Source: Orrella marina
GTDB lineage: Bacteria > Pseudomonadota > Gammaproteobacteria > Burkholderiales > Burkholderiaceae_B
Direction: 5' to 3'
Assembly (NCBI RefSeq): GCF_003058465.1
Contig: NZ_CP028901.1
Location: forward strand, 682,001-746,000
Length of the DNA: 64,000 bases
In this document: positions 1-64,000 of the stretch, one piece after another
How the letters are laid out: every line of letters begins with the position of its first letter
Position numbering within the stretch: position 1 is the stretch's first letter
Made by a program: the position numbers and the translations under genes
The notes under the pieces: generated by a model
The model's database searches: none
Told to the model about the DNA's origin: nothing
Seen by the model: only the letters and a program-made list of their open reading frames with translations

Positions 1-155
1 ATAATTTCTTCGGTCCAGACTGAAGGCTGCGAGAGTAGAAAACGTGTCGTGACCTGCCAGAGACCGAGGCAACTGATGATGGCCAGCAGCAGACTCGCCA
101 AGTGTAGCGACAGTCCGGTCACGAGTCTGTCTACAAAGAGGATGGTGTTTCTCAA
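1..155 (-). CDS. TRAP transporter small permease (DctQ-like), partial
   Basis: The minus strand is open from about position 215 to the left edge of the window. From the TTG at 155 the translation is a hydrophobic segment that ends in the pattern Q-V-T-x-R-F-x-x-x-x-P-x-x-W-T-E-E-I. That pattern is typical of the first transmembrane helix and loop of DctQ small permeases of TRAP transporters, which with DctM and a periplasmic DctP import carboxylates and other organic anions. Only about 51 codons are visible; the rest lies beyond base 1. The start is uncertain: TTG at 155 has only a weak ribosome site, and an in-frame GTG lies at 215. The family call rests on one motif plus hydrophobicity and has not been confirmed by alignment. 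Confidence 0.5.
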   Translation of the reverse strand, partial: MRNTILFVDRLVTGLSLHLASLLLAIISCLGLWQVTTRFLLSQPSVWTEEI

Positions 156-754
156 TTGACCAGGTTCCAGGTTAAATGCACAGGTCCAGCCAGACCCATC
201 AACAAAATTCAGCACTACTTTTCAGCAAGACTGTTCTGCCAGTCATGTCGCAACTGGGTCAGGGTCCTCGATAGACCATGCCACGACGACATGCAGGCAC
301 AAATCAGGGCGCTAGTCACGAACAGCAGCCCGTTGGTTTCGACAAAGACTTGCTTCAAAATCCTAAATATCGTCCGGACAAAGTGTCTCTGGACGAATCC
401 GTACATCGGCCAGACTCAACGCCAAAGACGAGAACCACAGATGCGCCACACGTGCAGAACGACGAGCATAAATCGATCATCACACATCGATCACACATCA
501 ACCGCACACAGGCCTTGCGTTTTCCTTAGGTGATGCCCACTTGACCAGACTGACTACGCAGCCAAAGGCCGAGTTTCTGAAGTCCTTACCTTGTCTGAAA
601 GCCTTGCCGCTGCGAACAGAAAAGATGTAACGCACTATATTAGGCGCTCGAATCACTGTACTGAATTGGGCTTAACCCCAAAGTGAATGATCTCAGGCGG
701 CCTGGAGCAGGCCCGCCAGCCTGGACAAACTGACCGGGCATGCTGGAGCTATCA
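156..754. other. Intergenic region, no supported gene
   Basis: No convincing gene is seen here. A 63-codon minus-strand frame (215-406) has one hydrophobic stretch. Its TAG stop overlaps a GTG (TAGTG) that is in frame with the TRAP-like fragment to the left, but I cannot place its sequence in a family. Around 473-510 there is a CA/TC-rich stretch with repeated cacatcgatcacacatca-like words. The promoter of the thioesterase gene presumably lies near the right end. Confidence 0.4.
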
Positions 755-1198
755 ATGAAATCTGATTTTGTCTTTCTGTTTCCACATCAAGTTCGCTGGG
801 TCGAGTGTGATCCTCAATGGGTTGTTTTTAACGGTCATTATCTGACCTACTTTGATATCGCCATCAGTGAGTATGGCAGGCACTTGAATCTGCCAGGTGG
901 TCTGGAGCGCCAGAAAAGCGGACGGGAATTTTTTGCGCGCAAGGCGTCTGTCGACTATCTGGCGCCCGCCCGTTATGACGACACGCTTGAGATTGGCGTG
1001 CGTGTGTCGTATCTGGGCAACTCCAGCCTGAAGTTTTTTATCGGAATTTTCAGAGGCGACGAAGTCCTGACCACGGGTGAGATGGTGTACGTCTATGTGG
1101 ATGTCAAAGCGCAGCGAAGTGAGCCCATTCCACAGTCATGGCGAGACAAGGTGCTTGCGTTCGAGCGCACGCCGGTCGAACTCGGTGGGCAGCGCTGA
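755..1198 (+). CDS. Acyl-CoA thioesterase, 4HBT (hot-dog) family, YbgC/FadM-like
   Basis: A 147-residue protein of the size of single-domain hot-dog thioesterases, which hydrolyse acyl-CoA to free acid and CoA. Near the N-terminus it has the family pattern V-R-W-x-E-C-D-P-x-x-x-V-F-N-G-x-Y, followed by Y-F-D. The acidic residue of the ECD segment aligns with the catalytic Asp of YbgC-type enzymes; here the surrounding residues are slightly divergent. I chose ATG 755 over the in-frame ATG at 740 because a GGAG-like ribosome site (744-748) precedes 755 at suitable distance. It stands alone, with 186 bp to the next gene. The natural acyl substrate cannot be told from the sequence. Confidence 0.8.
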   Translation: MKSDFVFLFPHQVRWVECDPQWVVFNGHYLTYFDIAISEYGRHLNLPGGLERQKSGREFFARKASVDYLAPARYDDTLEIGVRVSYLGNSSLKFFIGIFRGDEVLTTGEMVYVYVDVKAQRSEPIPQSWRDKVLAFERTPVELGGQR

Positions 1199-1384
1199 TC
1201 CGGATCGAAGAGTGTGACCGATCCTGCAGGACTGGTGCCGGTCACGTCGAGTGCCATCTTCCATCACCACCGAAGTGGCCTGCTGCAATGCATCAAGTCG
1301 ATTCAGACGCATTGCTGATTCCTGTCCAGGAATCGTCACATTTCTGACACGCCACTGTCATTTTGACCGGTCACGATACCGGTC

Positions 1385-2473
1385 ATGAACACTTATGAAC
1401 GCCGCTCAGGCATGTGCGACCTGGCTCCTGCCACTGCCGGCAAGGCTCATGCACAATTCGGTCAGGGCGAGGCTAGCTCCCGGAAGATGGCCGTCACAGT
1501 CCCGGTCACCATGCCCCGACAGCACGCCCACTATCGGGCAATCTGGGTGTCGGACGTGCATCTTGGAACGGCCGGGTGCAAGGCAGAGTATCTGCTGGAC
1601 TTTCTCCGGTTTAACGAGTCCTCGAACTTGTATCTGGTCGGCGATATCATCGACGGCTGGCAGCTCAAAAAACACTGGTACTGGAAGCAATCGCACAACG
1701 ATGTGGTGCAGAAGGTGCTGCGCAAGGCCCGTAAGGGCACCAAGGTGACCTATATCACGGGCAATCATGACGAGGTGCTCCGGCAGTTCGCAGGGCTCGC
1801 GTTCGGGGACATCCGGATCGTCAACGAGGCGGTCCACCATACCCTGGATAACCGGCGGTTTCTGGTGACACACGGTGATTTTTTTGACGGGATCATCGAG
1901 CATGCTCGATGGCTGGCTTACCTCGGGGATACGCTCTACACACTGGTTCTGCGAATCAATGATGGATTTAATCGTGTGCGCCACCGGATGGGACTGTCGT
2001 ACTGGTCGGTCTCGCAGTATCTGAAACACAAAGTCAAGAACGCGGTGTCCTTCATTTCCGAATTCGAAGCTGTGCTGGTGCGCGAGGCCAGGCGGCGCGG
2101 CTTTGACGGGGTGGTGTGCGGTCACATTCATAAAGCCGAGATTCGTGAAATTGACGGCATTCTCTATTGCAACGATGGTGACTGGGTGGAAAGCCTGTGC
2201 GCGCTGGTCGAGACACACGAGGGAGAGCTCAAGCTGGTCCACTGGCCCTACCAGGCAACCGGGCCCGAGCAGTCCCCGTTCGGCCATGATGAGCACGAAT
2301 CATCTGAGAGTGCTCCGGAAAGTTCGGGACGACTCTTTGATGCCGCGGTCGCACCACCCGTGGCGCCAGGCCAGAAGGCTGACGATTCAACACGGTGCTC
2401 AGGTGGGCAGTCTGGGACGAAAGCCTCGCAGTCCGGATCAGCCTGCAAGGGTCGAGGAGTTGAGCATGTCTGA
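1385..2473 (+). CDS. Metallophosphoesterase, UDP-2,3-diacylglucosamine diphosphatase (LpxH)-like
   Basis: This is a calcineurin-like phosphoesterase with all metal-binding blocks in order: SDVHLG, GDIIDGW, GNHDE, THGDFFD and GHIHKAE. The family includes LpxH/LpxH2, which cleave UDP-2,3-diacylglucosamine to lipid X and UMP in lipid A synthesis. A second, housekeeping LpxH may exist elsewhere, so the exact substrate is uncertain. Homology begins only near base 1530. ATGs at 1385, 1487 and 1511 are all possible, and 1511 (320 residues) gives the usual family N-terminus. The C-terminal ~60 residues after the domain are low-complexity Ser/Gly/Ala. The stop overlaps the start of the glycosyltransferase gene, which implies co-translation. 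Confidence 0.8.
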   Translation: MNTYERRSGMCDLAPATAGKAHAQFGQGEASSRKMAVTVPVTMPRQHAHYRAIWVSDVHLGTAGCKAEYLLDFLRFNESSNLYLVGDIIDGWQLKKHWYWKQSHNDVVQKVLRKARKGTKVTYITGNHDEVLRQFAGLAFGDIRIVNEAVHHTLDNRRFLVTHGDFFDGIIEHARWLAYLGDTLYTLVLRINDGFNRVRHRMGLSYWSVSQYLKHKVKNAVSFISEFEAVLVREARRRGFDGVVCGHIHKAEIREIDGILYCNDGDWVESLCALVETHEGELKLVHWPYQATGPEQSPFGHDEHESSESAPESSGRLFDAAVAPPVAPGQKADDSTRCSGGQSGTKASQSGSACKGRGVEHV

Positions 2474-3638
2474 GTGCACCCTCAAGTATGACCGGCCGGC
2501 AGTTGCCGCATTACAGCAATCAGAAGGAGGCGTGCTTTCTGGTCATGGTGACCGCCTTGTCGCCACTCGGTTAGCCAGCCACCCGGTCATGTACTCGAGC
2601 GACCAGACTCGCCCGCGGCGTATTCTGATCGTCACCGATGCGTGGGCGCCGCAGGTTAACGGCGTGGTGAGAACGATTGACAACACCAGGCGGGAACTTG
2701 AACGCATGGGGGTACATGTCCAGATTCTCTCGCCGCAACAATTCAGGACGATTCCCTGCCCCACCTATCCGGATATCAAGCTGTCGCTGACGACACCTGC
2801 CCGGGTGACCAGAATGATCGAGGACCTCGCGCCTGACGCGCTCCACATCGCAACTGAAGGTCCACTTGGGTGGTGCGCACGACGAGGGGCTGTATTAAAT
2901 GGCTGGCATTTCACCACCGCCTATCACACTCGTTTTCCAGAGTATGTGAGAGCCCGTACGGGGTTGCCAGTCGGTGCGTCCTATCGTCTTCTGGCCCGGT
3001 TTCACCAGCGCTCCGCAGCAGTGATGGTGCCGAGCCTCTCAATGGTGAGTTTGCTCCATCGGCGTGGGTTCGGCCGGATCGCCCATTGGGGGCGAGGCGT
3101 GGATCATGATGTGTTTTACCCGCGCATTTCGCAGAGCGTATCGCCGAACAAGAGCGCGCCTGTCTTTCTGTATGCTGGCAGACTTGCCGTCGAGAAAAAC
3201 ATCGAGGCGTTCCTGTCGCTGGACTTGCCCGGAGTGAAATGGGTGGCGGGTGACGGTCCTGCAGCTGCCTCTCTCAAAGCCAGATACCCGGATGCCCGGT
3301 TCCTGGGCATGCTGGATCCAGACGATCTGGCGCAGGTCTATAGCGAGTCGGATGTTTTTGTATTTCCGAGTCTGACTGACACATTTGGACTGGTGATGGC
3401 AGAGGCCATGGCGTGCGGATTGCCGGTTGCGGCATTTCCGGCTCCAGGTCCGCTGGATGTTGTGGGAAAGAGCGGCGCTGGCGTACTGGATCAGAACCTG
3501 CGTCAAGCCTGTCTGGCCTGTCTGAAAATACCCAGAAGTGCTGCCCTGGAGCGTGCTGCGCAGTTCAACTGGCGCGATGCGAGCCTGCAGTTCCTCCTGG
3601 CATTGCGTCCCATGCGAGCAGCGTCAGTGGCATCGTGA
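2466..3638 (+). CDS. GT4-family glycosyltransferase
   Basis: A 390-residue GT-B fold glycosyltransferase of family GT4, probably using a nucleotide-sugar donor to modify a lipid or cell-surface glycan. Visible features are the N-terminal D-A-W-x-P-Q-V-N-G-V-V block, the I-A-T-E-G-P-L-G-W block typical of mannosyl/sulfoquinovosyl-type GT4 enzymes, and the C-terminal T-D-T-F-G-L-V-M-A-E-A-M-A-C-G donor-binding segment. The start at 2466 overlaps the preceding stop by 8 bp and follows a gaggag ribosome site. The open frame reaches back to 2103, but that part lies inside the phosphoesterase gene. The pairing with an LpxH-like phosphoesterase suggests a joint role in membrane lipid metabolism (inference). 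Confidence 0.82.
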   Translation: MSECTLKYDRPAVAALQQSEGGVLSGHGDRLVATRLASHPVMYSSDQTRPRRILIVTDAWAPQVNGVVRTIDNTRRELERMGVHVQILSPQQFRTIPCPTYPDIKLSLTTPARVTRMIEDLAPDALHIATEGPLGWCARRGAVLNGWHFTTAYHTRFPEYVRARTGLPVGASYRLLARFHQRSAAVMVPSLSMVSLLHRRGFGRIAHWGRGVDHDVFYPRISQSVSPNKSAPVFLYAGRLAVEKNIEAFLSLDLPGVKWVAGDGPAAASLKARYPDARFLGMLDPDDLAQVYSESDVFVFPSLTDTFGLVMAEAMACGLPVAAFPAPGPLDVVGKSGAGVLDQNLRQACLACLKIPRSAALERAAQFNWRDASLQFLLALRPMRAASVAS

Positions 3639-4021
3639 AGCCCGGCGACTGCGGTGACTGGGGTATACGACTGGTGCCAAACGCGGTAGCAATCATTCGG
3701 GAGGGATGAGGTCAGAGAAAGCACCTTGTTCGCTACGGGTGTTCGCTCTGTACTGGCGTTTGCTGATGCGGGCTCACAATCCTCCCTGACGCTTCAATAG
3801 AGATGGTCAGGCTTGCGTCTTCAATGCGTTTCATTGCCGTGTCGCACGCAAACACGGGTCCACAGGGTCAGCGTCCTGGCACGATGCCGTTGTCTGGTGT
3901 GCTTGCCTGAAGCCCTGATTGAAACAATCAGGGAGGTCATCGAGGGATGTCATACAGCGAGCAATCACTCGAAGTGGTCATAAATGCGATTTCTCAGGTT
4001 CATCAAAAGTGAACACAGGGT
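3639..4021. other. Intergenic region upstream of pckG
   Basis: No gene is seen. An 8-bp hairpin (ccctgatt 3913-3920 / aatcaggg 3926-3933, 5-nt loop) lies within it without a following T tract, so it is not a clear intrinsic terminator. Confidence 0.4.
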
Positions 4022-4054
4022 TTTGCAGTGATAAGATTACCAATTTACTGCAAA
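4022..4054. promoter_or_regulatory. Inverted repeat upstream of pckG, possible operator
   Basis: TTTGCAGT (4022-4029) and ACTGCAAA (4047-4054) form a perfect 8-bp inverted repeat with a 17-bp spacer, ending 20 bp before the pckG start codon. The position and dyad symmetry suit a dimeric transcription factor. The regulator is unknown. Confidence 0.4.
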
Positions 4055-4074
4055 GCCTAGACCGGAACTGAAAG

Positions 4075-5934
4075 ATGAACGCACCAGATTATGTCAAGCA
4101 CGAAGGCCTGATTCAGTGGGTGGCCGAGATCGCCGCTAAAACCCGTCCCGACCAGGTGGTCTGGTGTGACGGTTCACAGGAAGAATACGATCGCCTGTGC
4201 GCCGAAATGGTGGCAGCTGGCACACTGATTCCACTCAATCAGGAGAAACGTCCGAATTCATTCCTGGCACGTTCGTCAGCCGACGACGTGGCGCGAGTCG
4301 AAGACCGGACGTTCATCTGTACACCCTCGCAGGCGGACGCGGGCCCCACTAACAACTGGATCGATCCGGCCGAAATGCGTACCAGACTCGACGAGCTGTT
4401 TGAAGGCTGCATGCAGGGTCGTACCATGTACGTCATCCCGTTCTCGATGGGGCCGCTGGGCTCACCGATTGCGCAGATTGGAATCGAACTGTCCGATTCT
4501 CCCTATGTCGTAGTCAACATGCGCGCCATGACTCGCATGGGCCGTGCGGTTTATGACGTTCTGGGTGAAGACGGCTTGTTTGTTCCCTGTGTCCACAGTG
4601 TGGGTGCACCGCTGGCGCAAGGTCAGTCTGATGTCGCGTGGCCATGCAACAGCACCAAGTACATCGTGCACTTTCCTGAGACGCGCGAGATCTGGTCGTA
4701 TGGTTCCGGATATGGCGGTAACGCCTTGCTGGGCAAGAAGTGTTTTGCACTGCGCATTGCGTCAACGATGGGGCGCGCTGATGCCGCCAGCGGTGAGAAT
4801 CCTGGGTGGCTGGCTGAGCATATGCTGATTCTGGGTGTGAAGGCACCCTGGGGCAAGAAGTACCACGTTGCCGCCGCATTCCCTTCGGCTTGCGGCAAGA
4901 CCAACTTTGCGATGCTGATTCCGCCGCCCGAGCTCGCACAGCAGGGCTGGGAGATCACCACTATCGGTGACGACATCGCCTGGATCAAGCCTGACGCTGA
5001 TGGAAAGCTGCGCGCGATCAACCCGGAAGCAGGGTATTTCGGGGTAGCACCTGGCACCAACGAGAAATCCAATTTCAACTGCATGGCCACACTCAAAGAG
5101 AACGTGATTTTCACCAACGTGGCCCTGACTGATGACGGTGATGTCTGGTGGGAAGGCATGACATCGACGCCTCCGGCGCACTGCATTGACTGGCGTGGCA
5201 ACCACTGGACGCCAGAGCAGGGTGCCGAGGGTGTCAAAGCTGCGCATCCGAACGCACGTTTCACAGTCAGTGCAACCCAGAATCCGGTGCTCGACGATGC
5301 CTGGGACGATCCGGCTGGCGTGGCGATCGATGCGTTTGTATTTGGCGGACGTCGCTCCAACACGGTCCCGCTGGTGACCCAGGCGCGCAGCTGGGAAGAG
5401 GGCGTTTACATGGCCGCCACCATGGGGTCAGAAACCACCGCGGCGGCCATGGGCAAGCAGGGCGTGGTACGCCGGGACCCCTTCGCCATGCTGCCGTTTT
5501 GTGGGTACAACATGGCGGACTACTTCGCTCACTGGCTGCAACTCGGTGAGCAGATGCAGAAATGTGATGCCCAGTTACCCCATATCTTTTGTGTGAACTG
5601 GTTCAGAACCGACGAGGAGGGCCGTTTTGTATGGCCGGGCTTTAGTGAGAACGCGCGTGTTCTCAAGTGGATGCTGGCGCGTATTGAAGGCAACGCGACC
5701 GGTGCCGAGAACGTCTTTGGCATCACGCCACGTTATGAAGATCTGGACTGGTCCGGCATGAATTTCTCGCAGGACTTGTTTGATCGCATCACTTCGATCG
5801 ATCCACAGGCCTGGCAGAAAGAGTTCCGGTTGCACGACGAACTTTTTGAGCAACTCTCGCACGGACTGCCACAAGTGCTGCTCGATATCCGGGTTCGCCT
5901 TGAGCAGCGTCTGACCGACGAAACGACGAACTGA
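4075..5934 (+). CDS. pckG: Phosphoenolpyruvate carboxykinase (GTP)
   Basis: A 619-residue GTP-dependent PEP carboxykinase, matching the usual length of about 600-620. It converts oxaloacetate plus GTP to phosphoenolpyruvate, GDP and CO2, the first committed step of gluconeogenesis in the cytosol. The kinase-1 P-loop segment F-P-S-A-C-G-K-T-N lies near residue 270 and contains the hyper-reactive cysteine of the GTP class. The kinase-2 segment D-D-I-A-W follows near residue 300. Further conserved blocks (F-G-G-R-R-S-N; P-F-C-G-Y-N-M) are intact. ATG 4075 follows a ggaactgaaag ribosome site. The gene is monocistronic, with its own terminator hairpin downstream. Confidence 0.96.
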
Positions 5935-6068
5935 TCAGGATGATCTGTTGTGCCTGATCAGGTGCTGTGAGCAGTGACAACTCGATGACGACCTGGCTAG
6001 CCAGATGGCTGATGCCAGGTCAGGCGGATTCTTGACACCAGCAAACTGAGGAGTGAGTGAATGTTGCC

Positions 6069-6112
6069 TGAACGCCGTCTTAACGCAGTCTGAACGCCGT
6101 CTGAACGATGAT
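6069..6112. repeat. Four degenerate 11-bp direct repeats
   Basis: Units tgaacgccgtc (6069-6079), ttaacgcagtc (6080-6090), tgaacgccgtc (6091-6101) and the diverged tgaacgatgat (6102-6112) lie head to tail just before the pckG terminator. They are non-coding. Confidence 0.6.
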
Positions 6113-6113
6113 T

Positions 6114-6147
6114 GACTGAGTCAGTGTTGACTCAGTCCTGCTTTTTA
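6114..6147 (+). terminator. Rho-independent terminator downstream of pckG
   Basis: gactgagtca (6114-6123), loop gtgt, and tgactcagtc (6128-6137) make a perfect 10-bp stem. It is followed by ctgcttttta, a short T tract on the plus strand. It lies 180 bp after the pckG stop. Confidence 0.7.
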
Positions 6148-6202
6148 TAGCCAGTATTTAACCAGTCTTGCGAGACTTTGCCTGCGGTTCGTCGTGGTGC
6201 AA

Positions 6203-6251
6203 AGTCAGCCCCCGATTGCTGTCAACGCGGGGGACTCAACAATAGTCCCCC
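6203..6251 (+). promoter_or_regulatory. Pyruvate kinase leader with competing hairpins
   Basis: gggggact (6229-6236) and agtccccc (6244-6251) form a perfect 8-bp hairpin with a 7-nt loop, ending 45 bp before the start codon. The same gggggact can instead pair with ccccc (6209-6213) and agt (6203-6205) upstream, leaving a cag bulge. The two structures exclude each other. No long T tract follows, so this is only a candidate for translational or attenuation control. Confidence 0.3.
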
Positions 6252-6296
6252 AGTTCATGCGTTAACGCCAGACCCCGGGTCTGGCCGGAGAAGAGA

Positions 6297-7739
6297 ATGA
6301 AGCTTGACGCGATTTCGCATCGTGCCCGCAATGCCAAGATCCTGGCAACCCTCGGTCCGGCCAGCAGTGATGCTGACACGATACGAGCGCTCTTTGATGC
6401 GGGCGTTGACGTGTTCCGGTTCAATTTCAGCCATGGCACACATGAAGACCACCGTAAACGTTACGAACTGGTGCGCCAGATTGAACGTGAGGTCAACCGG
6501 CCTGTGGGTATTCTGATGGATCTGCAGGGCCCCAAGCTGAGGCTTGGAGTGATCGAAGGTGGACGTCTGGCCGTCAAACGCGGGGACGTATTGACGCTGG
6601 ATCTGGACCCCGCACCCGGAACTGCTGAACGCCTTCCAATGCCCCATCCGCCCATTTTCGAGGCCGTCAAGCCCGGTGACGATCTCCTGATCGATGATGG
6701 AAAGGTTCGTCTGAAGGTCCTGCATGGCGACGCCCAAAGCGCGCGTGTCGAAGTCTGTAATGATGGTGTGCTGTCTGATCGCAAAGGCGTCAATGTCCCG
6801 GGAGCGCTTCTGGCGCTATCGGCAATGACCGACAAAGACCGCGCTGATCTGGCATTCGGCCTGGAGCTCGGGGTCGACTGGGTTGCCCTGTCATTTGTCC
6901 AGCGGGCTGAGGACATCGAAGAAATCAAGGCGCTGGTCGCAGGGCGGGCCTGGGTGATGGCCAAACTCGAGAAGCCCGCAGCAATCGAAAGCCTGGAGGC
7001 TATTGTCGAAGCATCGGATGCAGTCATGGTCGCGCGTGGCGATCTCGGTGTGGAGAAGCCGCCAGAGGATGTCCCCATCCTGCAAAAACGAATTATTCGT
7101 GTATGCCGGGAAGTGGGCAAACCAGTGGTCGTGGCTACCCAGATGCTGGAGTCCATGATTGCTTCGCCCGTTCCCACGCGTGCCGAGGTCAGCGACGTCG
7201 CAGGTGCCATTTATGACGGCGTTGACGCCGTCATGCTTTCGGCCGAGTCTGCCTCAGGACAGTATCCGGTGCAGGCCGTGACGATGATGGATCGCATTCT
7301 GCGTGCAACAGAGCAGGATCCCATGCAGCGAGTGACCATGCAGGCGGTCCAGTCAGCACGTGAGGTAACTGCTCGCGATGCGATTTCCGCTGCGATTCGA
7401 ACCATTGCAGAAACTTTGCCTGTGGCCGCAACGGTCGCTTACACCTCATCGGGCGCGACGGCCCTACGGGTCGCGCACGAACGTCCTCGCACCCCGATTC
7501 TCAGCATGACGCCCAATCTGTCCGTGGCCAGGCGTCTGACACTGGTCTGGGGGGTGCATTCCACGCAATCCCCGGATGTCAGGAGTTCAGACGAGATTGT
7601 TCATCATGCGTCGCAGGCCGTTCGCAGACATGGCTTCGGGGAGCCTGGCAAGGCCGTGCTCATCGCAGCAGGCACACCGTTCGGGGTGTCTGGCACCACC
7701 AATCTGCTCCGTGTGACCTGGCTAGACGGATCGGTCTGA
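6297..7739 (+). CDS. pyk: Pyruvate kinase
   Basis: A 480-residue pyruvate kinase, matching the family length. It transfers phosphate from PEP to ADP to give pyruvate and ATP, the last step of glycolysis. The N-terminal barrel starts with A-K-I-L-A-T-L-G-P-A-S-S, then F-R-F-N-F-S-H-G and D-L-Q-G-P-K-L-R. The catalytic core has the metal-binding M-V-A-R-G-D-L-G-V-E block near residue 245 and V-A-T-Q-M-L-E-S-M. A C-terminal regulatory domain is present. ATG 6297 follows a ggagaagaga ribosome site. It lies just downstream of pckG on the same strand but behind a terminator, so the opposing PEP enzymes are likely transcribed separately. Confidence 0.95.
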   Translation: MKLDAISHRARNAKILATLGPASSDADTIRALFDAGVDVFRFNFSHGTHEDHRKRYELVRQIEREVNRPVGILMDLQGPKLRLGVIEGGRLAVKRGDVLTLDLDPAPGTAERLPMPHPPIFEAVKPGDDLLIDDGKVRLKVLHGDAQSARVEVCNDGVLSDRKGVNVPGALLALSAMTDKDRADLAFGLELGVDWVALSFVQRAEDIEEIKALVAGRAWVMAKLEKPAAIESLEAIVEASDAVMVARGDLGVEKPPEDVPILQKRIIRVCREVGKPVVVATQMLESMIASPVPTRAEVSDVAGAIYDGVDAVMLSAESASGQYPVQAVTMMDRILRATEQDPMQRVTMQAVQSAREVTARDAISAAIRTIAETLPVAATVAYTSSGATALRVAHERPRTPILSMTPNLSVARRLTLVWGVHSTQSPDVRSSDEIVHHASQAVRRHGFGEPGKAVLIAAGTPFGVSGTTNLLRVTWLDGSV

Positions 7740-7752
7740 TTCTCGTTTGACA

Positions 7753-7798
7753 AGCAAACAGGGGCAGGTGCAGGTTGCGGCGTCATCCCCTGTTTGCT
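7753..7798. terminator. Hairpin between convergent pyk and trxC
   Basis: agcaaacagggg (7753-7764) pairs perfectly with cccctgtttgct (7787-7798) across a 22-nt loop. It sits between two convergent genes and may end transcription from both sides. No clear T tract flanks it, so the terminator call is tentative. Confidence 0.4.
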
Positions 7799-7903
7799 GA
7801 TCGTGATTGCCTGTCCCTGACTCATGAGCGCAGTGAAGACCGGCTTTTGATTTCATTGACCAAAAGCGCTTCAAAACGGATCTGGTATTAGGGGCGAACC
7901 CTC

Positions 7904-8341
7904 TCAGTGAGCCTGTTTCTGTGTCTTGACCTGTTTGACGAGCTGTTCTAGCTGGGATGCAGGCAATGCACCTGAGACTCTTCCGGTTTCTTTGCCATCG
8001 AGAAACACACCCAGGGTCGGGATCGAGCGGATCTGATGTGCGGCCGCGGCCTGCTGCTCGTCTTCGGTGTTGACTTTAACGAAAAGTACCTCGCCTGCAT
8101 GCTGGCGGGACGCCGCTTCGAAAGTGGGCGCAAACATCCGGCAGGGGCCACACCAGGGCGCCCAGAAGTCGACGATCACAGGTATCTTGTCTTGCCGTAT
8201 GATTTCCTGCAGGGCGGTGCTATCAAGCTCGACCACTTTTCCAAAGAGCAGTTCACCGCATGCACCACAGTTTGGTGCGTCGGCAACCCGGTCGGCAGGA
8301 ACACGATTCGTTTTACGGCAATGCGGGCAGCTAACTTGCAT
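7904..8341 (-). CDS. trxC: Thioredoxin 2 (zinc-binding)
   Basis: A 145-residue thioredoxin of the TrxC class. The N-terminus carries two Cys pairs (CPHC near residue 5 and CGAC near residue 26) that bind zinc and are absent from TrxA. The thioredoxin fold follows with the redox-active W-C-G-P-C motif and the conserved cis-Pro segment S-I-P-T-L. It reduces protein disulfides in the cytosol and in relatives belongs to the oxidative stress response. The start at 8341 gives the normal M-Q-V-x-C-P-H-C beginning; an in-frame ATG at 8356 would add five residues. The gene is alone, convergent to pyk. Confidence 0.93.
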
Positions 8342-9151
8342 GATTTTTCCCGTCACGGTGTTGGTTGAGAGAGCAAGAGTGAATCACGAGGACTAAGTGA
8401 CTCATTCTTAAGGGACTCATTCATTTCATGTAAATATATATTGTTTTTTGCAAAAAGCAAAGCGTAATCATCAGGCAAGTAAGGTCTCTGTATTCTGACG
8501 ATTGAACACTTGCCCGCGCATTTCCCTTCCTGGTCTGACTGGTTCGCGTGCGAACAGTCAGGCGCAGCCGACCGGGCAGGAGGGCGCGCGCCGGGGGCAT
8601 GTGGGTGGCAAGCGGGGTGGCATGCGGGGGTAGCATGCCGGCGATTTGATTTTTGTCCTGCCTTTTGAGAAGGCTTTTTGAAGGAGCTTTGCGGGCGCGC
8701 CCTTCGATCCCTTGGGCATCGATGCCGGCACGTACGGTCGCCAGGGTTCTGTCAACTGGACCTCTGCCCCTGACCCGTTACCCGCGAAGCCCCCACGATA
8801 GTTCGCCTCGAACAGCCTCGGCCAGTGAAAATCAGAACAATACATTTCAATAGGTTACGCAGCGTTTTCAGGGATATGGCGGGTTACTCGAGGTGTCTGG
8901 CAACCGCCCAGGCGGGTTGGCAATAGCGGGAGAGTTCATTTTGATCAACCGTGCGGCAGTTGAAAGGCGCCTGGCCTATGTCACAACATTCGCTGTTGTT
9001 GTATTCGTCGCCCGGATCAGATCTCTTCGGCAGGAGAAAACAGCAAGGACACTGGTTGATCTGGAACTGGCCTCGCGTGCAATTGCCTGGATTGTCGTTT
9101 TCGGCTCAAGTATTTGCGCACAAAACCGGTCGCAGGCAAGTGGGTATTGGT
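8342..9151. other. Long intergenic region, no supported gene
   Basis: About 800 bp separate trxC and the AI-2E permease gene. It begins with an AT-rich patch (about 8426-8460), probably promoter DNA for trxC, followed by G-rich DNA with an inverted repeat ggcatgc/gcatgcc (8619-8625/8633-8639). A 95-codon minus-strand frame (8558-8845) is open but lacks a recognisable domain, ribosome site or likely amino-acid composition. The plus-strand frame is also open upstream of 9152, but that part does not resemble the permease family. Confidence 0.4.
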
Positions 9152-10261
9152 ATGCTTCGCATTACAAGAATTCATCAGGGGATTGCCTTGTCTTCGACCA
9201 TTCTGCAGATCCGGACGTTTCTGATTCTGCTTGTTGCTGTATCGGCCGCTTTTGTCTGGTTGCTCATTCCGTTCGCCGGTGCGATCTTCTGGGCAATTGT
9301 GCTGGCCATCCTGTTCATTCCAATGCAGCGATGGCTCATCGGGGTCATGCCAAACTGGCCCAATGCTGCCACACTGCTCACCATGCTGGCTGCCGTGGTG
9401 ATTGTGCTGATGCCCGTCTCGTTTGTCGCACAGTCAGTGATCACCGAGTTGATTCATCTTTATCAGCAGGTTCAGGATGGTGATTTCAGGGCGGGTGATG
9501 CGTACGAACAACTAGTCAACGCTGTCCCGCCGAGCATGATGCCCTGGTTTGAGCGACTCGGTCTGGATGATGTTGAAACAATCAAGAGCTACATCTCGCG
9601 TTTTGCCAGCCAGGCTGTGCGTCTGGTCGGCAACCAGGCAATAAACGTCGGTCAGAACACGTTTATGTTCGTACTGGAGTTGTGCATCATGCTCTACCTG
9701 CAGTTCTTTTTGTTGCGCGATGGTATGAAGCTGTCTGGCCTGGTTACCAATGCGCTACCCCTGGCCATGGAGCACAAGGCACGCTTTATGAGCAAGTTTG
9801 CAACCGTTGTGCGTGCAACGATCAAGGGAAATGTGGTGGTGGCGATCTGCCAGGGCGCGCTCGGGGGCTTGATCTTCTGGGCACTGGGTATCGCCTCGGC
9901 GACCTTGTGGGGAACCGTGATGGCGGTTCTGTCACTGCTGCCGGCTGTAGGGGCCGGGCTGGTCTGGGGGCCCGTTGCCGTCTACTTTCTGGCGACGGGT
10001 GATATTGCCAAAGGTGCCATTCTTGGCGCCTACGGGGTGTTGGTGATTGGTCTGGTTGACAACGTGTTGAGACCCGTGCTCGTGGGCAAGGACACCCGTC
10101 TGCCGGACTACATGGTCTTGCTTTCCACGCTGGGCGGATTGACCATGTTCGGGATCAGTGGCTTTATTGCGGGCCCGTTGATTGCCGTGCTGTTTCTGGT
10201 GGCATGGGATCTTTTCCGGGTGATGAATCAGGAAATCAGCGAGACGGTAGAGGATCGCTGA
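9152..10261 (+). CDS. AI-2E family transporter (PerM/YdiK-like permease)
   Basis: A 369-residue polytopic inner-membrane protein of the AI-2E/UPF0118 family (TqsA, YdiK, PerM). Two closely spaced N-terminal membrane segments start near residue 15. A soluble stretch rich in acidic residues follows (about 90-160), and then five or more further helices. The G-x-V-D-N-x-L-R-P block near residue 300 is a family hallmark. Members have been linked to autoinducer-2 export or Na+/H+ exchange; the substrate here is unknown. The frame is open back to 8951, but family similarity begins at the ATG 9152 or shortly after, so I use 9152. Confidence 0.82.
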   Translation: MLRITRIHQGIALSSTILQIRTFLILLVAVSAAFVWLLIPFAGAIFWAIVLAILFIPMQRWLIGVMPNWPNAATLLTMLAAVVIVLMPVSFVAQSVITELIHLYQQVQDGDFRAGDAYEQLVNAVPPSMMPWFERLGLDDVETIKSYISRFASQAVRLVGNQAINVGQNTFMFVLELCIMLYLQFFLLRDGMKLSGLVTNALPLAMEHKARFMSKFATVVRATIKGNVVVAICQGALGGLIFWALGIASATLWGTVMAVLSLLPAVGAGLVWGPVAVYFLATGDIAKGAILGAYGVLVIGLVDNVLRPVLVGKDTRLPDYMVLLSTLGGLTMFGISGFIAGPLIAVLFLVAWDLFRVMNQEISETVEDR

Positions 10262-10331
10262 CCCATCCTGGACGCAGGCTGTGCGATGAGCGGGCTTTTG
10301 TCTCGGCAAAACTCCTCACTGCAGTCTGCTG

Positions 10332-10673
10332 TCATTCGAGCAGGATCTTGCTGACCTGCTCGACAATCTTTGCATCCTCGCACAGGAATACGGCAACGTC
10401 GTCTGCGTTCATGACCTCGAGCAGTTCATACATGGCATACAGCAGATTCTCGTCGCTGTGACCGAGCGCGCCGACGTGAACCGGATGCTCGCGCTCAAAG
10501 ACGCTTCTTGGAATCAGGTAACTCAGGGCATTGGGGTCGGGTGGCCCTTCGGCAAGAATGACAGTCAGGCTCGCTGCTTCTTCACCAGGTTCCGGGTCAG
10601 TCTGGGTCAGCTGGACCTCGAGCAGGTGCTCGGGCAGTCCATCGATGCGTGCCGCGGTGAAACCGTCGATCAT
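10332..10673 (-). CDS. Uncharacterised 113-residue acidic protein
   Basis: I do not recognise this protein. It is soluble, acidic, and without Cys pairs, signal peptide or membrane segments. The C-terminal part looks helical (L-L-Y-A-M-Y-E-L-L-E-V followed by D-D-V-A-V-F-L-C-E-D-A-K-I-V). The frame is clean, has codon usage like its neighbours and ends shortly after the convergent permease gene, which supports a real gene. No partner is evident; rdgC lies 280 bp upstream on the same strand. Confidence 0.6.
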   Translation of the reverse strand: MIDGFTAARIDGLPEHLLEVQLTQTDPEPGEEAASLTVILAEGPPDPNALSYLIPRSVFEREHPVHVGALGHSDENLLYAMYELLEVMNADDVAVFLCEDAKIVEQVSKILLE

Positions 10674-10909
10674 TCAATTCTCCGTTAATTTGATCAGAAA
10701 GGGCGACCGATTGTGGCGAACGGGACCGAGCCTTTGATCGCGACGCCCGTATGCCAGCAATGTCAGTGCCGTCAAGCTCAACATAAACTGCGATCGTTCA
10801 TCGATACACTCGAGTACCGCAAACGCGATAGTTTGATGGTTTGATAATTTTCAGTACGACACGCATGGCGCAAGGGCAGACAAGTTGCGTGAAAGAAAAT
10901 GGAGTCAGG

Positions 10910-10945
10910 AACCCGACGTTCAGGCCGCACGCCTGGAGGTCGGGT
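10910..10945 (-). terminator. Hairpin downstream of rdgC
   Basis: acccgac (10911-10917) pairs with gtcgggt (10939-10945), and nested inside caggc pairs with gcctg. On the minus strand the structure is followed by tcctgactccattttctttc, a modest T-rich tail. It lies directly after the rdgC stop and is a plausible terminator. Confidence 0.5.
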
Positions 10946-10953
10946 AGACGCTA

Positions 10954-11856
10954 TTACTCTCGCTCTTCGCCCAGGACTTCCATGATGGCGGCCAGCATGT
11001 GATTGAGCTCCGAGGTCATGAGTGTGAAGTCTGTATCGAGTTTCTCGGCCTCGTTCAGGGCACCATCCGCCTTGGCACGTTCCTCGAGAATGTCTAGAGG
11101 ATTGACGCGCTTGAAATCCGCAGTATCAGTGAGTACGAAGCTGATTCGATCCTGCCAGGTCAGCGCCAGGCGTGTGCACTGGTAGCCGTTTTCCACGTGA
11201 CGAGTGATGTCATCGGTCGATACAGCATGTTTGGCGTAGCGAATCACGCCTGCGCTGTCTCCACCGGATTGCCACTGACTGTCCGGATCGATCGTGAATC
11301 CATCCGGTGCCTCACCCTGAATCAGCCAGCTGGTCATCAAATTGGCTGTGGACTGATTCAGTCTGAGTGGCTCAACGGGATAGGGATGCATGGCTTTTCC
11401 CAGCGCGGAGAGGACCTCCTCGACCTGCGAAGACGCGGCTGCGTCAATCACCAGCCAATGGTTGACCGGATCGATCCACAGTCTGACGTCGCGTGCGATG
11501 GTGAAGGCGCGTGGCATCAGAGACTCGGTGACCATCTCCTTGAGATCCTTGATCTGTTTGCGACCAGGACGATAGCCTTGCTCGGCCTCAATGATCTGCG
11601 CCCGTGCCTTGACTTCCTGGTTGATGACGCTGGCAGGCAACAGCTTCTTTTCCATGCGCATGGCCAGCAAGAGCTGACCTGACACATTCACGGCCAGCCG
11701 GTCGTCGTCCTCCCGGGGCGGAACCCAGCCCTGAGAAACAGCTGACAGATCGCCTGCTGGTGTGAATCGATGCGCGCTGAGCGCCTGATCGATTTCATCC
11801 CAGTGCTTGGCCCAGTGAGCCGACAGTCTGAATACTTTGAGATTCTTGAACCACAT
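10954..11856 (-). CDS. rdgC: Recombination-associated protein RdgC
   Basis: A 300-residue RdgC, the standard length. RdgC is a nucleoid-associated DNA-binding protein that forms a ring dimer around double-stranded DNA and inhibits RecA-promoted strand exchange. The N-terminus M-W-F-K-N-L-x-V-F-R-L is the family signature, and the internal M-x-M-E-K-K-L-L-P-A-S-V-I block and C-terminal L-T-W-x-D-R-I-S-F-V-L are also conserved. The gene is monocistronic with a hairpin after the stop. recA lies 13 kb away in the same window. Confidence 0.94.
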   Translation of the reverse strand: MWFKNLKVFRLSAHWAKHWDEIDQALSAHRFTPAGDLSAVSQGWVPPREDDDRLAVNVSGQLLLAMRMEKKLLPASVINQEVKARAQIIEAEQGYRPGRKQIKDLKEMVTESLMPRAFTIARDVRLWIDPVNHWLVIDAAASSQVEEVLSALGKAMHPYPVEPLRLNQSTANLMTSWLIQGEAPDGFTIDPDSQWQSGGDSAGVIRYAKHAVSTDDITRHVENGYQCTRLALTWQDRISFVLTDTADFKRVNPLDILEERAKADGALNEAEKLDTDFTLMTSELNHMLAAIMEVLGEERE

Positions 11857-12052
11857 GATGCCTATCCAATACCCACGAAAAAAGGCTTCAAGTGTAGTTC
11901 AAGCCGGGCGCAGCTCCAATTCGGAACGCTCGCCACGGCGAGATAGTGGTTGTACGAATTGTCAATGATTCAGTAATCGGCTTGCGATGTAGCGGCACAT
12001 GCCTCGCAACGCGGGCAAACAGGGCGCCGTTGCACGCAACTGCGAAGCTTGC

Positions 12053-12694
12053 TCACTCTCGGTTCGGTACTCGTGGCGGTTTGGTCATGCCCTCGAAACA
12101 AGTGTGAATCAGCAATTCAACAATGTCATCGTCACTGAAGGCGCCGCCCGCTTTCAGAAAGTCCGCAACCGGGTCACATGAGCGCGAATAAATCGTGTAG
12201 AGAATGACTTCGGCAGGCAGTGAGGCTGACAGGTCACCTTTGGCTTGCGCTTGTTCAATCCATTCCCCGAGCACTTCGGTCAACCGGGTCAGACGCTCCA
12301 CATAGGGTTGGTGCTCGATCAATGTTTGCTGAATGCTGGAACGGGTTGATGGTAGCGAGGGCATGGTGCCGCTAAGGTGAATGCGCACGGCCCAGCGAAC
12401 GACAGCCTTGAGCTTTTCAATTGCGGACAGATGCTCGGACAGGGAGTTGGCAACCTCGAGCGAGTCATCCAGAAACCGTGTCATAGACGCCGCAGCAAGC
12501 GCCTCTTTGGATGCAAAGTGTTTGTAAAGACTGGCTTTGGCGATGCCCACTTCAGCAGCTACTTCATCCATGGTCATCAGGTCAAACCCTTTTTGGGCGA
12601 GCAGACGGTTGACGACGTCCAGAATCGCGTCTTCCCGGAACTTCAATTGTTGTGCCTTGAATGAGGCCTTCTTTCTGGCTGCTGGCGTTGGCAT
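12053..12694 (-). CDS. TetR/AcrR family transcriptional regulator
   Basis: A 213-residue TetR-type repressor. The N-terminal helix-turn-helix (about residues 20-65) has the family core T-M-D-E-V-A-x-E-V-G-I-A-K-A-S-L-Y-K-H-F-x-S-K-E. The C-terminal ligand and dimer domain is all-helical. I chose the ATG at 12694 because it puts the DNA-binding domain at the usual distance; the frame is open to 12751. It is transcribed divergently from the lipid-modification cluster starting at 12893, and the 48-bp palindrome lies between them. It is therefore the likely local regulator of itself and the cluster. The ligand is unknown; a fatty acid or acyl-CoA is an inference from context only. Confidence 0.88.
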   Translation of the reverse strand: MPTPAARKKASFKAQQLKFREDAILDVVNRLLAQKGFDLMTMDEVAAEVGIAKASLYKHFASKEALAAASMTRFLDDSLEVANSLSEHLSAIEKLKAVVRWAVRIHLSGTMPSLPSTRSSIQQTLIEHQPYVERLTRLTEVLGEWIEQAQAKGDLSASLPAEVILYTIYSRSCDPVADFLKAGGAFSDDDIVELLIHTCFEGMTKPPRVPNRE

Positions 12695-12760
12695 GTTTGC
12701 TGCCTCTTGTAAAAAACACATGGACACACAAAAAGCTTGTGTATCCCACAAAAATGGTTT

Positions 12761-12808
12761 CTAATCAGTTCAAACAAATACTGATCAGTATTTGTTTGAA
12801 CTGATTAG
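12761..12808. promoter_or_regulatory. Perfect 48-bp palindrome, probable TetR operator
   Basis: The two 24-bp arms (12761-12784 and 12785-12808) are exact reverse complements with no spacer. Three related 8-mers start exactly 20 bp apart: CTAATCAG (12761), CTGATCAG (12781) and CTGATTAG (12801). The site lies between divergent tetR (start 12694) and the first lipid-cluster gene (start 12893). Its size could hold more than one TetR dimer on one DNA face. Confidence 0.75.
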
Positions 12809-12892
12809 TTCAATTTAAAGAGACCCAAGTTTTTACAGAAATGATGCAGTTGCTGTCTAAAACCTGATGGTCGTCTTGCTACTCGAGAGTAA

Positions 12893-13495
12893 ATGTCGAT
12901 TATGCCTGTATCCACATCGTTTGACGATCAATCTGCAGCCGGTAAAGGGGTTCTGGACTCGCGCGAGTCTGATCAGAAGGGGGCGGCAGCGGCGCAGTCC
13001 GGTGAGCAGACTCCGTCCCAGGCGCAGCAGCTACCCAGGCACGTCCAGGCATTTGAGCCGGGAACCTGGACACTCAGTGGTTGTGGTGTCTTCAGCTGGA
13101 GCGTGTTTCGTCTGTACCGTGCCAGCCTGTTTGTTCAAGGAACTGTCGATTCTGGAAGGCCCTACGCCTTGTTGCTGTCTTATCTGCGCAAAGTAACCGC
13201 TCAGCAGATTGCCGACACATCCGTGCAACAGTTCGAGCGGCTCGGATTCGGTTCGTCAGAACAGCATCAGCAGTGGAGGAGTTTGCTCCTCGGGCTGTTG
13301 CCTGATGTCGCGCTGGGCGACCATTTGACAGGCCTTTTTTACCCGAATCAGAAAGTTGAATTCTTTGACGGTAACAAGCACCTGGGCTGCGTGGAGGATC
13401 CGGCGTTTGCACAAGCATTTGCAGCGATCTGGCTTGATCCCAGAACTCAGGGGCAGTCCTTGCGCAAGGCGCTGCTGGGGATAAGTGATGACTGA
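12893..13495 (+). CDS. Chalcone isomerase-like protein (first copy)
   Basis: A 200-residue protein whose C-terminal ~150 residues fit the bacterial chalcone-isomerase-like family (Chalcone_3). Shared features are a G-x-x-x-F-x-x-x-x-x-L-Y-x-A-S-L-F start, a G-D-x-L-T-G-x-F-Y-P segment and a final F-A-x-I-W-L-D-x-R-T. The first ~45 residues are Gln/Ser-rich and low complexity, with no signal peptide, so it is probably cytosolic. Bacterial members often accompany fatty-acid-modifying enzymes and may bind fatty acids rather than chalcones (family knowledge). Its end overlaps the oxidoreductase gene. It is the first gene after the palindrome. A related protein is encoded at 17213. Confidence 0.75.
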   Translation: MSIMPVSTSFDDQSAAGKGVLDSRESDQKGAAAAQSGEQTPSQAQQLPRHVQAFEPGTWTLSGCGVFSWSVFRLYRASLFVQGTVDSGRPYALLLSYLRKVTAQQIADTSVQQFERLGFGSSEQHQQWRSLLLGLLPDVALGDHLTGLFYPNQKVEFFDGNKHLGCVEDPAFAQAFAAIWLDPRTQGQSLRKALLGISDD

Positions 13496-14822
13496 GGGCA
13501 AGTCGCGCATTCCCTCGCCCGGCAGCCGGATTGCAGTTGTTGGCTCGGGCATTGCGGGCCTTGCGAGCGCCTGGCTCCTGTCCCGGCGCTACTCGGTGAC
13601 TTTGTTCGAAGCGGGGTCGTACTTTGGCGGACACTCCAACACGGTGGATGTCACGGTCGACGGCATCACGCATCCGGTTGACACCGGCTTTCTGGTTCAT
13701 AACGACCTCACGTATCCCAACCTGATTGCTTTATTCGAGCATCTTGGCGTACCTGTCCATCAAAGCGATATGTCATTCGGTGTATCAATTGAGGAGCCAG
13801 ACATTGAATGGGCAGGTTCGAACCTGGGCACAGTCTTTGCCCAGAAGAGCCTGATGTTCAATCCTCGTTTTATCGTGATGCTGAGCCAGATACTCAAGTT
13901 CAACCGCAACGCGAACCAGTATCTTCTGGAATGTTCGAACCAGCCAGATATCACGCTTGGGGAATTGCTCAAGCGCCATGGCTACGGGCGGGCGATGCAG
14001 TACTGGTACTTGCTGCCAATGGCAGCGGCGATCTGGTCCTCCTCTGTTCGTGACATTCTGTCGTTTCCGGCCGCGACGTTTCTGCGATTTTGTTTGAATC
14101 ACCGGTTATTGCAGATCGAAGGACGGCCTCAGTGGCGCACCGTGCTGGGTGGCTCGCGAGTCTACGTTCAGGCAATGCTCAAGTCGATTCAGGATGCGAG
14201 GCTTGACTGCCCGGTGCTGGAAATCAGTCGTCGTCACCTGATCAACGCAGAGTCTGGACAGCAGAGCGCTGGTATCGTCGTTCGCACCGCCCGTTCGACC
14301 GAGGTGTTCGACGCTGTTGTGATGGCGTGTCATGCGCCCACCAGTCTGGGGCTGATCGATGCTACCGATCAGGAGTGTGACATCTTAGGGGCTGTCCGTT
14401 ACCAGCCTAATGAAGCCGTTCTGCACACGGATCCAGCACTGTTGCCCCGACGCAAGAAAGTCTGGTCGGCCTGGAACTATCTGTCCACGCCGTCACGTGA
14501 TGATGCTCATGCAGTCGCTGTCAGTTATCTCATCAACTGCTTGCAGCCGTTGCCATTCACGACTCCGGTGATTGTGACCCTCAACAGTCACCGCCCGATT
14601 GATGAGTCCCGTGTCATCCGGCGTTTCAATTACGAACATCCGGTCATGGATCTGCCTGCAATTCGGGCCCAGCAGCGGCTTGGTGTGATCCAGGGGCAAC
14701 TGGGCACCTGGTTCTGCGGGGCCTGGTGTGGCTATGGATTTCATGAGGACGGACTGAAGTCAGCCATCGCCGTTGCCCGGGACTTCGGGATTGAACCGCC
14801 GTGGGCAGGAGTTGTGGCATGA
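13488..14822 (+). CDS. FAD-dependent oxidoreductase (amine oxidase/desaturase-like)
   Basis: A 444-residue flavoprotein. It has an N-terminal Rossmann motif (A-V-V-G-S-G-I-A-G-L-A-S-A-W-L-L), the E-A-G-S-Y-F-G-G-H second block and the T-G-F-L-V-H-N segment typical of the NAD/FAD-binding amine oxidase family found beside cfa genes. It may oxidise a modified acyl chain; in comparable clusters such enzymes act on methylated or cyclopropane fatty acids, but the reaction is not established here. The start overlaps the previous gene; GTG 13485 and ATG 13488 are adjacent, and ATG is preferred. Its stop overlaps the next start (ATGA). Confidence 0.85.
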   Translation: MTEGKSRIPSPGSRIAVVGSGIAGLASAWLLSRRYSVTLFEAGSYFGGHSNTVDVTVDGITHPVDTGFLVHNDLTYPNLIALFEHLGVPVHQSDMSFGVSIEEPDIEWAGSNLGTVFAQKSLMFNPRFIVMLSQILKFNRNANQYLLECSNQPDITLGELLKRHGYGRAMQYWYLLPMAAAIWSSSVRDILSFPAATFLRFCLNHRLLQIEGRPQWRTVLGGSRVYVQAMLKSIQDARLDCPVLEISRRHLINAESGQQSAGIVVRTARSTEVFDAVVMACHAPTSLGLIDATDQECDILGAVRYQPNEAVLHTDPALLPRRKKVWSAWNYLSTPSRDDAHAVAVSYLINCLQPLPFTTPVIVTLNSHRPIDESRVIRRFNYEHPVMDLPAIRAQQRLGVIQGQLGTWFCGAWCGYGFHEDGLKSAIAVARDFGIEPPWAGVVA

Positions 14823-15709
14823 GCAATGAGTTACCGGCGTCTGACAACCTGATCCGCTTTGCTCGTGCCGTGGTCATGCACAAGCGGCAAAAGCCGTTTA
14901 TCCACGCCTTTGTCTACAAGCTGTTCTGCATGCAGTTGCGGGTTGATCAGCTTGATCAGGTGGCGTTTCATGCGTCATCAGGCGGCTCATGGCTGTTTGG
15001 CGTGAATCGCCGCCGCCCGGTCAGCTTTATGAGTGCCGATCACGGAGATCGTCAGGGCACTGATCTGATGGGGTGGCTGGAGCGCACCTTACGTACAGCC
15101 GGACTAGAGCATCCTGGTGGTGCAACCTGGTTGCAGTGCTTTCCAAGGGTGTTTGGCTACGTCTTTAACCCGGTCAGCTTCTGGATGATGCATGACCGTC
15201 AGGGGGACCTGAAGCTGATTCTGGCCGAAGTGAATAACACCTTCGGGCAGAGCCACCAGTATGTGTTGCAGGCACCTGATCACGGTGTTATTGGACAGGG
15301 TGACGACCTGTTCTGTCGCAAAGTCTTCCATGTGTCTCCCTTCTGCGAGATCAAGGGGCACTACCGGTTTCGATACCAGGGCCAGATCACGGCTCCCCTC
15401 GCAACGGCACCCTCTATCTCGAACCGTGCCATGTCACTGGCTGAATCAACTTCCGCGCGTCAGTCCATGGCGATCGATTTCTTTGATGATGACGCCAGTG
15501 ATGTAGCGCTGCTGCGAACGGCAATCACGGTCGAACCGCAATCGTGGACCACAAGACGCGTGCTCGGTGCAGTCATGCGTATGCCATTCATGACCTTTGG
15601 CGTGATGGTCCGCATCCACTGGCATGCCTTCAAATTATGGCGCAAAGGGGCAGCGTTTCACCGGTTGCCTGCGCCACCGCAAGAAGAGGTGACCCGCAAT
15701 GTGCCATGA
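14819..15709 (+). CDS. DUF1365 family protein
   Basis: A 296-residue DUF1365 protein, a family of unknown biochemical role that almost always sits between an FAD amine oxidase-like gene and a cyclopropane-fatty-acid-synthase-like gene. Family blocks seen are V-M-H-x-R-x-x-P-x-x-H-x-F-x-Y at the N-terminus, F-G-Y-V-F-N-P-V-S-F-W near residue 115 and E-V-N-N-T-F-G. The start at 14819 overlaps the previous stop in an ATGA, so it is probably translated by coupling. No signal peptide is seen. It probably takes part in membrane lipid modification (inference from context). Confidence 0.88.
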   Translation: MSNELPASDNLIRFARAVVMHKRQKPFIHAFVYKLFCMQLRVDQLDQVAFHASSGGSWLFGVNRRRPVSFMSADHGDRQGTDLMGWLERTLRTAGLEHPGGATWLQCFPRVFGYVFNPVSFWMMHDRQGDLKLILAEVNNTFGQSHQYVLQAPDHGVIGQGDDLFCRKVFHVSPFCEIKGHYRFRYQGQITAPLATAPSISNRAMSLAESTSARQSMAIDFFDDDASDVALLRTAITVEPQSWTTRRVLGAVMRMPFMTFGVMVRIHWHAFKLWRKGAAFHRLPAPPQEEVTRNVP

Positions 15710-15825
15710 CCGTACTGCCGCTACTGATGCCGTGCTTGCCAATGTGTCGACAGACCAGGCAAAAACGACCAAACCGACCTCAGTCCCGTCAGGTCCAGAC
15801 ACATTGACCCAGATTTCACACCTGA

Positions 15826-15860
15826 CTTCACTTCATTTCACTTCACATTACTTCACTTCA
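15826..15860. repeat. CTTCA pentanucleotide tract upstream of the methyltransferase gene
   Basis: Seven head-to-tail pentamers occupy 15826-15860: five exact CTTCA plus TTTCA and CATTA. The tract ends 20 bp before the start codon at 15881 and lies in the 171-bp gap after the DUF1365 gene. Slippage would change spacing, not reading frame. Confidence 0.75.
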
Positions 15861-15880
15861 CCATACCCGAGGTTCATTTA

Positions 15881-17101
15881 ATGAATGTCAATGAAGCTTC
15901 GATCAACACACTGTCCGTCCAGACGCTGCCCTGGTCTGCCCGTACGTTTGTCTCATTGCTGTCAAGGATCTCAGAAGGCTCTCTGACATTGATCGATCCG
16001 CAGGGCCGGTTCATGCTGCTCGGCAGGCAAGGGGCATTGCCACACGCCCAGCTCAAGATCCGTGACTGGCGGGCAGCATCGCTCATCATGCGACAGGCCG
16101 ATGTCGGGTTTGCGGAGTGCGTCCGACGCAACTGGGTGGATTGCCCGGATATGATGTCACTCTTCAGGCTCGCAATCCGTAACGAGGATTCGGTGAATGT
16201 GGTGCGCGGTAGTTGGTGGGCGCTGTTGCTGCGTCAGCTTGGGCACTGGGTGCTGCGAGACAACAGCCGCCGCGGTAGCCGTCGCAACATCCTTGCACAT
16301 TACGACCTCGGGAATGACTTTTACCGTCTATGGCTCGACGGGTCGATGAGCTATTCCGCAGCACTGTTTGAAGGGGATGACCAGCGCAGTCTGCCCGATG
16401 CACAGGCAGCGAAGTACGACCGTATGCTGGACCAACTCGACATCCAGCCGGGCCAGACACTGCTCGAGATTGGGTGCGGCTGGGGTGAACTCGCTGTGCG
16501 TGCCGCTCGAAGAGGTTTGAAAGTCAAAGGCGTCACGCTATCAGACGCGCAGCTAGCATGGGCACAAGAGCGGGTCAGACGCGAAGGGCTGGCTGCTCAG
16601 ATTGATCTTTCGATCTGCGACTACCGTGATATCACAGGTCAGTACGACCACATCATTTCGATCGAAATGTTCGAGGCAGTGGGCCTTCGTCACTGGCCCG
16701 GTTACTTCTCAGTGATTCGCGATCGTCTGAAGCCCGGTGGGCGAGCGGTTATCCAGACAATCGATATAGCGGATGCCCATTTTGATGCATACGTGCGTGG
16801 CACTGATTTCATTCAGCAATACATTTTCCCGGGCGGCATGCTGCCCAGCCCATCGCGATTCGAGTCTCTGGCCGACAACGCGGGCCTGAATGTGCAGGAT
16901 CGATTCAGTTTTGGTATCGATTATGCAAAAACACTGGCCTTGTGGGCGCAAGCCTTCGACACACACCAGGAAGACATTCAGGCGCAAGGGTTCGATGACA
17001 CCTTCATGCGGATCTGGCGCATGTATCTGGCCTATTGCGAAGCTGGATTTCGGGAAGGACGCACTGATGTCAAGCAATGGGTTCTGGCCAAGCATGCTTG
17101 A
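15881..17101 (+). CDS. Cyclopropane-fatty-acyl-phospholipid synthase-like SAM methyltransferase
   Basis: A 406-residue methyltransferase of the Cfa/CMAS family. The SAM-binding motif L-L-E-I-G-C-G-W-G-E-L lies near residue 200. The upstream substrate block H-Y-D-L-G-N-D-F-Y-x-L-W-L-D and the S-I-E-M-F-E-A-V-G block are conserved. Such enzymes add a methylene or methyl group from SAM to a double bond in membrane phospholipid acyl chains. Relatives in similar operons make cyclopropane or methylated acyl chains leading to furan fatty acids. An N-terminal ~100-residue domain precedes the catalytic fold. ATG 15881 follows a gagg ribosome site about 10 bp upstream. The CTTCA tract lies immediately before it. 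Confidence 0.9.
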   Translation: MNVNEASINTLSVQTLPWSARTFVSLLSRISEGSLTLIDPQGRFMLLGRQGALPHAQLKIRDWRAASLIMRQADVGFAECVRRNWVDCPDMMSLFRLAIRNEDSVNVVRGSWWALLLRQLGHWVLRDNSRRGSRRNILAHYDLGNDFYRLWLDGSMSYSAALFEGDDQRSLPDAQAAKYDRMLDQLDIQPGQTLLEIGCGWGELAVRAARRGLKVKGVTLSDAQLAWAQERVRREGLAAQIDLSICDYRDITGQYDHIISIEMFEAVGLRHWPGYFSVIRDRLKPGGRAVIQTIDIADAHFDAYVRGTDFIQQYIFPGGMLPSPSRFESLADNAGLNVQDRFSFGIDYAKTLALWAQAFDTHQEDIQAQGFDDTFMRIWRMYLAYCEAGFREGRTDVKQWVLAKHA

Positions 17102-17212
17102 TGGCCTTTATTCATTTCTTTGCCGGACGCGGTCGCTTGACGCGGCGAGCCAGTAAGAACGCAATGTTCCAGTCACCACTACTGTGTGCTGACGGGTAAG
17201 GAGAAGATCACC

Positions 17213-17983
17213 ATGCAAAGACATTCCAGCGTGCAGGGGCAGCCTGAGGTCAGTGGAGTGCGCGAGCAGAATACCCTGGTTAGCGCCATCGCAACCGCAA
17301 TTCTGGAAAAAGCCAATGACGGTTTCTTGCGGTGTGTGTCTTCTCTTGCACTGATAGCACCGAACTTGAAAAAGGTGCTAGGCGCTGCTGTGCTGGCAAG
17401 CCTGGCTGGCCTTGCGATGCCGGCATCAGGTTCACAACTCGCGAATCAGGATCGTGCGAACGGAGTTTCCGGCCACGACCGGGCGTCCGGGGGCGACCCC
17501 GTTGCAGGCGACGCGCTGAGTCAGACCCCGGCCTTTGGCTGGCATGCACTGGTTCCGCACGCCCGGCGAGTTGGACAGGGCCAGTTTCGTCGCTTCGGAT
17601 TCCTGATCTACGACGCCACGCTCCTGGCGCCCAACGGTCGCTATCAGCCTGACGAGCCTTTCGCACTGGAATTACGGTACGCGAGAACCATTAGCCGTGA
17701 CCAGATCATTGATGCGTCGCTTGACCAGATGCAGGCTCTGGGTGTGGATGTCGACCAGCACCCTGACTGGAAAGCCCAGCTCCATGGGGCCCTGATGGAC
17801 GTGCGAGCGGGCGATGTGCTGACTGGCGTTTACGTTCCGGGGCGGGGCAGCGGGATTTTTCATGAAGGAGTCAGGCTGGGAAGACTGGATGACGCGCTGG
17901 CACAGGCATTTTTTGCGATCTGGCTGGATCATCGCACCAGTGATCCTGACTTGCGCGCCGAGCTGCTTGGGCAGTCGGACTAA
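17213..17983 (+). CDS. Chalcone isomerase-like protein (second copy, with hydrophobic segment)
   Basis: A 256-residue protein with the same C-terminal fold as the gene at 12893; shared words include G-D-x-L-T-G-x-Y-V-P, F-F-A-I-W-L-D and H-R-T-S. It differs by an N-terminal extension carrying a hydrophobic segment (about residues 48-70, ending A-M-P-A-S-G-S). This could be a signal anchor or an export signal with an unusually long n-region. ATG 17213 has an aaggag ribosome site; an in-frame ATG at 17186 has none. The product may therefore act in the periplasm while the first copy acts in the cytosol (inference). The MFS gene starts 12 bp downstream. Confidence 0.75.
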   Translation: MQRHSSVQGQPEVSGVREQNTLVSAIATAILEKANDGFLRCVSSLALIAPNLKKVLGAAVLASLAGLAMPASGSQLANQDRANGVSGHDRASGGDPVAGDALSQTPAFGWHALVPHARRVGQGQFRRFGFLIYDATLLAPNGRYQPDEPFALELRYARTISRDQIIDASLDQMQALGVDVDQHPDWKAQLHGALMDVRAGDVLTGVYVPGRGSGIFHEGVRLGRLDDALAQAFFAIWLDHRTSDPDLRAELLGQSD

Positions 17984-17995
17984 GGGCCGGCTCAC

Positions 17996-19465
17996 GTGAA
18001 TCCGAGACCATCGCGCTCAGCATCAGGCACGCCAGATCTCCAGAGGCTGCCGTCTGCCGCCGGGCTTGCGGCCTACAGTGCACTGTCTTTTTCACTTGCC
18101 ATGGCGATGTTGCCGATCTACATGATCGCACCCAAGTTCTATGGGGATACGCTGGGTGTCAGTCTCGGCATGCTTGGCGCTGCACTGTTCGCCGTGCGTC
18201 TGGTCGACACTGTTCAGGATCCGTTGATCGGACAACTGGTGGACTGGCTGAGTGGGGTCCGGCGCGGATGGAGCGGGCTGTTGATCGCAGGTGCGTTTTT
18301 GCTGGCAGGGGGATTTGTCCTGCTGTTTCATGTGCCGGACGGGCTGAGTGAAACGTCGATTGTTCTCTGGATGGTGGCAGCACTCGTGCTGGTGTACACG
18401 GCTCACAGTCTGATGAACGTGTGCTACCTGAGTTGGGGTGCCAGACTGACGGACGACACCGGTGCCCGCGCTCGCGTTACTGGCTGGCGTGAAGCCGCCG
18501 GTGTGGTCGGTGTGGTGGTGGCGTCTATCCTGCCGGCAGTCTGGGCGGCAAGCGATGGTCCCGAGCGCGCTTACGGCGCATTTGCGTGGGTGTTTGCTGC
18601 CATTCTTGCGGTCACTGTGCTGATCACGTTGCTGGGGTCGCCGCGCCCCAGGATCGTCTTCACTCCTGAAATCAACGCAGACCGGCGCCAGCTTCAGCAT
18701 ACCGGTAACGACGGTTTTGCTCAGGCAGGACGAGTACGAGCAGGAGGACGAGAACGAGGACGATGGGCCCGGATGCTGGCGCCCTGGCGGGCCGCGTTAG
18801 GTCGTCAGACCGTTGGTCCGGATCGCTGGTTGTGGCGCCTTTATGCGTTTTATCTGTTTAACGCAACGGCGGCGGCATTGCCGGCGACATTGATCCTGTT
18901 CTATGTCGAAGATGTGATTGAACGGCCTGCCCAGGTCGGGCTGTTTCTGGGCGCGTATTTTTTGGCGGGACTGACGGCGCTTGGACTCTGGGTCCGGGTC
19001 TCAGACCGTCTGGGCAAGGCCCGGACCTGGGCGCTTGGATCGCTGATAGCTGGAGTGGGGCTTTGTCTGGCTGCGTTTCTAGGCACAGGCGACACCATTG
19101 CTTATCTGTTCGTCTGTGTCTTGACCGGCACTGCACTGGGCGTGGATCTGGCATTGCCCCCGGCCATGCTGGCCGATGCGATCCGGCCAGAGCAACGTGG
19201 CAGTACGGGGCTTTACTTCGGGGTCTGGGCGTTCGTCGCCAAATTTGCGTTGGCGGTATCAGCCGGGGTGTCGCTACCCGTGCTGGCCGCGCTTGGGTAC
19301 GAGCCCGGACAGCCGGCAAGCGCCACATCGCTGGCACTTGTCTACGCCTTCATGCCGATTGTTTTCAAGGCAGTGGCAGCAGTCTGTCTCGGGCGCAGAC
19401 TGCTCAGTCCGGACACGGTCCGGCAATCGCCAAAAAACATATCTATCCATTCACGTACTGATTAA
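17996..19465 (+). CDS. MFS transporter, GPH (glycoside-pentoside-hexuronide)-like
   Basis: A 489-residue membrane protein with about 12 hydrophobic segments in two halves separated by a charged loop near residues 220-270. The N-terminal block R-L-V-D-T-V-Q-D-P-L-I-G-Q-L-V-D is the GPH/MelB-type signature for cation-coupled symporters. GPH-like members occur in lipid-modification operons of this kind, where the cargo is unknown and may be lipid-related rather than sugar (inference). The start codon is GTG at 17996. Spacings of 12 bp before and 14 bp after suggest one transcript with its neighbours. Confidence 0.83.
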   Translation: MNPRPSRSASGTPDLQRLPSAAGLAAYSALSFSLAMAMLPIYMIAPKFYGDTLGVSLGMLGAALFAVRLVDTVQDPLIGQLVDWLSGVRRGWSGLLIAGAFLLAGGFVLLFHVPDGLSETSIVLWMVAALVLVYTAHSLMNVCYLSWGARLTDDTGARARVTGWREAAGVVGVVVASILPAVWAASDGPERAYGAFAWVFAAILAVTVLITLLGSPRPRIVFTPEINADRRQLQHTGNDGFAQAGRVRAGGRERGRWARMLAPWRAALGRQTVGPDRWLWRLYAFYLFNATAAALPATLILFYVEDVIERPAQVGLFLGAYFLAGLTALGLWVRVSDRLGKARTWALGSLIAGVGLCLAAFLGTGDTIAYLFVCVLTGTALGVDLALPPAMLADAIRPEQRGSTGLYFGVWAFVAKFALAVSAGVSLPVLAALGYEPGQPASATSLALVYAFMPIVFKAVAAVCLGRRLLSPDTVRQSPKNISIHSRTD

Positions 19466-19479
19466 GGGAGAGCCAAAGC

Positions 19480-20022
19480 ATGAAACTCAAATCCATACTG
19501 GCTGCAACCAGCGCAGCTGTTCTGACGGCATGCGCAAGCGTTGATGTCGAACAGTACGCCAGTGAAGAGCCCAGGCTCGTCATGTCGGAATTCTTTGACG
19601 GGAAGATGGATGCCTGGGGCATTTTTCAGAAACGCAACGGCGAGCTTGCCCGGCGCTTTCATGTCGAGATCATTGGCACATGGGAAAGTCCGACCGAGGG
19701 CCAGCTCGATGAGTATTTCACCTACGCGGATGGTGAGAAGTCGCGCCGCTTATGGAAACTCAGCCAGCAGGCGGATGGCACCTGGCACGGTACGGCCGAT
19801 GATGTCGAAGGCGTTGCGATTGGCAAGGTAGCGGGTAATGCATTGCACTGGAAGTATGTCCTGCAACTGCCGGTTGACGGAAAGGTCTACAACGTTGACT
19901 TTGACGACTGGATGTGGCTCATGGATGGCAATACCATGATGAATCGTTCAGTCATGTCGAAGTACGGATTCAGACTGGGTGAAGTGTCGCTACTGTTTCG
20001 CAAACGGGAGCCCGGTTCGTGA
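19480..20022 (+). CDS. DUF3833 family lipoprotein
   Basis: A 180-residue DUF3833 protein. The first 18 residues form a lipoprotein signal peptide with lipobox L-T-A-C, so the mature protein is lipid-anchored in the periplasm. Family blocks seen are F-F-D-G-x-x-x-A-W-G-I-F-Q, R-R-F-H-V-E-I-x-G-T-W and D-F-D-D-W-M-W-L-M-D. Its function is unknown, but it recurs in cfa/SDR operons. ATG 19480 follows a gggagag ribosome site. Its stop overlaps the GTG start of the SDR gene. Confidence 0.88.
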   Translation: MKLKSILAATSAAVLTACASVDVEQYASEEPRLVMSEFFDGKMDAWGIFQKRNGELARRFHVEIIGTWESPTEGQLDEYFTYADGEKSRRLWKLSQQADGTWHGTADDVEGVAIGKVAGNALHWKYVLQLPVDGKVYNVDFDDWMWLMDGNTMMNRSVMSKYGFRLGEVSLLFRKREPGS

Positions 20023-20816
20023 GCATATTCGCTAGCATCTGGCGTAAGTTGAATGCGCCGGTGACAGACTGGTCAGGTCGCAAGGTCTGGATCATTGGTG
20101 CGTCAAGTGGAATCGGGGCAGCGCTGGCGAGCGCAATGCTCGAGCAGGGGGCAAGAGTGGCCATTTCGGCCAGGCGAGTGTCCATGCTGGAGGGGATTGC
20201 CCAAGATTATGAACACGCGCTTGTCGTGCCGCTGGATGTCCTGGACGAACGATCCTGGGATCAGGCACTCGAGCGGATTGATCGCGAGTTTGGCGAGATC
20301 GATCTGGTCGTTTTCGGTGCAGCTCGTTATGATCCCCGGCACGTCTGGGATCTGGATCTTCAGAAAGTTCAGGCGAGCTATGATCTGAACGTTGTTTGTG
20401 CCTATCGGGCGGCTGCCAGACTGGCTCCGCGGCTGATCGCACAGGGGCATGGCGGGATCGCCATGATAGGGAGCATCTCGGGCTATACCGGCTTGCCCAG
20501 AGCGATCATCTACGGAGCCACCAAAGCGGCGTTGCAGAATCTGACTGAAACGCTGTATCTGGAACTTGCTCCCAAGGGTGTATCGGTTTATCTCATCTCG
20601 CCAGGTTTCGTTAGAACCCCGATGACGCAGGCCAACGATTTCGAGATGCCTGGACTGATGACACCGCAGGCTGCCGCACAGGCCATTCTGAAGGGATTTG
20701 CCAGGGGGCTGTTTGAAATCCGGTTTCCGACCGGCTTTGCCAATGTACTCCGGCTTGTGAGCAGACTGCCATATCGCATCCGGTTCGCCTTGCTTAACCG
20801 TGTAACCAGGGCTTAG
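20019..20816 (+). CDS. Short-chain dehydrogenase/reductase
   Basis: A 265-residue classical SDR. The cofactor motif G-A-S-S-G-I-G lies near residue 28, the catalytic Ser in I-G-S-I-S-G near residue 150 and the Y-G-A-T-K catalytic pair near residue 165. It catalyses NAD(P)-dependent oxidoreduction of an unknown substrate, presumably an acyl or lipid intermediate of the cluster. The GTG start at 20019 overlaps the preceding TGA, so it is translationally coupled to the DUF3833 gene. The C-terminal ~35 residues are hydrophobic and basic, which could allow membrane association. Confidence 0.9.
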   Translation: MSIFASIWRKLNAPVTDWSGRKVWIIGASSGIGAALASAMLEQGARVAISARRVSMLEGIAQDYEHALVVPLDVLDERSWDQALERIDREFGEIDLVVFGAARYDPRHVWDLDLQKVQASYDLNVVCAYRAAARLAPRLIAQGHGGIAMIGSISGYTGLPRAIIYGATKAALQNLTETLYLELAPKGVSVYLISPGFVRTPMTQANDFEMPGLMTPQAAAQAILKGFARGLFEIRFPTGFANVLRLVSRLPYRIRFALLNRVTRA

Positions 20817-20960
20817 TCGATTGGTCTTGTTCCATGCAAGGGCAGGGATGCTGTCGTGCAATTTAATAGGCGCATGTCAATAAACGCATGTACATGGAAG
20901 TATGCGTAAGTGCGTGCAATGTGATGTGCACCGCGATGTGCGCTTTGTGGGAGTATCGAC

Positions 20961-21467
20961 ATGGTTGATAGAATGGTTTCGGGCTCTAGCCAGACGTCCG
21001 GTACTGGCCAGCGAGTCAAGCGTGAAGAGCAGTCGGCTAGAGCACACCGTATCATCGATTGGTTTGAAGCGCTCAGACCTGATACGCTGGACAGTATAGC
21101 CACGGTCTATGGCCCGAACGCCCGGTTTCGGGATCCTTTCAATGACGTCAGCGGTTTGAGATCGATCAGACAGATTTATGCGCACATGTTCGAATCTCTG
21201 GAGAATCCCAGGTTTACGGTGACTGAATCAGTCGAGCAGGCAAGTCACCTGTGCGTTGTATGGATGTTTCAGTTTAGCTGGCGCGGGCGTCCGATCGAGT
21301 TTGAAGGTACAACCTGGTTTGACCTTGATGAGCGAGGCTTAATCTCCAGACACCGCGATTTCTGGGATGTTTCTCAAGGCGTTTACGAGCGATTACCAGT
21401 ACTTGGTACGGTACTGCGCGTGCTGCGCAGGAAAATGGCGACACCGGGTTTGCTTTCTGACGCGTGA
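20961..21467 (+). CDS. Nuclear transport factor 2-like (SnoaL) protein
   Basis: A 168-residue protein with an NTF2/SnoaL-like cone fold signature: Y-G-P-N-A-R-F-R-D-P-F-N-D-V-x-G, I-Y-x-H-M-F, and a late F-E-G-T-T-W-F-D-L-D-x-x-G-L-I-S-x-H-R-D-F-W-D. The last pattern is characteristic of members found beside SDR and cfa genes. It may be an isomerase or a ligand-binding accessory protein. The 144-bp gap after the SDR gene is larger than others in the cluster, so it may have its own promoter. It is the last gene of the cluster on this strand. Confidence 0.85.
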   Translation: MVDRMVSGSSQTSGTGQRVKREEQSARAHRIIDWFEALRPDTLDSIATVYGPNARFRDPFNDVSGLRSIRQIYAHMFESLENPRFTVTESVEQASHLCVVWMFQFSWRGRPIEFEGTTWFDLDERGLISRHRDFWDVSQGVYERLPVLGTVLRVLRRKMATPGLLSDA

Positions 21468-21730
21468 TGTGTGTCTTGTGCCTGTGCATTTCTGGCAGAT
21501 AAGACAAGTCAGCTCACTTGTTCGAATCACACATCAGGACAGAGCAATCTTCACGCTGTTTCAAAAGACGTCAGAGCATCGCTGGCCCGCATGTCTTGCG
21601 GTGCGTGGCCTGGTAGTCAGCGTTTAACGACTTGCTCCCGGGGGTTGCGGTTGGAACTACCCATTTTTCTCCGGTAAGAACCGGGCTGCGTGAAGCCTTG
21701 TCGCCTGCATGTGATGCGGGAAATTCAGGT
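21468..21730. other. Intergenic region, nothing recognised
   Basis: No gene or terminator was recognised on the plus strand after the NTF2-like gene. The minus-strand unit at 21731-22114 begins beyond it. Confidence 0.4.
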
Positions 21731-21760
21731 AAAAAAAAGCCCCTCCAGCACTGGAGGGGC
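21731..21760 (-). terminator. Strong minus-strand intrinsic terminator
   Basis: gcccctccag (21739-21748) and ctggaggggc (21751-21760) form a 10-bp GC-rich stem. On the minus strand it is followed at once by eight T residues (A8 at 21731-21738 on plus). It is oriented to stop minus-strand transcription, yet the nearest annotated minus-strand stop lies 500 bp upstream. Confidence 0.85.
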
Positions 21761-21842
21761 CTAAAAGCCGGTAGGGTGCAGCAGTCCCATCCGGCGGGGG
21801 ACCGTTCGATCGATCAGGTGTTGCTCTGATTTCGATCTGAAT

Positions 21843-21941
21843 TCAATCAGCCGCCCTGTCTTCCAGAGCAGCAGGCAGGACTGACCTCGTGTCGGGGTTC
21901 ATCCTGGTGTCCAACCAGGCAAGTGTGTCATCAAGCCACAT
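21843..21941 (-). CDS. Possible small protein, 32 residues
   Basis: A 33-codon frame on the minus strand starts M-W-L-D-D-T-L-A-W-L-D-T-R and is rich in Asp, Ala, Leu and Trp. It lies between a good sigma-70-like promoter (22086-22114) and a strong terminator (21731-21760). A preceding 9-residue mini-frame (M-V-M-A-W-F-S-Q-G) lies in the same leader. The ribosome site is weak (ggtggtg). I do not recognise the product; the unit could equally be a non-coding RNA. Confidence 0.35.
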   Translation of the reverse strand: MWLDDTLAWLDTRMNPDTRSVLPAALEDRAAD

Positions 21942-22085
21942 CTGCATTCACCACCGGCACTACAGCTAACCCTGACTAAACCATGCCATAACCATCTGTC
22001 TTATCGGTCTTGATATCCCGTTTGCAGGGTCTGGACCGTTCGAGAGAATCAGTTTCTGGCTAAGCTATGTTTTGTGACTGAAAGT

Positions 22086-22114
22086 ATTCTATAACCAAGG
22101 CTTCCAATTTGCAA
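22086..22114 (-). promoter_or_regulatory. Sigma-70-like promoter of an orphan minus-strand transcript
   Basis: Read on the minus strand: TTGCAA (22114-22109), a 17-bp spacer, TAGAAT (22091-22086). The predicted start is near 22079, giving a transcript of about 350 nt that ends at the terminator at 21731-21760. Confidence 0.5.
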
Positions 22115-22274
22115 AACATCTAGCCTAAATATTAGTTCATGAACCTGACAGGTAACTGACAGTCAATGCGTCTATGCTGATACGAGTATTGCCCAGCACA
22201 ACTATCAGCACTTCTGACATGTTCTATCAGCAAGACATAGTGATACGTTGCGTCAATAACTCACTTGTTGCAAG

Positions 22275-23804
22275 TTATTCTGTGAGGATTCTGTCAAAAG
22301 TGATCGTGAACTGGGTTCCATACGGTTTTTGTCCAGGATTTGCGTCCTCGACCCGTAGCTCCGCTTGATGTCGCTGGGCGATCTCTTTGACAATCGCAAG
22401 CCCAAGACCGCTGCCGTGTGCAGTCGATCCGAGTACACGATAGAAACGGTCAAATATGCGCCCCTTGTCTGCCGCAGGAATGCCAGGGCCATCGTCGCGC
22501 ACGAACAACTCCACCTGCCCCAGTGTTGTATTTACGCCAATCGTGACATGGCCTCCGTCAGGAACGTAGCGCAGTGCGTTGTCGATCAGATTGTTGAGAG
22601 CCTCTGTGAGCAAGATTGACTGTCCCTGGATCATGATCGGAAACTCGGGGCCTTCGTAACCCAGGTCGATGCCTGCTTCAAGTGCGTCCGGTACCCACTG
22701 CTCGCATACCTGACGTGCGAGCGAACCGACATCCATAGGCTGGCGTTCGACCTTTTCAGGATGTTCGGCACTGGCCATCAGGAGTAGCTGATTGATCAGG
22801 CGGGTTGCTCGTTCAGTGCTTGCCACGATCTTGTGCAGATTCTGTTGAGTCTGGGCGTCACTTGCCGTTTTGAGCGCAAGCTCTGCCTGCGTGCGCAAGC
22901 CAGCCAGCGGAGTTTTGAGTTGGTGCGCTGCGTCCGCGACAAAGCGACGTTGCGATTCGATGTTCCCTGATAGTCTGGCAAGCAGATCATTCATGGCAAC
23001 AACAAGTGGAGTGATCTCGAGCGGTGTCGATGTGTCCTCGATTGAGGATAGGTCGTCCGGTCTGCGCGACCTTAATCGTTGTTGAAGTGCATTGATGGGC
23101 GCGATCCCTCGTGACAGCCCGAACCAGACGAGTAGTACCGCCAGTGGCAGTACCAGGAACTGGGGGATGATGACACCCTTGATGATGTTGTTGGCCAGCT
23201 CCGCCCGGCTTTCAGTGCCTTCGGCTGCAACCAGCAGGATGTTCGTCGCCGGTTTGAGCGGAGACTGAACCCAGGTATATGCCAGTCTGAGGTTGTAGCC
23301 GCTCACTGACTCGTCACGGTAATAGACATCGCCTGGTCCCCAGTTCTCTGGCATGTCGGGTGAGGGTAGCGCGCTTTCTCCACTGATGATCGGCCCGCCG
23401 ACGACCTGGGCTTTCCAGAAAATGCCCTCGTTCTCACGTGTGCGCATGGCAATTCTGGTAGGAGAACTCAGTGTCAGGGCGGGTAGTGGTTCCGCCCATT
23501 CGATCTGGTGCTCCAGAAGCTCCAGTGCGTTGTTAAGCGACCGGTCGAAAGGTGCATTCGCGATGTCCTGTGCAACCAGGTAGGTGATTGCCACACTCAT
23601 GGGCCAGAGCAGAAAAAGCGGAGCTAGCATCCAGTCCAGAATCTCCCCGAGTAGCGAGCGGCGATGTACGCGCGGGCCACTGTCTGCTGGCTCGAACCCC
23701 TCGGTTGAAGACTTTGATTGTGTGCTGATCGGCGTGTTTACTGGCGGATACTTTGATTCATCGCTGGCAACACGTTCTGGAGGAGGGATGACAGTACGGT
23801 TCAA
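22275..23804 (-). CDS. Two-component sensor histidine kinase (TctE/QseC-like)
   Basis: A 509-residue membrane sensor kinase. Two transmembrane segments near residues 57-75 and 215-240 flank a periplasmic sensor region. Then follow a HAMP-like linker, the phospho-acceptor F-V-A-D-A-A-H-Q-L-K-T-P-L, the N box N-L-I-D-N-A-L-R-Y and the ATP-binding D-D-G-P-G-I-P and G-S-G-L-G-L-A-I-V blocks. It autophosphorylates on His and passes the phosphate to the response regulator encoded directly upstream (11-bp gap). The TctE-like layout suggests a response to organic acids, but the ligand is unknown. Translation probably depends on the regulator gene's transcript. Confidence 0.92.
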   Translation of the reverse strand: MNRTVIPPPERVASDESKYPPVNTPISTQSKSSTEGFEPADSGPRVHRRSLLGEILDWMLAPLFLLWPMSVAITYLVAQDIANAPFDRSLNNALELLEHQIEWAEPLPALTLSSPTRIAMRTRENEGIFWKAQVVGGPIISGESALPSPDMPENWGPGDVYYRDESVSGYNLRLAYTWVQSPLKPATNILLVAAEGTESRAELANNIIKGVIIPQFLVLPLAVLLVWFGLSRGIAPINALQQRLRSRRPDDLSSIEDTSTPLEITPLVVAMNDLLARLSGNIESQRRFVADAAHQLKTPLAGLRTQAELALKTASDAQTQQNLHKIVASTERATRLINQLLLMASAEHPEKVERQPMDVGSLARQVCEQWVPDALEAGIDLGYEGPEFPIMIQGQSILLTEALNNLIDNALRYVPDGGHVTIGVNTTLGQVELFVRDDGPGIPAADKGRIFDRFYRVLGSTAHGSGLGLAIVKEIAQRHQAELRVEDANPGQKPYGTQFTITFDRILTE

Positions 23805-23815
23805 TTCAGATCGTC

Positions 23816-24517
23816 TCAGGCTGTTGATCCCTGAACGGAGGCGGGCTCCTCGGTTGCGCGCTGCAGGCAGTAGCCGAGTCCGCGAACGGTTGCAATTCGT
23901 ACGCCGCTGGGTTCAAGTTTCTTTCTGAGTCGATGCACATAAACCTCGACGGCGTTGGAACTGACTTCCTCCCCCCACTGGCACAGGTGGTCGACGATCT
24001 GGCTCTTGTTGACCATTCTGCCGGCACGCAGCAGCAGAATCTCCAGCAGACTAACCTCTCTGGCCGATAAGTCCAGCGCCTTGTCATCAACCAGCGCGAT
24101 CCGGCCGACCTGATCAAACACCAGACGTCCATGCCGCATGAGTGCCGTGCCAGCACCTAGTCCGCGACGAGTCAGCGCCCGGACACGTGCTTCAAGTTCA
24201 CTGAGTGCGAAGGGCTTGGCCATATAGTCGTCAGCGCCCAGGTCCAGTCCTCTGACTCGTTGTTCAATGGAGTCCGCGGCGGTGAGAATCAGTACGGGCA
24301 ACATGGCGTTGTGCGTGCGCAGACTTTGCAGCACTTCCAGTCCTGACATTCTTGGCAACCCGAGGTCCAGTATCAGAAGGTCAAACTCCTGGGAGCGCAA
24401 TGCAGTGTCTGCGGCCAGTCCGTCGCTTACGGCGTCAACTGCGTATCCTGAATGGCGCAAGGACTGGGTCAGCGCGTCAGCCAGCAGGTTGTCGTCTTCG
24501 GCGATCAGTATTCTCAT
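23816..24517 (-). CDS. OmpR-family response regulator (TctD/QseB-like)
   Basis: A 233-residue response regulator. The receiver domain begins M-R-I-L-I-A-E-D-D-N, with the phospho-acceptor Asp in L-L-I-L-D-L-G-L-P near residue 51 and the conserved Lys in A-K-P-F-A-L-S-E-L-E near residue 102. A winged-helix DNA-binding domain occupies the C-terminal ~95 residues. The start at 24517 is the standard OmpR-family N-terminus; the frame is open to 24562. It is the first gene of the two-gene operon with the sensor kinase and diverges from recA. Confidence 0.93.
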   Translation of the reverse strand: MRILIAEDDNLLADALTQSLRHSGYAVDAVSDGLAADTALRSQEFDLLILDLGLPRMSGLEVLQSLRTHNAMLPVLILTAADSIEQRVRGLDLGADDYMAKPFALSELEARVRALTRRGLGAGTALMRHGRLVFDQVGRIALVDDKALDLSAREVSLLEILLLRAGRMVNKSQIVDHLCQWGEEVSSNAVEVYVHRLRKKLEPSGVRIATVRGLGYCLQRATEEPASVQGSTA

Positions 24518-24771
24518 GGTGCGAGATAGGAAACACAGGTCAATAATCTGGAATTCTGGCACAGGCCGCTGGCGTTGCCTACAGGCATTAACCCGCGTAG
24601 GTGTGCGCTTGCAACGATCCGCCTCATCCCGGGAAGCAAATGACCTTGCTGGATGGAAGAATCCCGTCTTCTATGTCATCAAGAATTCTGTACCGGACCC
24701 GGCCATCGTTTGTTCAGGTGTTTGTCCTTGGGAGTGACCCCCGTTCGTGAAGGTTCTCGCCCAGTGTGACG

Positions 24772-24815
24772 TTGAATTAGGTCACGATTCAGTTATACTG
24801 TTGGTTTATACAGTA
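24772..24815 (+). promoter_or_regulatory. recA promoter with LexA (SOS) box
   Basis: The -35 TTGAAT (24772-24777), a 16-bp spacer and -10 TATACT (24794-24799) form a good sigma-70 promoter. TACTGTTGGTTTATACAGTA (24796-24815) matches the LexA consensus CTGT-N8-ACAG with extended flanks. It overlaps the -10, so LexA would block RNA polymerase. The leader to the recA start is about 225 nt. The rest of 24518-25036 holds no gene that I can support. Confidence 0.88.
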
Positions 24816-25036
24816 AATGTAAAATCTGCTGATTCATGGCTGGGCGGTCAGCGCCTTGTTTGGCAATGTGAAGTCTGTGGCAAGTGCAATAATGTGCTTC
24901 GAGTAAAGTTCTTCTACTCTCGATGGCTCGTCGATGGGGGGGCTGCAGCGGTCAATCGCGCTGTCCGTTTGTGTGTCCGTTGCGTAGCTATTTGTGTAAC
25001 CGTATTAACGAGATGTAATCATGGCAAGGAGTATTC

Positions 25037-26104
25037 ATGGACGATAAATCCTCCAAACAGGGAGGCGGGTCAGAAAAGAGCAAGGCTCTTGCCGCTGCGC
25101 TGTCGCAGATCGAAAAGCAGTTCGGTAAAGGTTCGATCATGCGTTATGGTGACAACGAGGTCGAGCATGACATTCAGGTGGTTTCCACTGGCTCTTTGGG
25201 GCTTGATATCGCCTTGGGCGTTGGCGGGCTGCCTCGCGGCAGGGTGATCGAGATTTATGGTCCGGAATCCTCCGGCAAGACGACACTCACGTTGCAAGTC
25301 ATCGCCGAGATGCAGAAAATCAATGGTACGTGCGCCTTTATTGATGCCGAGCATGCTCTGGACGTTCAATACGCCTCGCGCCTGGGGGTCAACTTGACAG
25401 ACCTGCTGATCTCGCAGCCAGACACGGGTGAGCAGGCACTGGAAATTGCAGATGCACTGGTGCGTTCAGGATCAGTTGATCTGATCGTGATCGACTCGGT
25501 CGCGGCACTCGTGCCTAAAGCTGAAATTGAAGGCGAGATGGGGGACTCTCTCCCTGGTCTGCAGGCACGACTGATGAGTCAGGCATTGCGCAAGCTGACT
25601 GCGACCATCAAGCGGACCAATTGCATGGTGATCTTCATCAACCAGATCCGCATGAAGATTGGTGTCATGTTCGGTAGTCCCGAGACAACCACGGGTGGCA
25701 ATGCACTGAAGTTCTACGCGTCGGTGCGCCTCGATATTCGTCGCATCGGTTCCATCAAGAAGGGCGATGAAATGATCGGCAACGAAACTCGCGTCAAAGT
25801 GGTCAAGAACAAGGTCGCACCACCGTTCAAACAAGCCGAGTTCGATATCATGTATGGAGCCGGAATCTCCAGGCAGGGTGAGATCATCGACCTTGGGGTG
25901 CAGGCCGGTGTGGTCGATAAAGCGGGCTCATGGTTCAGTTATGGCGGGAACCGGATCGGGCAGGGCAAAGACAATGTCCGTGAGTACCTGCGTGAGCATC
26001 CGGAGCTCGCAGTCGAAATCGAAAACAAGGTGCGCGAGTCGTTCGGTATCAAGAGAATGGCTGTTGTCCCGGCAAGAGATGCGTCCGAAATATCCGAAGA
26101 ATAA
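25037..26104 (+). CDS. recA: Recombinase RecA
   Basis: A 355-residue RecA, the standard length. It polymerises on single-stranded DNA, carries out homologous strand exchange and triggers LexA self-cleavage in the SOS response. The Walker A motif G-P-E-S-S-G-K-T-T lies near residue 75, Walker B is L-I-V-I-D-S, and the loop regions around G-E-M-G-D-S and [11 protein letters not shown] are intact. ATG 25037 follows an aaggag ribosome site. A LexA box overlaps its promoter. The end overlaps recX by 26 bp, indicating a recA-recX operon. Confidence 0.98.
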
Positions 26105-26876
26105 TCCGCCAGGGGTTCTCCGGGCTTCTGAACTGACCGGTGATGAATCCGGTCAGAACAAGGCTGGCAATCCTGATCCGTCTCTGAATGAAAGGCATAA
26201 GCCTCTGGACAAGAAAGCACGCAAGGGGTCTGATATCAGTCTCAAGGCGCGTGCAGTTCGCTATCTCAGCATCAGAGAGTATTCGCGAGATGAATTGTTC
26301 CGCAAACTCTCCCCTTATGCGAGAAAGATGTCTCTGAAGCCGCAGTCTGATACCAGGCAAGACGGTGATCTCGAGGTTGGCGCGAGCATTCGCGACGAGG
26401 ATGCCAGGACTGGCATGACTGAAGTGGTACGTTCAACTGGTGATTCAGATAGTGACTCAGGTGAGCACCCGTTCGACTCGACTGTGCTTGACGCGTTGCT
26501 CGATGAACTCGAACGAGAGGGGTGGCAGTCCGATGCACGGTTCGCACATGCGCTTGAGCACAGTCACCGTGGCCGGTTCGGTAGTCGCCGGATTGCGTAC
26601 TCGATGCGCGAGCGAGGTCTTGATGATGAGTTGATTCGTGAAAGCCTGGATCGACTCAAGGATTCAGAACCGCAGAGAGCCTGGCAAGTCTGGCGCAAGC
26701 GTTTTGGACAGAAGGGGTTACCGACTGACTCGCGCGAGTATGCCCGGCAAGCACGTTTTTTGGCGAGTCGGGGGTTTGGGGGGATGTTGTTGCCCGGATC
26801 CTTTCGGGGCGATACGAGCCAGACTTTGACGTGGACAGTGATTCGGACGAGTCGACTGGTTGATGCTTGTCAATAG
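26079..26876 (+). CDS. recX: Regulatory protein RecX, with an internal insertion
   Basis: A 265-residue RecX, longer than the usual 150-170. RecX binds RecA filaments and inhibits their extension. Family parts are [17 protein letters not shown] near residue 55, [13 protein letters not shown] near residue 145 and the C-terminal three-helix repeats ([16 protein letters not shown]). The extra length comes from a charged N-terminal extension (~45 residues) and a ~55-residue Asp/Ser/Arg-rich insertion between the first helical unit and the second. ATG 26079 lies inside the recA 3' end, so translation is probably coupled. Confidence 0.85.
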
Positions 26877-27122
26877 TGCAAGGTCAGATCAGATGTTCAA
26901 TTTTGTGTCTGTCTCAAGCCAGCGTCTTTCATTCTGGTGCTGCGAGATGCGACACTATGCGTCTTGGGGGCGTGATCCTTCGCATTTGTGCGCATTTAAC
27001 CGGATCTCATTGAAATCCGGAACCAGAAGGGGTTAATCTGTGGTTAACCACGTCTTAGTTTTCGTGCAATGCAGCAAGATCGCGCTATACTTGATCACTA
27101 ATCGAAGTTTTATCTGACACGC

Positions 27123-27707
27123 ATGCCATTACCCGCACCCGACTACCCACGTTCCCCGATGCACAACAGATACATCAGGGCTCACTCATTCGAACGCGAT
27201 GACGGACTCTGGGATATTGATGCCGAGCTGATCGACACCAAATCCTACGATTTTGAGCGTCGCGACGGCAGTACACGGCATGCGGGTGAGCCGTTTCACC
27301 ATATGCATATCCGCATCACGTTTGACAAGGCATTCAACGTGGTTGCCGCCGTTGCCGCCTATGATGCTGCTCCTTACGGAGAAATCTGTACCTGTATCGC
27401 GCCCGACTACAGCAACCTGGTCGGCATGAATCTTCTTAAAGGATTCAGGCAGGCTGTCAAGGTGCGGTTTGCACGAGCCGCCGGCTGTTCTCACATGACC
27501 GAACTCGCTGGACTGCTGCCGACCGTGGCCTTGCAGACACGAGCCAGTTTCCGATCGACTGAACCCGCGCAAGATCCCGGGAAAAAGCCGTTTCAGGTTG
27601 ACGGCTGTCATGCGTTGAGTCAGCACGGTCCGGTAGTGCGCGAGTTTCATCCCGAATGGTACGTTCCGCTCAAGCGCGAAAGCGAGGCGGAATCGTCAAG
27701 CAGTTAG
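27123..27707 (+). CDS. DUF2889 family protein
   Basis: A 194-residue DUF2889 protein of unknown function. Recognised features are the N-terminal R-x-I-R-A-x-S-F-E-R-D-D-G-L-W-D-I-D-A-E-L-x-D-T-K-S-Y block, H-H-M-H-I-R-I-T and the central A-P-Y-G-E-I-C-x-C-x-A-P-D-Y. It has no signal peptide. In Bordetella relatives this family sits between recX and sucC, and that order is preserved here. A -10-like TATACT at 27086-27091 lies 30 bp upstream. It may form a short transcript with sucCD, 111 bp downstream. Confidence 0.85.
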   Translation: MPLPAPDYPRSPMHNRYIRAHSFERDDGLWDIDAELIDTKSYDFERRDGSTRHAGEPFHHMHIRITFDKAFNVVAAVAAYDAAPYGEICTCIAPDYSNLVGMNLLKGFRQAVKVRFARAAGCSHMTELAGLLPTVALQTRASFRSTEPAQDPGKKPFQVDGCHALSQHGPVVREFHPEWYVPLKRESEAESSSS

Positions 27708-27818
27708 TCGATATGCAGAGCAGCCTGCCTGGCCGGTCCGGGCCGGCATACTGCTTGCGTATGGGCGACAAGAGAGTAGTTGCTGTTTCAAGATTAACGA
27801 CCGATAGACAGGGTTCTC

Positions 27819-28979
27819 ATGAAAATCCACGAATATCAAGGCAAGGAACTGTTGCGCAAGTTTGGCGTGACAGTACCCCGTGGCATCCCGGCGTTCAACG
27901 TTGAGGAAGCTGTCAGTGCCGCCGAGCAGCTTGGTGGGCCAGTTTGGGTAGTCAAGGCCCAGATTCACGCCGGAGGCCGGGGTAAGGGCGGTGGTGTCAA
28001 GCTCGCTCGCTCCATAGACGAAGTCAGACAGCTCGCGAGCGAGATCCTCGGCATGCAGCTGGTCACACACCAGACTGGTCCGGACGGTCAGAAAGTTGGG
28101 CGTTTGCTGATTGAGGAAGGTGCGGACATCAAGAAGGAATACTACGTTGGTATCGTGACTGATCGAGGCACCCAGCGTGTCTGCGTGATGGCCTCCAGCG
28201 AGGGTGGTATGGACATTGAGGAAGTAGCCAACAGCACTCCTGAGAAGATCCTCAAGGTGTTTGTTGATCCCCTCAAAGGTTTCAGCGAGGACGAGGCGCG
28301 TGAACTGGCACGTGGTATCGGTGTGCCTGACGCATCAGTCGAAAAGGCTGCTGCCGAGTTCCGCAAGCTGTATCAGGTTTACTGGGATACCGATTCGTCA
28401 CTGGCCGAGATCAATCCGCTCATCCTGACCGGCAGCGGAGACATCATTGCATTGGACGCAAAGTTCAACTTTGACTCGAATGCGCTCTTTCGCCATCAGG
28501 AGATCGTTGCCTATCGTGATCTGGATGAGGAAGATCCTGCTGAAATCGAAGCGAGCAAGTTCGACCTGGCTTACATTCAGCTCGACGGCAACATTGGCTG
28601 CCTGGTCAACGGCGCGGGTCTGGCCATGGCGACCATGGACACGATCAAGCTCTTTGGCGGCGAGCCGGCCAACTTCCTCGATGTGGGTGGTAGTGCCACA
28701 GCTGAGAAAGTCACCGAGGCCTTCAAGATCATGCTCAAGAACGATGATGTTCGCGCCATTCTGGTCAACATCTTTGGAGGCATCATGCGTTGCGACGTGA
28801 TCGCAGAGGGCGTCATCACTGCTTGCAAGGCTGTTAGCCTGAGCGTGCCGCTGGTGGTTCGCATGAAGGGAACCAACGAAGAGCTGGGCAAGAAGATGCT
28901 GGCCGAGTCGGGTCTTCCGATCATCAGTGCCGACACCATGGCAGACGCTGCCAGTGCTGTCGTGGCAGCCGCCAAATAA
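27819..28979 (+). CDS. sucC: Succinate-CoA ligase (ADP-forming), beta subunit
   Basis: A 386-residue SucC, the usual length. With SucD it interconverts succinyl-CoA, ADP and phosphate with succinate, CoA and ATP in the TCA cycle. The N-terminal [12 protein letters not shown] block begins the ATP-grasp domain. [13 protein letters not shown] nucleotide-binding residues follow. The C-terminal CoA-ligase domain carries [10 protein letters not shown]. The sucD gene starts 17 bp downstream, so the two form an operon. Confidence 0.97.
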
Positions 28980-28996
28980 TCGCCGGGGATTTCAAT

Positions 28997-29878
28997 ATGT
29001 CGATTCTGATCAACAAGGACACCAAAGTCATTACGCAAGGTATCACCGGCAAGACGGGGCAGTTCCACACCCGTATGTGCCGTGATTATGCGAACGGTAA
29101 GGAAGCGTTTGTTGCGGGGGTGAATCCCAAGAAAGCGGGTGAGGATTTCGAAGGCATTCCAATCTATGCCAACGTCTCCGAGGCCAGGGAAGCAACCGGT
29201 GCCACCGTTTCGGTGATCTATGTGCCGCCCGCAGGTGCTGCGGCCGCTATCCTGGAAGGTGTCGAAGCCGGACTTGATCTGGTGATCTGCATCACCGAGG
29301 GCATCCCTGTGCGTGACATGCTTGAGGTCAAGAGCAAGATGGCTGCCATGAACAGCAAGACACTGCTGCTCGGCCCGAACTGCCCGGGACTCATCACTCC
29401 GGATGAAATCAAGATTGGCATCATGCCGGGTCACATTCACCGTCGTGGCAAGATCGGTATTGTCAGCCGTTCCGGCACGCTGACCTATGAGGCAGTTGCT
29501 CAGGTCACTGAGCTTGGTCTGGGTCAATCCAGTGCAGTCGGTATTGGTGGCGACCCTATCAATGGTCTCAAGCACCTGGACGTCCTCAAGATGTTCAACG
29601 AAGATCCCGAGACCGAAGCCGTCATCATGATCGGTGAAATCGGTGGTCCCGACGAGGTCAATGCTGCACGCTGGGCAAAAGAGAACATGACCAAGCCGGT
29701 CGTGGGCTTTATCGCAGGTGTGACGGCACCCGCTGGCAAACGCATGGGTCACGCCGGTGCGTTGATTTCGGGTGGTGAAGATACAGCGGATGCCAAGCTG
29801 GAGATCATGGAAGCTTGCGGCATGAAAACTACGCGCAATCCTTCCGAGATGGGTAAGCTGCTCAAATCAGTGCTGTAA
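28997..29878 (+). CDS. sucD: Succinate-CoA ligase (ADP-forming), alpha subunit
   Basis: A 293-residue SucD, the usual length. The N-terminal CoA-binding Rossmann domain has Q-G-I-T-G-K-T-G and V-I-Y-V-P-P. The phosphorylated active-site His lies in G-H-A-G-A-L-I-S-G-G near residue 252, and the P-N-C-P-G block is conserved. It follows sucC directly and is the last gene of that operon; a long terminator hairpin lies 165 bp downstream. Confidence 0.97.
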   Translation: MSILINKDTKVITQGITGKTGQFHTRMCRDYANGKEAFVAGVNPKKAGEDFEGIPIYANVSEAREATGATVSVIYVPPAGAAAAILEGVEAGLDLVICITEGIPVRDMLEVKSKMAAMNSKTLLLGPNCPGLITPDEIKIGIMPGHIHRRGKIGIVSRSGTLTYEAVAQVTELGLGQSSAVGIGGDPINGLKHLDVLKMFNEDPETEAVIMIGEIGGPDEVNAARWAKENMTKPVVGFIAGVTAPAGKRMGHAGALISGGEDTADAKLEIMEACGMKTTRNPSEMGKLLKSVL

Positions 29879-29965
29879 ACCAGTGTTGTAATGCTATTCG
29901 GCAACTCAGTCCGGGCTATTTGTGCTGGACTGGGCTCTCGATAGGTCCCAGGTCCATTTCCTGAC

Positions 29966-30007
29966 TGAACTGATCTGCTTGAACTGATCTGCTTGAACTG
30001 ATCTGTT
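29966..30007. repeat. Three 14-bp tandem repeats after sucD
   Basis: Unit tgaactgatctgct occurs at 29966-29979, 29980-29993 and (ending tt) 29994-30007. It is non-coding and lies between the sucD stop and its terminator. Confidence 0.85.
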
Positions 30008-30041
30008 TAGGTCACACAGCCGCGCAATGGATTGCAACCGT

Positions 30042-30090
30042 AAGCAGAACGCCGCAAGTTCATCGTGAATTTGCGGCGTTCTGCTTTTCT
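30042..30090 (+). terminator. Rho-independent terminator after sucCD
   Basis: aagcagaacgccgcaa (30042-30057) and ttgcggcgttctgctt (30071-30086) form a perfect 16-bp stem, extended inward by gttca/tgaat with one G-T pair. It is followed by ttctt. The remaining part of 29879-30416 holds no recognisable gene. Confidence 0.85.
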
Positions 30091-30416
30091 TCTCGAGCTT
30101 CTCTCCAGAAATCCAGCTCTGACCTGGATCCGCTGCAGGTATCGGGATCGGATTTTGTCGAGACATTCGTGTCCCGTTTGCTCATGCCGTCTGACCTGAT
30201 GTGTGCTTGCCTGGGATGCGTTAATGACTGGTGTGCACCTGGTTCTCGGGCACGTCAGATCATCGCACGGATCATTCTGCGGTCTTGCGCTGGATCAAGT
30301 GTGTTTCTCAGGGGGAGCGGTTACACTTATGCTGTCGGTGTCACAGATCGTTCTACGTGGTGAAATTCTGCGAGATGTTTGCTGTGACATTGCTTATTTG
30401 TTGATAAGGAAACAGA

Positions 30417-30527
30417 ATGTCTGAAGAACAAGCAATGCAGAAAGCGAGTATGTCGATTCTGCAACGGCTCGCGTTGCTGGCCGTGATAGGAATCGTATTG
30501 ACCGTCGCGCTGAATTACATTCGCTGA
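30417..30527 (+). CDS. Small single-span membrane protein upstream of hemC
   Basis: A 36-residue protein: a charged, Glu/Lys-containing N-terminus, then a single hydrophobic helix (about residues 15-33, [13 protein letters not shown]) ending Y-I-R. It has a strong ribosome site (ataagga) 6 bp before ATG 30417. Its stop overlaps the hemC start as TGATG, so hemC translation is probably coupled to it. I do not recognise a named family. The ribosome site, hydrophobic design and overlap argue that it is real. Confidence 0.7.
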
Positions 30528-31525
30528 TGGTGCTGTCGAAAGTTACCGATCGCCCGATTGTGATTGCCACGCGTGCAAGCAGGCTGGCTGTCTGGCAGGC
30601 AGAGCATGTGCAGGATCTCCTGCGCAAGACCTATCCGGGACTGGAAGTCTCGTTGCTTAAACTGAGCACGCGTGGAGATGAAATTCTTGACCGCAGCCTG
30701 CAAAAGGTTGGGGGCAAGGGCTTGTTCATCAAAGAGCTCGAGAATGCGCTGGCAGACGGTCGAGCCGATCTTGCCGTGCACTCGCTCAAGGATGTCCCGG
30801 TGGTAATGCCCGAAGGGTTCACGCTGGCCTGTATCCTGCCACGAGCCGAACCGAGGGATGCATGGGTATCAGGCAAATACGCTTCGATTGAAGACCTTCC
30901 TGCCGGGGCTGTGGTGGGAACGTCAAGCTTGCGACGCGAGGCCCAGATTCGTCGCAGACGCCCTGACGTCGTGGTCAAGCCATTGCGGGGAAACCTTGAT
31001 ACCCGTCTTGGCAAGCTTGATGATGGGCAGTTTGATGCCATTATTCTGGCAGCAATCGGCTTGCAGCGACTCAGGCTCGAATCCAGAATCAGAATGATCC
31101 TCCCGGTGGACTTGTGTCTGCCTGCAGCGGGTCAGGGAACGCTTGGTATCGAAGTCAGCGCAGGGCGAGAGGACATGGTTGATCTGCTCATGCCACTTGC
31201 TTGTCAACGCAGCACAGCCGTCTCGATCGCGGAACGTGCGGTTTCTCGAGTGCTGGGTGGTTCCTGCTCGGTACCACTGGCTGCCCATGCGACGTTACAG
31301 TCAGAAGGCGGAGAATTGATCGCGGCTGATGCAGGTCTGGATTCAATCACGGATGCGGGCATCCTTGTTCGTGCTCTCGTTGCCAGCCCTGACGGGGCGG
31401 ATGTGCTGGAGTCGAGCGTATTCGGTCCGGTCAGTCAAGCGAACCAGCTCGGTGAACAGGCTGCTCGTATCCTGCTTGATGACGGTGCGGCGCAGTTGTT
31501 GCAGGAACACCTGCAGGACGACTGA
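30527..31525 (+). CDS. hemC: Hydroxymethylbilane synthase (porphobilinogen deaminase)
   Basis: A 332-residue HemC. It condenses four porphobilinogens into hydroxymethylbilane in tetrapyrrole synthesis in the cytosol. The N-terminal I-A-T-R-x-S-x-L-A-x-W-Q block, the H-S-L-K-D-V-P substrate site and the Cys that anchors the dipyrromethane cofactor in G-G-S-C-S-V-P near residue 247 are all present. The ATG overlaps the stop of the small membrane protein gene, and its own stop overlaps the hemD start, both as TGATG. It is slightly longer than E. coli HemC (about 313). Confidence 0.96.
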
Positions 31526-32472
31526 TGTTGCCTTCGATTCCGATAGCTGGCTCAAGCGCACAGGGTGCTTCCAGTGGAGAATCTTCGCGGGTTTCGTCTG
31601 ACTTCCCACTGAAGCTTCCGGCCCTCAGAGCCGTTCTGACCCGTCCGGCAGATCGGCAGATGGCGCTGGCTCAGCGCTTGCATGCCCAGGGCTGGGAAGT
31701 TCTTTCATTGCCTGCACTCGAACTAGTCGCGACTGGTGATTCAACTCTGAATGTCCAGTTTCGACCTGAACAGTTTGACTGGATAATGTTTGTCAGTCGA
31801 ACCGCCTGGCGTCTGTATCGCGCCAGTACAGGCGTTTGCTGGCCCGCATCGACAAGGATCGCAGTGGTCGGTCAGGGGACGGCGCAGGCGATTGCAGGGG
31901 ACTTCGCAGCCGGTCTCTTGCGTCCCGGTTCGGGTGAAGATGTTTCCCAGCCGTCTTGTCAGGCTCCTGAAATTTTGACGCCAGAAAAAAACGATTCACA
32001 AGATTCAGAGGGGCTGTGGCGTCGTCTGGAACCTCGCCTGAGTGACTGCTCTCGTGTGTTGATTGTTGCCGGACGGCAAGGGCGCACCTGGTTGCGTGAC
32101 AAGATCCGAGCGTATGGTGCCCAGTGTGAGGTGATGGAATGCTATCAGCGGATTGTGGCGCCAGTTTCCGCCAAGGCTGAATGGACACTTAGACAGTGGT
32201 CCAGAACGAATGAACTGGCCAGCGGCGGGGTATGGCTCTTCACCAGTCAGCATGGTGTTCAAGCCAGTACACAGGCATTAAAAATGGCTGGATTGCTGCA
32301 TCTCGTTTATCCGGCGGCTGTGCTCGTAACGCACGAGCGTCTGGTTCAGCCCGCTGTACAGTGGCTCGGGCATACGCGAGCTCCAGAGAATACGCCAGTA
32401 TGGATATGTCAGCCTGATGACGATAGCCTGGAACAAGGATTCGAACAGATCAGACTCCAGAGTGTTTCTTGA
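31525..32472 (+). CDS. hemD: Uroporphyrinogen-III synthase
   Basis: A 315-residue HemD, which cyclises hydroxymethylbilane with inversion of ring D to uroporphyrinogen III. The family is poorly conserved. The call rests on position directly after hemC, the L-T-R-P-A-D-R-Q start, the F-V-S-R-T-A-W-R block, A-V-V-G-x-G-T-A-x-A and a late W-L-F-T-S-Q-H-G-V-Q segment. An extra ~45 residues lie between domains (around residues 130-175). The first ~30 residues are Ser-rich and precede the fold. The TGATG overlap with hemC implies coupled translation. Confidence 0.88.
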   Translation: MLPSIPIAGSSAQGASSGESSRVSSDFPLKLPALRAVLTRPADRQMALAQRLHAQGWEVLSLPALELVATGDSTLNVQFRPEQFDWIMFVSRTAWRLYRASTGVCWPASTRIAVVGQGTAQAIAGDFAAGLLRPGSGEDVSQPSCQAPEILTPEKNDSQDSEGLWRRLEPRLSDCSRVLIVAGRQGRTWLRDKIRAYGAQCEVMECYQRIVAPVSAKAEWTLRQWSRTNELASGGVWLFTSQHGVQASTQALKMAGLLHLVYPAAVLVTHERLVQPAVQWLGHTRAPENTPVWICQPDDDSLEQGFEQIRLQSVS

Positions 32473-32646
32473 CCCGGATTGGTTGACGGTCATGTCGAAG
32501 ATTTCTTTGCGTAGGTGCTCTCGTGACTGTCCATTTTGAATGGTCGAGTCGCTTTTGTTGCCAGAAGCCGCTGCCAGGATGCTGAATACGGCGGTTGACC
32601 TGATTCGAAAGATGTTCCGTCGCGAGCAGTGGTCATGCCGGCGAAT

Positions 32647-32688
32647 GTTGACACGCGTGAATTGACACACGTGAGTTGACACACGCGA
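32647..32688. repeat. Three 14-bp tandem repeats in the hemD-hemX gap
   Basis: Units gttgacacgcgtga (32647-32660), attgacacacgtga (32661-32674) and gttgacacacgcga (32675-32688) lie head to tail. Each holds TTGACA and a CACGTG-like core. The 516-bp gap 32473-32988 has no other recognisable feature; hemX may have its own promoter here. Confidence 0.8.
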
Positions 32689-32988
32689 TCAAGGCAAGGC
32701 TGCTTCTGCTTGTTTGTGGCAATGATCGAGTAATCCGGTTTTCTCGAGCCTGAGACGATAAGATCCGTGAGGCACGTCGCAGAGATAACTTGCGCAATGG
32801 TGTCTCTGGGCAGGAATAGGGGATTACACGCTGTACTGAGTGCGTGCCACCATGGTTGCCGGCGTCGACGTTTAGAATACGAGATGTAACAGATACGCAG
32901 GTATGCCGGTGAAGCGAGTGCGTTACCGGTCATTACACGAGAGACGATTCGTCTATCTTGCAACTCGCAAAGGTCTACAATCAGAGCC

Positions 32989-34533
32989 ATGACAGCTGAT
33001 CAAGATAAAACCAGAAACAATCCGCCAGGTGGCAAGACACTCGATGAGCCGGTGGACGCATTGCGTAATCCGAAGTCTTTGGGCTCGGATAGCTCTGAAG
33101 TGGATAAGCAGGGAGCGCCGAGCACGTTGAACGCCCAGGGATCTGACACATTGAAGCCAGACAGCAAGCATAGCGATGACAGCAAAGGCAGTATGGCCGG
33201 TGCTGTCAGTCCCGCAGAAAAGGGAGCAGTCAGGCAGGCGGGCAATCAAACAGGCCGAGACACCGACAAGTCCGGGCAGTCATCTGCCGCGAAATCTGGT
33301 TTGCCCGGAAAGCCAGATAACCCTGAAAACTCTGACAAGCCTGGCAAGGCCGGATATACCAACATGACCGGTTCAAGCGGATCGTCCAGCAATTCCTCAA
33401 GCCCCACACACACCGTTGCGTGGGTCAGCGCGGTCGCGCTGGTTATGGTCGTGTTTCTGGGGCTTGCCCTGTGGTGGCAGCACCAGCGATTTGAGGCTGT
33501 AGCGAGGGAAGTGGCTACGCGATTGCAGCAGACAGACCGGACTGTCAATCGTCTTCAGCAGGATGCGCAGACTGCTCTGGCCGCCAGTAGCAGCCAGGCA
33601 GAGAAGCTTGGTGCCCTCGGGCGTGAAATCCGTTCGGTACGTAGCGAGATGACGTCCATGGACCAGGCTTGGCAGTCGATGAGCCGCAGCCTCGATGACA
33701 ACCTGGTGCTGAGTAACATCAGAAGGCTGCTCAACATGGCGCAGCAACAACTGACTCTGCTTGGCAACGTCAACAGCACCATTGCGGTACTCGAGACGGC
33801 ACAGAGTCTGCTCGAAGGTCATCAGAATCAGGAACAGTTCGGAGATCTGCTCAAGGCTGTTCAGGCAGATCTTGAGCGGTTGCGCTCAACCCCTCAGGTC
33901 AATATCGATGCGCTGGCAGCCAAGCTCAATCGACTTGTGGACATTACCGAGAAGGCGCCCCTGCAGATCCCTGATCCGGTTGCGCCCGGACTGAGTCCGG
34001 TGTCTGGAATGGCCCAGGAACCGGCCCCGGCGAGCGGTGCCGCTGTTGCAGAAGGTCCCGCTACGCAAGCCGCTCCGCAGGTGCAAGCGACTGCAGAAAG
34101 CGAATCGATCTGGTGGAGACGCTGGCTCGACGAGGCTAGCGAGGCTGGAGCAACGGCCGCGCAGGTCGTGTCGCGCGAGTTTTCCGATCTGATGCAGATC
34201 CGCAAGGCAGACCAGTCGCAGGTGTTGCTGTTGTCCGAAGAGCAGGCCATGCTGGTACGTACGAATCTGCGCTCGATGTTGCTCAGTGCCCAGTTGGCGT
34301 TGCTGAATCAGCAGCCCGAAATCTGGGTGGCAGACCTCAAGTCAGTGCGATCGGTGCTGCAGAATTACTACAATCCGGACTCCCTGGATACCAGAACAGC
34401 CCTGCGCCTGACTGATGAACTTCAAAGTGCACCGATCACCTTGAGTATCGAACCTATCACGGAAAGCCTGAGTGCGCTGGCAGTCACCGCTCAGGCAATT
34501 GCCGTACCAGACAATACGGGAGTGACTAACTGA
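32989..34533 (+). CDS. hemX: HemX family protein (putative uroporphyrinogen-III C-methyltransferase-like)
   Basis: A 514-residue HemX. Residues 1-135 are a low-complexity Lys/Ser/Asp/Pro-rich cytoplasmic tail. One transmembrane helix follows (T-V-A-W-V-S-A-V-A-L-V-M-V-V-F, about 140-160), then a coiled-coil-rich periplasmic domain with many Gln and Leu, and a C-terminal L-R-S-M-L-L-x-A-Q-L-A-L-L block typical of the family. Despite the database name, HemX lacks a methyltransferase fold; its role in the heme pathway is not settled. The stop overlaps the hemY start as TGATG. The N-terminal tail is longer than in many homologues. Confidence 0.85.
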   Translation: MTADQDKTRNNPPGGKTLDEPVDALRNPKSLGSDSSEVDKQGAPSTLNAQGSDTLKPDSKHSDDSKGSMAGAVSPAEKGAVRQAGNQTGRDTDKSGQSSAAKSGLPGKPDNPENSDKPGKAGYTNMTGSSGSSSNSSSPTHTVAWVSAVALVMVVFLGLALWWQHQRFEAVAREVATRLQQTDRTVNRLQQDAQTALAASSSQAEKLGALGREIRSVRSEMTSMDQAWQSMSRSLDDNLVLSNIRRLLNMAQQQLTLLGNVNSTIAVLETAQSLLEGHQNQEQFGDLLKAVQADLERLRSTPQVNIDALAAKLNRLVDITEKAPLQIPDPVAPGLSPVSGMAQEPAPASGAAVAEGPATQAAPQVQATAESESIWWRRWLDEASEAGATAAQVVSREFSDLMQIRKADQSQVLLLSEEQAMLVRTNLRSMLLSAQLALLNQQPEIWVADLKSVRSVLQNYYNPDSLDTRTALRLTDELQSAPITLSIEPITESLSALAVTAQAIAVPDNTGVTN

Positions 34534-36137
34534 TGCGTGCCTGGTTCTGGACAATTCTCCTTGTCACACTGGCCGTGTTTCTGGCGGTAGTGATCCACTC
34601 CTATCCCGGCAACGTACTGATCGTCGTCGGGCAGTGGCGGGTGCAAGTTTCGCTGGCGTTTGCCGCCTTACTCACGATTGGTGTGTTTGCAGCGGTATAT
34701 TTTCTGATTCGCCTGTTTGCGTGGCTCGTCCAGGTTCCTGAGCGCTATCGAGGCTGGAGAACAGGCCGCCAGGAAAAATTTGAACAGTCTCAGCTTGAGC
34801 TGGGCTGGGTGGCTCTACTGGAAGGAAGATATGCCCATGCCGAGAAAGTGCTCGGCCGACTGGCGGATAACTCTAAAGAGAGGCGTCGTACGGTTCTTGC
34901 TCAGCTCAGTGCTGCCCGTGCTGCACACGAACTAGGTGAGCGGACCCGGCGCGACGAACTGATCAGCAGAGCCCAGACCGGTGCGCGGTCGCTTGCAGCC
35001 GACAAGGCAATGAGTGTTGCTGTCGCGGTTGCGGCAGCGGATTTGTGGCTTCAGGACGGTCAGGCGAATCGGGCGATCGAGACCCTGACTGCGTCCCAGG
35101 CTGATCCGCAGAAGCATGTTCACACAATGCGCTTGTTACTGAGTGCATATCAGTCGCTCGGCCAGCACGACAAAGTGCTGGAGATTGCGCGGGAGTTGCT
35201 GCGAAAGGACGCGTTGACTGCGCAGCAGGCGCGTTCCTACGTCGAACGCAGTGCAGCGGCACTGCTGCGCCAGACTCAGGACAAAGTTCAATGGCAGGCA
35301 GTCTGGAAGTCACTGAAAGCACCAGAGCGTTTGTATCCGGAGGTTTCTCTGGCAGGTGCCGCGGGTCTGCAGGCCAGTGGTGAAGAAAAAGAGGCAACAC
35401 GCTTGCTCGAACAGGCGATCAAGGAGAGTTTTGATGGACGATTGCTCGCGGCGTACGCGCGAGCCAGTTCGGATCAGGTCAACCCGCGACTGCAAAAAGC
35501 AGAAAGCTGGCTGACCCAGCGTCCAGATGATCCGGATCTGCTGACAGCACTGGGCGCACTCTGTCTGGCGTCACAGATGTGGGGACAGGCGCAGCGTTAT
35601 CTTGAACAGGCGAGCCGCCTGCGCAGTGACGCACGTGTTCATGCATTGCTGGGCAGTCTTTACGATCGCATCGGAAAGCCACAGCAAGCGGCCAATCACT
35701 GGCGTCTTGCCACGGCGGTCAGTGCGGCACTGCCTGTGCTGGCGCAGGACGTGCATCTGCCGGCGGCAGACATTGCAGCCGACCCCAAGATTCACCATGT
35801 TGAAGGGTATGTGGAGCCCGTCGATGAAGATGGTGATCATGGACAGGATCATCCGACCGGCGATTCAATCGCAAGTGCCCAGGACTTCTATCCTCGCGCG
35901 TCGGGCTCTGTGGCATCCGGTTCAGGTGGCGTGATGAAATCGGCTGACCACTCAGGCGCAGCGCCATCTGATCGTGGAGAGCCTGCTGAACAGACCCGGA
36001 CGCAAGCCGCAGCGAGCCAGACTGTCGACGAATATCACGAGTTTTTTGATAGCGCACCGATCCCATATGACGGATCACCTGCGCTCGCCACAACTCGGTC
36101 AGAACTGGCTGAAGACGCCACTGACAAGAAGAAATGA
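34533..36137 (+). CDS. hemY: HemY family TPR membrane protein
   Basis: A 534-residue HemY. Two transmembrane helices near the N-terminus (about 5-25 and 40-65) are followed by the HemY_N block G-W-R-T-G-R-Q-E-K-F-E-Q-S-Q-L-E-L-G-W and an array of TPR-like helical repeats up to about residue 400. The last ~130 residues are acidic and low complexity (D-E-D-G-D-H-G-Q-D). HemY is linked genetically to the late part of the heme pathway in proteobacteria; it is not protoporphyrinogen oxidase. It is coupled to hemX by the TGATG overlap. Confidence 0.9.
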   Translation: MRAWFWTILLVTLAVFLAVVIHSYPGNVLIVVGQWRVQVSLAFAALLTIGVFAAVYFLIRLFAWLVQVPERYRGWRTGRQEKFEQSQLELGWVALLEGRYAHAEKVLGRLADNSKERRRTVLAQLSAARAAHELGERTRRDELISRAQTGARSLAADKAMSVAVAVAAADLWLQDGQANRAIETLTASQADPQKHVHTMRLLLSAYQSLGQHDKVLEIARELLRKDALTAQQARSYVERSAAALLRQTQDKVQWQAVWKSLKAPERLYPEVSLAGAAGLQASGEEKEATRLLEQAIKESFDGRLLAAYARASSDQVNPRLQKAESWLTQRPDDPDLLTALGALCLASQMWGQAQRYLEQASRLRSDARVHALLGSLYDRIGKPQQAANHWRLATAVSAALPVLAQDVHLPAADIAADPKIHHVEGYVEPVDEDGDHGQDHPTGDSIASAQDFYPRASGSVASGSGGVMKSADHSGAAPSDRGEPAEQTRTQAAASQTVDEYHEFFDSAPIPYDGSPALATTRSELAEDATDKKK

Positions 36138-36156
36138 ACCGCTGCTGACTGTGCCC

Positions 36157-36765
36157 ATGCTTGCCTTGTTTCCGCTTTCGCAACCGCTGTTTCCTGACGG
36201 CATTCTTGCACTCAGGGTCTTCGAGACGCGTTATCTGTCGCTAATTGATCAGTGTCAGCGTGATGATGTGCCGTTTGGAGTGGTCACTTTGCAGGATGGC
36301 TATGAGGTGCAGGTTGAAGGCGTGGACGAAACGCTCACTCATATCGGCTGTCTGGCACATATTGTTGAAGTCAGGGAATTGCAACCAGGGTTGCTGGCGG
36401 TGCATTGCGTCGGTGGCGACCGTTTCAGGGTGACTTCCGGTGAGCGGGATGGACAAGGTCTCTGGCATGCCGAGGTCCAGATGCTTGAGCCTGATCTTGC
36501 GACAGATATCCCGCCGGATCTGCAACCAATGGCAGATCGCCTTGGCGCGCTGATCGCCGACTCTCAGCGTCAGGGTATTGAAGATCGGCTACCCGTTACC
36601 CGGCCTTATCGACTGGATGAGTGCGGCTGGGTGGCTAACCAGTGGGCTCATCTGGTCAATCTGGGCATCGAGCAGAAGGTCAGTATCCTGGATGAGGATG
36701 ATCCCTTGAGGCGCCTGACGATCGTCAAAATGTTACTGGACCGTCCTGATCCGGACCTGACCTGA
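36157..36765 (+). CDS. LON peptidase substrate-binding domain protein
   Basis: A 202-residue protein consisting only of the Lon N-terminal (substrate-binding, PUA-like) domain. It starts with L-A-L-F-P-L-S-Q-P-L-F-P-D-G-I-L-x-L-R-V-F-E-x-R-Y-L, and the H-I-G-C-L-A-x-I block follows. No ATPase or protease domain is present. Stand-alone proteins of this type are widespread; their function is unknown, perhaps substrate recognition. The frame is open from 35974, but homology begins at ATG 36157, 19 bp after the hemY stop. Confidence 0.85.
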   Translation: MLALFPLSQPLFPDGILALRVFETRYLSLIDQCQRDDVPFGVVTLQDGYEVQVEGVDETLTHIGCLAHIVEVRELQPGLLAVHCVGGDRFRVTSGERDGQGLWHAEVQMLEPDLATDIPPDLQPMADRLGALIADSQRQGIEDRLPVTRPYRLDECGWVANQWAHLVNLGIEQKVSILDEDDPLRRLTIVKMLLDRPDPDLT

Positions 36766-36919
36766 CACCCGGACCGGGTACGACGTCGCATTCGATACCG
36801 GGTTCATTCCCGAACTCAAAGCCGGCGGTCCTGGCGAACAGATGGCGCCTGAAACAGATCTGCAACGTGTTTTAAATCCTTCGATACAAGTCCGTCGGAG
36901 CAAGGACAGTCAATCACAG

Positions 36920-36951
36920 ACTCAAACAGCCTGAATCGGGGCTGTTTGAGT
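36920..36951. terminator. Hairpin between convergent LON-domain and Bug genes
   Basis: actcaaacagcc (36920-36931) pairs perfectly with ggctgtttgagt (36940-36951) over an 8-nt loop. It lies between two convergent genes. T tracts are weak on both sides, so terminator function is plausible, not certain. Confidence 0.5.
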
Positions 36952-36978
36952 GCGATGCCAGCCTGTTGTCAGACGCAA

Positions 36979-38028
36979 TCAGTCGCGCCTTGCACCCGAT
37001 TCCTTGACGATCTGCCCCCATTTCTGCGCTTCGTCACGCGCATAGACAGCAAACTCTTCGGGAGTCGACCCAACCGGCTCAGCACCCATCTTGAGATAGG
37101 AGTCGATCACTTTCGGGTTTTTCAGGGCCTCCTGGGCTGCTGCTGCGAGCTTGTTGACGATGGCTGGCGGTGTGCCTTTCGGGGCCCAGTAACCGTACCA
37201 GGTTGCCATGTTAAAGCCAGGGTAGCCACTTTCAGCGATGGTGGGCAGCTCCGGACGAGCTTGCGCACGGTTGGCGGTTGTCACGGCAATCGCACGCAAT
37301 TTGCCGGAGTTGATCAACGGTGTGGCCGATGGCATTGAGTCAAACATCAAGTCGATCTGACCTCCCGCCAGGTCCTGCAGTGCCGGTGCGCTTCCCTTGT
37401 AGGGGATGTGCTGCATGTCGATGCCGGCTGCGCGCTTGAATGACTCGCCTGAGAGGTGCTGAGCCGAGGCGTTGCCGGCCGAGCCGAAGTTCAATCCACC
37501 GGGCCTGGATTGGGCGAGTTTGACCAGGTCTTCGACGGAGTGAATGGGTGACGATTCCGGTACAACCAGTACCAGTGGAACCTGCGCCAGCTGGGTGATG
37601 GGGACGAAGTCTTCGAGTGCGTCGAATGTCATTTTGTCGTAGACGCTTGGGTTGATGACATGGATTGATGCGTTCGCCAGGAATGTATAGCCATTTGGAC
37701 TGGCCTTGGCGACGGCGTCCGCGCCAATCATGCCGCTTGCGCCAGCGCGATTGTCTGGTACAACCGGCTGACCTAACACCGAGCCCATCTCGGCCGCGAC
37801 CACGCGGGCGGTGAGATCAGTGGGGCCACCTGGTGGATAGGGGATGATCATTTGCACCGGGCGATCAGGGTAGGCCGACGTGTCAGCGTGCGCCACCGGT
37901 GTAGCGAGCAGTGTGAGTGCCAGTGCCATGGCGCTTGTGGCACCGGCAGTACATGTCAACAGACGGGCGGGCATGGATTTCAGGATGGTCGGCCGCAATG
38001 AGAGTCGGTTCCGGGTTTTGTGTGTCAT
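36979..38028 (-). CDS. Tripartite tricarboxylate transporter receptor (Bug family)
   Basis: A 349-residue periplasmic solute-binding protein of the Bug/TctC family, hugely expanded in Bordetella and relatives. An N-terminal signal peptide of about 49 residues ends V-A-H-A-D. The mature protein begins Y-P-D-R-P-V-x-M-I-I-P-Y-P-P-G-G-P-T-D, and the N-R-A-G-A-S-G block that binds carboxylate is intact. Many Bug genes, like this one, lack adjacent TctA/TctB membrane subunits. The start at 38028 has an aggag ribosome site and overlaps the upstream stop (ATGA). It is the last gene of a three-gene operon with a CoA transferase and a reductase. Confidence 0.93.
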   Translation of the reverse strand: MTHKTRNRLSLRPTILKSMPARLLTCTAGATSAMALALTLLATPVAHADTSAYPDRPVQMIIPYPPGGPTDLTARVVAAEMGSVLGQPVVPDNRAGASGMIGADAVAKASPNGYTFLANASIHVINPSVYDKMTFDALEDFVPITQLAQVPLVLVVPESSPIHSVEDLVKLAQSRPGGLNFGSAGNASAQHLSGESFKRAAGIDMQHIPYKGSAPALQDLAGGQIDLMFDSMPSATPLINSGKLRAIAVTTANRAQARPELPTIAESGYPGFNMATWYGYWAPKGTPPAIVNKLAAAAQEALKNPKVIDSYLKMGAEPVGSTPEEFAVYARDEAQKWGQIVKESGARRD

Positions 38029-39041
38029 GGTGTGTCTCCTTTCAGTTCGAGTGCGACTTTGCCGGTGATCCGGCGCGAGCCCAGGTCGTCCAGTGCCTGG
38101 CACAGTCCTTCCATGGGGTATGTCTTGACGATCTCAGGCCGGATCTTGCCCCGTAACGCCATTTGTTGCAGGGTTCGCATCATCTCGCGCATCGGCGTCT
38201 CGTAGCGCAGTCGTTCGTCGCGCGGGGTCCAGCCAATGTACTGGCCGTAAAAGAACCCATGCAGTGTGAGGTTCTTGACCAGCATGATGTTCTGGGGAAG
38301 TCGGGGAGGGCGACCTGCCGCGAAACCGATGCTCAGAATCTGCGCACCCTGTGCGGCGGCCTTGAAGGCAGTTTCCATGAGTTCCGCACCCACCGGATCA
38401 AAGATGATACTGGCACCGCCGCTGCCGCTACAGGCCTTGATGTTTGATACCAGTTCGTCGTCAGGTGCAAATGCGTAGTGGGCTCCATGGTCCTGTGCAA
38501 CTTTACGTTTGTCCTGCGAGCTTGCGACTGCGATGACCGTGGCACCAAGCGCGCTGGCAATTTCGACCGCAGCCAGTCCGACGCCTGAGCCCGCACCGAG
38601 TATCAACACGGTGTCCGCTGGCGTCATGCGCGCTTTCCACACCAGCGCGGTGTAGGCGGTACCGTAGGAAAGCGGCAAGGGCAGCGCTTCGCGCATGCCA
38701 AGGCCGTCGAGCACGCGATAGACGGTGTGGGTTGGCAGATTGATTTGCTGGGCATACCCGCCCCAGCGTGTCATCGCCAACACCTTGTCACCTGGTTTGA
38801 ATGCGGTGACATCTGCTGCGCAAGCCACGATCTCCCCATACACTTCTGTTCCCGGCGAAAAAGGCAGCGGCGGACTGGACTGGTACGAGCCGCGAATCAG
38901 CAGTTCGGTTGCATGACTCACGCTGGCGGCGTCGACCCTTATCGAAACCTGACCAGAGTCAGGTGATGGGGGAGGGTCGATTTCCTTCACCTGGGCAACC
39001 TCTCGAGGATCCCCGAATCGTTCGCAGACAATGGCTTTCAT
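38025..39041 (-). CDS. Zinc-independent alcohol dehydrogenase / quinone oxidoreductase family protein (MDR)
   Basis: A 338-residue medium-chain reductase of the quinone-oxidoreductase branch, without the catalytic zinc ligands. The N-terminal GroES-like domain is followed by a Rossmann motif V-L-I-L-G-A-G-S-G-V-G-L-A-A near residue 150, and a late V-G-A-E-L-M-E block. It probably carries out NAD(P)H-dependent reduction of an enoyl or quinone substrate. It overlaps both neighbours by ATGA junctions, so it is co-translated with the CoA transferase upstream and the Bug receptor downstream. Confidence 0.88.
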   Translation of the reverse strand: MKAIVCERFGDPREVAQVKEIDPPPSPDSGQVSIRVDAASVSHATELLIRGSYQSSPPLPFSPGTEVYGEIVACAADVTAFKPGDKVLAMTRWGGYAQQINLPTHTVYRVLDGLGMREALPLPLSYGTAYTALVWKARMTPADTVLILGAGSGVGLAAVEIASALGATVIAVASSQDKRKVAQDHGAHYAFAPDDELVSNIKACSGSGGASIIFDPVGAELMETAFKAAAQGAQILSIGFAAGRPPRLPQNIMLVKNLTLHGFFYGQYIGWTPRDERLRYETPMREMMRTLQQMALRGKIRPEIVKTYPMEGLCQALDDLGSRRITGKVALELKGDTP

Positions 39042-40225
39042 GATTGTGCTCCAACTTCGTTTGCCTGGGTCAGAACGCCTGACCGTATCAGTTCTTGTAT
39101 ACGTGTTTCGTCAACATCCAGATCGCGTAACACCTCGATGGTGTGCTCTCCAATGACCGGGGCTGTGCTCAGTTCATGTCGAAACGCAGCGACCGGACTG
39201 CTCATCATCTGCACAGAATTCAGTCCTGCAACGGTGTGCGTTTGAAACGGATCCAGATGTGCCACCTGAGGGTGCTGCATCAGATCGTCATAATCGCGCA
39301 GGATGGCATGCAGCACTTCGTGTTCTCGCAGGCGGTTGACCCAGACTTGTGTCGGGGCCTGCTGCAGTACCTGGTTGATGAGTTCGTCCAGCACTTCTCG
39401 ATTGCGCATGCGCGCGGGATTGTCGATAAATCTCGGATCACTGAGCCAGGCGGTTGTGTCAAGCGCTCGACAGAGCTTCTCGAACTGCGGGTTGTTCAGG
39501 GTGACGATGGTCAACTGGCCATCAGCGGTGCGAAAGACTCCATTGGGTGCACTGACGGCACCGACCGGGCGAGGGCCAGCCAACGCATGTTCGATCAGAT
39601 TCATGCCTTGAAACGCCAGACAGGCTTCGAAGAGGTTGAGTTCGACGTGTGTTCCTTGTCCTGTGGCAAGCCGCTGGTACAGCGCCGCAGACAGCGCCTG
39701 CGCCGCGTACATGCCTGTGACCGCGTCTACCATCAGCATGCCCACGCGCCTCGGTGTTCCATCTGGCGTGCGGTTCATGTACATCAAACCAGAATCAGCC
39801 TGCATGACTGAATCCGTGGCTGGCATGTCGGCCGCCGGGCCATCGGGTCCGTAGCCGCTGATCGAGACGCTGACCAGATCCGGCTGGTCGGCGCACAGCG
39901 TGTCATGATCTATGCCAAGTCGCTGGGCGACGCCGGGCCGGAAATTCTGGATCACGACCTGGCACGACCGGATCATGTCTCTCAGGAGAGTGCGCCCCTC
40001 GGGATGCTTGGCATCCAGGGCCACACCGCGCTTGCCCTGGTTGTATTGCAGGGACAGCCCGCTGTGATCGCCATGGGTGACCCCGACAAACCGTCCCCAG
40101 TCTCCCGAGGGTGGTTCCACCTTGATGACCTGTGCTCCCTGTGAAGCCATGATCTGTGCGCAATAGGGGCCGGCAATGCCTTGGCTGATGTCGAGGATGC
40201 GGATGCCTGACCAGGGTTTGATCAT
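39038..40225 (-). CDS. CaiB/BaiF family CoA transferase
   Basis: A 395-residue class III CoA transferase, the usual length. It moves CoA between acyl groups through an aspartyl-CoA thioester. Family blocks are R-I-L-D-I-S-Q-G-I-A-G-P-Y-C-A-Q, V-I-K-V-E-P-P-x-G-D, N-F-R-P-G-V-A-x-R-L-G and the G-Y-G-P-D-G-P segment; the catalytic Asp lies in M-Q-A-D-S-G. It is the first gene of the operon with the MDR enzyme and the Bug receptor, suggesting uptake and CoA-activation of a carboxylic acid (inference). Its promoter lies in the divergent region shared with the LysR gene. Confidence 0.92.
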   Translation of the reverse strand: MIKPWSGIRILDISQGIAGPYCAQIMASQGAQVIKVEPPSGDWGRFVGVTHGDHSGLSLQYNQGKRGVALDAKHPEGRTLLRDMIRSCQVVIQNFRPGVAQRLGIDHDTLCADQPDLVSVSISGYGPDGPAADMPATDSVMQADSGLMYMNRTPDGTPRRVGMLMVDAVTGMYAAQALSAALYQRLATGQGTHVELNLFEACLAFQGMNLIEHALAGPRPVGAVSAPNGVFRTADGQLTIVTLNNPQFEKLCRALDTTAWLSDPRFIDNPARMRNREVLDELINQVLQQAPTQVWVNRLREHEVLHAILRDYDDLMQHPQVAHLDPFQTHTVAGLNSVQMMSSPVAAFRHELSTAPVIGEHTIEVLRDLDVDETRIQELIRSGVLTQANEVGAQS

Positions 40226-40328
40226 GCTGTCTCCTTTTTTTCTGGATGTTTCAGGTCAGATTGTTGTCATGCCTGTGTGTCATGCATTTATGCTAGTAGG
40301 TAGAACTTCATGTGACAATCATCTAAAT

Positions 40329-40346
40329 TTTGACAGTACTGTCAAA
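40329..40346. promoter_or_regulatory. 18-bp palindrome between CoA-transferase operon and LysR gene
   Basis: TTTGACAGTACTGTCAAA is a perfect palindrome in the 194-bp divergent intergenic region. It lies 73 bp from the LysR start and 103 bp from the CoA-transferase start. It may be an operator for the LysR protein or another regulator. Confidence 0.5.
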
Positions 40347-40419
40347 CGATATTTGCCAATAGGTTTGAACTCTCTGATCAAAGCCTGAATTCAGACCGAA
40401 TCCGGATCGAAACCTAACC

Positions 40420-41373
40420 ATGAAACTAGAAAATCAAGTTGACTGGGAAAAACTCAAACTCTTTGCCCTGACCGTGGAGTGCGGCTCCATGGCTGAAGCC
40501 GCCAGACGTGCGCGCATGACAAGGGCAAATGTCTCGCATCAGCTCAGAGCACTCGAAACATCGCTGGGTTCACAGCTGTTACGTAGAACCACGCGCAAGC
40601 GGGATCTGACCCAGGCTGGCAAGATTCTGTACGAGCATGTTCGCCGGATGATGCAGGAGTCGGTTGCTGCTGTGACGGCAATCGAGGAGTTGGGGCGTAT
40701 CGTGCGAGGCGACGTCCGGATCCGCTTGCCGACTGGGCTGGGTCATCTGTATCTCACGCCTCTGTTGCTGGATTTTGTACGACAGCATCCTGCAATCACG
40801 CTGCGAGTGAACATCAACGATCACCTGGGGGATTTGATTTCAGCCGAAGTGGACGTGGCGCTCAAGATCGCGACAGACATGGACCAGACCGATGTCGTCA
40901 GCCGAGTCGGACCTGTTCACTGGTGTCTGTGCGCAAGCCCAGACTATCTGCGAGAGACCACTGCGCTACTTCGGCCCGACGACCTGGTGCAACACGCCGT
41001 GATCACTCCGGCCGCGGTTGGAAGAAGCTTCGCAATGGAGCTCAATCGCGCTGGACAATGCGTGTCGATTCCGATCACCCCGCGGCTCCAGTCGGGGGAC
41101 TACCCGTTTCTAGTCCAGGCTGTCCTTGCAGGCATGGGAGTCGCCATGCTGCCTCGCTATGCCGTCTGGCGGCAATTGCGCGATGGCGACCTGGTCGAGG
41201 TGTTGCCGGAGTACACAGCTCGCGGGGCGGGTGATTCGCTATTCGTGATGGCATCAGGTGGACGTTATCCCAGTCTGGCCGCACAGACACTGGTCGAATT
41301 CATGGTGCGACATATCATCGAGAAGATGCAGGACTGGTACCCGGGGATGGCTGTACTGCCAGAGAAGAACTGA
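40420..41373 (+). CDS. LysR family transcriptional regulator
   Basis: A 317-residue LysR-type regulator. The N-terminal winged helix-turn-helix contains L-F-A-L-T-V-E-C-G-S-M-A-E-A-A-R-R-A-R-M and L-L-R-R-T-T-R-K-R-D-L-T. The C-terminal periplasmic-binding-protein-like effector domain has the D-V-A-L-K-I block and V-L-A-G-M-G-V-A-M-L-P-R-Y. It diverges from the CoA-transferase/MDR/Bug operon, the classic arrangement for a LysR activator of a catabolic operon; the effector is probably a carboxylate or its CoA ester (inference). ATG 40420 is supported by family length. Confidence 0.92.
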   Translation: MKLENQVDWEKLKLFALTVECGSMAEAARRARMTRANVSHQLRALETSLGSQLLRRTTRKRDLTQAGKILYEHVRRMMQESVAAVTAIEELGRIVRGDVRIRLPTGLGHLYLTPLLLDFVRQHPAITLRVNINDHLGDLISAEVDVALKIATDMDQTDVVSRVGPVHWCLCASPDYLRETTALLRPDDLVQHAVITPAAVGRSFAMELNRAGQCVSIPITPRLQSGDYPFLVQAVLAGMGVAMLPRYAVWRQLRDGDLVEVLPEYTARGAGDSLFVMASGGRYPSLAAQTLVEFMVRHIIEKMQDWYPGMAVLPEKN

Positions 41374-41424
41374 CCATATTTGTTGTCAGTAAAGATCGAC
41401 AGACACCCTCAGGACCAGGCTTAA

Positions 41425-41862
41425 TCAGAGAATCCAGGGTATGAACCGACGCTTGCCGACCATGTAGATCTGATAGGCCTCATGTGTGTCGAGCAAGTAT
41501 TGTTCCTCCATGCGGGCTTTGCCCCACAGGACTGCTAGCAGAATCACCCACGCGATCCAGGCCAGAGGGTGGCCAATGACCGTAACACACGCCAGAGCGA
41601 ACAAAAGCACGCTGGTGTACATCGGATGACGAATCCATCGGTAAGGACCGGCGGTGACAAGTTCGCTTCCAGGCTTGGGATCTGGTGTGATGTTGAAGTT
41701 ACCAGGGCGATTGACTGTAACAGCCCAGACACCCATGACAACCGCCCCGGCCAGCAAGACAATAGGGGTCGCTTGCGTCAGAGACGCAAAATCCTGTCGG
41801 ACTGCCCACACAGCGAGTAGTACCAGAATGCCAAACTGCATTATGACGAGCAGGTAACCCAT
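41425..41862 (-). CDS. Isoprenylcysteine carboxyl methyltransferase family membrane protein
   Basis: A 145-residue membrane protein of the ICMT/PEMT-like superfamily. It has four to five hydrophobic segments. The diagnostic R-H-P-M-Y block follows G-P-Y-R-W-I near residue 77, and the H-E-A-Y-x-x-Y motif with final K-R-R-F-I-P-W follows. Eukaryotic members methylate prenylated cysteine with SAM; the substrate of bacterial members is not known. It is convergent to the LysR gene and stands alone. Confidence 0.85.
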   Translation of the reverse strand: MGYLLVIMQFGILVLLAVWAVRQDFASLTQATPIVLLAGAVVMGVWAVTVNRPGNFNITPDPKPGSELVTAGPYRWIRHPMYTSVLLFALACVTVIGHPLAWIAWVILLAVLWGKARMEEQYLLDTHEAYQIYMVGKRRFIPWIL

Positions 41863-42075
41863 GGTCAGTCCCTCCTTGCAGTTAAGGTCCCTTCAGTGTG
41901 ATCGACTTGGTAGCCAATGTAAAGTGACTGCACTGCATCAACCGCAAGGAGGGGTGAGCGTGTCCGGCCGAAGATGGTACCGCAAGAAGCACGCAGATTG
42001 AACCGGCCTGTTTGCGATGATCGTGCTTGCCCGAGCAGGGTCAGGGCTGTTCCGACCTTGAGTGCTCTCTATAGA

Positions 42076-42143
42076 AACAGGCAGGCCCGGACATCTGGTC
42101 CGGGCCTGCCTGTTGAGCCTGTTGAGCCTGTTGAGGCTGTTGG
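42076..42143. repeat. Long hairpin followed by 9-bp tandem repeats
   Basis: aacaggcaggcccgga (42076-42091) pairs perfectly with tccgggcctgcctgtt (42099-42114) over a 7-nt loop. The 3' arm runs into 9-bp repeats tgttgagcc (42111-42119, 42120-42128, one mismatch 42129-42137, then partial). There is no T tract. The intergenic region 41863-42201 contains nothing else that I recognise. Confidence 0.8.
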
Positions 42144-42201
42144 TCGAGTTGACAGTGATCTGGCGGGTACCGATCAACTCAGGCGTCTCAGATAGAGACG
42201 A

Positions 42202-42741
42202 TTACTGTTCGTTGCTTTTTTGGTAGTTTGCAATCCCGTCAGTGATTTCCTTTCTGGCTGATTCGGCACCTTCCCAGCCCGTGACTTTGACCCACTTGCC
42301 TTCCTCGAGATCCTTGTAGTGCTCGAAGAAGTGAGCAATGGTCTTCAGGCGCATCGGGTTGATGTCCTCAGGCTTTTGCCAGTGGCTGTAGATCGACAGA
42401 ACCTTGTTGATCGGGACAGCAAGCACTTTGCCATCTTCACCGGCTTCGTCGGTCATCTTGAGAATACCCAGTGCACGGCACGGAACCACAACGCCAGGCA
42501 GCAGAGGGAAGGGCGTGATCACCAGCACATCAACGGGGTCACCGTCGCCACTGATGGTCTGTGGAACGTAACCGTAGTTGGTCGGATACTGCATGGCGGT
42601 GCTCATGAAGCGATCCACGAAGATGGCATCCGTATCTTTGTCCACCTCATATTTGATCGGATCGGCGTTCATCGGGATTTCGATGATGACATTGAAGACT
42701 TCAGGTGCTTTGTCACCGGGGCTGACTTTGTTGAATGACAT
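42202..42741 (-). CDS. ppa: Inorganic pyrophosphatase
   Basis: A 179-residue soluble family I pyrophosphatase, typical bacterial length. It hydrolyses inorganic pyrophosphate to two phosphates with Mg2+ and so drives biosynthetic reactions. The signature D-G-D-P-V-D-V-L-V lies near residue 67, and the N-terminal [12 protein letters not shown] and Y-P-T-N-Y-G-Y-V-P blocks are intact. It stands alone and diverges from the FAH-family gene across a 520-bp gap. Confidence 0.96.
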
Positions 42742-43249
42742 ATTGAATAGACCACCAGATGGTTGATAAATGTGTAAAGCAGAAACGATTCTTTGAAATT
42801 GTACGACTCAACTTGCACGCCAGGCGAGCAATGCCGAACTTGACGCAACGGCGCGATCGACCGACTATAAAGGAACTGCCCGGTTCAGTCGCATTTGGTG
42901 CGCATGCAAAATGAATGCAACCGGTTGAACGCAACCGTACTCAGGTTAAGAAAAAGTTAGATAAAATTGTTCGTGAATTTTAACGCCCACAGCCTTTGGT
43001 GTCAGTAGCGATATGGTTGCGACTGAATGAATGCTGCATCTACCGTGGTGTGAGATGTGGGCTCGTAATGCTATATATCGGTGTATATCCAAGAGAGGGC
43101 GCCACTGCAACGAAAATTGTGTGCTGGACAAGCTTTGACGATCACCCGCCAAGCGGTTCCCTCCGATAGAATGCAGTGCAATAAAATTTTCGACTGTGTC
43201 GTGGTGGGATGCCTGTGACGGTTGGTGAGACGGGCTACCTGTTTTTTGA
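42742..43249. other. Divergent intergenic region ppa / FAH-family gene
   Basis: No gene was recognised. It is AT-richer around 42945-42985 and should hold both promoters. I could not place them with confidence. Confidence 0.4.
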
Positions 43250-43254
43250 AAGGA

Positions 43255-43959
43255 ATGATCGATGACAGATTACGTGTTTGCTCCACCCCCGTGGTGTCCT
43301 TGCCCGTTGTGGGTAGTGATGCCCAGTTTCCCGTTCGCCGGGTGTATTGTGTCGGCCGTAACTACGTCGAGCACGCCAAGGAAATGGGTTTTACTGGGCG
43401 TGAGGATCCGTTTTTCTTCAGCAAGCCAGCCGATGCCTTGCTGGTGATTCCGGATGGCACTGAAGGCAAAATGCCTTACCCCTCAAAAACACAGAACCTG
43501 CATTACGAGATGGAACTGGTGGTGGCGCTGGGCAAGGGTGGTTGTGACATTCCTGTGGAGAAAGCCAATGAGTGCATCTTTGGATATTCACTGGGTCTGG
43601 ACATGACACGTCGTGACCTTCAGGGTGAAGCCAAAAAGCAGGGGCGCCCCTGGGAAGTGGGCAAGGCGTTTGATCACGGCGGCCCGATTGGTCCGGTGCA
43701 TCCTGTCAGTCAAACTGGTATTCTGGAAAAGGGTGCCATTGCGCTGACCGTGAATGGCGAGGTCAAACAAAGCAGTGATCTTGACAAGCTGATCTGGAGT
43801 ATTCCCGAGAGCATTGCCTATCTGTCAGGGTTGTTCGAACTCAAAGCGGGTGATCTAATCTTTACAGGGACTCCAGAAGGCGTGGGTGCGGTAGTCAAGG
43901 GTGATCGCATGGTTGGCACTTTCGAAGGACTGGGCCAACTGGAAGTCGTGATGGTCTGA
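43255..43959 (+). CDS. Fumarylacetoacetate hydrolase family protein, probable N-terminal frameshift
   Basis: A FAH-family enzyme of about 230 residues (acylpyruvate hydrolase/isomerase type). It has R-R-V-Y-C-V-G-R-N-Y, F-F-F-S-K-P-A-D-A-L, the metal-binding H-Y-E-M-E-L-V-V and D-M-T-R-R-D-L-Q, and a late F-T-G-T-P-E-G-V-G. The long frame can start at ATG 43255, but the aagga ribosome site abuts it. The same site is ideally spaced (7 bp) for ATG 43262 in another frame. That frame gives M-T-D-Y-V-F-A-P-P-P, the usual family N-terminus, and then fails after the C5 run 43286-43290. One extra base in that run would restore a full-length protein. So this is a sequence error, a mutation or slippage. 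Confidence 0.8.
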   Translation: MIDDRLRVCSTPVVSLPVVGSDAQFPVRRVYCVGRNYVEHAKEMGFTGREDPFFFSKPADALLVIPDGTEGKMPYPSKTQNLHYEMELVVALGKGGCDIPVEKANECIFGYSLGLDMTRRDLQGEAKKQGRPWEVGKAFDHGGPIGPVHPVSQTGILEKGAIALTVNGEVKQSSDLDKLIWSIPESIAYLSGLFELKAGDLIFTGTPEGVGAVVKGDRMVGTFEGLGQLEVVMV

Positions 43960-44045
43960 GGCCGTCAAAACCAGGAATAAAAAGAAGAAGTTAGAAGAAG
44001 AGAGAACAACGGCGTTTGTGCCTGCAAGAGCAACAAGAATCAGGG

Positions 44046-44090
44046 CCACTTTTTCGGGGATACCCCGAAAGAGTGGTCCGTTTTGTTTTG
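44046..44090. terminator. Bidirectional terminator between FAH-family and mdtP-like genes
   Basis: ccactttttcgggg (44046-44059), loop ata and ccccgaaagagtgg (44063-44076) form a 14-bp stem with one G-T pair. It is followed by ttttgttttg on the plus strand. It lies between two convergent genes. Confidence 0.8.
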
Positions 44091-44211
44091 TGGTGTTTGT
44101 GTGCGGTCTGTGTTCAGTCACCTTTCTGTGTGATGACCCTGAATCTGGCCGCGCGATCTGCACTTGTTTCTGAATGCTCCCGGTTTCACATGCTTCGGTG
44201 TGCGTTCTGAT

Positions 44212-45879
44212 TTATTTCGGGCGTCCTTGTATCGTCTGGACCGCCTGACTGGACGAGGTCATCTCGCCCATGGCGAACGCCAGGTTGGCAGCCGCCACTT
44301 CCGATGCCACCCGCGCCTCGAGCAATGCTTCCCGTGCGTGCAAGAGCCCTTCAGCTGCCTCGGTCACCAGTGTAATGGTTGCCAGTCCCTCCTGATAAGA
44401 ATCCAGCGCTGCGTTATAGGCGATGCGCGCCGTACTGACCAGTTCCCGGGCCGTGGCTTCACTCTCGAGTGCTGATCCCAGGACCGTTTGCGCCAGCACG
44501 ATCTCACGTACGGCGTCTTGCTGCATCTGGTTGAAGTTTCTGGCGGCTTGCTCGCTTTTGATCTGAGCGCCGACCAGGCGGGCATTGCGCAGCCCCCCAT
44601 CATAGAGCGGTAGTGTGACCCCAAGTAAAACACCTGTTGCGTTTGCCTGCTGGGTGAAGCCAGGCAGTCCCTGGAGGTTGAAACTGGTGTTGCTATTGGC
44701 TAGGAACCCGCCCAGAAAGACTTTCGGGAAGAAATCCGCTTCGACTGCCTTGATATTAGCCTGAGCGGCTTTCATTGCGGCATAGCTCGCCGCGACATCC
44801 GGGCGCGAGGCAATTGCTTGTTCGATTGCCTGATCGGTGAGCTTCGTGTTGGCTCTGAGTTGCTCCGTGGCGACTTTGGAGGTGTCTGCTGCGATCCGGA
44901 CTTCGGTTGTTGGTGAAAGACCGACCGCTGCCAGCAATCCCAGATAAGCATTGCGCTCGGCCCCTTGCGTGTTCACCAGGTGCAGTCTGGCCTGCATGAC
45001 GCCCTGGTCAGAAAGCGCCGTTTCGACGGTGGTTGCCATGCCTGCCTGCAGGCGTGCGCGCGTGGCTTGCGCGATCTGCTGCCGGCTCGCAAGCGAGTCA
45101 TGCGCAAGTCGCACCCGTTCGCGTGCCAGGTTGTACTCATAAAAGCGCGTGGTCACAGCCCAGATCACCTTCTGGTGCTCGGCATTGAAAAGGATGTTGG
45201 CTGCACGTGAAAGCTGCTCGGCTCCTTCCAGCAACGCCTTTCTTTTTCCAAAATCCAGCACCAGCCACCCGAGTGCGAGGCCCGGCACCACCCCGCTCAC
45301 CTCGGTTGCGAACTCACGTGGCCCGATGACCAGTGGCGAAGGGAAGGTCGTGCGTTGATAGCCTGCCAGCACATTGGCTGAAAGGACGGGCAGAAAGGTT
45401 GCCTCGACCATACCGACTGCCAGTGCCGCTTCGCGGGCGTGATTCCAGGCAGCACGCGTTTGCGGGTTGTTCTGTTGTGCGAGATCGATCAGTTGAACCA
45501 GACTGTAGGTTTGATCAGGGTTGGGTAGTTCCGTGCGGGGCAGTCCTCTGATTTCGGAGACTCTGGCTACCCGATAGGTCGGCTGTGCCTGGCTATTGTG
45601 ACTGGTGGTCGTCTGCGCTGAGGTGAGACCACCGGTCTGACCGGCAGTCACTGTTTCAGTGGCTACGCTGACAATCTCAGGGTCCACCCAGGGGCGCTCG
45701 GCTGAAGCGGGTGCACGGTCCAGCGCCTCGGTCGCACAACCGCTCAACAAGCCGATGGCACACGCAGGTATGAGCGCGCGAGCCCCAGCACAGAAGGTCC
45801 TTTGTAGACGGCCCGCTAAAAGCTTTGTGAGCCGTGTTTCGTAGTCTGGATATGGAATGAACGTTGCTGGATCAGTCAT
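44212..45879 (-). CDS. TolC-family outer-membrane efflux lipoprotein, MdtP-like
   Basis: A 555-residue outer-membrane channel. A signal region ends with lipobox L-L-S-G-C near residue 48. Two OEP repeats follow, with Y-x-L-x-x-L-I-D-L-A-Q-Q-N-N-P near residue 145, L-A-L-G-W-L-V-L-D-F-G-K-R near residue 210 and T-L-P-L-Y-D-G-G near residue 425. It forms the outer duct for the MdtN/MdtO-like pump encoded upstream. ATG 45879 is preferred; the frame is open to 45978. Unlike the tight junctions upstream, about 400 bp separate it from the mdtO-like gene. Confidence 0.87.
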   Translation of the reverse strand: MTDPATFIPYPDYETRLTKLLAGRLQRTFCAGARALIPACAIGLLSGCATEALDRAPASAERPWVDPEIVSVATETVTAGQTGGLTSAQTTTSHNSQAQPTYRVARVSEIRGLPRTELPNPDQTYSLVQLIDLAQQNNPQTRAAWNHAREAALAVGMVEATFLPVLSANVLAGYQRTTFPSPLVIGPREFATEVSGVVPGLALGWLVLDFGKRKALLEGAEQLSRAANILFNAEHQKVIWAVTTRFYEYNLARERVRLAHDSLASRQQIAQATRARLQAGMATTVETALSDQGVMQARLHLVNTQGAERNAYLGLLAAVGLSPTTEVRIAADTSKVATEQLRANTKLTDQAIEQAIASRPDVAASYAAMKAAQANIKAVEADFFPKVFLGGFLANSNTSFNLQGLPGFTQQANATGVLLGVTLPLYDGGLRNARLVGAQIKSEQAARNFNQMQQDAVREIVLAQTVLGSALESEATARELVSTARIAYNAALDSYQEGLATITLVTEAAEGLLHAREALLEARVASEVAAANLAFAMGEMTSSSQAVQTIQGRPK

Positions 45880-45984
45880 GCGGCATGTAACGAGGGGACG
45901 CGTGAAATGAAAACTGCCTGGCTCCAGGCCAGGCCCGGACGATGTGTCGTTGATGCTGCGCCGTGCGCGGAAAATCACAGATCA

Positions 45985-46245
45985 AAAAACCAAATCAAAA
46001 ACCCAAATCAAAAACAAACAGCCTCTCACGCCGTGATTCGTCGTACTCGGCGTACTCGGCGTACTCGGCGTGCAGTGAGCGTGTCGCAATGTGTGAGGTG
46101 CATTGAACGAACCTCACTGATCCCTTCGATGATAAACGTTTCCTTGATACGTTGTGCGGACTCAGACTTCTCCTGGCTGTTTGCAATAAACCGCATGCCG
46201 GGTCTATTGGGTCTATTGGGTCTATTGGGTCTATTGGGTCTATTG
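45985..46245. repeat. Cluster of short tandem repeats between mdtO- and mdtP-like genes
   Basis: Within the 45880-46283 gap there are three repeat blocks. The first is an A-rich tract of imperfect 12-14-bp words around aaatcaaaaac (about 45985-46017). The second is three copies of cgtactcgg (46042-46068) plus a partial copy. The third is five perfect copies of ggtctattg (46201-46245). No gene is supported in this gap, though the 9-bp repeats keep several frames open. Confidence 0.85.
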
Positions 46246-46283
46246 GAGCGCCTGGGTACGCTGCCTGAATGAACGTGGTCTGA

Positions 46284-48269
46284 TCAGGTCCGGTCTGGTG
46301 TGCCAGATGACAATGCCAGTGCCCGGGATTCGATAGAATCGATCTGACGCCTGAGTTTTGCCAGGGTTTCCGGCCGGGCTCTCAGACGGTCGGGCTCAAA
46401 CCGGTTGTAAATCAGCGCCTCTCTGGCCTGGCCAGTACTTGTCAGGCACTCATCGACCAGCTTGCGTCGCTGCTCCCGGGAAAGCCCTGAGGGGCCTGAT
46501 GTCAAATCTCGTAACGCATCCAGGTGCGCTTGACAGCGCCTTAAGGTTCGCTCGGCAGTCGTGGCGACTGAAACGGGCCATAGCCGTGTGAACATGATGA
46601 AAAGCAGGGCATTTCCCAGCAAGATGCCGTAGATCCGGTCCATGGCGACTGACATGCCCACATCTGGCTTGAAATCTTGAAGGACCGTCATGAGAAACGC
46701 CAGGCCGATCTGAATGCCGGCATAGGAAATTCGTTCCGACCCGCTGGACACCCAGGCAGCAATCAGTACACCAGCAAACACCAGGATCATCAATTGCCCG
46801 ATGGAGGTCATGTATGGAATGAGAAACGCCAGACTCGCCATGCCCATGGCCGCACCGATCAGACAGCCGATGATGCGAAGAGTCAGTTTGTGAACAGTCT
46901 CGCCAGTCGTGCCGAGTGCGGCCACATAGCACGTGATCATGGCCGTGTGGATGCCATCCCACTGGATGCTGGTGTAGATAATGTAGGCCAGCACCGCGGC
47001 AGCGGTGGTTTTGATGGCGAACCGGGAGTACTCCGGATTTCGCCAGGCGTCTTCCTTGAAAAACCCCGGTTTCCTGCCTGTCGACTTGGTATGTTCACGC
47101 TTGGGTGCAGGGGCGGATACCGTCGCATTCGCAGGTTGCCGAAAAATCTGATCCAGCATCTGTACCAAGGACAACGTGTGCGGATCGAGCCTGGCGCCTT
47201 GATGCAATGGTGATTGCTCGAGAGACTGGCCAAGTGGTTGTCTGTGAGTGAGTTGCACAGCCTGGACCAGTTTGTCGCGCTTCAGAAGAGTCGCAAGCGC
47301 TTTGCAACGTCTGGTGAACACTTGAACCTGAGTCGGATCACGCTCCGGTGGCAGGCCATGTTGAACGATTGAAGGGTCACGCATAGTGGCCAGCCATACC
47401 AGCATGTCTTGCGTTTGCGCAATGGCCTGAGCCAAGACGCGCGAATGGGCGGTGGGTGCCAGATGAAACAGGCGCACGAGTTTCAGGAGCGTTTCAAGCT
47501 TGCCCTGACCCTCTCTGAGCGTTCTCAGAAGCATGCTGCGAACCATATCCTCATCTGAATCAGCTGAATTGCCGGTTCTACTCAAGGCGTCTGTCGGGGC
47601 AGGGGGACTACATGCGCTCTGTGCGGCAAGCGCGATCAGATTCAGACGCTCGGCAAGCTTGTCGTGAAGTTCCGTTCGGGCACTGCGTCCGGCAATCGTG
47701 TGAAACACCACGATAACCCCCATGGGAACGAGCACCATCAACCAGGCATACAAGATGCCTCGCGTGGCCACTTCTCCAAAGGGCACGTAGGGCAGCAGTG
47801 TCATGATGAAGCCGATCACAAGCGCGACGATATTGCCGCCCGGGCCCAGAACGCTGGCTGCACCGATGAACAGAAAAAAATAAGAGCCCAGGACAATGAT
47901 GACCATGCGCCACATCGGCACCTCGATCGCGAGCCGGGTCAGAAACAGTAGCAGCAGCACCACCAGCGATACGAGAATGGTGATTCCGATGGCAACGAGC
48001 ACGTTCTCCTGGGCGTTGGGTTTGGCCAGAAACATGATCAGGTAGCAACCGATCGATACCAGCGGCACCTCATAAGTCATAAAAACCAGGGCGGCCAGTG
48101 CACACACCGCAGCAGTGCGCCAGGCCATGGCCATTCTGCCGTCAAAAGGCGCAAGTTCATTGAGCACACCTCGCCACAATGGCAGATTCCGTGCCGGTAG
48201 CGTGTGTGCGCCTCGACCCTCGTCGTTGTGGTTGATCACGTTGGCTGTACTGGTTGTCTTGGCTGGCAT
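46284..48269 (-). CDS. FUSC-family inner-membrane efflux protein, MdtO-like
   Basis: A 661-residue membrane protein of the fusaric-acid-resistance/aromatic-acid-exporter superfamily, closest in layout to MdtO. It has two blocks of five to six transmembrane helices (about residues 45-200 and 395-530), each followed by a long cytoplasmic helical region. It probably exports small organic or aromatic compounds with the adaptor and TolC-like partners. ATG 48269 lies 25 bp after the adaptor stop; a GTG at 48323 would overlap the adaptor gene. Ribosome sites are weak for both. Confidence 0.87.
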   Translation of the reverse strand: MPAKTTSTANVINHNDEGRGAHTLPARNLPLWRGVLNELAPFDGRMAMAWRTAAVCALAALVFMTYEVPLVSIGCYLIMFLAKPNAQENVLVAIGITILVSLVVLLLLFLTRLAIEVPMWRMVIIVLGSYFFLFIGAASVLGPGGNIVALVIGFIMTLLPYVPFGEVATRGILYAWLMVLVPMGVIVVFHTIAGRSARTELHDKLAERLNLIALAAQSACSPPAPTDALSRTGNSADSDEDMVRSMLLRTLREGQGKLETLLKLVRLFHLAPTAHSRVLAQAIAQTQDMLVWLATMRDPSIVQHGLPPERDPTQVQVFTRRCKALATLLKRDKLVQAVQLTHRQPLGQSLEQSPLHQGARLDPHTLSLVQMLDQIFRQPANATVSAPAPKREHTKSTGRKPGFFKEDAWRNPEYSRFAIKTTAAAVLAYIIYTSIQWDGIHTAMITCYVAALGTTGETVHKLTLRIIGCLIGAAMGMASLAFLIPYMTSIGQLMILVFAGVLIAAWVSSGSERISYAGIQIGLAFLMTVLQDFKPDVGMSVAMDRIYGILLGNALLFIMFTRLWPVSVATTAERTLRRCQAHLDALRDLTSGPSGLSREQRRKLVDECLTSTGQAREALIYNRFEPDRLRARPETLAKLRRQIDSIESRALALSSGTPDRT

Positions 48270-48294
48270 GGACGTTATTTCGCCTGACGTGTGT

Positions 48295-49386
48295 TCACGA
48301 GCCTTCGCAGGTGTGTTCGTCACGAATCACGACACTTGCACTGGCTCCCACGCGCATCAGGTCAGTCACAGGGTCGGTGATCAGAATGCGAACCGGGAAT
48401 CGCTGCGCGACACGGACCCAGTTCAGTGACTTCTGCACGAAAGGCAAGGTGCGCGGCAAACTGAGCATATCTTCAGTGGTCACGCCCCAGCCGATACTCT
48501 CGACACGGCCTTTCATAGGCGTTCCAGGCGCTGCCATGGTGTAGACTGCGGCGCAGTCTCCTACCTTGATCGAAGGCAGCTCGGTTTCACGAAACAGAGC
48601 CGTGGCGTACCAGGCGTCGGTGTCAATCAACGTAAAAAGGGACTGCTCAGGGGCCAGCATCTCCCCCTGGGAGACATTCAATCCGACTACCAGTCCGTTG
48701 CCAGGGGCATGAACGACTGTGTCAGCCAGTGCTTTCTCGGCGATCGCCAGTGCCGCGGTGGCAACTTCAACGGTTGCCTGGGCGGCTTCGGTCTGGCCGA
48801 TCAACGCCTGCGCCGCTTTCGCCTGGGAGCTCGCCTGGGTCAGGCTGACTTCGGCATCACGCTGGGCCGTTCGGGCCGCATCGACCTGCTGAGCAGTCAC
48901 ATAACCTTTGGGTGCCAGGGATTCCAGGCGCTTGAGCGTGCTCTGAGCGAGTTCCAGGTTGGCTTGTGCACGCTGGACCTGTTCGTCTGCGATCACCGCG
49001 TTGGCAGATTCAGCCTCGATTCGACGTAGCTGATCATTCAGGCCTGCCTTGGTCAGGGCCAGTTCAGCCCGTGCCTGCCTCACGCGCAGTTCATAGGTGG
49101 CGGGATCAATTTTGAACAAAAGTTCCCCTTTGCTCACCCGTTGTCCATCCTTGACCGCCAGCGTCTCGAGTTTGCCTGGCACCATGGCTGCGATGTGGAC
49201 AATGTTGGCCTGGATGATGGCGTCTTCGGAAACCTGGTTGCGCTCGGTATACACAAAATATCGCCATGCCATCAAGATCGTGCTGGCAATGACCACGATC
49301 ACCAGCGCAATCGCGATCATTCTCTTTGCCGGTGCAGGTCGCATGCCGAAGTCGTCGTGAGCAAAGTCGGAAGGGTGGTCGGACAT
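48295..49386 (-). CDS. HlyD-family membrane fusion protein, MdtN-like
   Basis: A 363-residue periplasmic adaptor. One N-terminal transmembrane anchor (about 22-42) is followed by the lipoyl half V-P-G-K-L-E-T-L-A-V-K-D-G-Q-R-V-S-K-G-E-L-L-F. A long coiled coil rich in Ala/Gln/Glu (about 95-215) comes next, then the second lipoyl half V-V-H-A-P-G-N-G-L-V-V-G-L and a beta-barrel domain. It bridges the FUSC-type inner-membrane pump and the TolC-like channel. It lies 17 bp after the YtcA-like gene and just before the mdtO-like gene, all in one operon. Confidence 0.9.
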   Translation of the reverse strand: MSDHPSDFAHDDFGMRPAPAKRMIAIALVIVVIASTILMAWRYFVYTERNQVSEDAIIQANIVHIAAMVPGKLETLAVKDGQRVSKGELLFKIDPATYELRVRQARAELALTKAGLNDQLRRIEAESANAVIADEQVQRAQANLELAQSTLKRLESLAPKGYVTAQQVDAARTAQRDAEVSLTQASSQAKAAQALIGQTEAAQATVEVATAALAIAEKALADTVVHAPGNGLVVGLNVSQGEMLAPEQSLFTLIDTDAWYATALFRETELPSIKVGDCAAVYTMAAPGTPMKGRVESIGWGVTTEDMLSLPRTLPFVQKSLNWVRVAQRFPVRILITDPVTDLMRVGASASVVIRDEHTCEGS

Positions 49387-49403
49387 GGGGTATCAGTCAG
49401 TCT

Positions 49404-49733
49404 TCATTGGGGAGAAAAGGCATACGAAAACGCCATCGCGATGATCAGCACCACGCAGGTGTAAAAGAGCAGACGCAGGGGCAAGGCATCGTCGATACCG
49501 GTGCGAATCAGCAACCACCGGATCGGAATCATCAGCACGATGCCGACCGCCGTTCCGATCAGCCAGCTCGGGAAATAAGACCCGGCCAGATAGAAGGCAG
49601 GTGCCTGCGGACTGATACATCCCGAGAGCAACAGGCACCCCACAATCAGTGCACCCGTCATGAGCGAGCGCACTGCTACTTGACCGCTGGCAGCTTGCTG
49701 GCAGGGTGCCTTCAGTGCAGGAGTGCCAGTCAT
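49404..49733 (-). CDS. YtcA-family small membrane lipoprotein
   Basis: A protein of up to 109 residues with a signal segment ending L-L-L-S-G-C and then S-P-Q-A-P-x-x-x-x-A-G-S-Y-F-P-S-W. This closely matches the pattern of E. coli YtcA, encoded at the head of ytcA-mdtN-mdtO-mdtP. Two transmembrane helices follow. The start is uncertain: GTG at 49673 would give a compact signal peptide (R-S-L-M-T-G-A-L-I-V-G), while 49733 gives a longer n-region. It is the first gene of the efflux operon; its function is not known. Confidence 0.8.
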   Translation of the reverse strand: MTGTPALKAPCQQAASGQVAVRSLMTGALIVGCLLLSGCISPQAPAFYLAGSYFPSWLIGTAVGIVLMIPIRWLLIRTGIDDALPLRLLFYTCVVLIIAMAFSYAFSPQ

Positions 49734-50228
49734 GGGGATTGATGCATGGTTCGGAATTCAGCAACGGTGGTTTCAGGGCAACGATTTTGATGTGAATGCA
49801 ATCTGATATCGACTCTCATGGTGCGACCGGGAGTCTGCGTCACAGTTCAGTCCGATCTGTTACATCGCCAGATTTCGTTCAAGCGTCAAGCGTCAAGCGT
49901 CAACTCGATCGAGAAGCGGCGGTACATTTCGAGCGGCGTCTCGAGCGGCTGTGCCTGTCCTGTTGCAACAGATCTAGCGGCCATAGGCTCGCGCGCTAAG
50001 TTGATCGTAGCAGATTGCGCAGACTGATGAGAACGACTGTTGTGGCGACACCGTGCAAGCAAATGCTGGTAAAAAAGTGGAAAGGAGTAGAAAGTATGGT
50101 GGACGATCATGACGCGCATGATGCTACGGGCGCTCCAGGTCGTCTATGGGACGGCATGGTTCAGAGCCCGGAGTGGGCTCTGAACCTTCAAGTCACTCGA
50201 ATACCGGATCCGGAATGACTCCCAGACC
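49734..50228. other. Intergenic region with short repeats
   Basis: No gene is supported. It contains three 7-bp tandem copies of tcaagcg (49879-49899). There is also a perfect 12-bp hairpin ggttcagagccc/gggctctgaacc (50158-50169/50175-50186, loop ggagt), which may serve as terminator of the lyase gene although no T tract follows. The promoter of the efflux operon should lie near 49740-49800. Confidence 0.5.
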
Positions 50229-51164
50229 TCATGCCATGTCCGCAATTCCTTCAGGAGCGGGATGGGTGGTCAGACGATGTCCGGCCTTCAGGATCTGGCT
50301 CGGTATGTCGTGTTGCACCAGATCGGGCAGACGCGCTGAAACGGCAAGCAGGCGATCCAGGTCGATGCCGGTGTCAAAGCCTTCTAGCTCAAGCATGTGA
50401 ACCACTTCTTCTGTACACGCATTGCCGCTGGCGCCCGGTGCGTAAGGGCATCCGCCAAGTCCACCGAGTGAGGCGTCAAACCGGTCGATCCCTGTATCAA
50501 TAGCGGCCAGCACGTTCGCCTGCGCCAAGCCTCGCGTGTTGTGAAAATGCAGTGTGAACGTGATGTCGGGAAATTCTGCACGGGCACGCTTGCAAATCTC
50601 GCGTACCTGACTCGGATACGCCATTCCGGTTGTGTCGCAGAGTGAGATCCGGGTGATGCCCTGATCCGCAAAGTGGCCAATCAACCGGAATACCTCGGAT
50701 GACGCAATGTCGCCTTCCATCGGACAGCCAAAGACAGTCGAGAGAGACACGTTCACAGCCACGGGTGCACCTTTAAGCGCTTCGATGATCTGCCCCAGGC
50801 CCTGAGCCGATTTCTCGCGGGTCATGCGCAGGTTGGCCCGGTTATGTGTCTCGCTGACAGACATCACCAGGTTGGCTTCGTCAATGCCACAGCTTAGCGC
50901 CCGCTCGGCACCGCGCACGTTGGGGATCAAGACGGTGTACTCCACGCCGGGCTTGCGCTTGATCTCGTGCATGACCTGCTCTGCATCGCGCAACGCGGGA
51001 ATAGCCTTGGGGGACGTGAAGGAGGTTGCCTCGATCTTGGCGAATCCGCATTCGCTCAGTTCATTGATGATCGAAATCTTGTCCTGGGTTTCAATGAAAA
51101 CTTTCTCGTTCTGAAACCCGTCTCGGGGGGCGACGTCGTGAAGATAGATTCGTTGCTTGCTCAT
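50229..51164 (-). CDS. HMG-CoA lyase-like enzyme (hydroxymethylglutaryl-CoA lyase family)
   Basis: A 311-residue TIM-barrel lyase of the DRE-TIM family. It has V-A-P-R-D-G-F-Q-N-E near residue 10, F-x-S-P-K-A-I-P, C-D-T-T-G-M-A, L-H-F-H-N-T-R-G and the catalytic loop G-G-C-P-Y-A-P-G-A-S-G-N near residue 260. It cleaves 3-hydroxy-3-methylglutaryl-CoA or a related acyl-CoA such as citramalyl-CoA. ATG 51164 follows an aaaggag ribosome site. The CoA transferase gene lies 259 bp upstream on the same strand, suggesting joint degradation of a branched dicarboxylic acid (inference). Confidence 0.9.
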   Translation of the reverse strand: MSKQRIYLHDVAPRDGFQNEKVFIETQDKISIINELSECGFAKIEATSFTSPKAIPALRDAEQVMHEIKRKPGVEYTVLIPNVRGAERALSCGIDEANLVMSVSETHNRANLRMTREKSAQGLGQIIEALKGAPVAVNVSLSTVFGCPMEGDIASSEVFRLIGHFADQGITRISLCDTTGMAYPSQVREICKRARAEFPDITFTLHFHNTRGLAQANVLAAIDTGIDRFDASLGGLGGCPYAPGASGNACTEEVVHMLELEGFDTGIDLDRLLAVSARLPDLVQHDIPSQILKAGHRLTTHPAPEGIADMA

Positions 51165-51423
51165 CAGGTAACTCCTTTTTTCTGACTGATGCGGTTGCAC
51201 ATCGATTTTGCCGGATCTGCGGTGACTACGTCCGTTGTGTGTGTGGTGTGGTTTGTGAAGCTGCCTGCGAGGGGACTCGCGGATTTGAGGCGAGTTTTTG
51301 TCGGACGGGTTCGCGCCCGGGCAGGATGCCAGGAAAACAGTAAAACAGACGGATTGTTTGAACGTCTGACGTTCTGGCTGGCATTGCCCCGGCAAGGAAT
51401 TGCGCGGGGTTGCACGGATTCAT

Positions 51424-52689
51424 TTAAATGATGTCTCGTGACTTCCAGTCTTCACGTGTCTGGGTGTCGACTCCCAGTTCATCCAGAATTTCTTGCGTAT
51501 GTTGACCCAGCGTTGGCGCAAGCCGGTCGACCTCACCCGGCGTACGCGAAAGTTTTGGGACGATCCCCGGTACTTCGACCGCGGAGCCGTCTGGCAGCTC
51601 GGTGCTCAGGATCATGTCACGGGCCCGGTAGTGTGGATCACTGGCGATGTCGGCCGCATCATAGCTCTTGCCGCCTGGCACACCGGCATTGTTCAACGCT
51701 TGCAGAACTTCGTCGAGTCCACGTTGCGAGGACCAGGCCGAAATGGCCTCGTCAAGCATGTCAGCCTGCGCCGCACGGCCCTGATTGTCTGCGAGCGCCG
51801 GGTCTTCAGCCAGATCAGCGCGGCCGATCAGATTCATCAGACGCTTGAAAATGCTGTCACCATTGCCGGCAATCAGTGCGTACTTGCCATCCTTGCACAA
51901 GTAGGCATTGGTCGGGGCGATGCCCGGCATGCTGGCGCCCGATGGCTGGCGCACGGCTCCAAACTTGGAGTATTCGGGGAGCAGGCTTTCCATCATGTTG
52001 AAAACAGATTCATACAGGGCGACATCGATCTCCTGCCCCAGGCCGCCTTGTTGCTCACGATGGCGCAGAGCCATCAGAATGCCGATTACACCATGCAGAC
52101 CCGAGAGTGTGTCACCAATGGAGACACCCACGCGTACTGGTGGGCGTCCAGGCTCGCCACTCAGGTAGCGCAATCCACCCATGGCCTCGCCGATCACACC
52201 GAACCCTGGCCGGTCACGGTAGGGGCCAGTCTGGCCGTAGCCTGAGACGCGCAGCATGATCAGTCCCGGATTGATCTGGCTCAGGGCCTCATAACCGAGC
52301 CCCCATTTTTCCATCTGGCCTGGCCTGAAGTTCTCAATGAGGATGTCCGCTTCCTGAACCAGCTTGCGCACGACATCCTGGCCTTCGGGTTGACGCAGAT
52401 CGAGTGTCATCGAACGCTTGTTTCGCGCGTGTGCTGCCCACCATACCGAGGTGCCCTCATGGACATAGCGCCACTTGCGAAGCGGGTCGCCTCCGGGTGG
52501 CTCGACCTTGATCACATTGGCCCCGAACTCACCAAGTATCTTGGCAGCGAAGGGACCAGCGATCAACTGTCCTAGCTCAATGACCTTGAGGCCAGCCAGT
52601 GGTCTGGCGTGATGGCCACGGGTGGTGGTTTCAGCGCCCGTAGTGGCACTGGAAGAAGACGGGGTCTGTGAGGCGCGTTCTTGATTCAT
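51424..52689 (-). CDS. CaiB/BaiF family CoA transferase
   Basis: A 421-residue class III CoA transferase. After a ~30-residue Ser/Thr-rich N-terminus come L-K-V-I-E-L-G-Q-L-I-A-G-P-F-A-A-K, V-I-K-V-E-P-P-G-G-D-P-L-R, the S-M-T-L-D-L-R block, N-F-R-P-G-Q-M-E-K-W-G and G-Y-G-Q-T-G-P-Y-R. The usual position of the catalytic Asp (around G-F-G-V-I-G-E-A-M-G-G) is occupied by Glu/Gly-type residues, so the catalytic carboxylate should be checked by alignment. It probably activates the acid cleaved by the adjacent lyase, using succinyl-CoA as donor (inference). Confidence 0.9.
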   Translation of the reverse strand: MNQERASQTPSSSSATTGAETTTRGHHARPLAGLKVIELGQLIAGPFAAKILGEFGANVIKVEPPGGDPLRKWRYVHEGTSVWWAAHARNKRSMTLDLRQPEGQDVVRKLVQEADILIENFRPGQMEKWGLGYEALSQINPGLIMLRVSGYGQTGPYRDRPGFGVIGEAMGGLRYLSGEPGRPPVRVGVSIGDTLSGLHGVIGILMALRHREQQGGLGQEIDVALYESVFNMMESLLPEYSKFGAVRQPSGASMPGIAPTNAYLCKDGKYALIAGNGDSIFKRLMNLIGRADLAEDPALADNQGRAAQADMLDEAISAWSSQRGLDEVLQALNNAGVPGGKSYDAADIASDPHYRARDMILSTELPDGSAVEVPGIVPKLSRTPGEVDRLAPTLGQHTQEILDELGVDTQTREDWKSRDII

Positions 52690-52733
52690 TTAGAGATGGT
52701 GTTTCTTGATTCGATGGGTTCGTGATGAGCTGG

Positions 52734-53915
52734 TCAGTGTGTCGAGTCCGGCAGGCTGCCTGAGTCCGAAGGCTCGACCACAGACTCTGCCTGAGCGGGA
52801 TGCGTCGCTTTGGGCGGATCGACGGGATCGATATGTGTCAGCAAGTCCAGCACGCGGTGTCGCAGCAATACCGCTGCGCGTGCTGACACGCCGATCTCGT
52901 GGCCCTGTTCAACAGTGAGCGTGCGATCAACTTCAATGTGGGCATCCACCAGTACCAAGTCTCCCATTTTACGTGTTCGGACATCGTGTACGCCAAGCAC
53001 GCCCGGAGTCTCGTTCAGCGTGCGGATGATTTCCTCAACTTCAGTCTCGTTGGCTGCGCGGTCCATGAGATCCTGAAACGAGTCAGATCCAAACCGCCAG
53101 CCCATGCGCCCGATCATCAGCCCAACCAGCAGCGCGGCGATCGGGTCCAGAATAGGGTACCCCATCAGATTGCCAATGATGCCAAACGCAACAACCAGAG
53201 ACGATGCCGCATCTGAGCGGGCGTGCCAGGCATTGGCGACCATCATGCTCGACTTGACTCGCTTGCCGGCTTTGAGCATGTAGCGAAACAGGCTTTCCTT
53301 GGAAACCAGGGTCAGGATGGCAATGACCAGTGCGATCGGAGAAACCGTCGGAATACTGGACGGGTCAATGACCCGTTCGACTGCGACCCATACCATCGCA
53401 CCACCAACGCCCAGTAGCAGTCCACCAAGAAACAGGGAGGCGGCTGTCTCGAAACGTTGATGACCATAAGGGTGGTCGGTATCAGGTGCTTTCTTGCTGT
53501 GGTGGTTTGCAAGTAACACGGCAAAGTCCGACATCAAGTCTGACAGCGAGTGAATGCCGTCAGCAATCAGTGCCTGCGATCGTGCCATGTAACCGATAAC
53601 GATCTGCAACAAGCTCAGGACAACATTGACCCAGACGCTGACCATGGTGGTGCGACGGGCGACTTCGGCACGTTCAAGTGTGGCTTGTGGATCCCGGTGT
53701 CCATTGCTGCCCGGGTTGTGTTGCGCAGCGACTGACCTGTGCGATCCATGTGAAGCATGTGGTGCATGAGAATCGCGCGAACGCACCGTGTCGATCGTTG
53801 CCTGCCGGTCATCGAGGGGTATTGGGGCATTGGGGGGAGTCTGCGAGGATTGTTCATGGCCGAATTCTACTTGTCTGTCCCTCTGGTTTAACCATGGCTG
53901 CGTTTCGGGCTTCAT
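52734..53915 (-). CDS. Cation diffusion facilitator (CDF) family metal transporter
   Basis: A 393-residue CDF efflux protein for divalent metals such as Zn2+, Fe2+ or Mn2+. About six transmembrane helices lie between residues 90 and 290. The metal site blocks A-D-G-I-H-S-L-S-D and H-A-R-S-D-A-A-S-S are intact, and a C-terminal cytoplasmic ferredoxin-like domain follows (V-H-D-V-R-T-R-K-M-G-D). The first ~80 residues are unusually His-rich (S-H-A-P-H-A-S-H-G-S-H), a possible metal-binding tail. A later start near residue 40 is possible. It lies alone between the CoA transferase and leuE-like genes. Confidence 0.9.
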   Translation of the reverse strand: MKPETQPWLNQRDRQVEFGHEQSSQTPPNAPIPLDDRQATIDTVRSRDSHAPHASHGSHRSVAAQHNPGSNGHRDPQATLERAEVARRTTMVSVWVNVVLSLLQIVIGYMARSQALIADGIHSLSDLMSDFAVLLANHHSKKAPDTDHPYGHQRFETAASLFLGGLLLGVGGAMVWVAVERVIDPSSIPTVSPIALVIAILTLVSKESLFRYMLKAGKRVKSSMMVANAWHARSDAASSLVVAFGIIGNLMGYPILDPIAALLVGLMIGRMGWRFGSDSFQDLMDRAANETEVEEIIRTLNETPGVLGVHDVRTRKMGDLVLVDAHIEVDRTLTVEQGHEIGVSARAAVLLRHRVLDLLTHIDPVDPPKATHPAQAESVVEPSDSGSLPDSTH

Positions 53916-53971
53916 GGCCCGGCGCGATTGAACAGCAACGTGGCGATCAGGGTATCAGTGAATTGTTGCAG

Positions 53972-54691
53972 TCACACGGCCTTGATCGATGCGCCGGCCA
54001 GGCGAATGCCGAATGCCAGAAAAAGGCCTCCAACCGATGCCGAGGCGAGCGCGCTCACCCGAGGGTGGCTACGTACGAGATACGCCAGATGCGATCCTGC
54101 GAAGATTAGCGCAGACAAGTAGAGAAAGCTGCAAGCCTGAACAATCAGACCGAGCACAAAAAATGTCAGGCCGGGGTGTGCGTAGCGTGTATCGACGAAC
54201 TGGACGAAAAACGACAGAAAGAAGAAAATGGCTTTCGGATTGATCAGGCTAACCAGCAGGGCACGCTGAAATGGGCGCTGCATGTGGTGAGGCAGTCCTT
54301 TCTTTTCGCGATGGCTGGCTTTCGTGTGTTCGCCCGAACCGCCCAGATCCGGGTCGCCTTGCCTGACCTGGGCACCGGTCTGACGCGGGTCTCGCCAGTG
54401 TCGCCAGGCTGCCCTCAGCAAGCCAATGCCAATGTAACCAAGGTAGGCGGCGCCGGCGTACTTCAGGATCATGAACAGAATCGGGTTTGCGTAGAGAACA
54501 GAAGCTGCTCCCATCGCCGCAAGGCTCATCAGGATGGTGTCCCCGACAAATACGCCGCACGCGGCACGGTAACCTTGCCCGACACCGCGCATGGAGGCCA
54601 CCGTCAACACGAACATGGAGTTTGGACCGGGTAGCAGCACGACAAAGATAGTGCCAATTAAAAAAGTCAGCGGATCAGTAATGCCGTACAT
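53972..54691 (-). CDS. LysE family amino-acid exporter, LeuE-like
   Basis: A 239-residue LysE/RhtB superfamily exporter with about six transmembrane helices. The N-terminal V-L-L-P-G-P-N-S-M-F-V-L block is diagnostic, with G-V-F-x-G-D-x-I-L and N-P-K-A-I-x-F-F-L-S-F-F-V-Q-F-V-D following as in LeuE. It would export leucine or similar neutral amino acids. A ~30-residue charged loop (about 120-150) separates the halves. ATG 54691 is the family start. Confidence 0.88.
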   Translation of the reverse strand: MYGITDPLTFLIGTIFVVLLPGPNSMFVLTVASMRGVGQGYRAACGVFVGDTILMSLAAMGAASVLYANPILFMILKYAGAAYLGYIGIGLLRAAWRHWRDPRQTGAQVRQGDPDLGGSGEHTKASHREKKGLPHHMQRPFQRALLVSLINPKAIFFFLSFFVQFVDTRYAHPGLTFFVLGLIVQACSFLYLSALIFAGSHLAYLVRSHPRVSALASASVGGLFLAFGIRLAGASIKAV

Positions 54692-55041
54692 GATGGGTGT
54701 TCACTCACGGAGCGCGCAGATCAGGAACTGCCAGTGGAAGAAGCGACATAGCAAACAACGAAATGACAACCGGAACGACTTTTGTCGATTGGGGTGAATA
54801 TTGTAGAGGCGAAGGTCGTTGCAGTCACGAGAATCACGTGGTGGATGCGGCCAGTTTGCATTTCGGCGTGAGGGTTGGTTCTACAGCGCACTTCGTGTGA
54901 CCGGGACTGTGCAGATTATCGAGTCATTCCTGACGTTCAATGCCCAGGCTTTAAACAACGGATGGTCATGGTCCTTGACTTGAAACAGAAGATTCGAGCA
55001 TGATGGGCCACATTCGATCCATGACAAGCGGGGGATAACAC
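54692..55041. other. Divergent intergenic region
   Basis: No gene was seen. It separates the divergent LeuE-like and dehydrogenase genes and should hold both promoters. Confidence 0.4.
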
Positions 55042-55950
55042 GTGAAAGCTGTATTCATTGATGCGAGTGAGAGTCTGGGTGACGTGACCGAGCGACTCCG
55101 TCTGAACGATGACATGCCTATCTCGGTCAATCGCAATCCAGATATCACGCCAGATGAAATCCCGGCAGTGGTCGGTGATGCCGATGTCATCTGGGTGGAT
55201 CACACATCACTGCCAACAGACATCGCGAGTCAGTGTCCGAACCTTCGTCATGTGGTGTTCATGGGGACTGGAGCACGCTCCTACATGGACCCGGAAGAAC
55301 TGGCCGAGGTCGGCATTCAAGTTCACATCATCAAGGGCTATGGTGACACAGCGGTGGCCGAGTGCGCGTTTGGCTTGATGTGGGACGCCGCCAAAAGCTT
55401 CACTCGCATGGACCGCGGCGTTCGGGCCGGAGGCTGGCCAAGAACAGATGGCGTTGAACTGACTGGCAAGACGCTGGGCCTGATCGGATTCGGTGGTATC
55501 GGTGCAGAGATGGCCCGGCTAGGGCGGGGTGTCGGCATGCGCGTGATTGCCTGGAACCGATCGCCTAAAACGTCCGAGGGTGTCGAGTTTTTGCCGCTGG
55601 ACCAGGTGTTGGCACAAAGCCATGTTGTGTCGATCCACCTCCTGCTCAATGACGAAACCCGCGGCATGATTGATGCGGCCTGCTTTGAGAAGATGCGTGA
55701 TGGCGTGTTGTTTGTGAATACCGCTCGCGGGGCAGTGGTTGATGAAGAGGCGATGATCCAGGCACTCGAGTCTGGCAAGATCGCACACGCCGGTCTGGAC
55801 GTCTACGAGACCGAGCCGTTACCGGCTGAGCACCCGCTGACACGTCTGGAAAACGTCACTCTGTCGGCACATTCGGCGTTTCGCACACCGGAGGCCAGTG
55901 ACAAACTGGTTCAGGCTGCGCTTGCGCACACGAGACGGGTCAGTCGCTGA
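55042..55950 (+). CDS. D-isomer-specific 2-hydroxyacid dehydrogenase family protein
   Basis: A 302-residue NAD-dependent dehydrogenase. The Rossmann motif G-L-I-G-F-G-G-I-G-A-E lies near residue 150. The catalytic triad is present: Arg in N-T-A-R-G-A-V-V-D, Glu in D-V-Y-E-T-E-P-L-P and His in S-A-H-S-A-F-R-T-P. The last block has S-A-F in place of the common I/T-A-x pattern after His, but the His itself is kept. It interconverts a 2-oxoacid and a D-2-hydroxyacid; the substrate is unknown. The start codon is GTG 55042 with a ggggga ribosome site. A hairpin lies 195 bp downstream. Confidence 0.9.
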   Translation: MKAVFIDASESLGDVTERLRLNDDMPISVNRNPDITPDEIPAVVGDADVIWVDHTSLPTDIASQCPNLRHVVFMGTGARSYMDPEELAEVGIQVHIIKGYGDTAVAECAFGLMWDAAKSFTRMDRGVRAGGWPRTDGVELTGKTLGLIGFGGIGAEMARLGRGVGMRVIAWNRSPKTSEGVEFLPLDQVLAQSHVVSIHLLLNDETRGMIDAACFEKMRDGVLFVNTARGAVVDEEAMIQALESGKIAHAGLDVYETEPLPAEHPLTRLENVTLSAHSAFRTPEASDKLVQAALAHTRRVSR

Positions 55951-56144
55951 GTTTCCTGGTGCGAGGTCTGCGCCATTGCAACCAGCAGACACAGGATTGG
56001 TTTGACTGACGCACGCGGACCGACACAATGTCGCTTCTGAGCATCATTCGTGTGGGTGAGATTGCATGCATCGGCGCAGCGCATAGAGCCTGGGCACGTG
56101 TGCGGTCCATGGGGGACGCGGCTGGGCAGGAGCAGTGGTAGTGT

Positions 56145-56185
56145 CCTGGGTGGCGACTGCGTTGCCACCCAGGTGTGATTTATTG
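56145..56185 (+). terminator. Hairpin downstream of the dehydrogenase gene
   Basis: cctgggtggc (56145-56154) pairs with gccacccagg (56164-56173) and is followed by tgtgatttattgc, a loose T-rich stretch. It lies 195 bp after the dehydrogenase stop. The gap 55951-56521 also has short direct repeats (gggtgacgagt twice at about 56288-56311; gcgtgactgca twice at about 56325-56348) and no gene. Confidence 0.55.
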
Positions 56186-56521
56186 CTTTATTAGCCCATT
56201 TGTTTCAGGTACTTTTATGGGTGGTAACAGTTCGTAACGGGTAGGGATTGACAGGCGCCAGTGGAAGTTCGCAGAGTCGTAGCTGTGTCGGGTGACGAGT
56301 TTCGGGTGACGAGTCGTGGGTGCAGGCGTGACTGCAAGCGTGACTGCAGGGAGCCATGAGCTTGGTACCTACAGTTCCTGGTCAAGATGATCTTCACATC
56401 ATGCCTGGACCAGGCTGCCCGGTCCATCCGGTTCAGTCATGTCGTTTGTCAGTCTTTTGTCTTGTTTCTGAGCGATTGATCGATCGTGACTTCAGTCGTC
56501 TCACCGTTTGTTTGGAATCCT

Positions 56522-58081
56522 ATGACAGTCCCCCGCACGCCAGAGATCGTGAAGCGATCCCTTCAATTGACCGCTAGTAGTCTGGCAGCCCTTTTGCTTG
56601 CCGGTTGCATGGTCGGCCCGGATTTCGAGAAACCAGTTGCGGATGTCAATCCTGCATGGGAAGAGCGATCCAGGGAGCGATTTGCCGAGGCTGTCGAGAT
56701 GATTCGCAGCGAGCAGATCAACCCGGTGACCTGGTGGCAGTCGTTTGGTGATCCGACGCTGATCAGACTGCTTGAGCTTGCCACTTCTCAGAATCTGGAC
56801 CTGCAATCTGCTGCAGTGCGGGTCTATCAGGCCCGGGCCCAGCTTGGTATCAGCGACGCCGGGCTGTTGCCCACTGTTGGTGCCGCGGGTCAAGGGACGA
56901 GTTCCGACAGCGCAACTCTCTATCAGCTGGGGGTGCAGGCGAACTGGGAGCTGGACTTCTGGGGCAAGTTTCGCCGTGGTATCGAGAGCAGTCTCGCAGG
57001 CTACAACGCAACCATTGCCTCCTATTACGCTGCCGATGTCTCGCTTGCATCGACCGTGGCAAGTACCTATATCAATCTGCGAAACACCGAGGAGTTGATC
57101 CGGGTTGCACGCCAGAACCTGGCCTTGCAGGGCGAAAGCCTGCGGATAGCCGATGCACGCTACCAGGCTGGTTCGACTTCATTGCTGGCACTGAGCCAGG
57201 CACGGGCGCGCTATCAGCAGACGCTGGCCCAGTTGCCACGCCTGAACGGTCAGAAAGAGCAATTGCAGAATGCGTTGAGCGTGTTGCTAGGCAAGCCTCC
57301 AGGGTACTTTCAGGGGCTGTTTGACAAGGAACAGAAGCGCGAGCAAATGACGACGCCCAAGGCATTGAACGTGGGGATTCCGCGTGATCTGCTGCGCCGG
57401 CGACCCGATGTGCTGGTCGCCGAGTATCAGGCGGCCTCTCAGTCTGCCCTGATCGGCGTGCAGCAAGCTCAGTTGTACCCGTCTTTCTCGTTGAACGGTA
57501 TGTTCAGTTACTTGAACGCATCGGTTTCTTACCAGGGCGGATCGACGTTCAAGTTCGATGGCAGCAATCTTAGCGGCGGTGCAGCGTTTTACTTTCCGCT
57601 CTTCTATCGTGGCGCGCTGGTAGATCAGGTCAGAGTCCAGGATGCCTCGTTTCAGCAGGCTGTCCTGAATTACCAGAATGTGGTGCTGCAGGCCCAGGCC
57701 GAGGTGGAGAACGCACTGGTCCAGATCGCCACGTCGCTCAGCTCCACCGAGGACCTGGCCCGGGCGCTTGCCGCGTCCAGAGAGGCCGCCAGGCTGGCTG
57801 TCGATCTTTATGAATCAGGACAAAGTGACTACAACACGGTCATCGTGGCTCAGCAGACGTTGCTGAGTGTGCAAAGTGATTATGTGCAGTCCAAGACAGA
57901 TACCTTGCTCGGTTACGTACAGGCTTTCAAGGCACTGGGCGGGGGCTGGGCTGACGACATGCGTGTGCCAGCTCTGCCCAACGAAATGATCGCCCAGATG
58001 TCGCAGCGAACCGACTGGGGCGAGGCATTGAGCCAGCCGGACACGCCGCATCTTGTTCAGACTCCCGGATTGAAACCATGA
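56522..58081 (+). CDS. RND efflux outer-membrane lipoprotein, NodT family
   Basis: A 519-residue outer-membrane factor. The signal peptide ends with lipobox L-L-A-G-C-M-V-G-P-D-F near residue 30, as in OprM/NodT proteins. Then W-W-x-S-F-G-D-P-T-L and A-N-W-E-L-D-F-W-G-K-F-R-R are seen, with two OEP repeats. It forms the trimeric exit duct of the RND pump encoded downstream. ATG 56522 is chosen over GTG 56486 because it gives a compact basic n-region. Its stop overlaps the adaptor start (ATGA). Confidence 0.92.
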   Translation: MTVPRTPEIVKRSLQLTASSLAALLLAGCMVGPDFEKPVADVNPAWEERSRERFAEAVEMIRSEQINPVTWWQSFGDPTLIRLLELATSQNLDLQSAAVRVYQARAQLGISDAGLLPTVGAAGQGTSSDSATLYQLGVQANWELDFWGKFRRGIESSLAGYNATIASYYAADVSLASTVASTYINLRNTEELIRVARQNLALQGESLRIADARYQAGSTSLLALSQARARYQQTLAQLPRLNGQKEQLQNALSVLLGKPPGYFQGLFDKEQKREQMTTPKALNVGIPRDLLRRRPDVLVAEYQAASQSALIGVQQAQLYPSFSLNGMFSYLNASVSYQGGSTFKFDGSNLSGGAAFYFPLFYRGALVDQVRVQDASFQQAVLNYQNVVLQAQAEVENALVQIATSLSSTEDLARALAASREAARLAVDLYESGQSDYNTVIVAQQTLLSVQSDYVQSKTDTLLGYVQAFKALGGGWADDMRVPALPNEMIAQMSQRTDWGEALSQPDTPHLVQTPGLKP

Positions 58082-59373
58082 CCATGTACTGGCGCTCGAG
58101 TGCTTCCCATATTGCAATTGAACCAACGGGTGAAATGATGGCTGAAAGGACGTGCGTACCACCAGATGACAAGGCAACGTGTGCCGCTGCGAAGGCAACT
58201 GGCGCTGTGGCGTGCGGCCAGTCGGTGTCTGGCCAGGGCTACGGCACTCAGGTCAGACGACAGTTCCAGCGCTGGTTCGTGGCCGGTTGCGCCATTTTGG
58301 GTGGCCTGTCTCTGGCAGCCTGCGAGAAGCAGGAAACTCCTCCAAGACCGGTCGCCCACGTGACCTGGGCCACTCCGGTGCAGCAGCAAGTGCAAGGGTA
58401 TGCAACATTTGACGCCACTGCGGCGGCCATGAACACGGTGAGTCTGGAAGCCCGGGTGCCAGGTTTTTTGACGGAGATTTTGTACAAAGATGGAACGCAG
58501 GTCAGCAAGGGCGATCTGCTGTTTGTTATTGAGCAGGATCAGTACAAGGAACAGGTGGCGCTCAATCAGGCGATCTATGACGAGGCCAAGATCGAGTTCG
58601 ATCGTCAGACCACCTTGCTGGCCCAGAAGGCCACGTCGCAGGCCGCTGTTGACCGGGCGCGATCAGAGTTGCAACAGGCGCAGGCCAGTCTGGCTCTTGC
58701 CAACATCAATCTTGGATACACCGAGGTGAGAGCACCGTTTGATGGTGTCGTGAGCCGTCACCTCATTGATGTCGGCAATTACCTTGGTAGCAGCCAGCAG
58801 GGCATCAAGCTTGCCGATATCCGTCAGATCAAGCCCGTCTATCTCTACTTTTCCATGAACGAAATGGAAGTGCTGAATTTTCAGCGTCGCAATCAGGGCG
58901 GCACCAAAGCGGCCGACCTGGTGGGCAAACTGCCCGTCTATGCTCAACTGCAAGGCCAGAGCGGTTATCCCTACGTCGGTGTGCTGGACTACGCGGCCAG
59001 TAACCTCGATGTGCAGACTGGTGCCCTGCAGTTGCGGGCGGTATTCGAGAATGCCGACAACGCCATTGTCCCAGGACTGTATGCCAATGTGCTGATCAAT
59101 TATGGTCAGTCTCGTGATGCATTGCTCGTGCCCTATGATGCGGTCCAGCGCGACCAGCAGGGGACGTACGTGCTGCTTCTTGACGCTGACAACAAAGTCG
59201 AGCGCAAGGATGTGACGATCGGGCAGCGCTACGACTCGCTGGTCGAAGTCACCAAAGGCCTGGCTGCAACCGACAAGGTGGTCATCAACGGCTTTGTCAC
59301 GCTGAGTGTGGGGCAGACGGTGGAGCCGCAGGAGGGCAAGCTTGAACCGGCGAAGTTGCCGGGGCACGGTTAA
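58078..59373 (+). CDS. RND efflux periplasmic adaptor (membrane fusion protein)
   Basis: A 431-residue adaptor. The signal/lipobox L-A-A-C lies near residue 82, preceded by an unusually long ~65-residue N-terminal extension. If the true start lies further in, the protein would be about 370 residues, closer to AcrA/MexE length. The lipoyl domain has V-P-G-F-L-T-E-I-L-Y-K-D-G-T-Q-V-S-K-G-D-L-L-F and V-R-A-P-F-D-G-V-V-S-R. A coiled-coil hairpin and beta-barrel follow. It links the inner-membrane pump and the NodT-type duct. The ATG overlaps the preceding stop. Confidence 0.92.
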   Translation: MTMYWRSSASHIAIEPTGEMMAERTCVPPDDKATCAAAKATGAVACGQSVSGQGYGTQVRRQFQRWFVAGCAILGGLSLAACEKQETPPRPVAHVTWATPVQQQVQGYATFDATAAAMNTVSLEARVPGFLTEILYKDGTQVSKGDLLFVIEQDQYKEQVALNQAIYDEAKIEFDRQTTLLAQKATSQAAVDRARSELQQAQASLALANINLGYTEVRAPFDGVVSRHLIDVGNYLGSSQQGIKLADIRQIKPVYLYFSMNEMEVLNFQRRNQGGTKAADLVGKLPVYAQLQGQSGYPYVGVLDYAASNLDVQTGALQLRAVFENADNAIVPGLYANVLINYGQSRDALLVPYDAVQRDQQGTYVLLLDADNKVERKDVTIGQRYDSLVEVTKGLAATDKVVINGFVTLSVGQTVEPQEGKLEPAKLPGHG

Positions 59374-59488
59374 TGTACCCGCGTACTGAACAAGCTGCGT
59401 GCATAGCACGGACGCACGAAATGTCCGCACGTGCTATTCACCGATTTTAAATTCGGCTGACCGCTGATCGCTGACCGGACTTCCCGCT

Positions 59489-62400
59489 ATGTTATCCAAG
59501 ACATTCATCGAACGCCCGATTCTAAGTAACGTCATCGGCATCATCATTGTGCTGATCGGGGCCGTTTCCATTTTCGGGTTGCCGGTTGCCCAGTATCCGC
59601 AGATGACACCGCCAACGATTCAGGTGACGACCAGCTGGCCGGGGGCAAACGCCAAGCTGATTCAACAGCTGGTTGGCAGCAATATCGAGAACCAGGTCAA
59701 CGGAGTGGACGGGATGCTTTACATGCAGTCCTATTCCACCGATGCGGGCACCTATTCTCTGACGGTGACCTTTGATGTAGGAACCGATCCTGATATGGCG
59801 CAGGTCAACGTGCAAAACCGTGTTGCCATTGCGTTGCCGATGCTGCCGCAGGCGGTCCAGCAGCTTGGCGTCACGACCAAGACCCAGTCAACGGCCATTC
59901 TGATGTTCGTGACCGTCACCTCTCGTGACGACACCCGGGACGCCCTGTTCCTAAGCAACTTTGCCAACTTGCAGATGCAGGAACGGCTGGCGCGTATTCC
60001 CGGTGTGGCCGCAGCGAACGTTTTCGGGGTGGGCAATTACAGTATGCGAGTATGGCTCAATCCTGCGTTGATGAAAGAGCGCGGGCTGGCTCCGGACCAG
60101 GTGATGCAGGCCATCAACAAACAGAACGTGTTGCTCTCGGCGGGGCAGATTGGTGCGCCACCGGTGCCAGCCGGGCAGGCGTTTCAGTTCACGGTGAACG
60201 TGGCAAGCGCCATGGATACGCCTGAACAGTTTGGCGAGATTGTGCTCAAGGCCGACAGTGACGGCGAGATCACTCGCCTTAAAGATGTTGCCCGTATCGA
60301 GATGGGCAGCCAGAACTACAACCAGTTCTTCAACCTGAACGAGAAGCCGGCTGGTGGTATTGCCATTTTCCAGCAGCCTGATGCCAACGCGCTTGCCGTC
60401 TCTGAAGCCGTACGCGCAGAAATGGAGAACATCGCCAAAACATTCCCGGCCGACATCGAGTGGGACATTCCATTTGATACGACAGTGTTCGTCAAGGCCT
60501 CGATCGATGAGGTCTACATGACGCTGTTCGAGGCAGGCTTGCTGGTGTTGCTGGTGATCATGGTTTTCCTGCAGAACTGGCGTATCACGCTGGTGCCGGC
60601 GGTGACCATTCCAGTCACGATCATTGGTGCATTTGCCGGCATGGCCGCGCTCGGTTTTTCGATCAACCTGCTGACGCTGTTTGCTATCGTGGTCGTGATT
60701 GGTATCGTGGTGGATGACTCGATTGTTGTGGTCGAGGGTGTTGCCAAGAGGGTGGAAGCGGGCATGCGTCCCAAACGCGCGGCTATCGAAGCCATGGGTG
60801 AACTCATGGGGCCGATTATCGGGATCACCCTGGTGTTGATGGCTGTGTTTCTGCCAGCCGCCTTTATTTCCGGCATTACTGGCCAGATGTACCGGCAATT
60901 TGCACTCGTGATCGCAATCACCGCGCTGCTTTCGGGCATTTGTGCGATCAGTCTGAGTCCCGCCCAGTCCGGGGAGTTCATCAAGCCGCTCAAGAAAGGC
61001 GAGACGCCCAAGCCTAAAGGGCGATTTGCCAGGACATTTGACAGGGGATTCGAAGCGCTCGCCAGCCGCTATTCGCGCATGATGGCTTCGCTCATGAAGC
61101 ACAGCAACCTGACTGCCTTGGTCGGCCTTGTGATCATTGGTGCATCCGTCTATGGACTGGCCAAAGTTCCGACCGGGTTCATTCCTAACGAAGACCAGGG
61201 TTACCTGATTACAACCGTTCAATTGCCAAGGGCTGCTTCGCTTGAACGGACGCAGCAAGCCATGGACGAGATTCGTCAGACGATACAGAAGGTGCCTGGC
61301 GTTCAGGACGTGGTATCCATTGGCGGAGTCAGTGTGCTGGACAGCAACTCGTCGTCGGCCAGTGCCGGTGCCATGTACGTGATTTTGAAGCCCTGGGAGG
61401 AGCGGGGCAAGACCAAGAACGAGGATTTGCGTTCGATTTACAGTAGTTTGTCGGCTGCCTTGTCACAGATTCAGAGTGCAAGCGCCCGGGTTGTACTCCC
61501 GCCGGCCATTCCGGGCCTGGGAGCCTCGGGTGGCTTTAGCATGCAGATCTTGCTGACTGATGGCAGCAACAGTTTCGAGAAACTCCAGGCTGCCACTAAC
61601 GAATTTCTGGCGCAAGCCAATCAGCTGCCTGAAGTCATGACGGCCTTCACGACGTTTGATAACAACATTCCACAACTCGAGATCAGTTTCAATTCTGCGA
61701 GGGCGGAGACGCTTGGTGTGAACATTGGCGATGCATATGATGTGCTGAGCTCTTACCTTGGTTCGTCTTACGTCAACCAGTTCTTCAAGTTTGGACAGAC
61801 CTACCAGGTCTATGTGCAGGCCGATGGCGTGTTTCGTGCTGATATGTCCCATATCCAGAGGCTGTACGTTCGCAGTCGCTCCGGTGAAATGGTTCCACTG
61901 GGTTCGTTTATCGAGATCAAGGAAACACTCGGTCCGTCCATCGTGTCGCAGTACAACCTGTTTCCCACGGCCTCGATCAACGGCGCTGCAGCACCGGGTG
62001 TGAGTTCAGGTCAGGCGCTCAGCGCGTTGAATCAGCTTGCAACAGACAGCCTGCCAGAGGGAGTCGAGTTTCAGTGGACTGGCATGTCATATCAGGAACG
62101 CCTGGTCGGGTACACCCAGATCATTGTGTTCGCGCTCTCGATCCTGCTGGTCTATCTGGTGCTGGCAGGCCAGTACGAGTCCTGGGCAGCACCGCTGGCT
62201 GTGTTGAGTGCCGTGCCCCTGGCACTGTCTGGCATTGTGATTGCGCTGACACTCACGGGTCTGGATAACAACATCTACGTGCAGATCGGTCTTGTCCTGA
62301 TGATTGCGCTCTCAGCGAAGAACGCCATCCTGATTGTCGAGGTGGCACTGGAGGCAAGAAGGGCCGGCATGAACCTGGTCGACTCTGCTCTGCATGCTTC

Positions 62401-62686
62401 TCACGAGCGGTTCAGACCGATCGTCATGACCTCGATTGCCTTCATTCTGGGGGTGGTCCCACTGCTGACTGCTTCGGGTGCAGGTGCGGCTTCACGCTTC
62501 TCGATCGGTTTGACAGTGTTTAGCGGCATGATTGCGTCCACGACACTGGCGGTGGCGATTGTGCCGGTTTTCTACGTCAAGATCATGACCTGGCTCGGAG
62601 GTAATCCGAACAAGGATGAAGAGGATGACGAGGATGATGGCGATCTTGTAGAGTTGCAGGAAGCGAAGGCGCTAGACAAGTCGTGA
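59489..62686 (+). CDS. RND multidrug efflux permease, HAE1 family
   Basis: A 1065-residue inner-membrane proton/drug antiporter of the AcrB/MexF/OqxB type, the standard length. It starts F-I-E-R-P-I-L and has twelve transmembrane helices and two large periplasmic loops. The proton-relay Asp pair is kept in I-V-V-D-D-S in TM4, and the G-F-I-P-N-E-D-Q-G block opens the second half. The C-terminal tail is strongly acidic (D-E-E-D-D-E-D-D). The gene lies 115 bp after the adaptor, on the same strand, completing a tripartite pump. No adjacent regulator is visible. Confidence 0.95.
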   Translation: MLSKTFIERPILSNVIGIIIVLIGAVSIFGLPVAQYPQMTPPTIQVTTSWPGANAKLIQQLVGSNIENQVNGVDGMLYMQSYSTDAGTYSLTVTFDVGTDPDMAQVNVQNRVAIALPMLPQAVQQLGVTTKTQSTAILMFVTVTSRDDTRDALFLSNFANLQMQERLARIPGVAAANVFGVGNYSMRVWLNPALMKERGLAPDQVMQAINKQNVLLSAGQIGAPPVPAGQAFQFTVNVASAMDTPEQFGEIVLKADSDGEITRLKDVARIEMGSQNYNQFFNLNEKPAGGIAIFQQPDANALAVSEAVRAEMENIAKTFPADIEWDIPFDTTVFVKASIDEVYMTLFEAGLLVLLVIMVFLQNWRITLVPAVTIPVTIIGAFAGMAALGFSINLLTLFAIVVVIGIVVDDSIVVVEGVAKRVEAGMRPKRAAIEAMGELMGPIIGITLVLMAVFLPAAFISGITGQMYRQFALVIAITALLSGICAISLSPAQSGEFIKPLKKGETPKPKGRFARTFDRGFEALASRYSRMMASLMKHSNLTALVGLVIIGASVYGLAKVPTGFIPNEDQGYLITTVQLPRAASLERTQQAMDEIRQTIQKVPGVQDVVSIGGVSVLDSNSSSASAGAMYVILKPWEERGKTKNEDLRSIYSSLSAALSQIQSASARVVLPPAIPGLGASGGFSMQILLTDGSNSFEKLQAATNEFLAQANQLPEVMTAFTTFDNNIPQLEISFNSARAETLGVNIGDAYDVLSSYLGSSYVNQFFKFGQTYQVYVQADGVFRADMSHIQRLYVRSRSGEMVPLGSFIEIKETLGPSIVSQYNLFPTASINGAAAPGVSSGQALSALNQLATDSLPEGVEFQWTGMSYQERLVGYTQIIVFALSILLVYLVLAGQYESWAAPLAVLSAVPLALSGIVIALTLTGLDNNIYVQIGLVLMIALSAKNAILIVEVALEARRAGMNLVDSALHASHERFRPIVMTSIAFILGVVPLLTASGAGAASRFSIGLTVFSGMIASTTLAVAIVPVFYVKIMTWLGGNPNKDEEDDEDDGDLVELQEAKALDKS

Positions 62687-62874
62687 TTGCGGATCCCTTT
62701 CCTTCATCTCCGTGGTCAGACGCCAGGGATGCAGGTTAAGGGTAGAGGAATGATTGGTTTGTCGTCGCCGTTTACGGATCGTAGATTGCAAGTATGCCCT
62801 GTCCTTGGGTTAAAGCCTTCGGGCTACTGGACCGGGTCAGTTTTGTCTGGATGTTGCGTGACTGTGCGTGTCAC

Positions 62875-64000
62875 TTAGTGCGTGTCATTTAGCGCTTGTC
62901 CGTGGTGGCTATCCTGCTCCAGGTGGATCCAGTCAACGATGTCTGCGCACGGGGAATATCCGGACACCAGTTTCTGGAGCATGAGTTTGACCTTGCCAAT
63001 CTCGTTGTTATTCGAGGCGACCAAGAGCTCTGCGAGCAAAGGCTTCAGTTCTGACCACTCCAGATAGTCCTCCTGTGCACGCATGATTCGCGGGTGGCTG
63101 GTACCTTTTGGATTGTGTCCGATCAGGAGTTCCTCGTAGAGTTTCTCTCCCGGTCGCAAACCGGTGACCTCAATCTCGATGTCGCCATCAGGGTTGCTCT
63201 CATCGCGTACCGTCAATCCTGACAGTTCGATCATCCTGCGGGCGAGATCAATGATTTTGACGGGTTCACCCATGTCGAGCACAAATACGTCTCCCCCCTG
63301 GGCCATGGCTCCTGCCTGAATCACCAGTTGTGCGGCTTCAGGAATCGTCATGAAGTAGCGCGTCATTTCGCCATGCGTCACAGTCACAGGGCCGCCATCG
63401 CGGATCTGCTGCCGGAATTTGGGCACAACAGAACCAGAAGAACCCAGGACGTTGCCAAATCGCACCATGGTAAAGCGTGTCTTGCTGGTATCGGGGCTGG
63501 ATTCGGCCAGTGCCTGCAGCACCATCTCCGCCAGACGCTTGCTCGCACCCATGATGTTGGTGGGTCGCACAGCTTTGTCTGTACTCACCAGCACAAAATC
63601 TGACACGCTGTATTGCATTGCAAGTTCGGCCACAGTGAGCGTGCCACAGGTATTGTTCTTGATACCTTCAGCTGGATTGTGCTCGACCAGTGGAACGTGC
63701 TTGTAAGCAGCGGCGTGGTAGATTGTTTGCGGCATCCAGGTGGACAGCAACACGCGCATCCTGCCCGTGTCCTGTACATTTCCGATTAACGGAATGAGTG
63801 GGGAACTCTTCTGATCCTCAGTGCCATCTTCAAGGCTCGCCAGGTTCTGTGGTTCAGAGAGCCAGGTGGATTCAAGCTCTGAGTGGATGGCGTACAGTGC
63901 AAATTCGCTCGCCTCGACCAGCAGCAGTCGCCTGGGTGAGTGTTTCATGATCTGCCGGCATATCTCGCTACCGATCGATCCGCCTGCGCCAGTCACCATT
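62875..64000 (-). CDS. UDP-sugar 4,6-dehydratase, CapD/WbpM-like, partial
   Basis: The C-terminal 374 residues of a polysaccharide biosynthesis protein; the N-terminus lies beyond base 64000. The visible part is the extended-SDR domain: nucleotide motif V-T-G-A-G-G-S-I-G-S-E-I, A-A-A-Y-K-H-V-P-L-V-E, S-T-D-K-A-V-R-P-T-N-I-M-G-A-S-K (the S-M-K type triad of inverting 4,6-dehydratases), R-F-G-N-V-L-G-S-S-G and L-R-P-G-E-K-L-Y-E-E. Full-length relatives have four N-terminal membrane helices. The enzyme acts on UDP-GlcNAc-type sugars for O-antigen, capsule or glycan synthesis. Convergent to the RND operon. Confidence 0.9.
   Translation of the reverse strand, partial: MVTGAGGSIGSEICRQIMKHSPRRLLLVEASEFALYAIHSELESTWLSEPQNLASLEDGTEDQKSSPLIPLIGNVQDTGRMRVLLSTWMPQTIYHAAAYKHVPLVEHNPAEGIKNNTCGTLTVAELAMQYSVSDFVLVSTDKAVRPTNIMGASKRLAEMVLQALAESSPDTSKTRFTMVRFGNVLGSSGSVVPKFRQQIRDGGPVTVTHGEMTRYFMTIPEAAQLVIQAGAMAQGGDVFVLDMGEPVKIIDLARRMIELSGLTVRDESNPDGDIEIEVTGLRPGEKLYEELLIGHNPKGTSHPRIMRAQEDYLEWSELKPLLAELLVASNNNEIGKVKLMLQKLVSGYSPCADIVDWIHLEQDSHHGQALNDTH

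Follow-up and report, generated by a model that had tools for sequence, protein, structure and literature searches.

What does a perfect 48-bp palindrome do between a tetR gene and a divergent cluster of lipid genes? A sequence-only reading of a 64,000-nucleotide stretch of Orrella marina DNA (the window, 64 kb) had described such an element, with exact 24-bp arms and three 8-mers in a 20-bp phasing, and had taken it for an unusually long TetR operator that invites two or more cooperative dimers. The symmetry was borne out, as positions 12761–12808 equal their own reverse complement and the arms (12761–12784 and 12785–12808, 24 nt each) are 100% complementary with no loop. Since the second-longest loop-free palindrome of the window has arms of only 9 bp, this structure lies far beyond chance. 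When loops of up to 11 nt are allowed, the second longest dyad of the window is found at 42076–42114, where perfect 17-bp inverted arms enclose a loop of 5 nt. The three 8-mers CTAATCAG, CTGATCAG, and CTGATTAG indeed start at 12761, 12781, and 12801, 20 bp apart, and the palindrome is flanked, as claimed, by the gene starts of tetR (12694, minus strand) and of the lipid cluster (12893, plus strand), in a gap of 198 bp with a GC content of 36%. The genes around the site are the following.

12053–12694, minus strand: tetR, TetR/AcrR-family regulator of 213 aa, ATG at 12694, predicted binder of the boxes
12893–13495, plus strand: chalcone-isomerase-like protein (PF16036), ATG at 12893, first gene of the divergent operon
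13485–14822, plus strand: FAD-dependent oxidoreductase
14801–15709, plus strand: DUF1365 protein
15881–17101, plus strand: cyclopropane-fatty-acid-synthase-type methyltransferase
17186–17983, plus strand: second chalcone-isomerase-like protein
17996–19465, plus strand: MFS symporter of the GPH type (MFS_2 above its cut-off, GPH model below its own curated one)
19480–20022, plus strand: DUF3833 protein
20019–20816, plus strand: short-chain dehydrogenase
20961–21467, plus strand: SnoaL-like protein, probable operon end

The spacing of the genes between 12893 and 21467 suggests that they form one operon, in which the two chalcone-isomerase-like proteins (12893–13495 and 17186–17983) bracket the oxidoreductase, DUF1365, and methyltransferase genes; a DUF1365 domain is also present in UfaO of Rhodobacter (PMC7380195). 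The tetR product matches Pfam TetR_N (PF00440) at residues 24–69 with 56.3 bits against a cut-off of 24. Its AlphaFold2 model (mean pLDDT 88.9) is all-helical, and the PDB matches listed for this fold are TetR-type regulators, with FadR of Bacillus subtilis at the top (E 3.3e-6, TMq 0.68), while the matches of a PDB sequence search were mostly confined to the helix-turn-helix part. The tetR leader contains an 11-pair hairpin at 12722–12746, GGATACACAAGCTTTTTGTGTGTCC on the minus strand, and ACACAA/TTGTG dyads similar to it adjoin box 1 in two related loci (L014 and L023). The assignment of a sigma-70 promoter was rejected, as a single weak minus-strand site was found against 0.5 expected and its hexamers were unconvincing.

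Comparison of the loci of relatives showed that the recurring unit is a 10-mer rather than an 8-mer. The site comprises the following elements.

12760–12769: box 1, TCTAATCAGT, tetR-proximal; a first base T instead of A is common at box 1 of close relatives
12780–12789: box 2, ACTGATCAGT, a perfect 10-bp palindrome and the center of the 48-bp dyad
12800–12809: box 3, ACTGATTAGT, operon-proximal
12761–12808: perfect palindrome, consisting of the three boxes minus the outermost bases and two mutually reverse-complementary 10-bp spacers

Box 2 together with its flanks makes up an 18-bp dyad, AAATACTGATCAGTATTT, and the long dyad ends at 12761 and 12808 because the T at 12760 cannot pair with the T at 12809. 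A scan of the whole 4.23-Mb genome for CTRATYAG-N12-CTRATYAG without mismatch returned this site only. By the raw three-box score the overlapping or neighboring places at 12780 and 12841 reach 17 and 16, and a score of 15 is also attained at 4027 and 34486 in the window. Two further full boxes, ACCTGATGGT (12862–12871) and ACTCGAGAGT (12881–12890), lie at a 19-bp pitch, 62 and 81 bp beyond box 3 and thus roughly in phase, and form the tied second-best box pair of the window. No preferred offset of downstream boxes was seen in 49 loci of relatives, and this pair is either a private extension or chance.

TetR homologues were detected at E ≤ 1e-15 in 53 of the 268 genomes of the family, and 52 of these were scored, one (G263, 45 residues only) being omitted. 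The scored loci comprised 40 close ones (TetR identity >60%) and 12 distant ones (about 45%). A wider set covered 80 of at least 589 relatives, from which 53 loci of other Burkholderiales (L085–L137) were used, while L058–L084, largely repeats of genomes already counted, were set aside. The divergent neighbor of tetR is the chalcone-isomerase-like gene in all 40 close loci, and no such neighbor was detected in any of the 12 distant ones. When the intergenic regions beside orthologous tetR genes were compared, a check which the sequence-only reading had itself proposed, the boxes and their spacing of about 20 bp proved to be kept: what recurs is a set of three ACTNNNNAGT-like boxes about 20 bp apart. 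The perfect 48-bp symmetry was absent from all 51 other loci. A three-box score of at least 15 was reached by 39 of the 40 close loci, 10 of the 12 distant ones, and 24 of the 53 from other Burkholderiales, against 8 of 800, 1 of 240, and 3 of 1,060 Markov-shuffled regions, respectively (≤1%); since the loci are related, these shuffles and the Fisher tests below overstate independence, and the figures serve to rank effects. Among the 29 loci of other Burkholderiales scoring below 15, 26 lie beside genes that were not recognized, while 14 of the 16 loci in which tetR has a fasciclin neighbor carry the array. In one locus scoring below 15 in the scored stretch (L030), inspection by eye found the boxes further out, separated from tetR by about ten imperfect 19-bp tandem repeats.

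The spacing was examined by a fixed-pitch test and by counting box pairs. In the close loci, 28 of 40 responded at 20 bp, four at 21 bp, and no more than three at any other pitch between 12 and 31 bp. In the 12 distant loci eight responded at 20 bp and likewise eight at 23 bp, and in the 53 loci of other Burkholderiales the counts were eight, nine, and eight at 19, 20, and 21 bp, with five at 14 bp. Judged by these counts, the close group has a sharply defined pitch, which broadens in the other loci. With one mismatch allowed, the 40 close loci yielded 45 box pairs at a distance of 20 bp, where about 0.2 would be expected for any one distance, and a second peak of 16 appeared at 40 bp. By a lax count, the arrays range from two to perhaps five boxes at a pitch of about 20 bp. 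In eight of the 53 loci of other Burkholderiales (L090, L091, L096, L111, L115, L124, L128, and L136) the motif TTGAC[AT] straddles two boxes and TTCA[CA]A follows the next box in every case; in these loci, a promoter is likely to be buried in the array with the boxes over its −35 element, an arrangement that we do not transfer to 12761–12808.

To which symmetry a regulator would be fitted was analyzed in 174 boxes from 58 de-duplicated loci chosen by a score of at least 15. The outer ACY and RGT letters of the box are selected by construction, while its interior is unselected, and this interior reads R-A-T-Y, which gives the palindromic consensus ACYRATYRGT. The flanks of the same box are complementary at offset 1 more often than in permuted pairings (0.46 vs. 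0.33, with none of 2,000 permutations as high) and also at offset 3 (p 0.0175), and are not raised at offsets 2, 4, 5, and 6. Across the spacers, complementarity shows a weak excess at offset 1 (0.41 vs. 0.35, p 0.07) and falls below permuted pairing at offsets 2–6. One dimer per box is favored because the flanks within a box are complementary and pairing across the spacers is mostly below the permuted level. The claim of two or more dimers thus keeps its multiplicity, but the symmetry speaks for a single dimer on each box, three in all rather than two.

An alternative arrangement, which we consider unlikely, has two dimers, each sitting between neighboring boxes on AGT-N10-ACT half-sites. AGT and ACT facing each other across a spacer do form an inverted repeat, the nearly fixed pitch would suit bridging, and the slight excess at offset 1 across the spacers goes the same way; the deficit at offsets 2–6 and the clear excess within boxes at offsets 1 and 3, however, do not. 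Moreover, L090 carries a 20-bp dyad, TGTGAACT-CATC-AGTTCACA, that is centered on a box and complete except for the four central bases, a box-centered dyad that L091 and L136 approach, and in the crystal structure of DarR one dimer is centered on the same core (PMC10636190).

DarR, a TetR-family protein of mycobacteria and rhodococci, recognizes the operator ATACT(N)4AGTAT, in which one dimer is centered on the box, the C:G pair is contacted by Lys44 and the T before it by Gly45, and further DNA contacts include Tyr48, Ser53, and Lys54 (PMC10636190). The ACT-N4-AGT core is common to both systems, ACYRATYRGT containing the recognition core of DarR. When the residues were placed by eye, Lys44, Tyr48, Ser53, and Lys54 of DarR corresponded to K53, Y57, S62, and K63 of the present protein, whereas Thr43, Gly45, and Tyr49 were replaced by A52, A54, and K58. 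The position of Gly45 is Ala in the close group and Pro in four of the five distant homologues aligned, and the base-contacting Lys–Gly pair of DarR, whose Gly is essential there, is not kept. Among the 174 boxes, the C and G are 94–97% conserved, partly through the selection of loci, and the preceding T only 52%; the retention of K53 and the replacement of Gly45 would fittingly match a conserved C and G yet a loose preceding T. DarR differs in two further respects: it places two dimers on palindromes that overlap within a single 20-bp site, while here three separate boxes stand 20 bp apart, and it binds cyclic nucleotides, a kind of ligand of which there is no sign here.

That the perfect symmetry of the whole is a signal in itself, as a cruciform or as the seat of a single large symmetric complex, we regard as very unlikely. 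The symmetry is complete here and one strand by itself is predicted to fold strongly (DNA z-score −10), but the perfect dyad is missing from all 39 other close loci. In the 22 loci spaced 20/20, fully symmetric spacers (10/10) were found in this genome only; a 10/10 spacer match occurred once in 1,376 pairings, presumably the pairing of this locus with itself. The spacer complementarity of the other 21 loci has a mean of 4.6 of 10 against 4.3 for shuffled spacers (sd 0.28), a value so near to the shuffled one that, within the set of loci examined, the complete 48-bp dyad is specific to this lineage. The idea of a long TetR operator with several sites is well supported by the comparison, but the perfect palindrome is not a conserved trait. 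The 48-bp perfection resembles a finishing touch given to the three-box array in this lineage and dispensable for function. Imperfect palindromes can be made symmetric by quasi-palindrome correction, which is perhaps the source of the perfect symmetry.

The assignment of the boxes to this TetR was examined in natural controls. About 60 genomes of the family have the FAD gene and no TetR match; 20 of their regions were fetched and 19 scored, the remaining one being 184 bp long. None of the 19 tetR-less copies of the lipid cluster reached 15 (maximum 14.4), where the scored stretch lies upstream of the FAD gene and so differs from the tetR-side stretch, with the gene start set by default in four of the 19. 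Three tetR-less loci (L139, L142, and L143) have a short stretch like the downstream end of the array, a remnant as would be expected after loss.

A second kind of locus is offered by the fasciclin gene, which adjoins tetR in 16 of the 53 loci of other Burkholderiales. Fasciclin genes occur in 34 of the 268 genomes of the family, of which 30 were examined, the other four being tetR-less. An upstream array scoring at least 15 was present in six of seven genomes with tetR (the exception is G188) and in none of 23 without it (Fisher p 1.2e-5); in four of the six positives fasciclin and tetR are no more than about 4 kb apart, and these are tied to linkage. In G116 the fasciclin gene is itself the divergent neighbor of tetR, and in G126 the boxed fasciclin gene is on a contig other than that of tetR, with weaker boxes. 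In O. marina, also one of the six, the fasciclin gene lies about 83 kb from tetR, with full boxes at 610810 and 610830 of the contig and a weak third one. Because the arrays track the presence of tetR at both the lipid cluster and the fasciclin loci, the boxes are assigned to TetR, and by the same comparison this TetR probably also controls the distant fasciclin gene, using the two additional boxes that stand in phase there. Evidence for a broad regulon in O. marina was not obtained, as the three-box pattern with up to three mismatches matched at three places, the present site among them, against one for the reversed control, and the other two overlap at 1001829–1001898, which resembles a 10-bp tandem repeat; these ACTTTCCAGT-like repeats stand in tandem in a layout unlike an operator. 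The weakness of the third box let the fasciclin site escape the pattern. A family-wide scan with three boxes was discarded as evidence, since 62 of the 268 genomes matched and many genomes gave matches to the reversed control as well.

That the boxes serve a different regulator, for example an ECF sigma factor or a protein of the MerR/LitR type, appears highly improbable. LitR-class light regulators govern ufaM genes in Pseudomonas (PMC9758184), and in this genome a MerR gene is divergent to the boxed fasciclin gene. The boxes, however, track tetR at two kinds of locus and beside tetR genes with varied neighbors, and the LitR-class consensus, T(G/A)TACA, differs from them (PMC9758184). The MerR-family gene in question occupies positions 309–1307 of the extracted locus (about 609716–610714 of the contig), and TetR and a MerR-type regulator may meet at the fasciclin gene.

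An intrinsic terminator, a small RNA gene, or a mobile repeat is scarcely credible: a terminator scan flags the stem and five of the eight following bases, TTCAATTT, are T, but this tail is not continuous, the stem is rich in AT (five GC pairs of 20 counted, then TTCAATTTAA), and the site lies between two divergent gene starts and not gene ends, while the Rfam matches, microRNA-like and sub-threshold, include none at gathering score, and this genome has a single copy.

Considering these results, we hold it highly probable that 12760–12809 is a three-box operator of the adjacent TetR, with a dimer on each box, by which tetR and the lipid operon would be repressed until a ligand arrives. The comparison of loci brings out the boxes, their pitch, the symmetry of each box, and the association with TetR, and from these we infer that TetR binds there, that three dimers occupy the site cooperatively and repress, and that a ligand releases them. 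One TetR dimer would occupy each ACYRATYRGT box, and the spacing of 20 bp, close to two helical turns (1.9 turns), would place the three dimers on nearly the same face of the DNA, where side by side they would cover about 50–60 bp of the promoter region. The bound dimers would block the divergent promoter region and keep tetR and the lipid operon off, and a ligand, which may be a lipid or an acyl-CoA, would free them and lead to derepression. A lipid ligand is plausible, as the best matches of the modeled fold are FadR-type fatty-acid regulators.

Several TetR dimers on one operator are familiar from QacR, CprB, and EthR; those of QacR, two in number, and of CprB share a single palindrome in overlapping positions. 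The present site resembles all three in that more than one TetR dimer is predicted per operator and differs from QacR and CprB in its non-overlapping boxes, which are separate and 19–21 bp apart when compared with the overlapping sites of the QacR and DarR type, although each box may hold one dimer or two. FasR of Mycobacterium tuberculosis is a TetR-like lipid regulator that acts on three inverted repeats in one promoter region (PMC7382501, PMC7652896). The likeness is that of a TetR regulator of lipid genes on three inverted repeats; as described, FasR is an activator that is released by long-chain acyl-CoA, whereas repression is proposed here. The principle of three inverted repeats under a TetR protein is therefore already known (PMC7382501). 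In the literature searched, mostly papers outside subscription, neither this TetR regulator nor a three-box TetR array of 20-bp pitch was found described, and the conserved non-overlapping array and its regulon likewise did not turn up. A paper on the tetR-pqi locus of Acidovorax avenae was rejected as a precedent, as it concerns a paraquat-inducible cluster and its main text contains neither "palindrom" nor "binding site" (PMC4204640).

The genes under the boxes resemble by family name the singlet-oxygen regulon of RpoE/ChrR in Rhodobacter sphaeroides, which includes RSP_1091, RSP_1090 (UfaO, DUF1365), and the GPH symporter RSP_1089 as well as the SDR RSP_1087, cfaS, and the fasciclin RSP_1409 (PMC7074977, PMC7380195). 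DUF1365, GPH symporter, SDR, Cfa-type methyltransferase, and fasciclin recur here, matched by family name, and the furan-fatty-acid-type genes and the fasciclin gene, again families matched by name, have the boxes in common; the difference is that an ECF sigma factor and its anti-sigma govern the regulon there and apparently TetR boxes here. The best match to ChrR (TIGR02451) in this genome has 30.8 bits against a cut-off of 124.5, and ChrR exceeded the cut-off in three of the 268 genomes of the family, none of which has tetR. By analogy, this suggests that TetR may have replaced the sigma-E/ChrR regulator here, and since other tetR-less genomes also lack ChrR above the cut-off, further regulators must exist.

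It is a tentative view, which we hold at somewhat less than even chances, that a Burkholderiales TetR with phased arrays of DarR-like boxes took over the furan-fatty-acid/fasciclin regulon, run by sigma-E/ChrR in Rhodobacter, and works there as a multi-dimer assembly. If true, the number of boxes would set the sharpness of the promoter switch as the dimers build a one-sided filament. For a TetR regulator that occurs in many Burkholderiales, the analysis predicts an operator code and a regulon of two loci, and links this regulator to genes like those by which Rhodobacter makes its singlet-oxygen-quenching furan lipids. The natural arrays of two, three, or more boxes, all at one pitch, would provide a test bed for switch-like repression from phased dimer sites.
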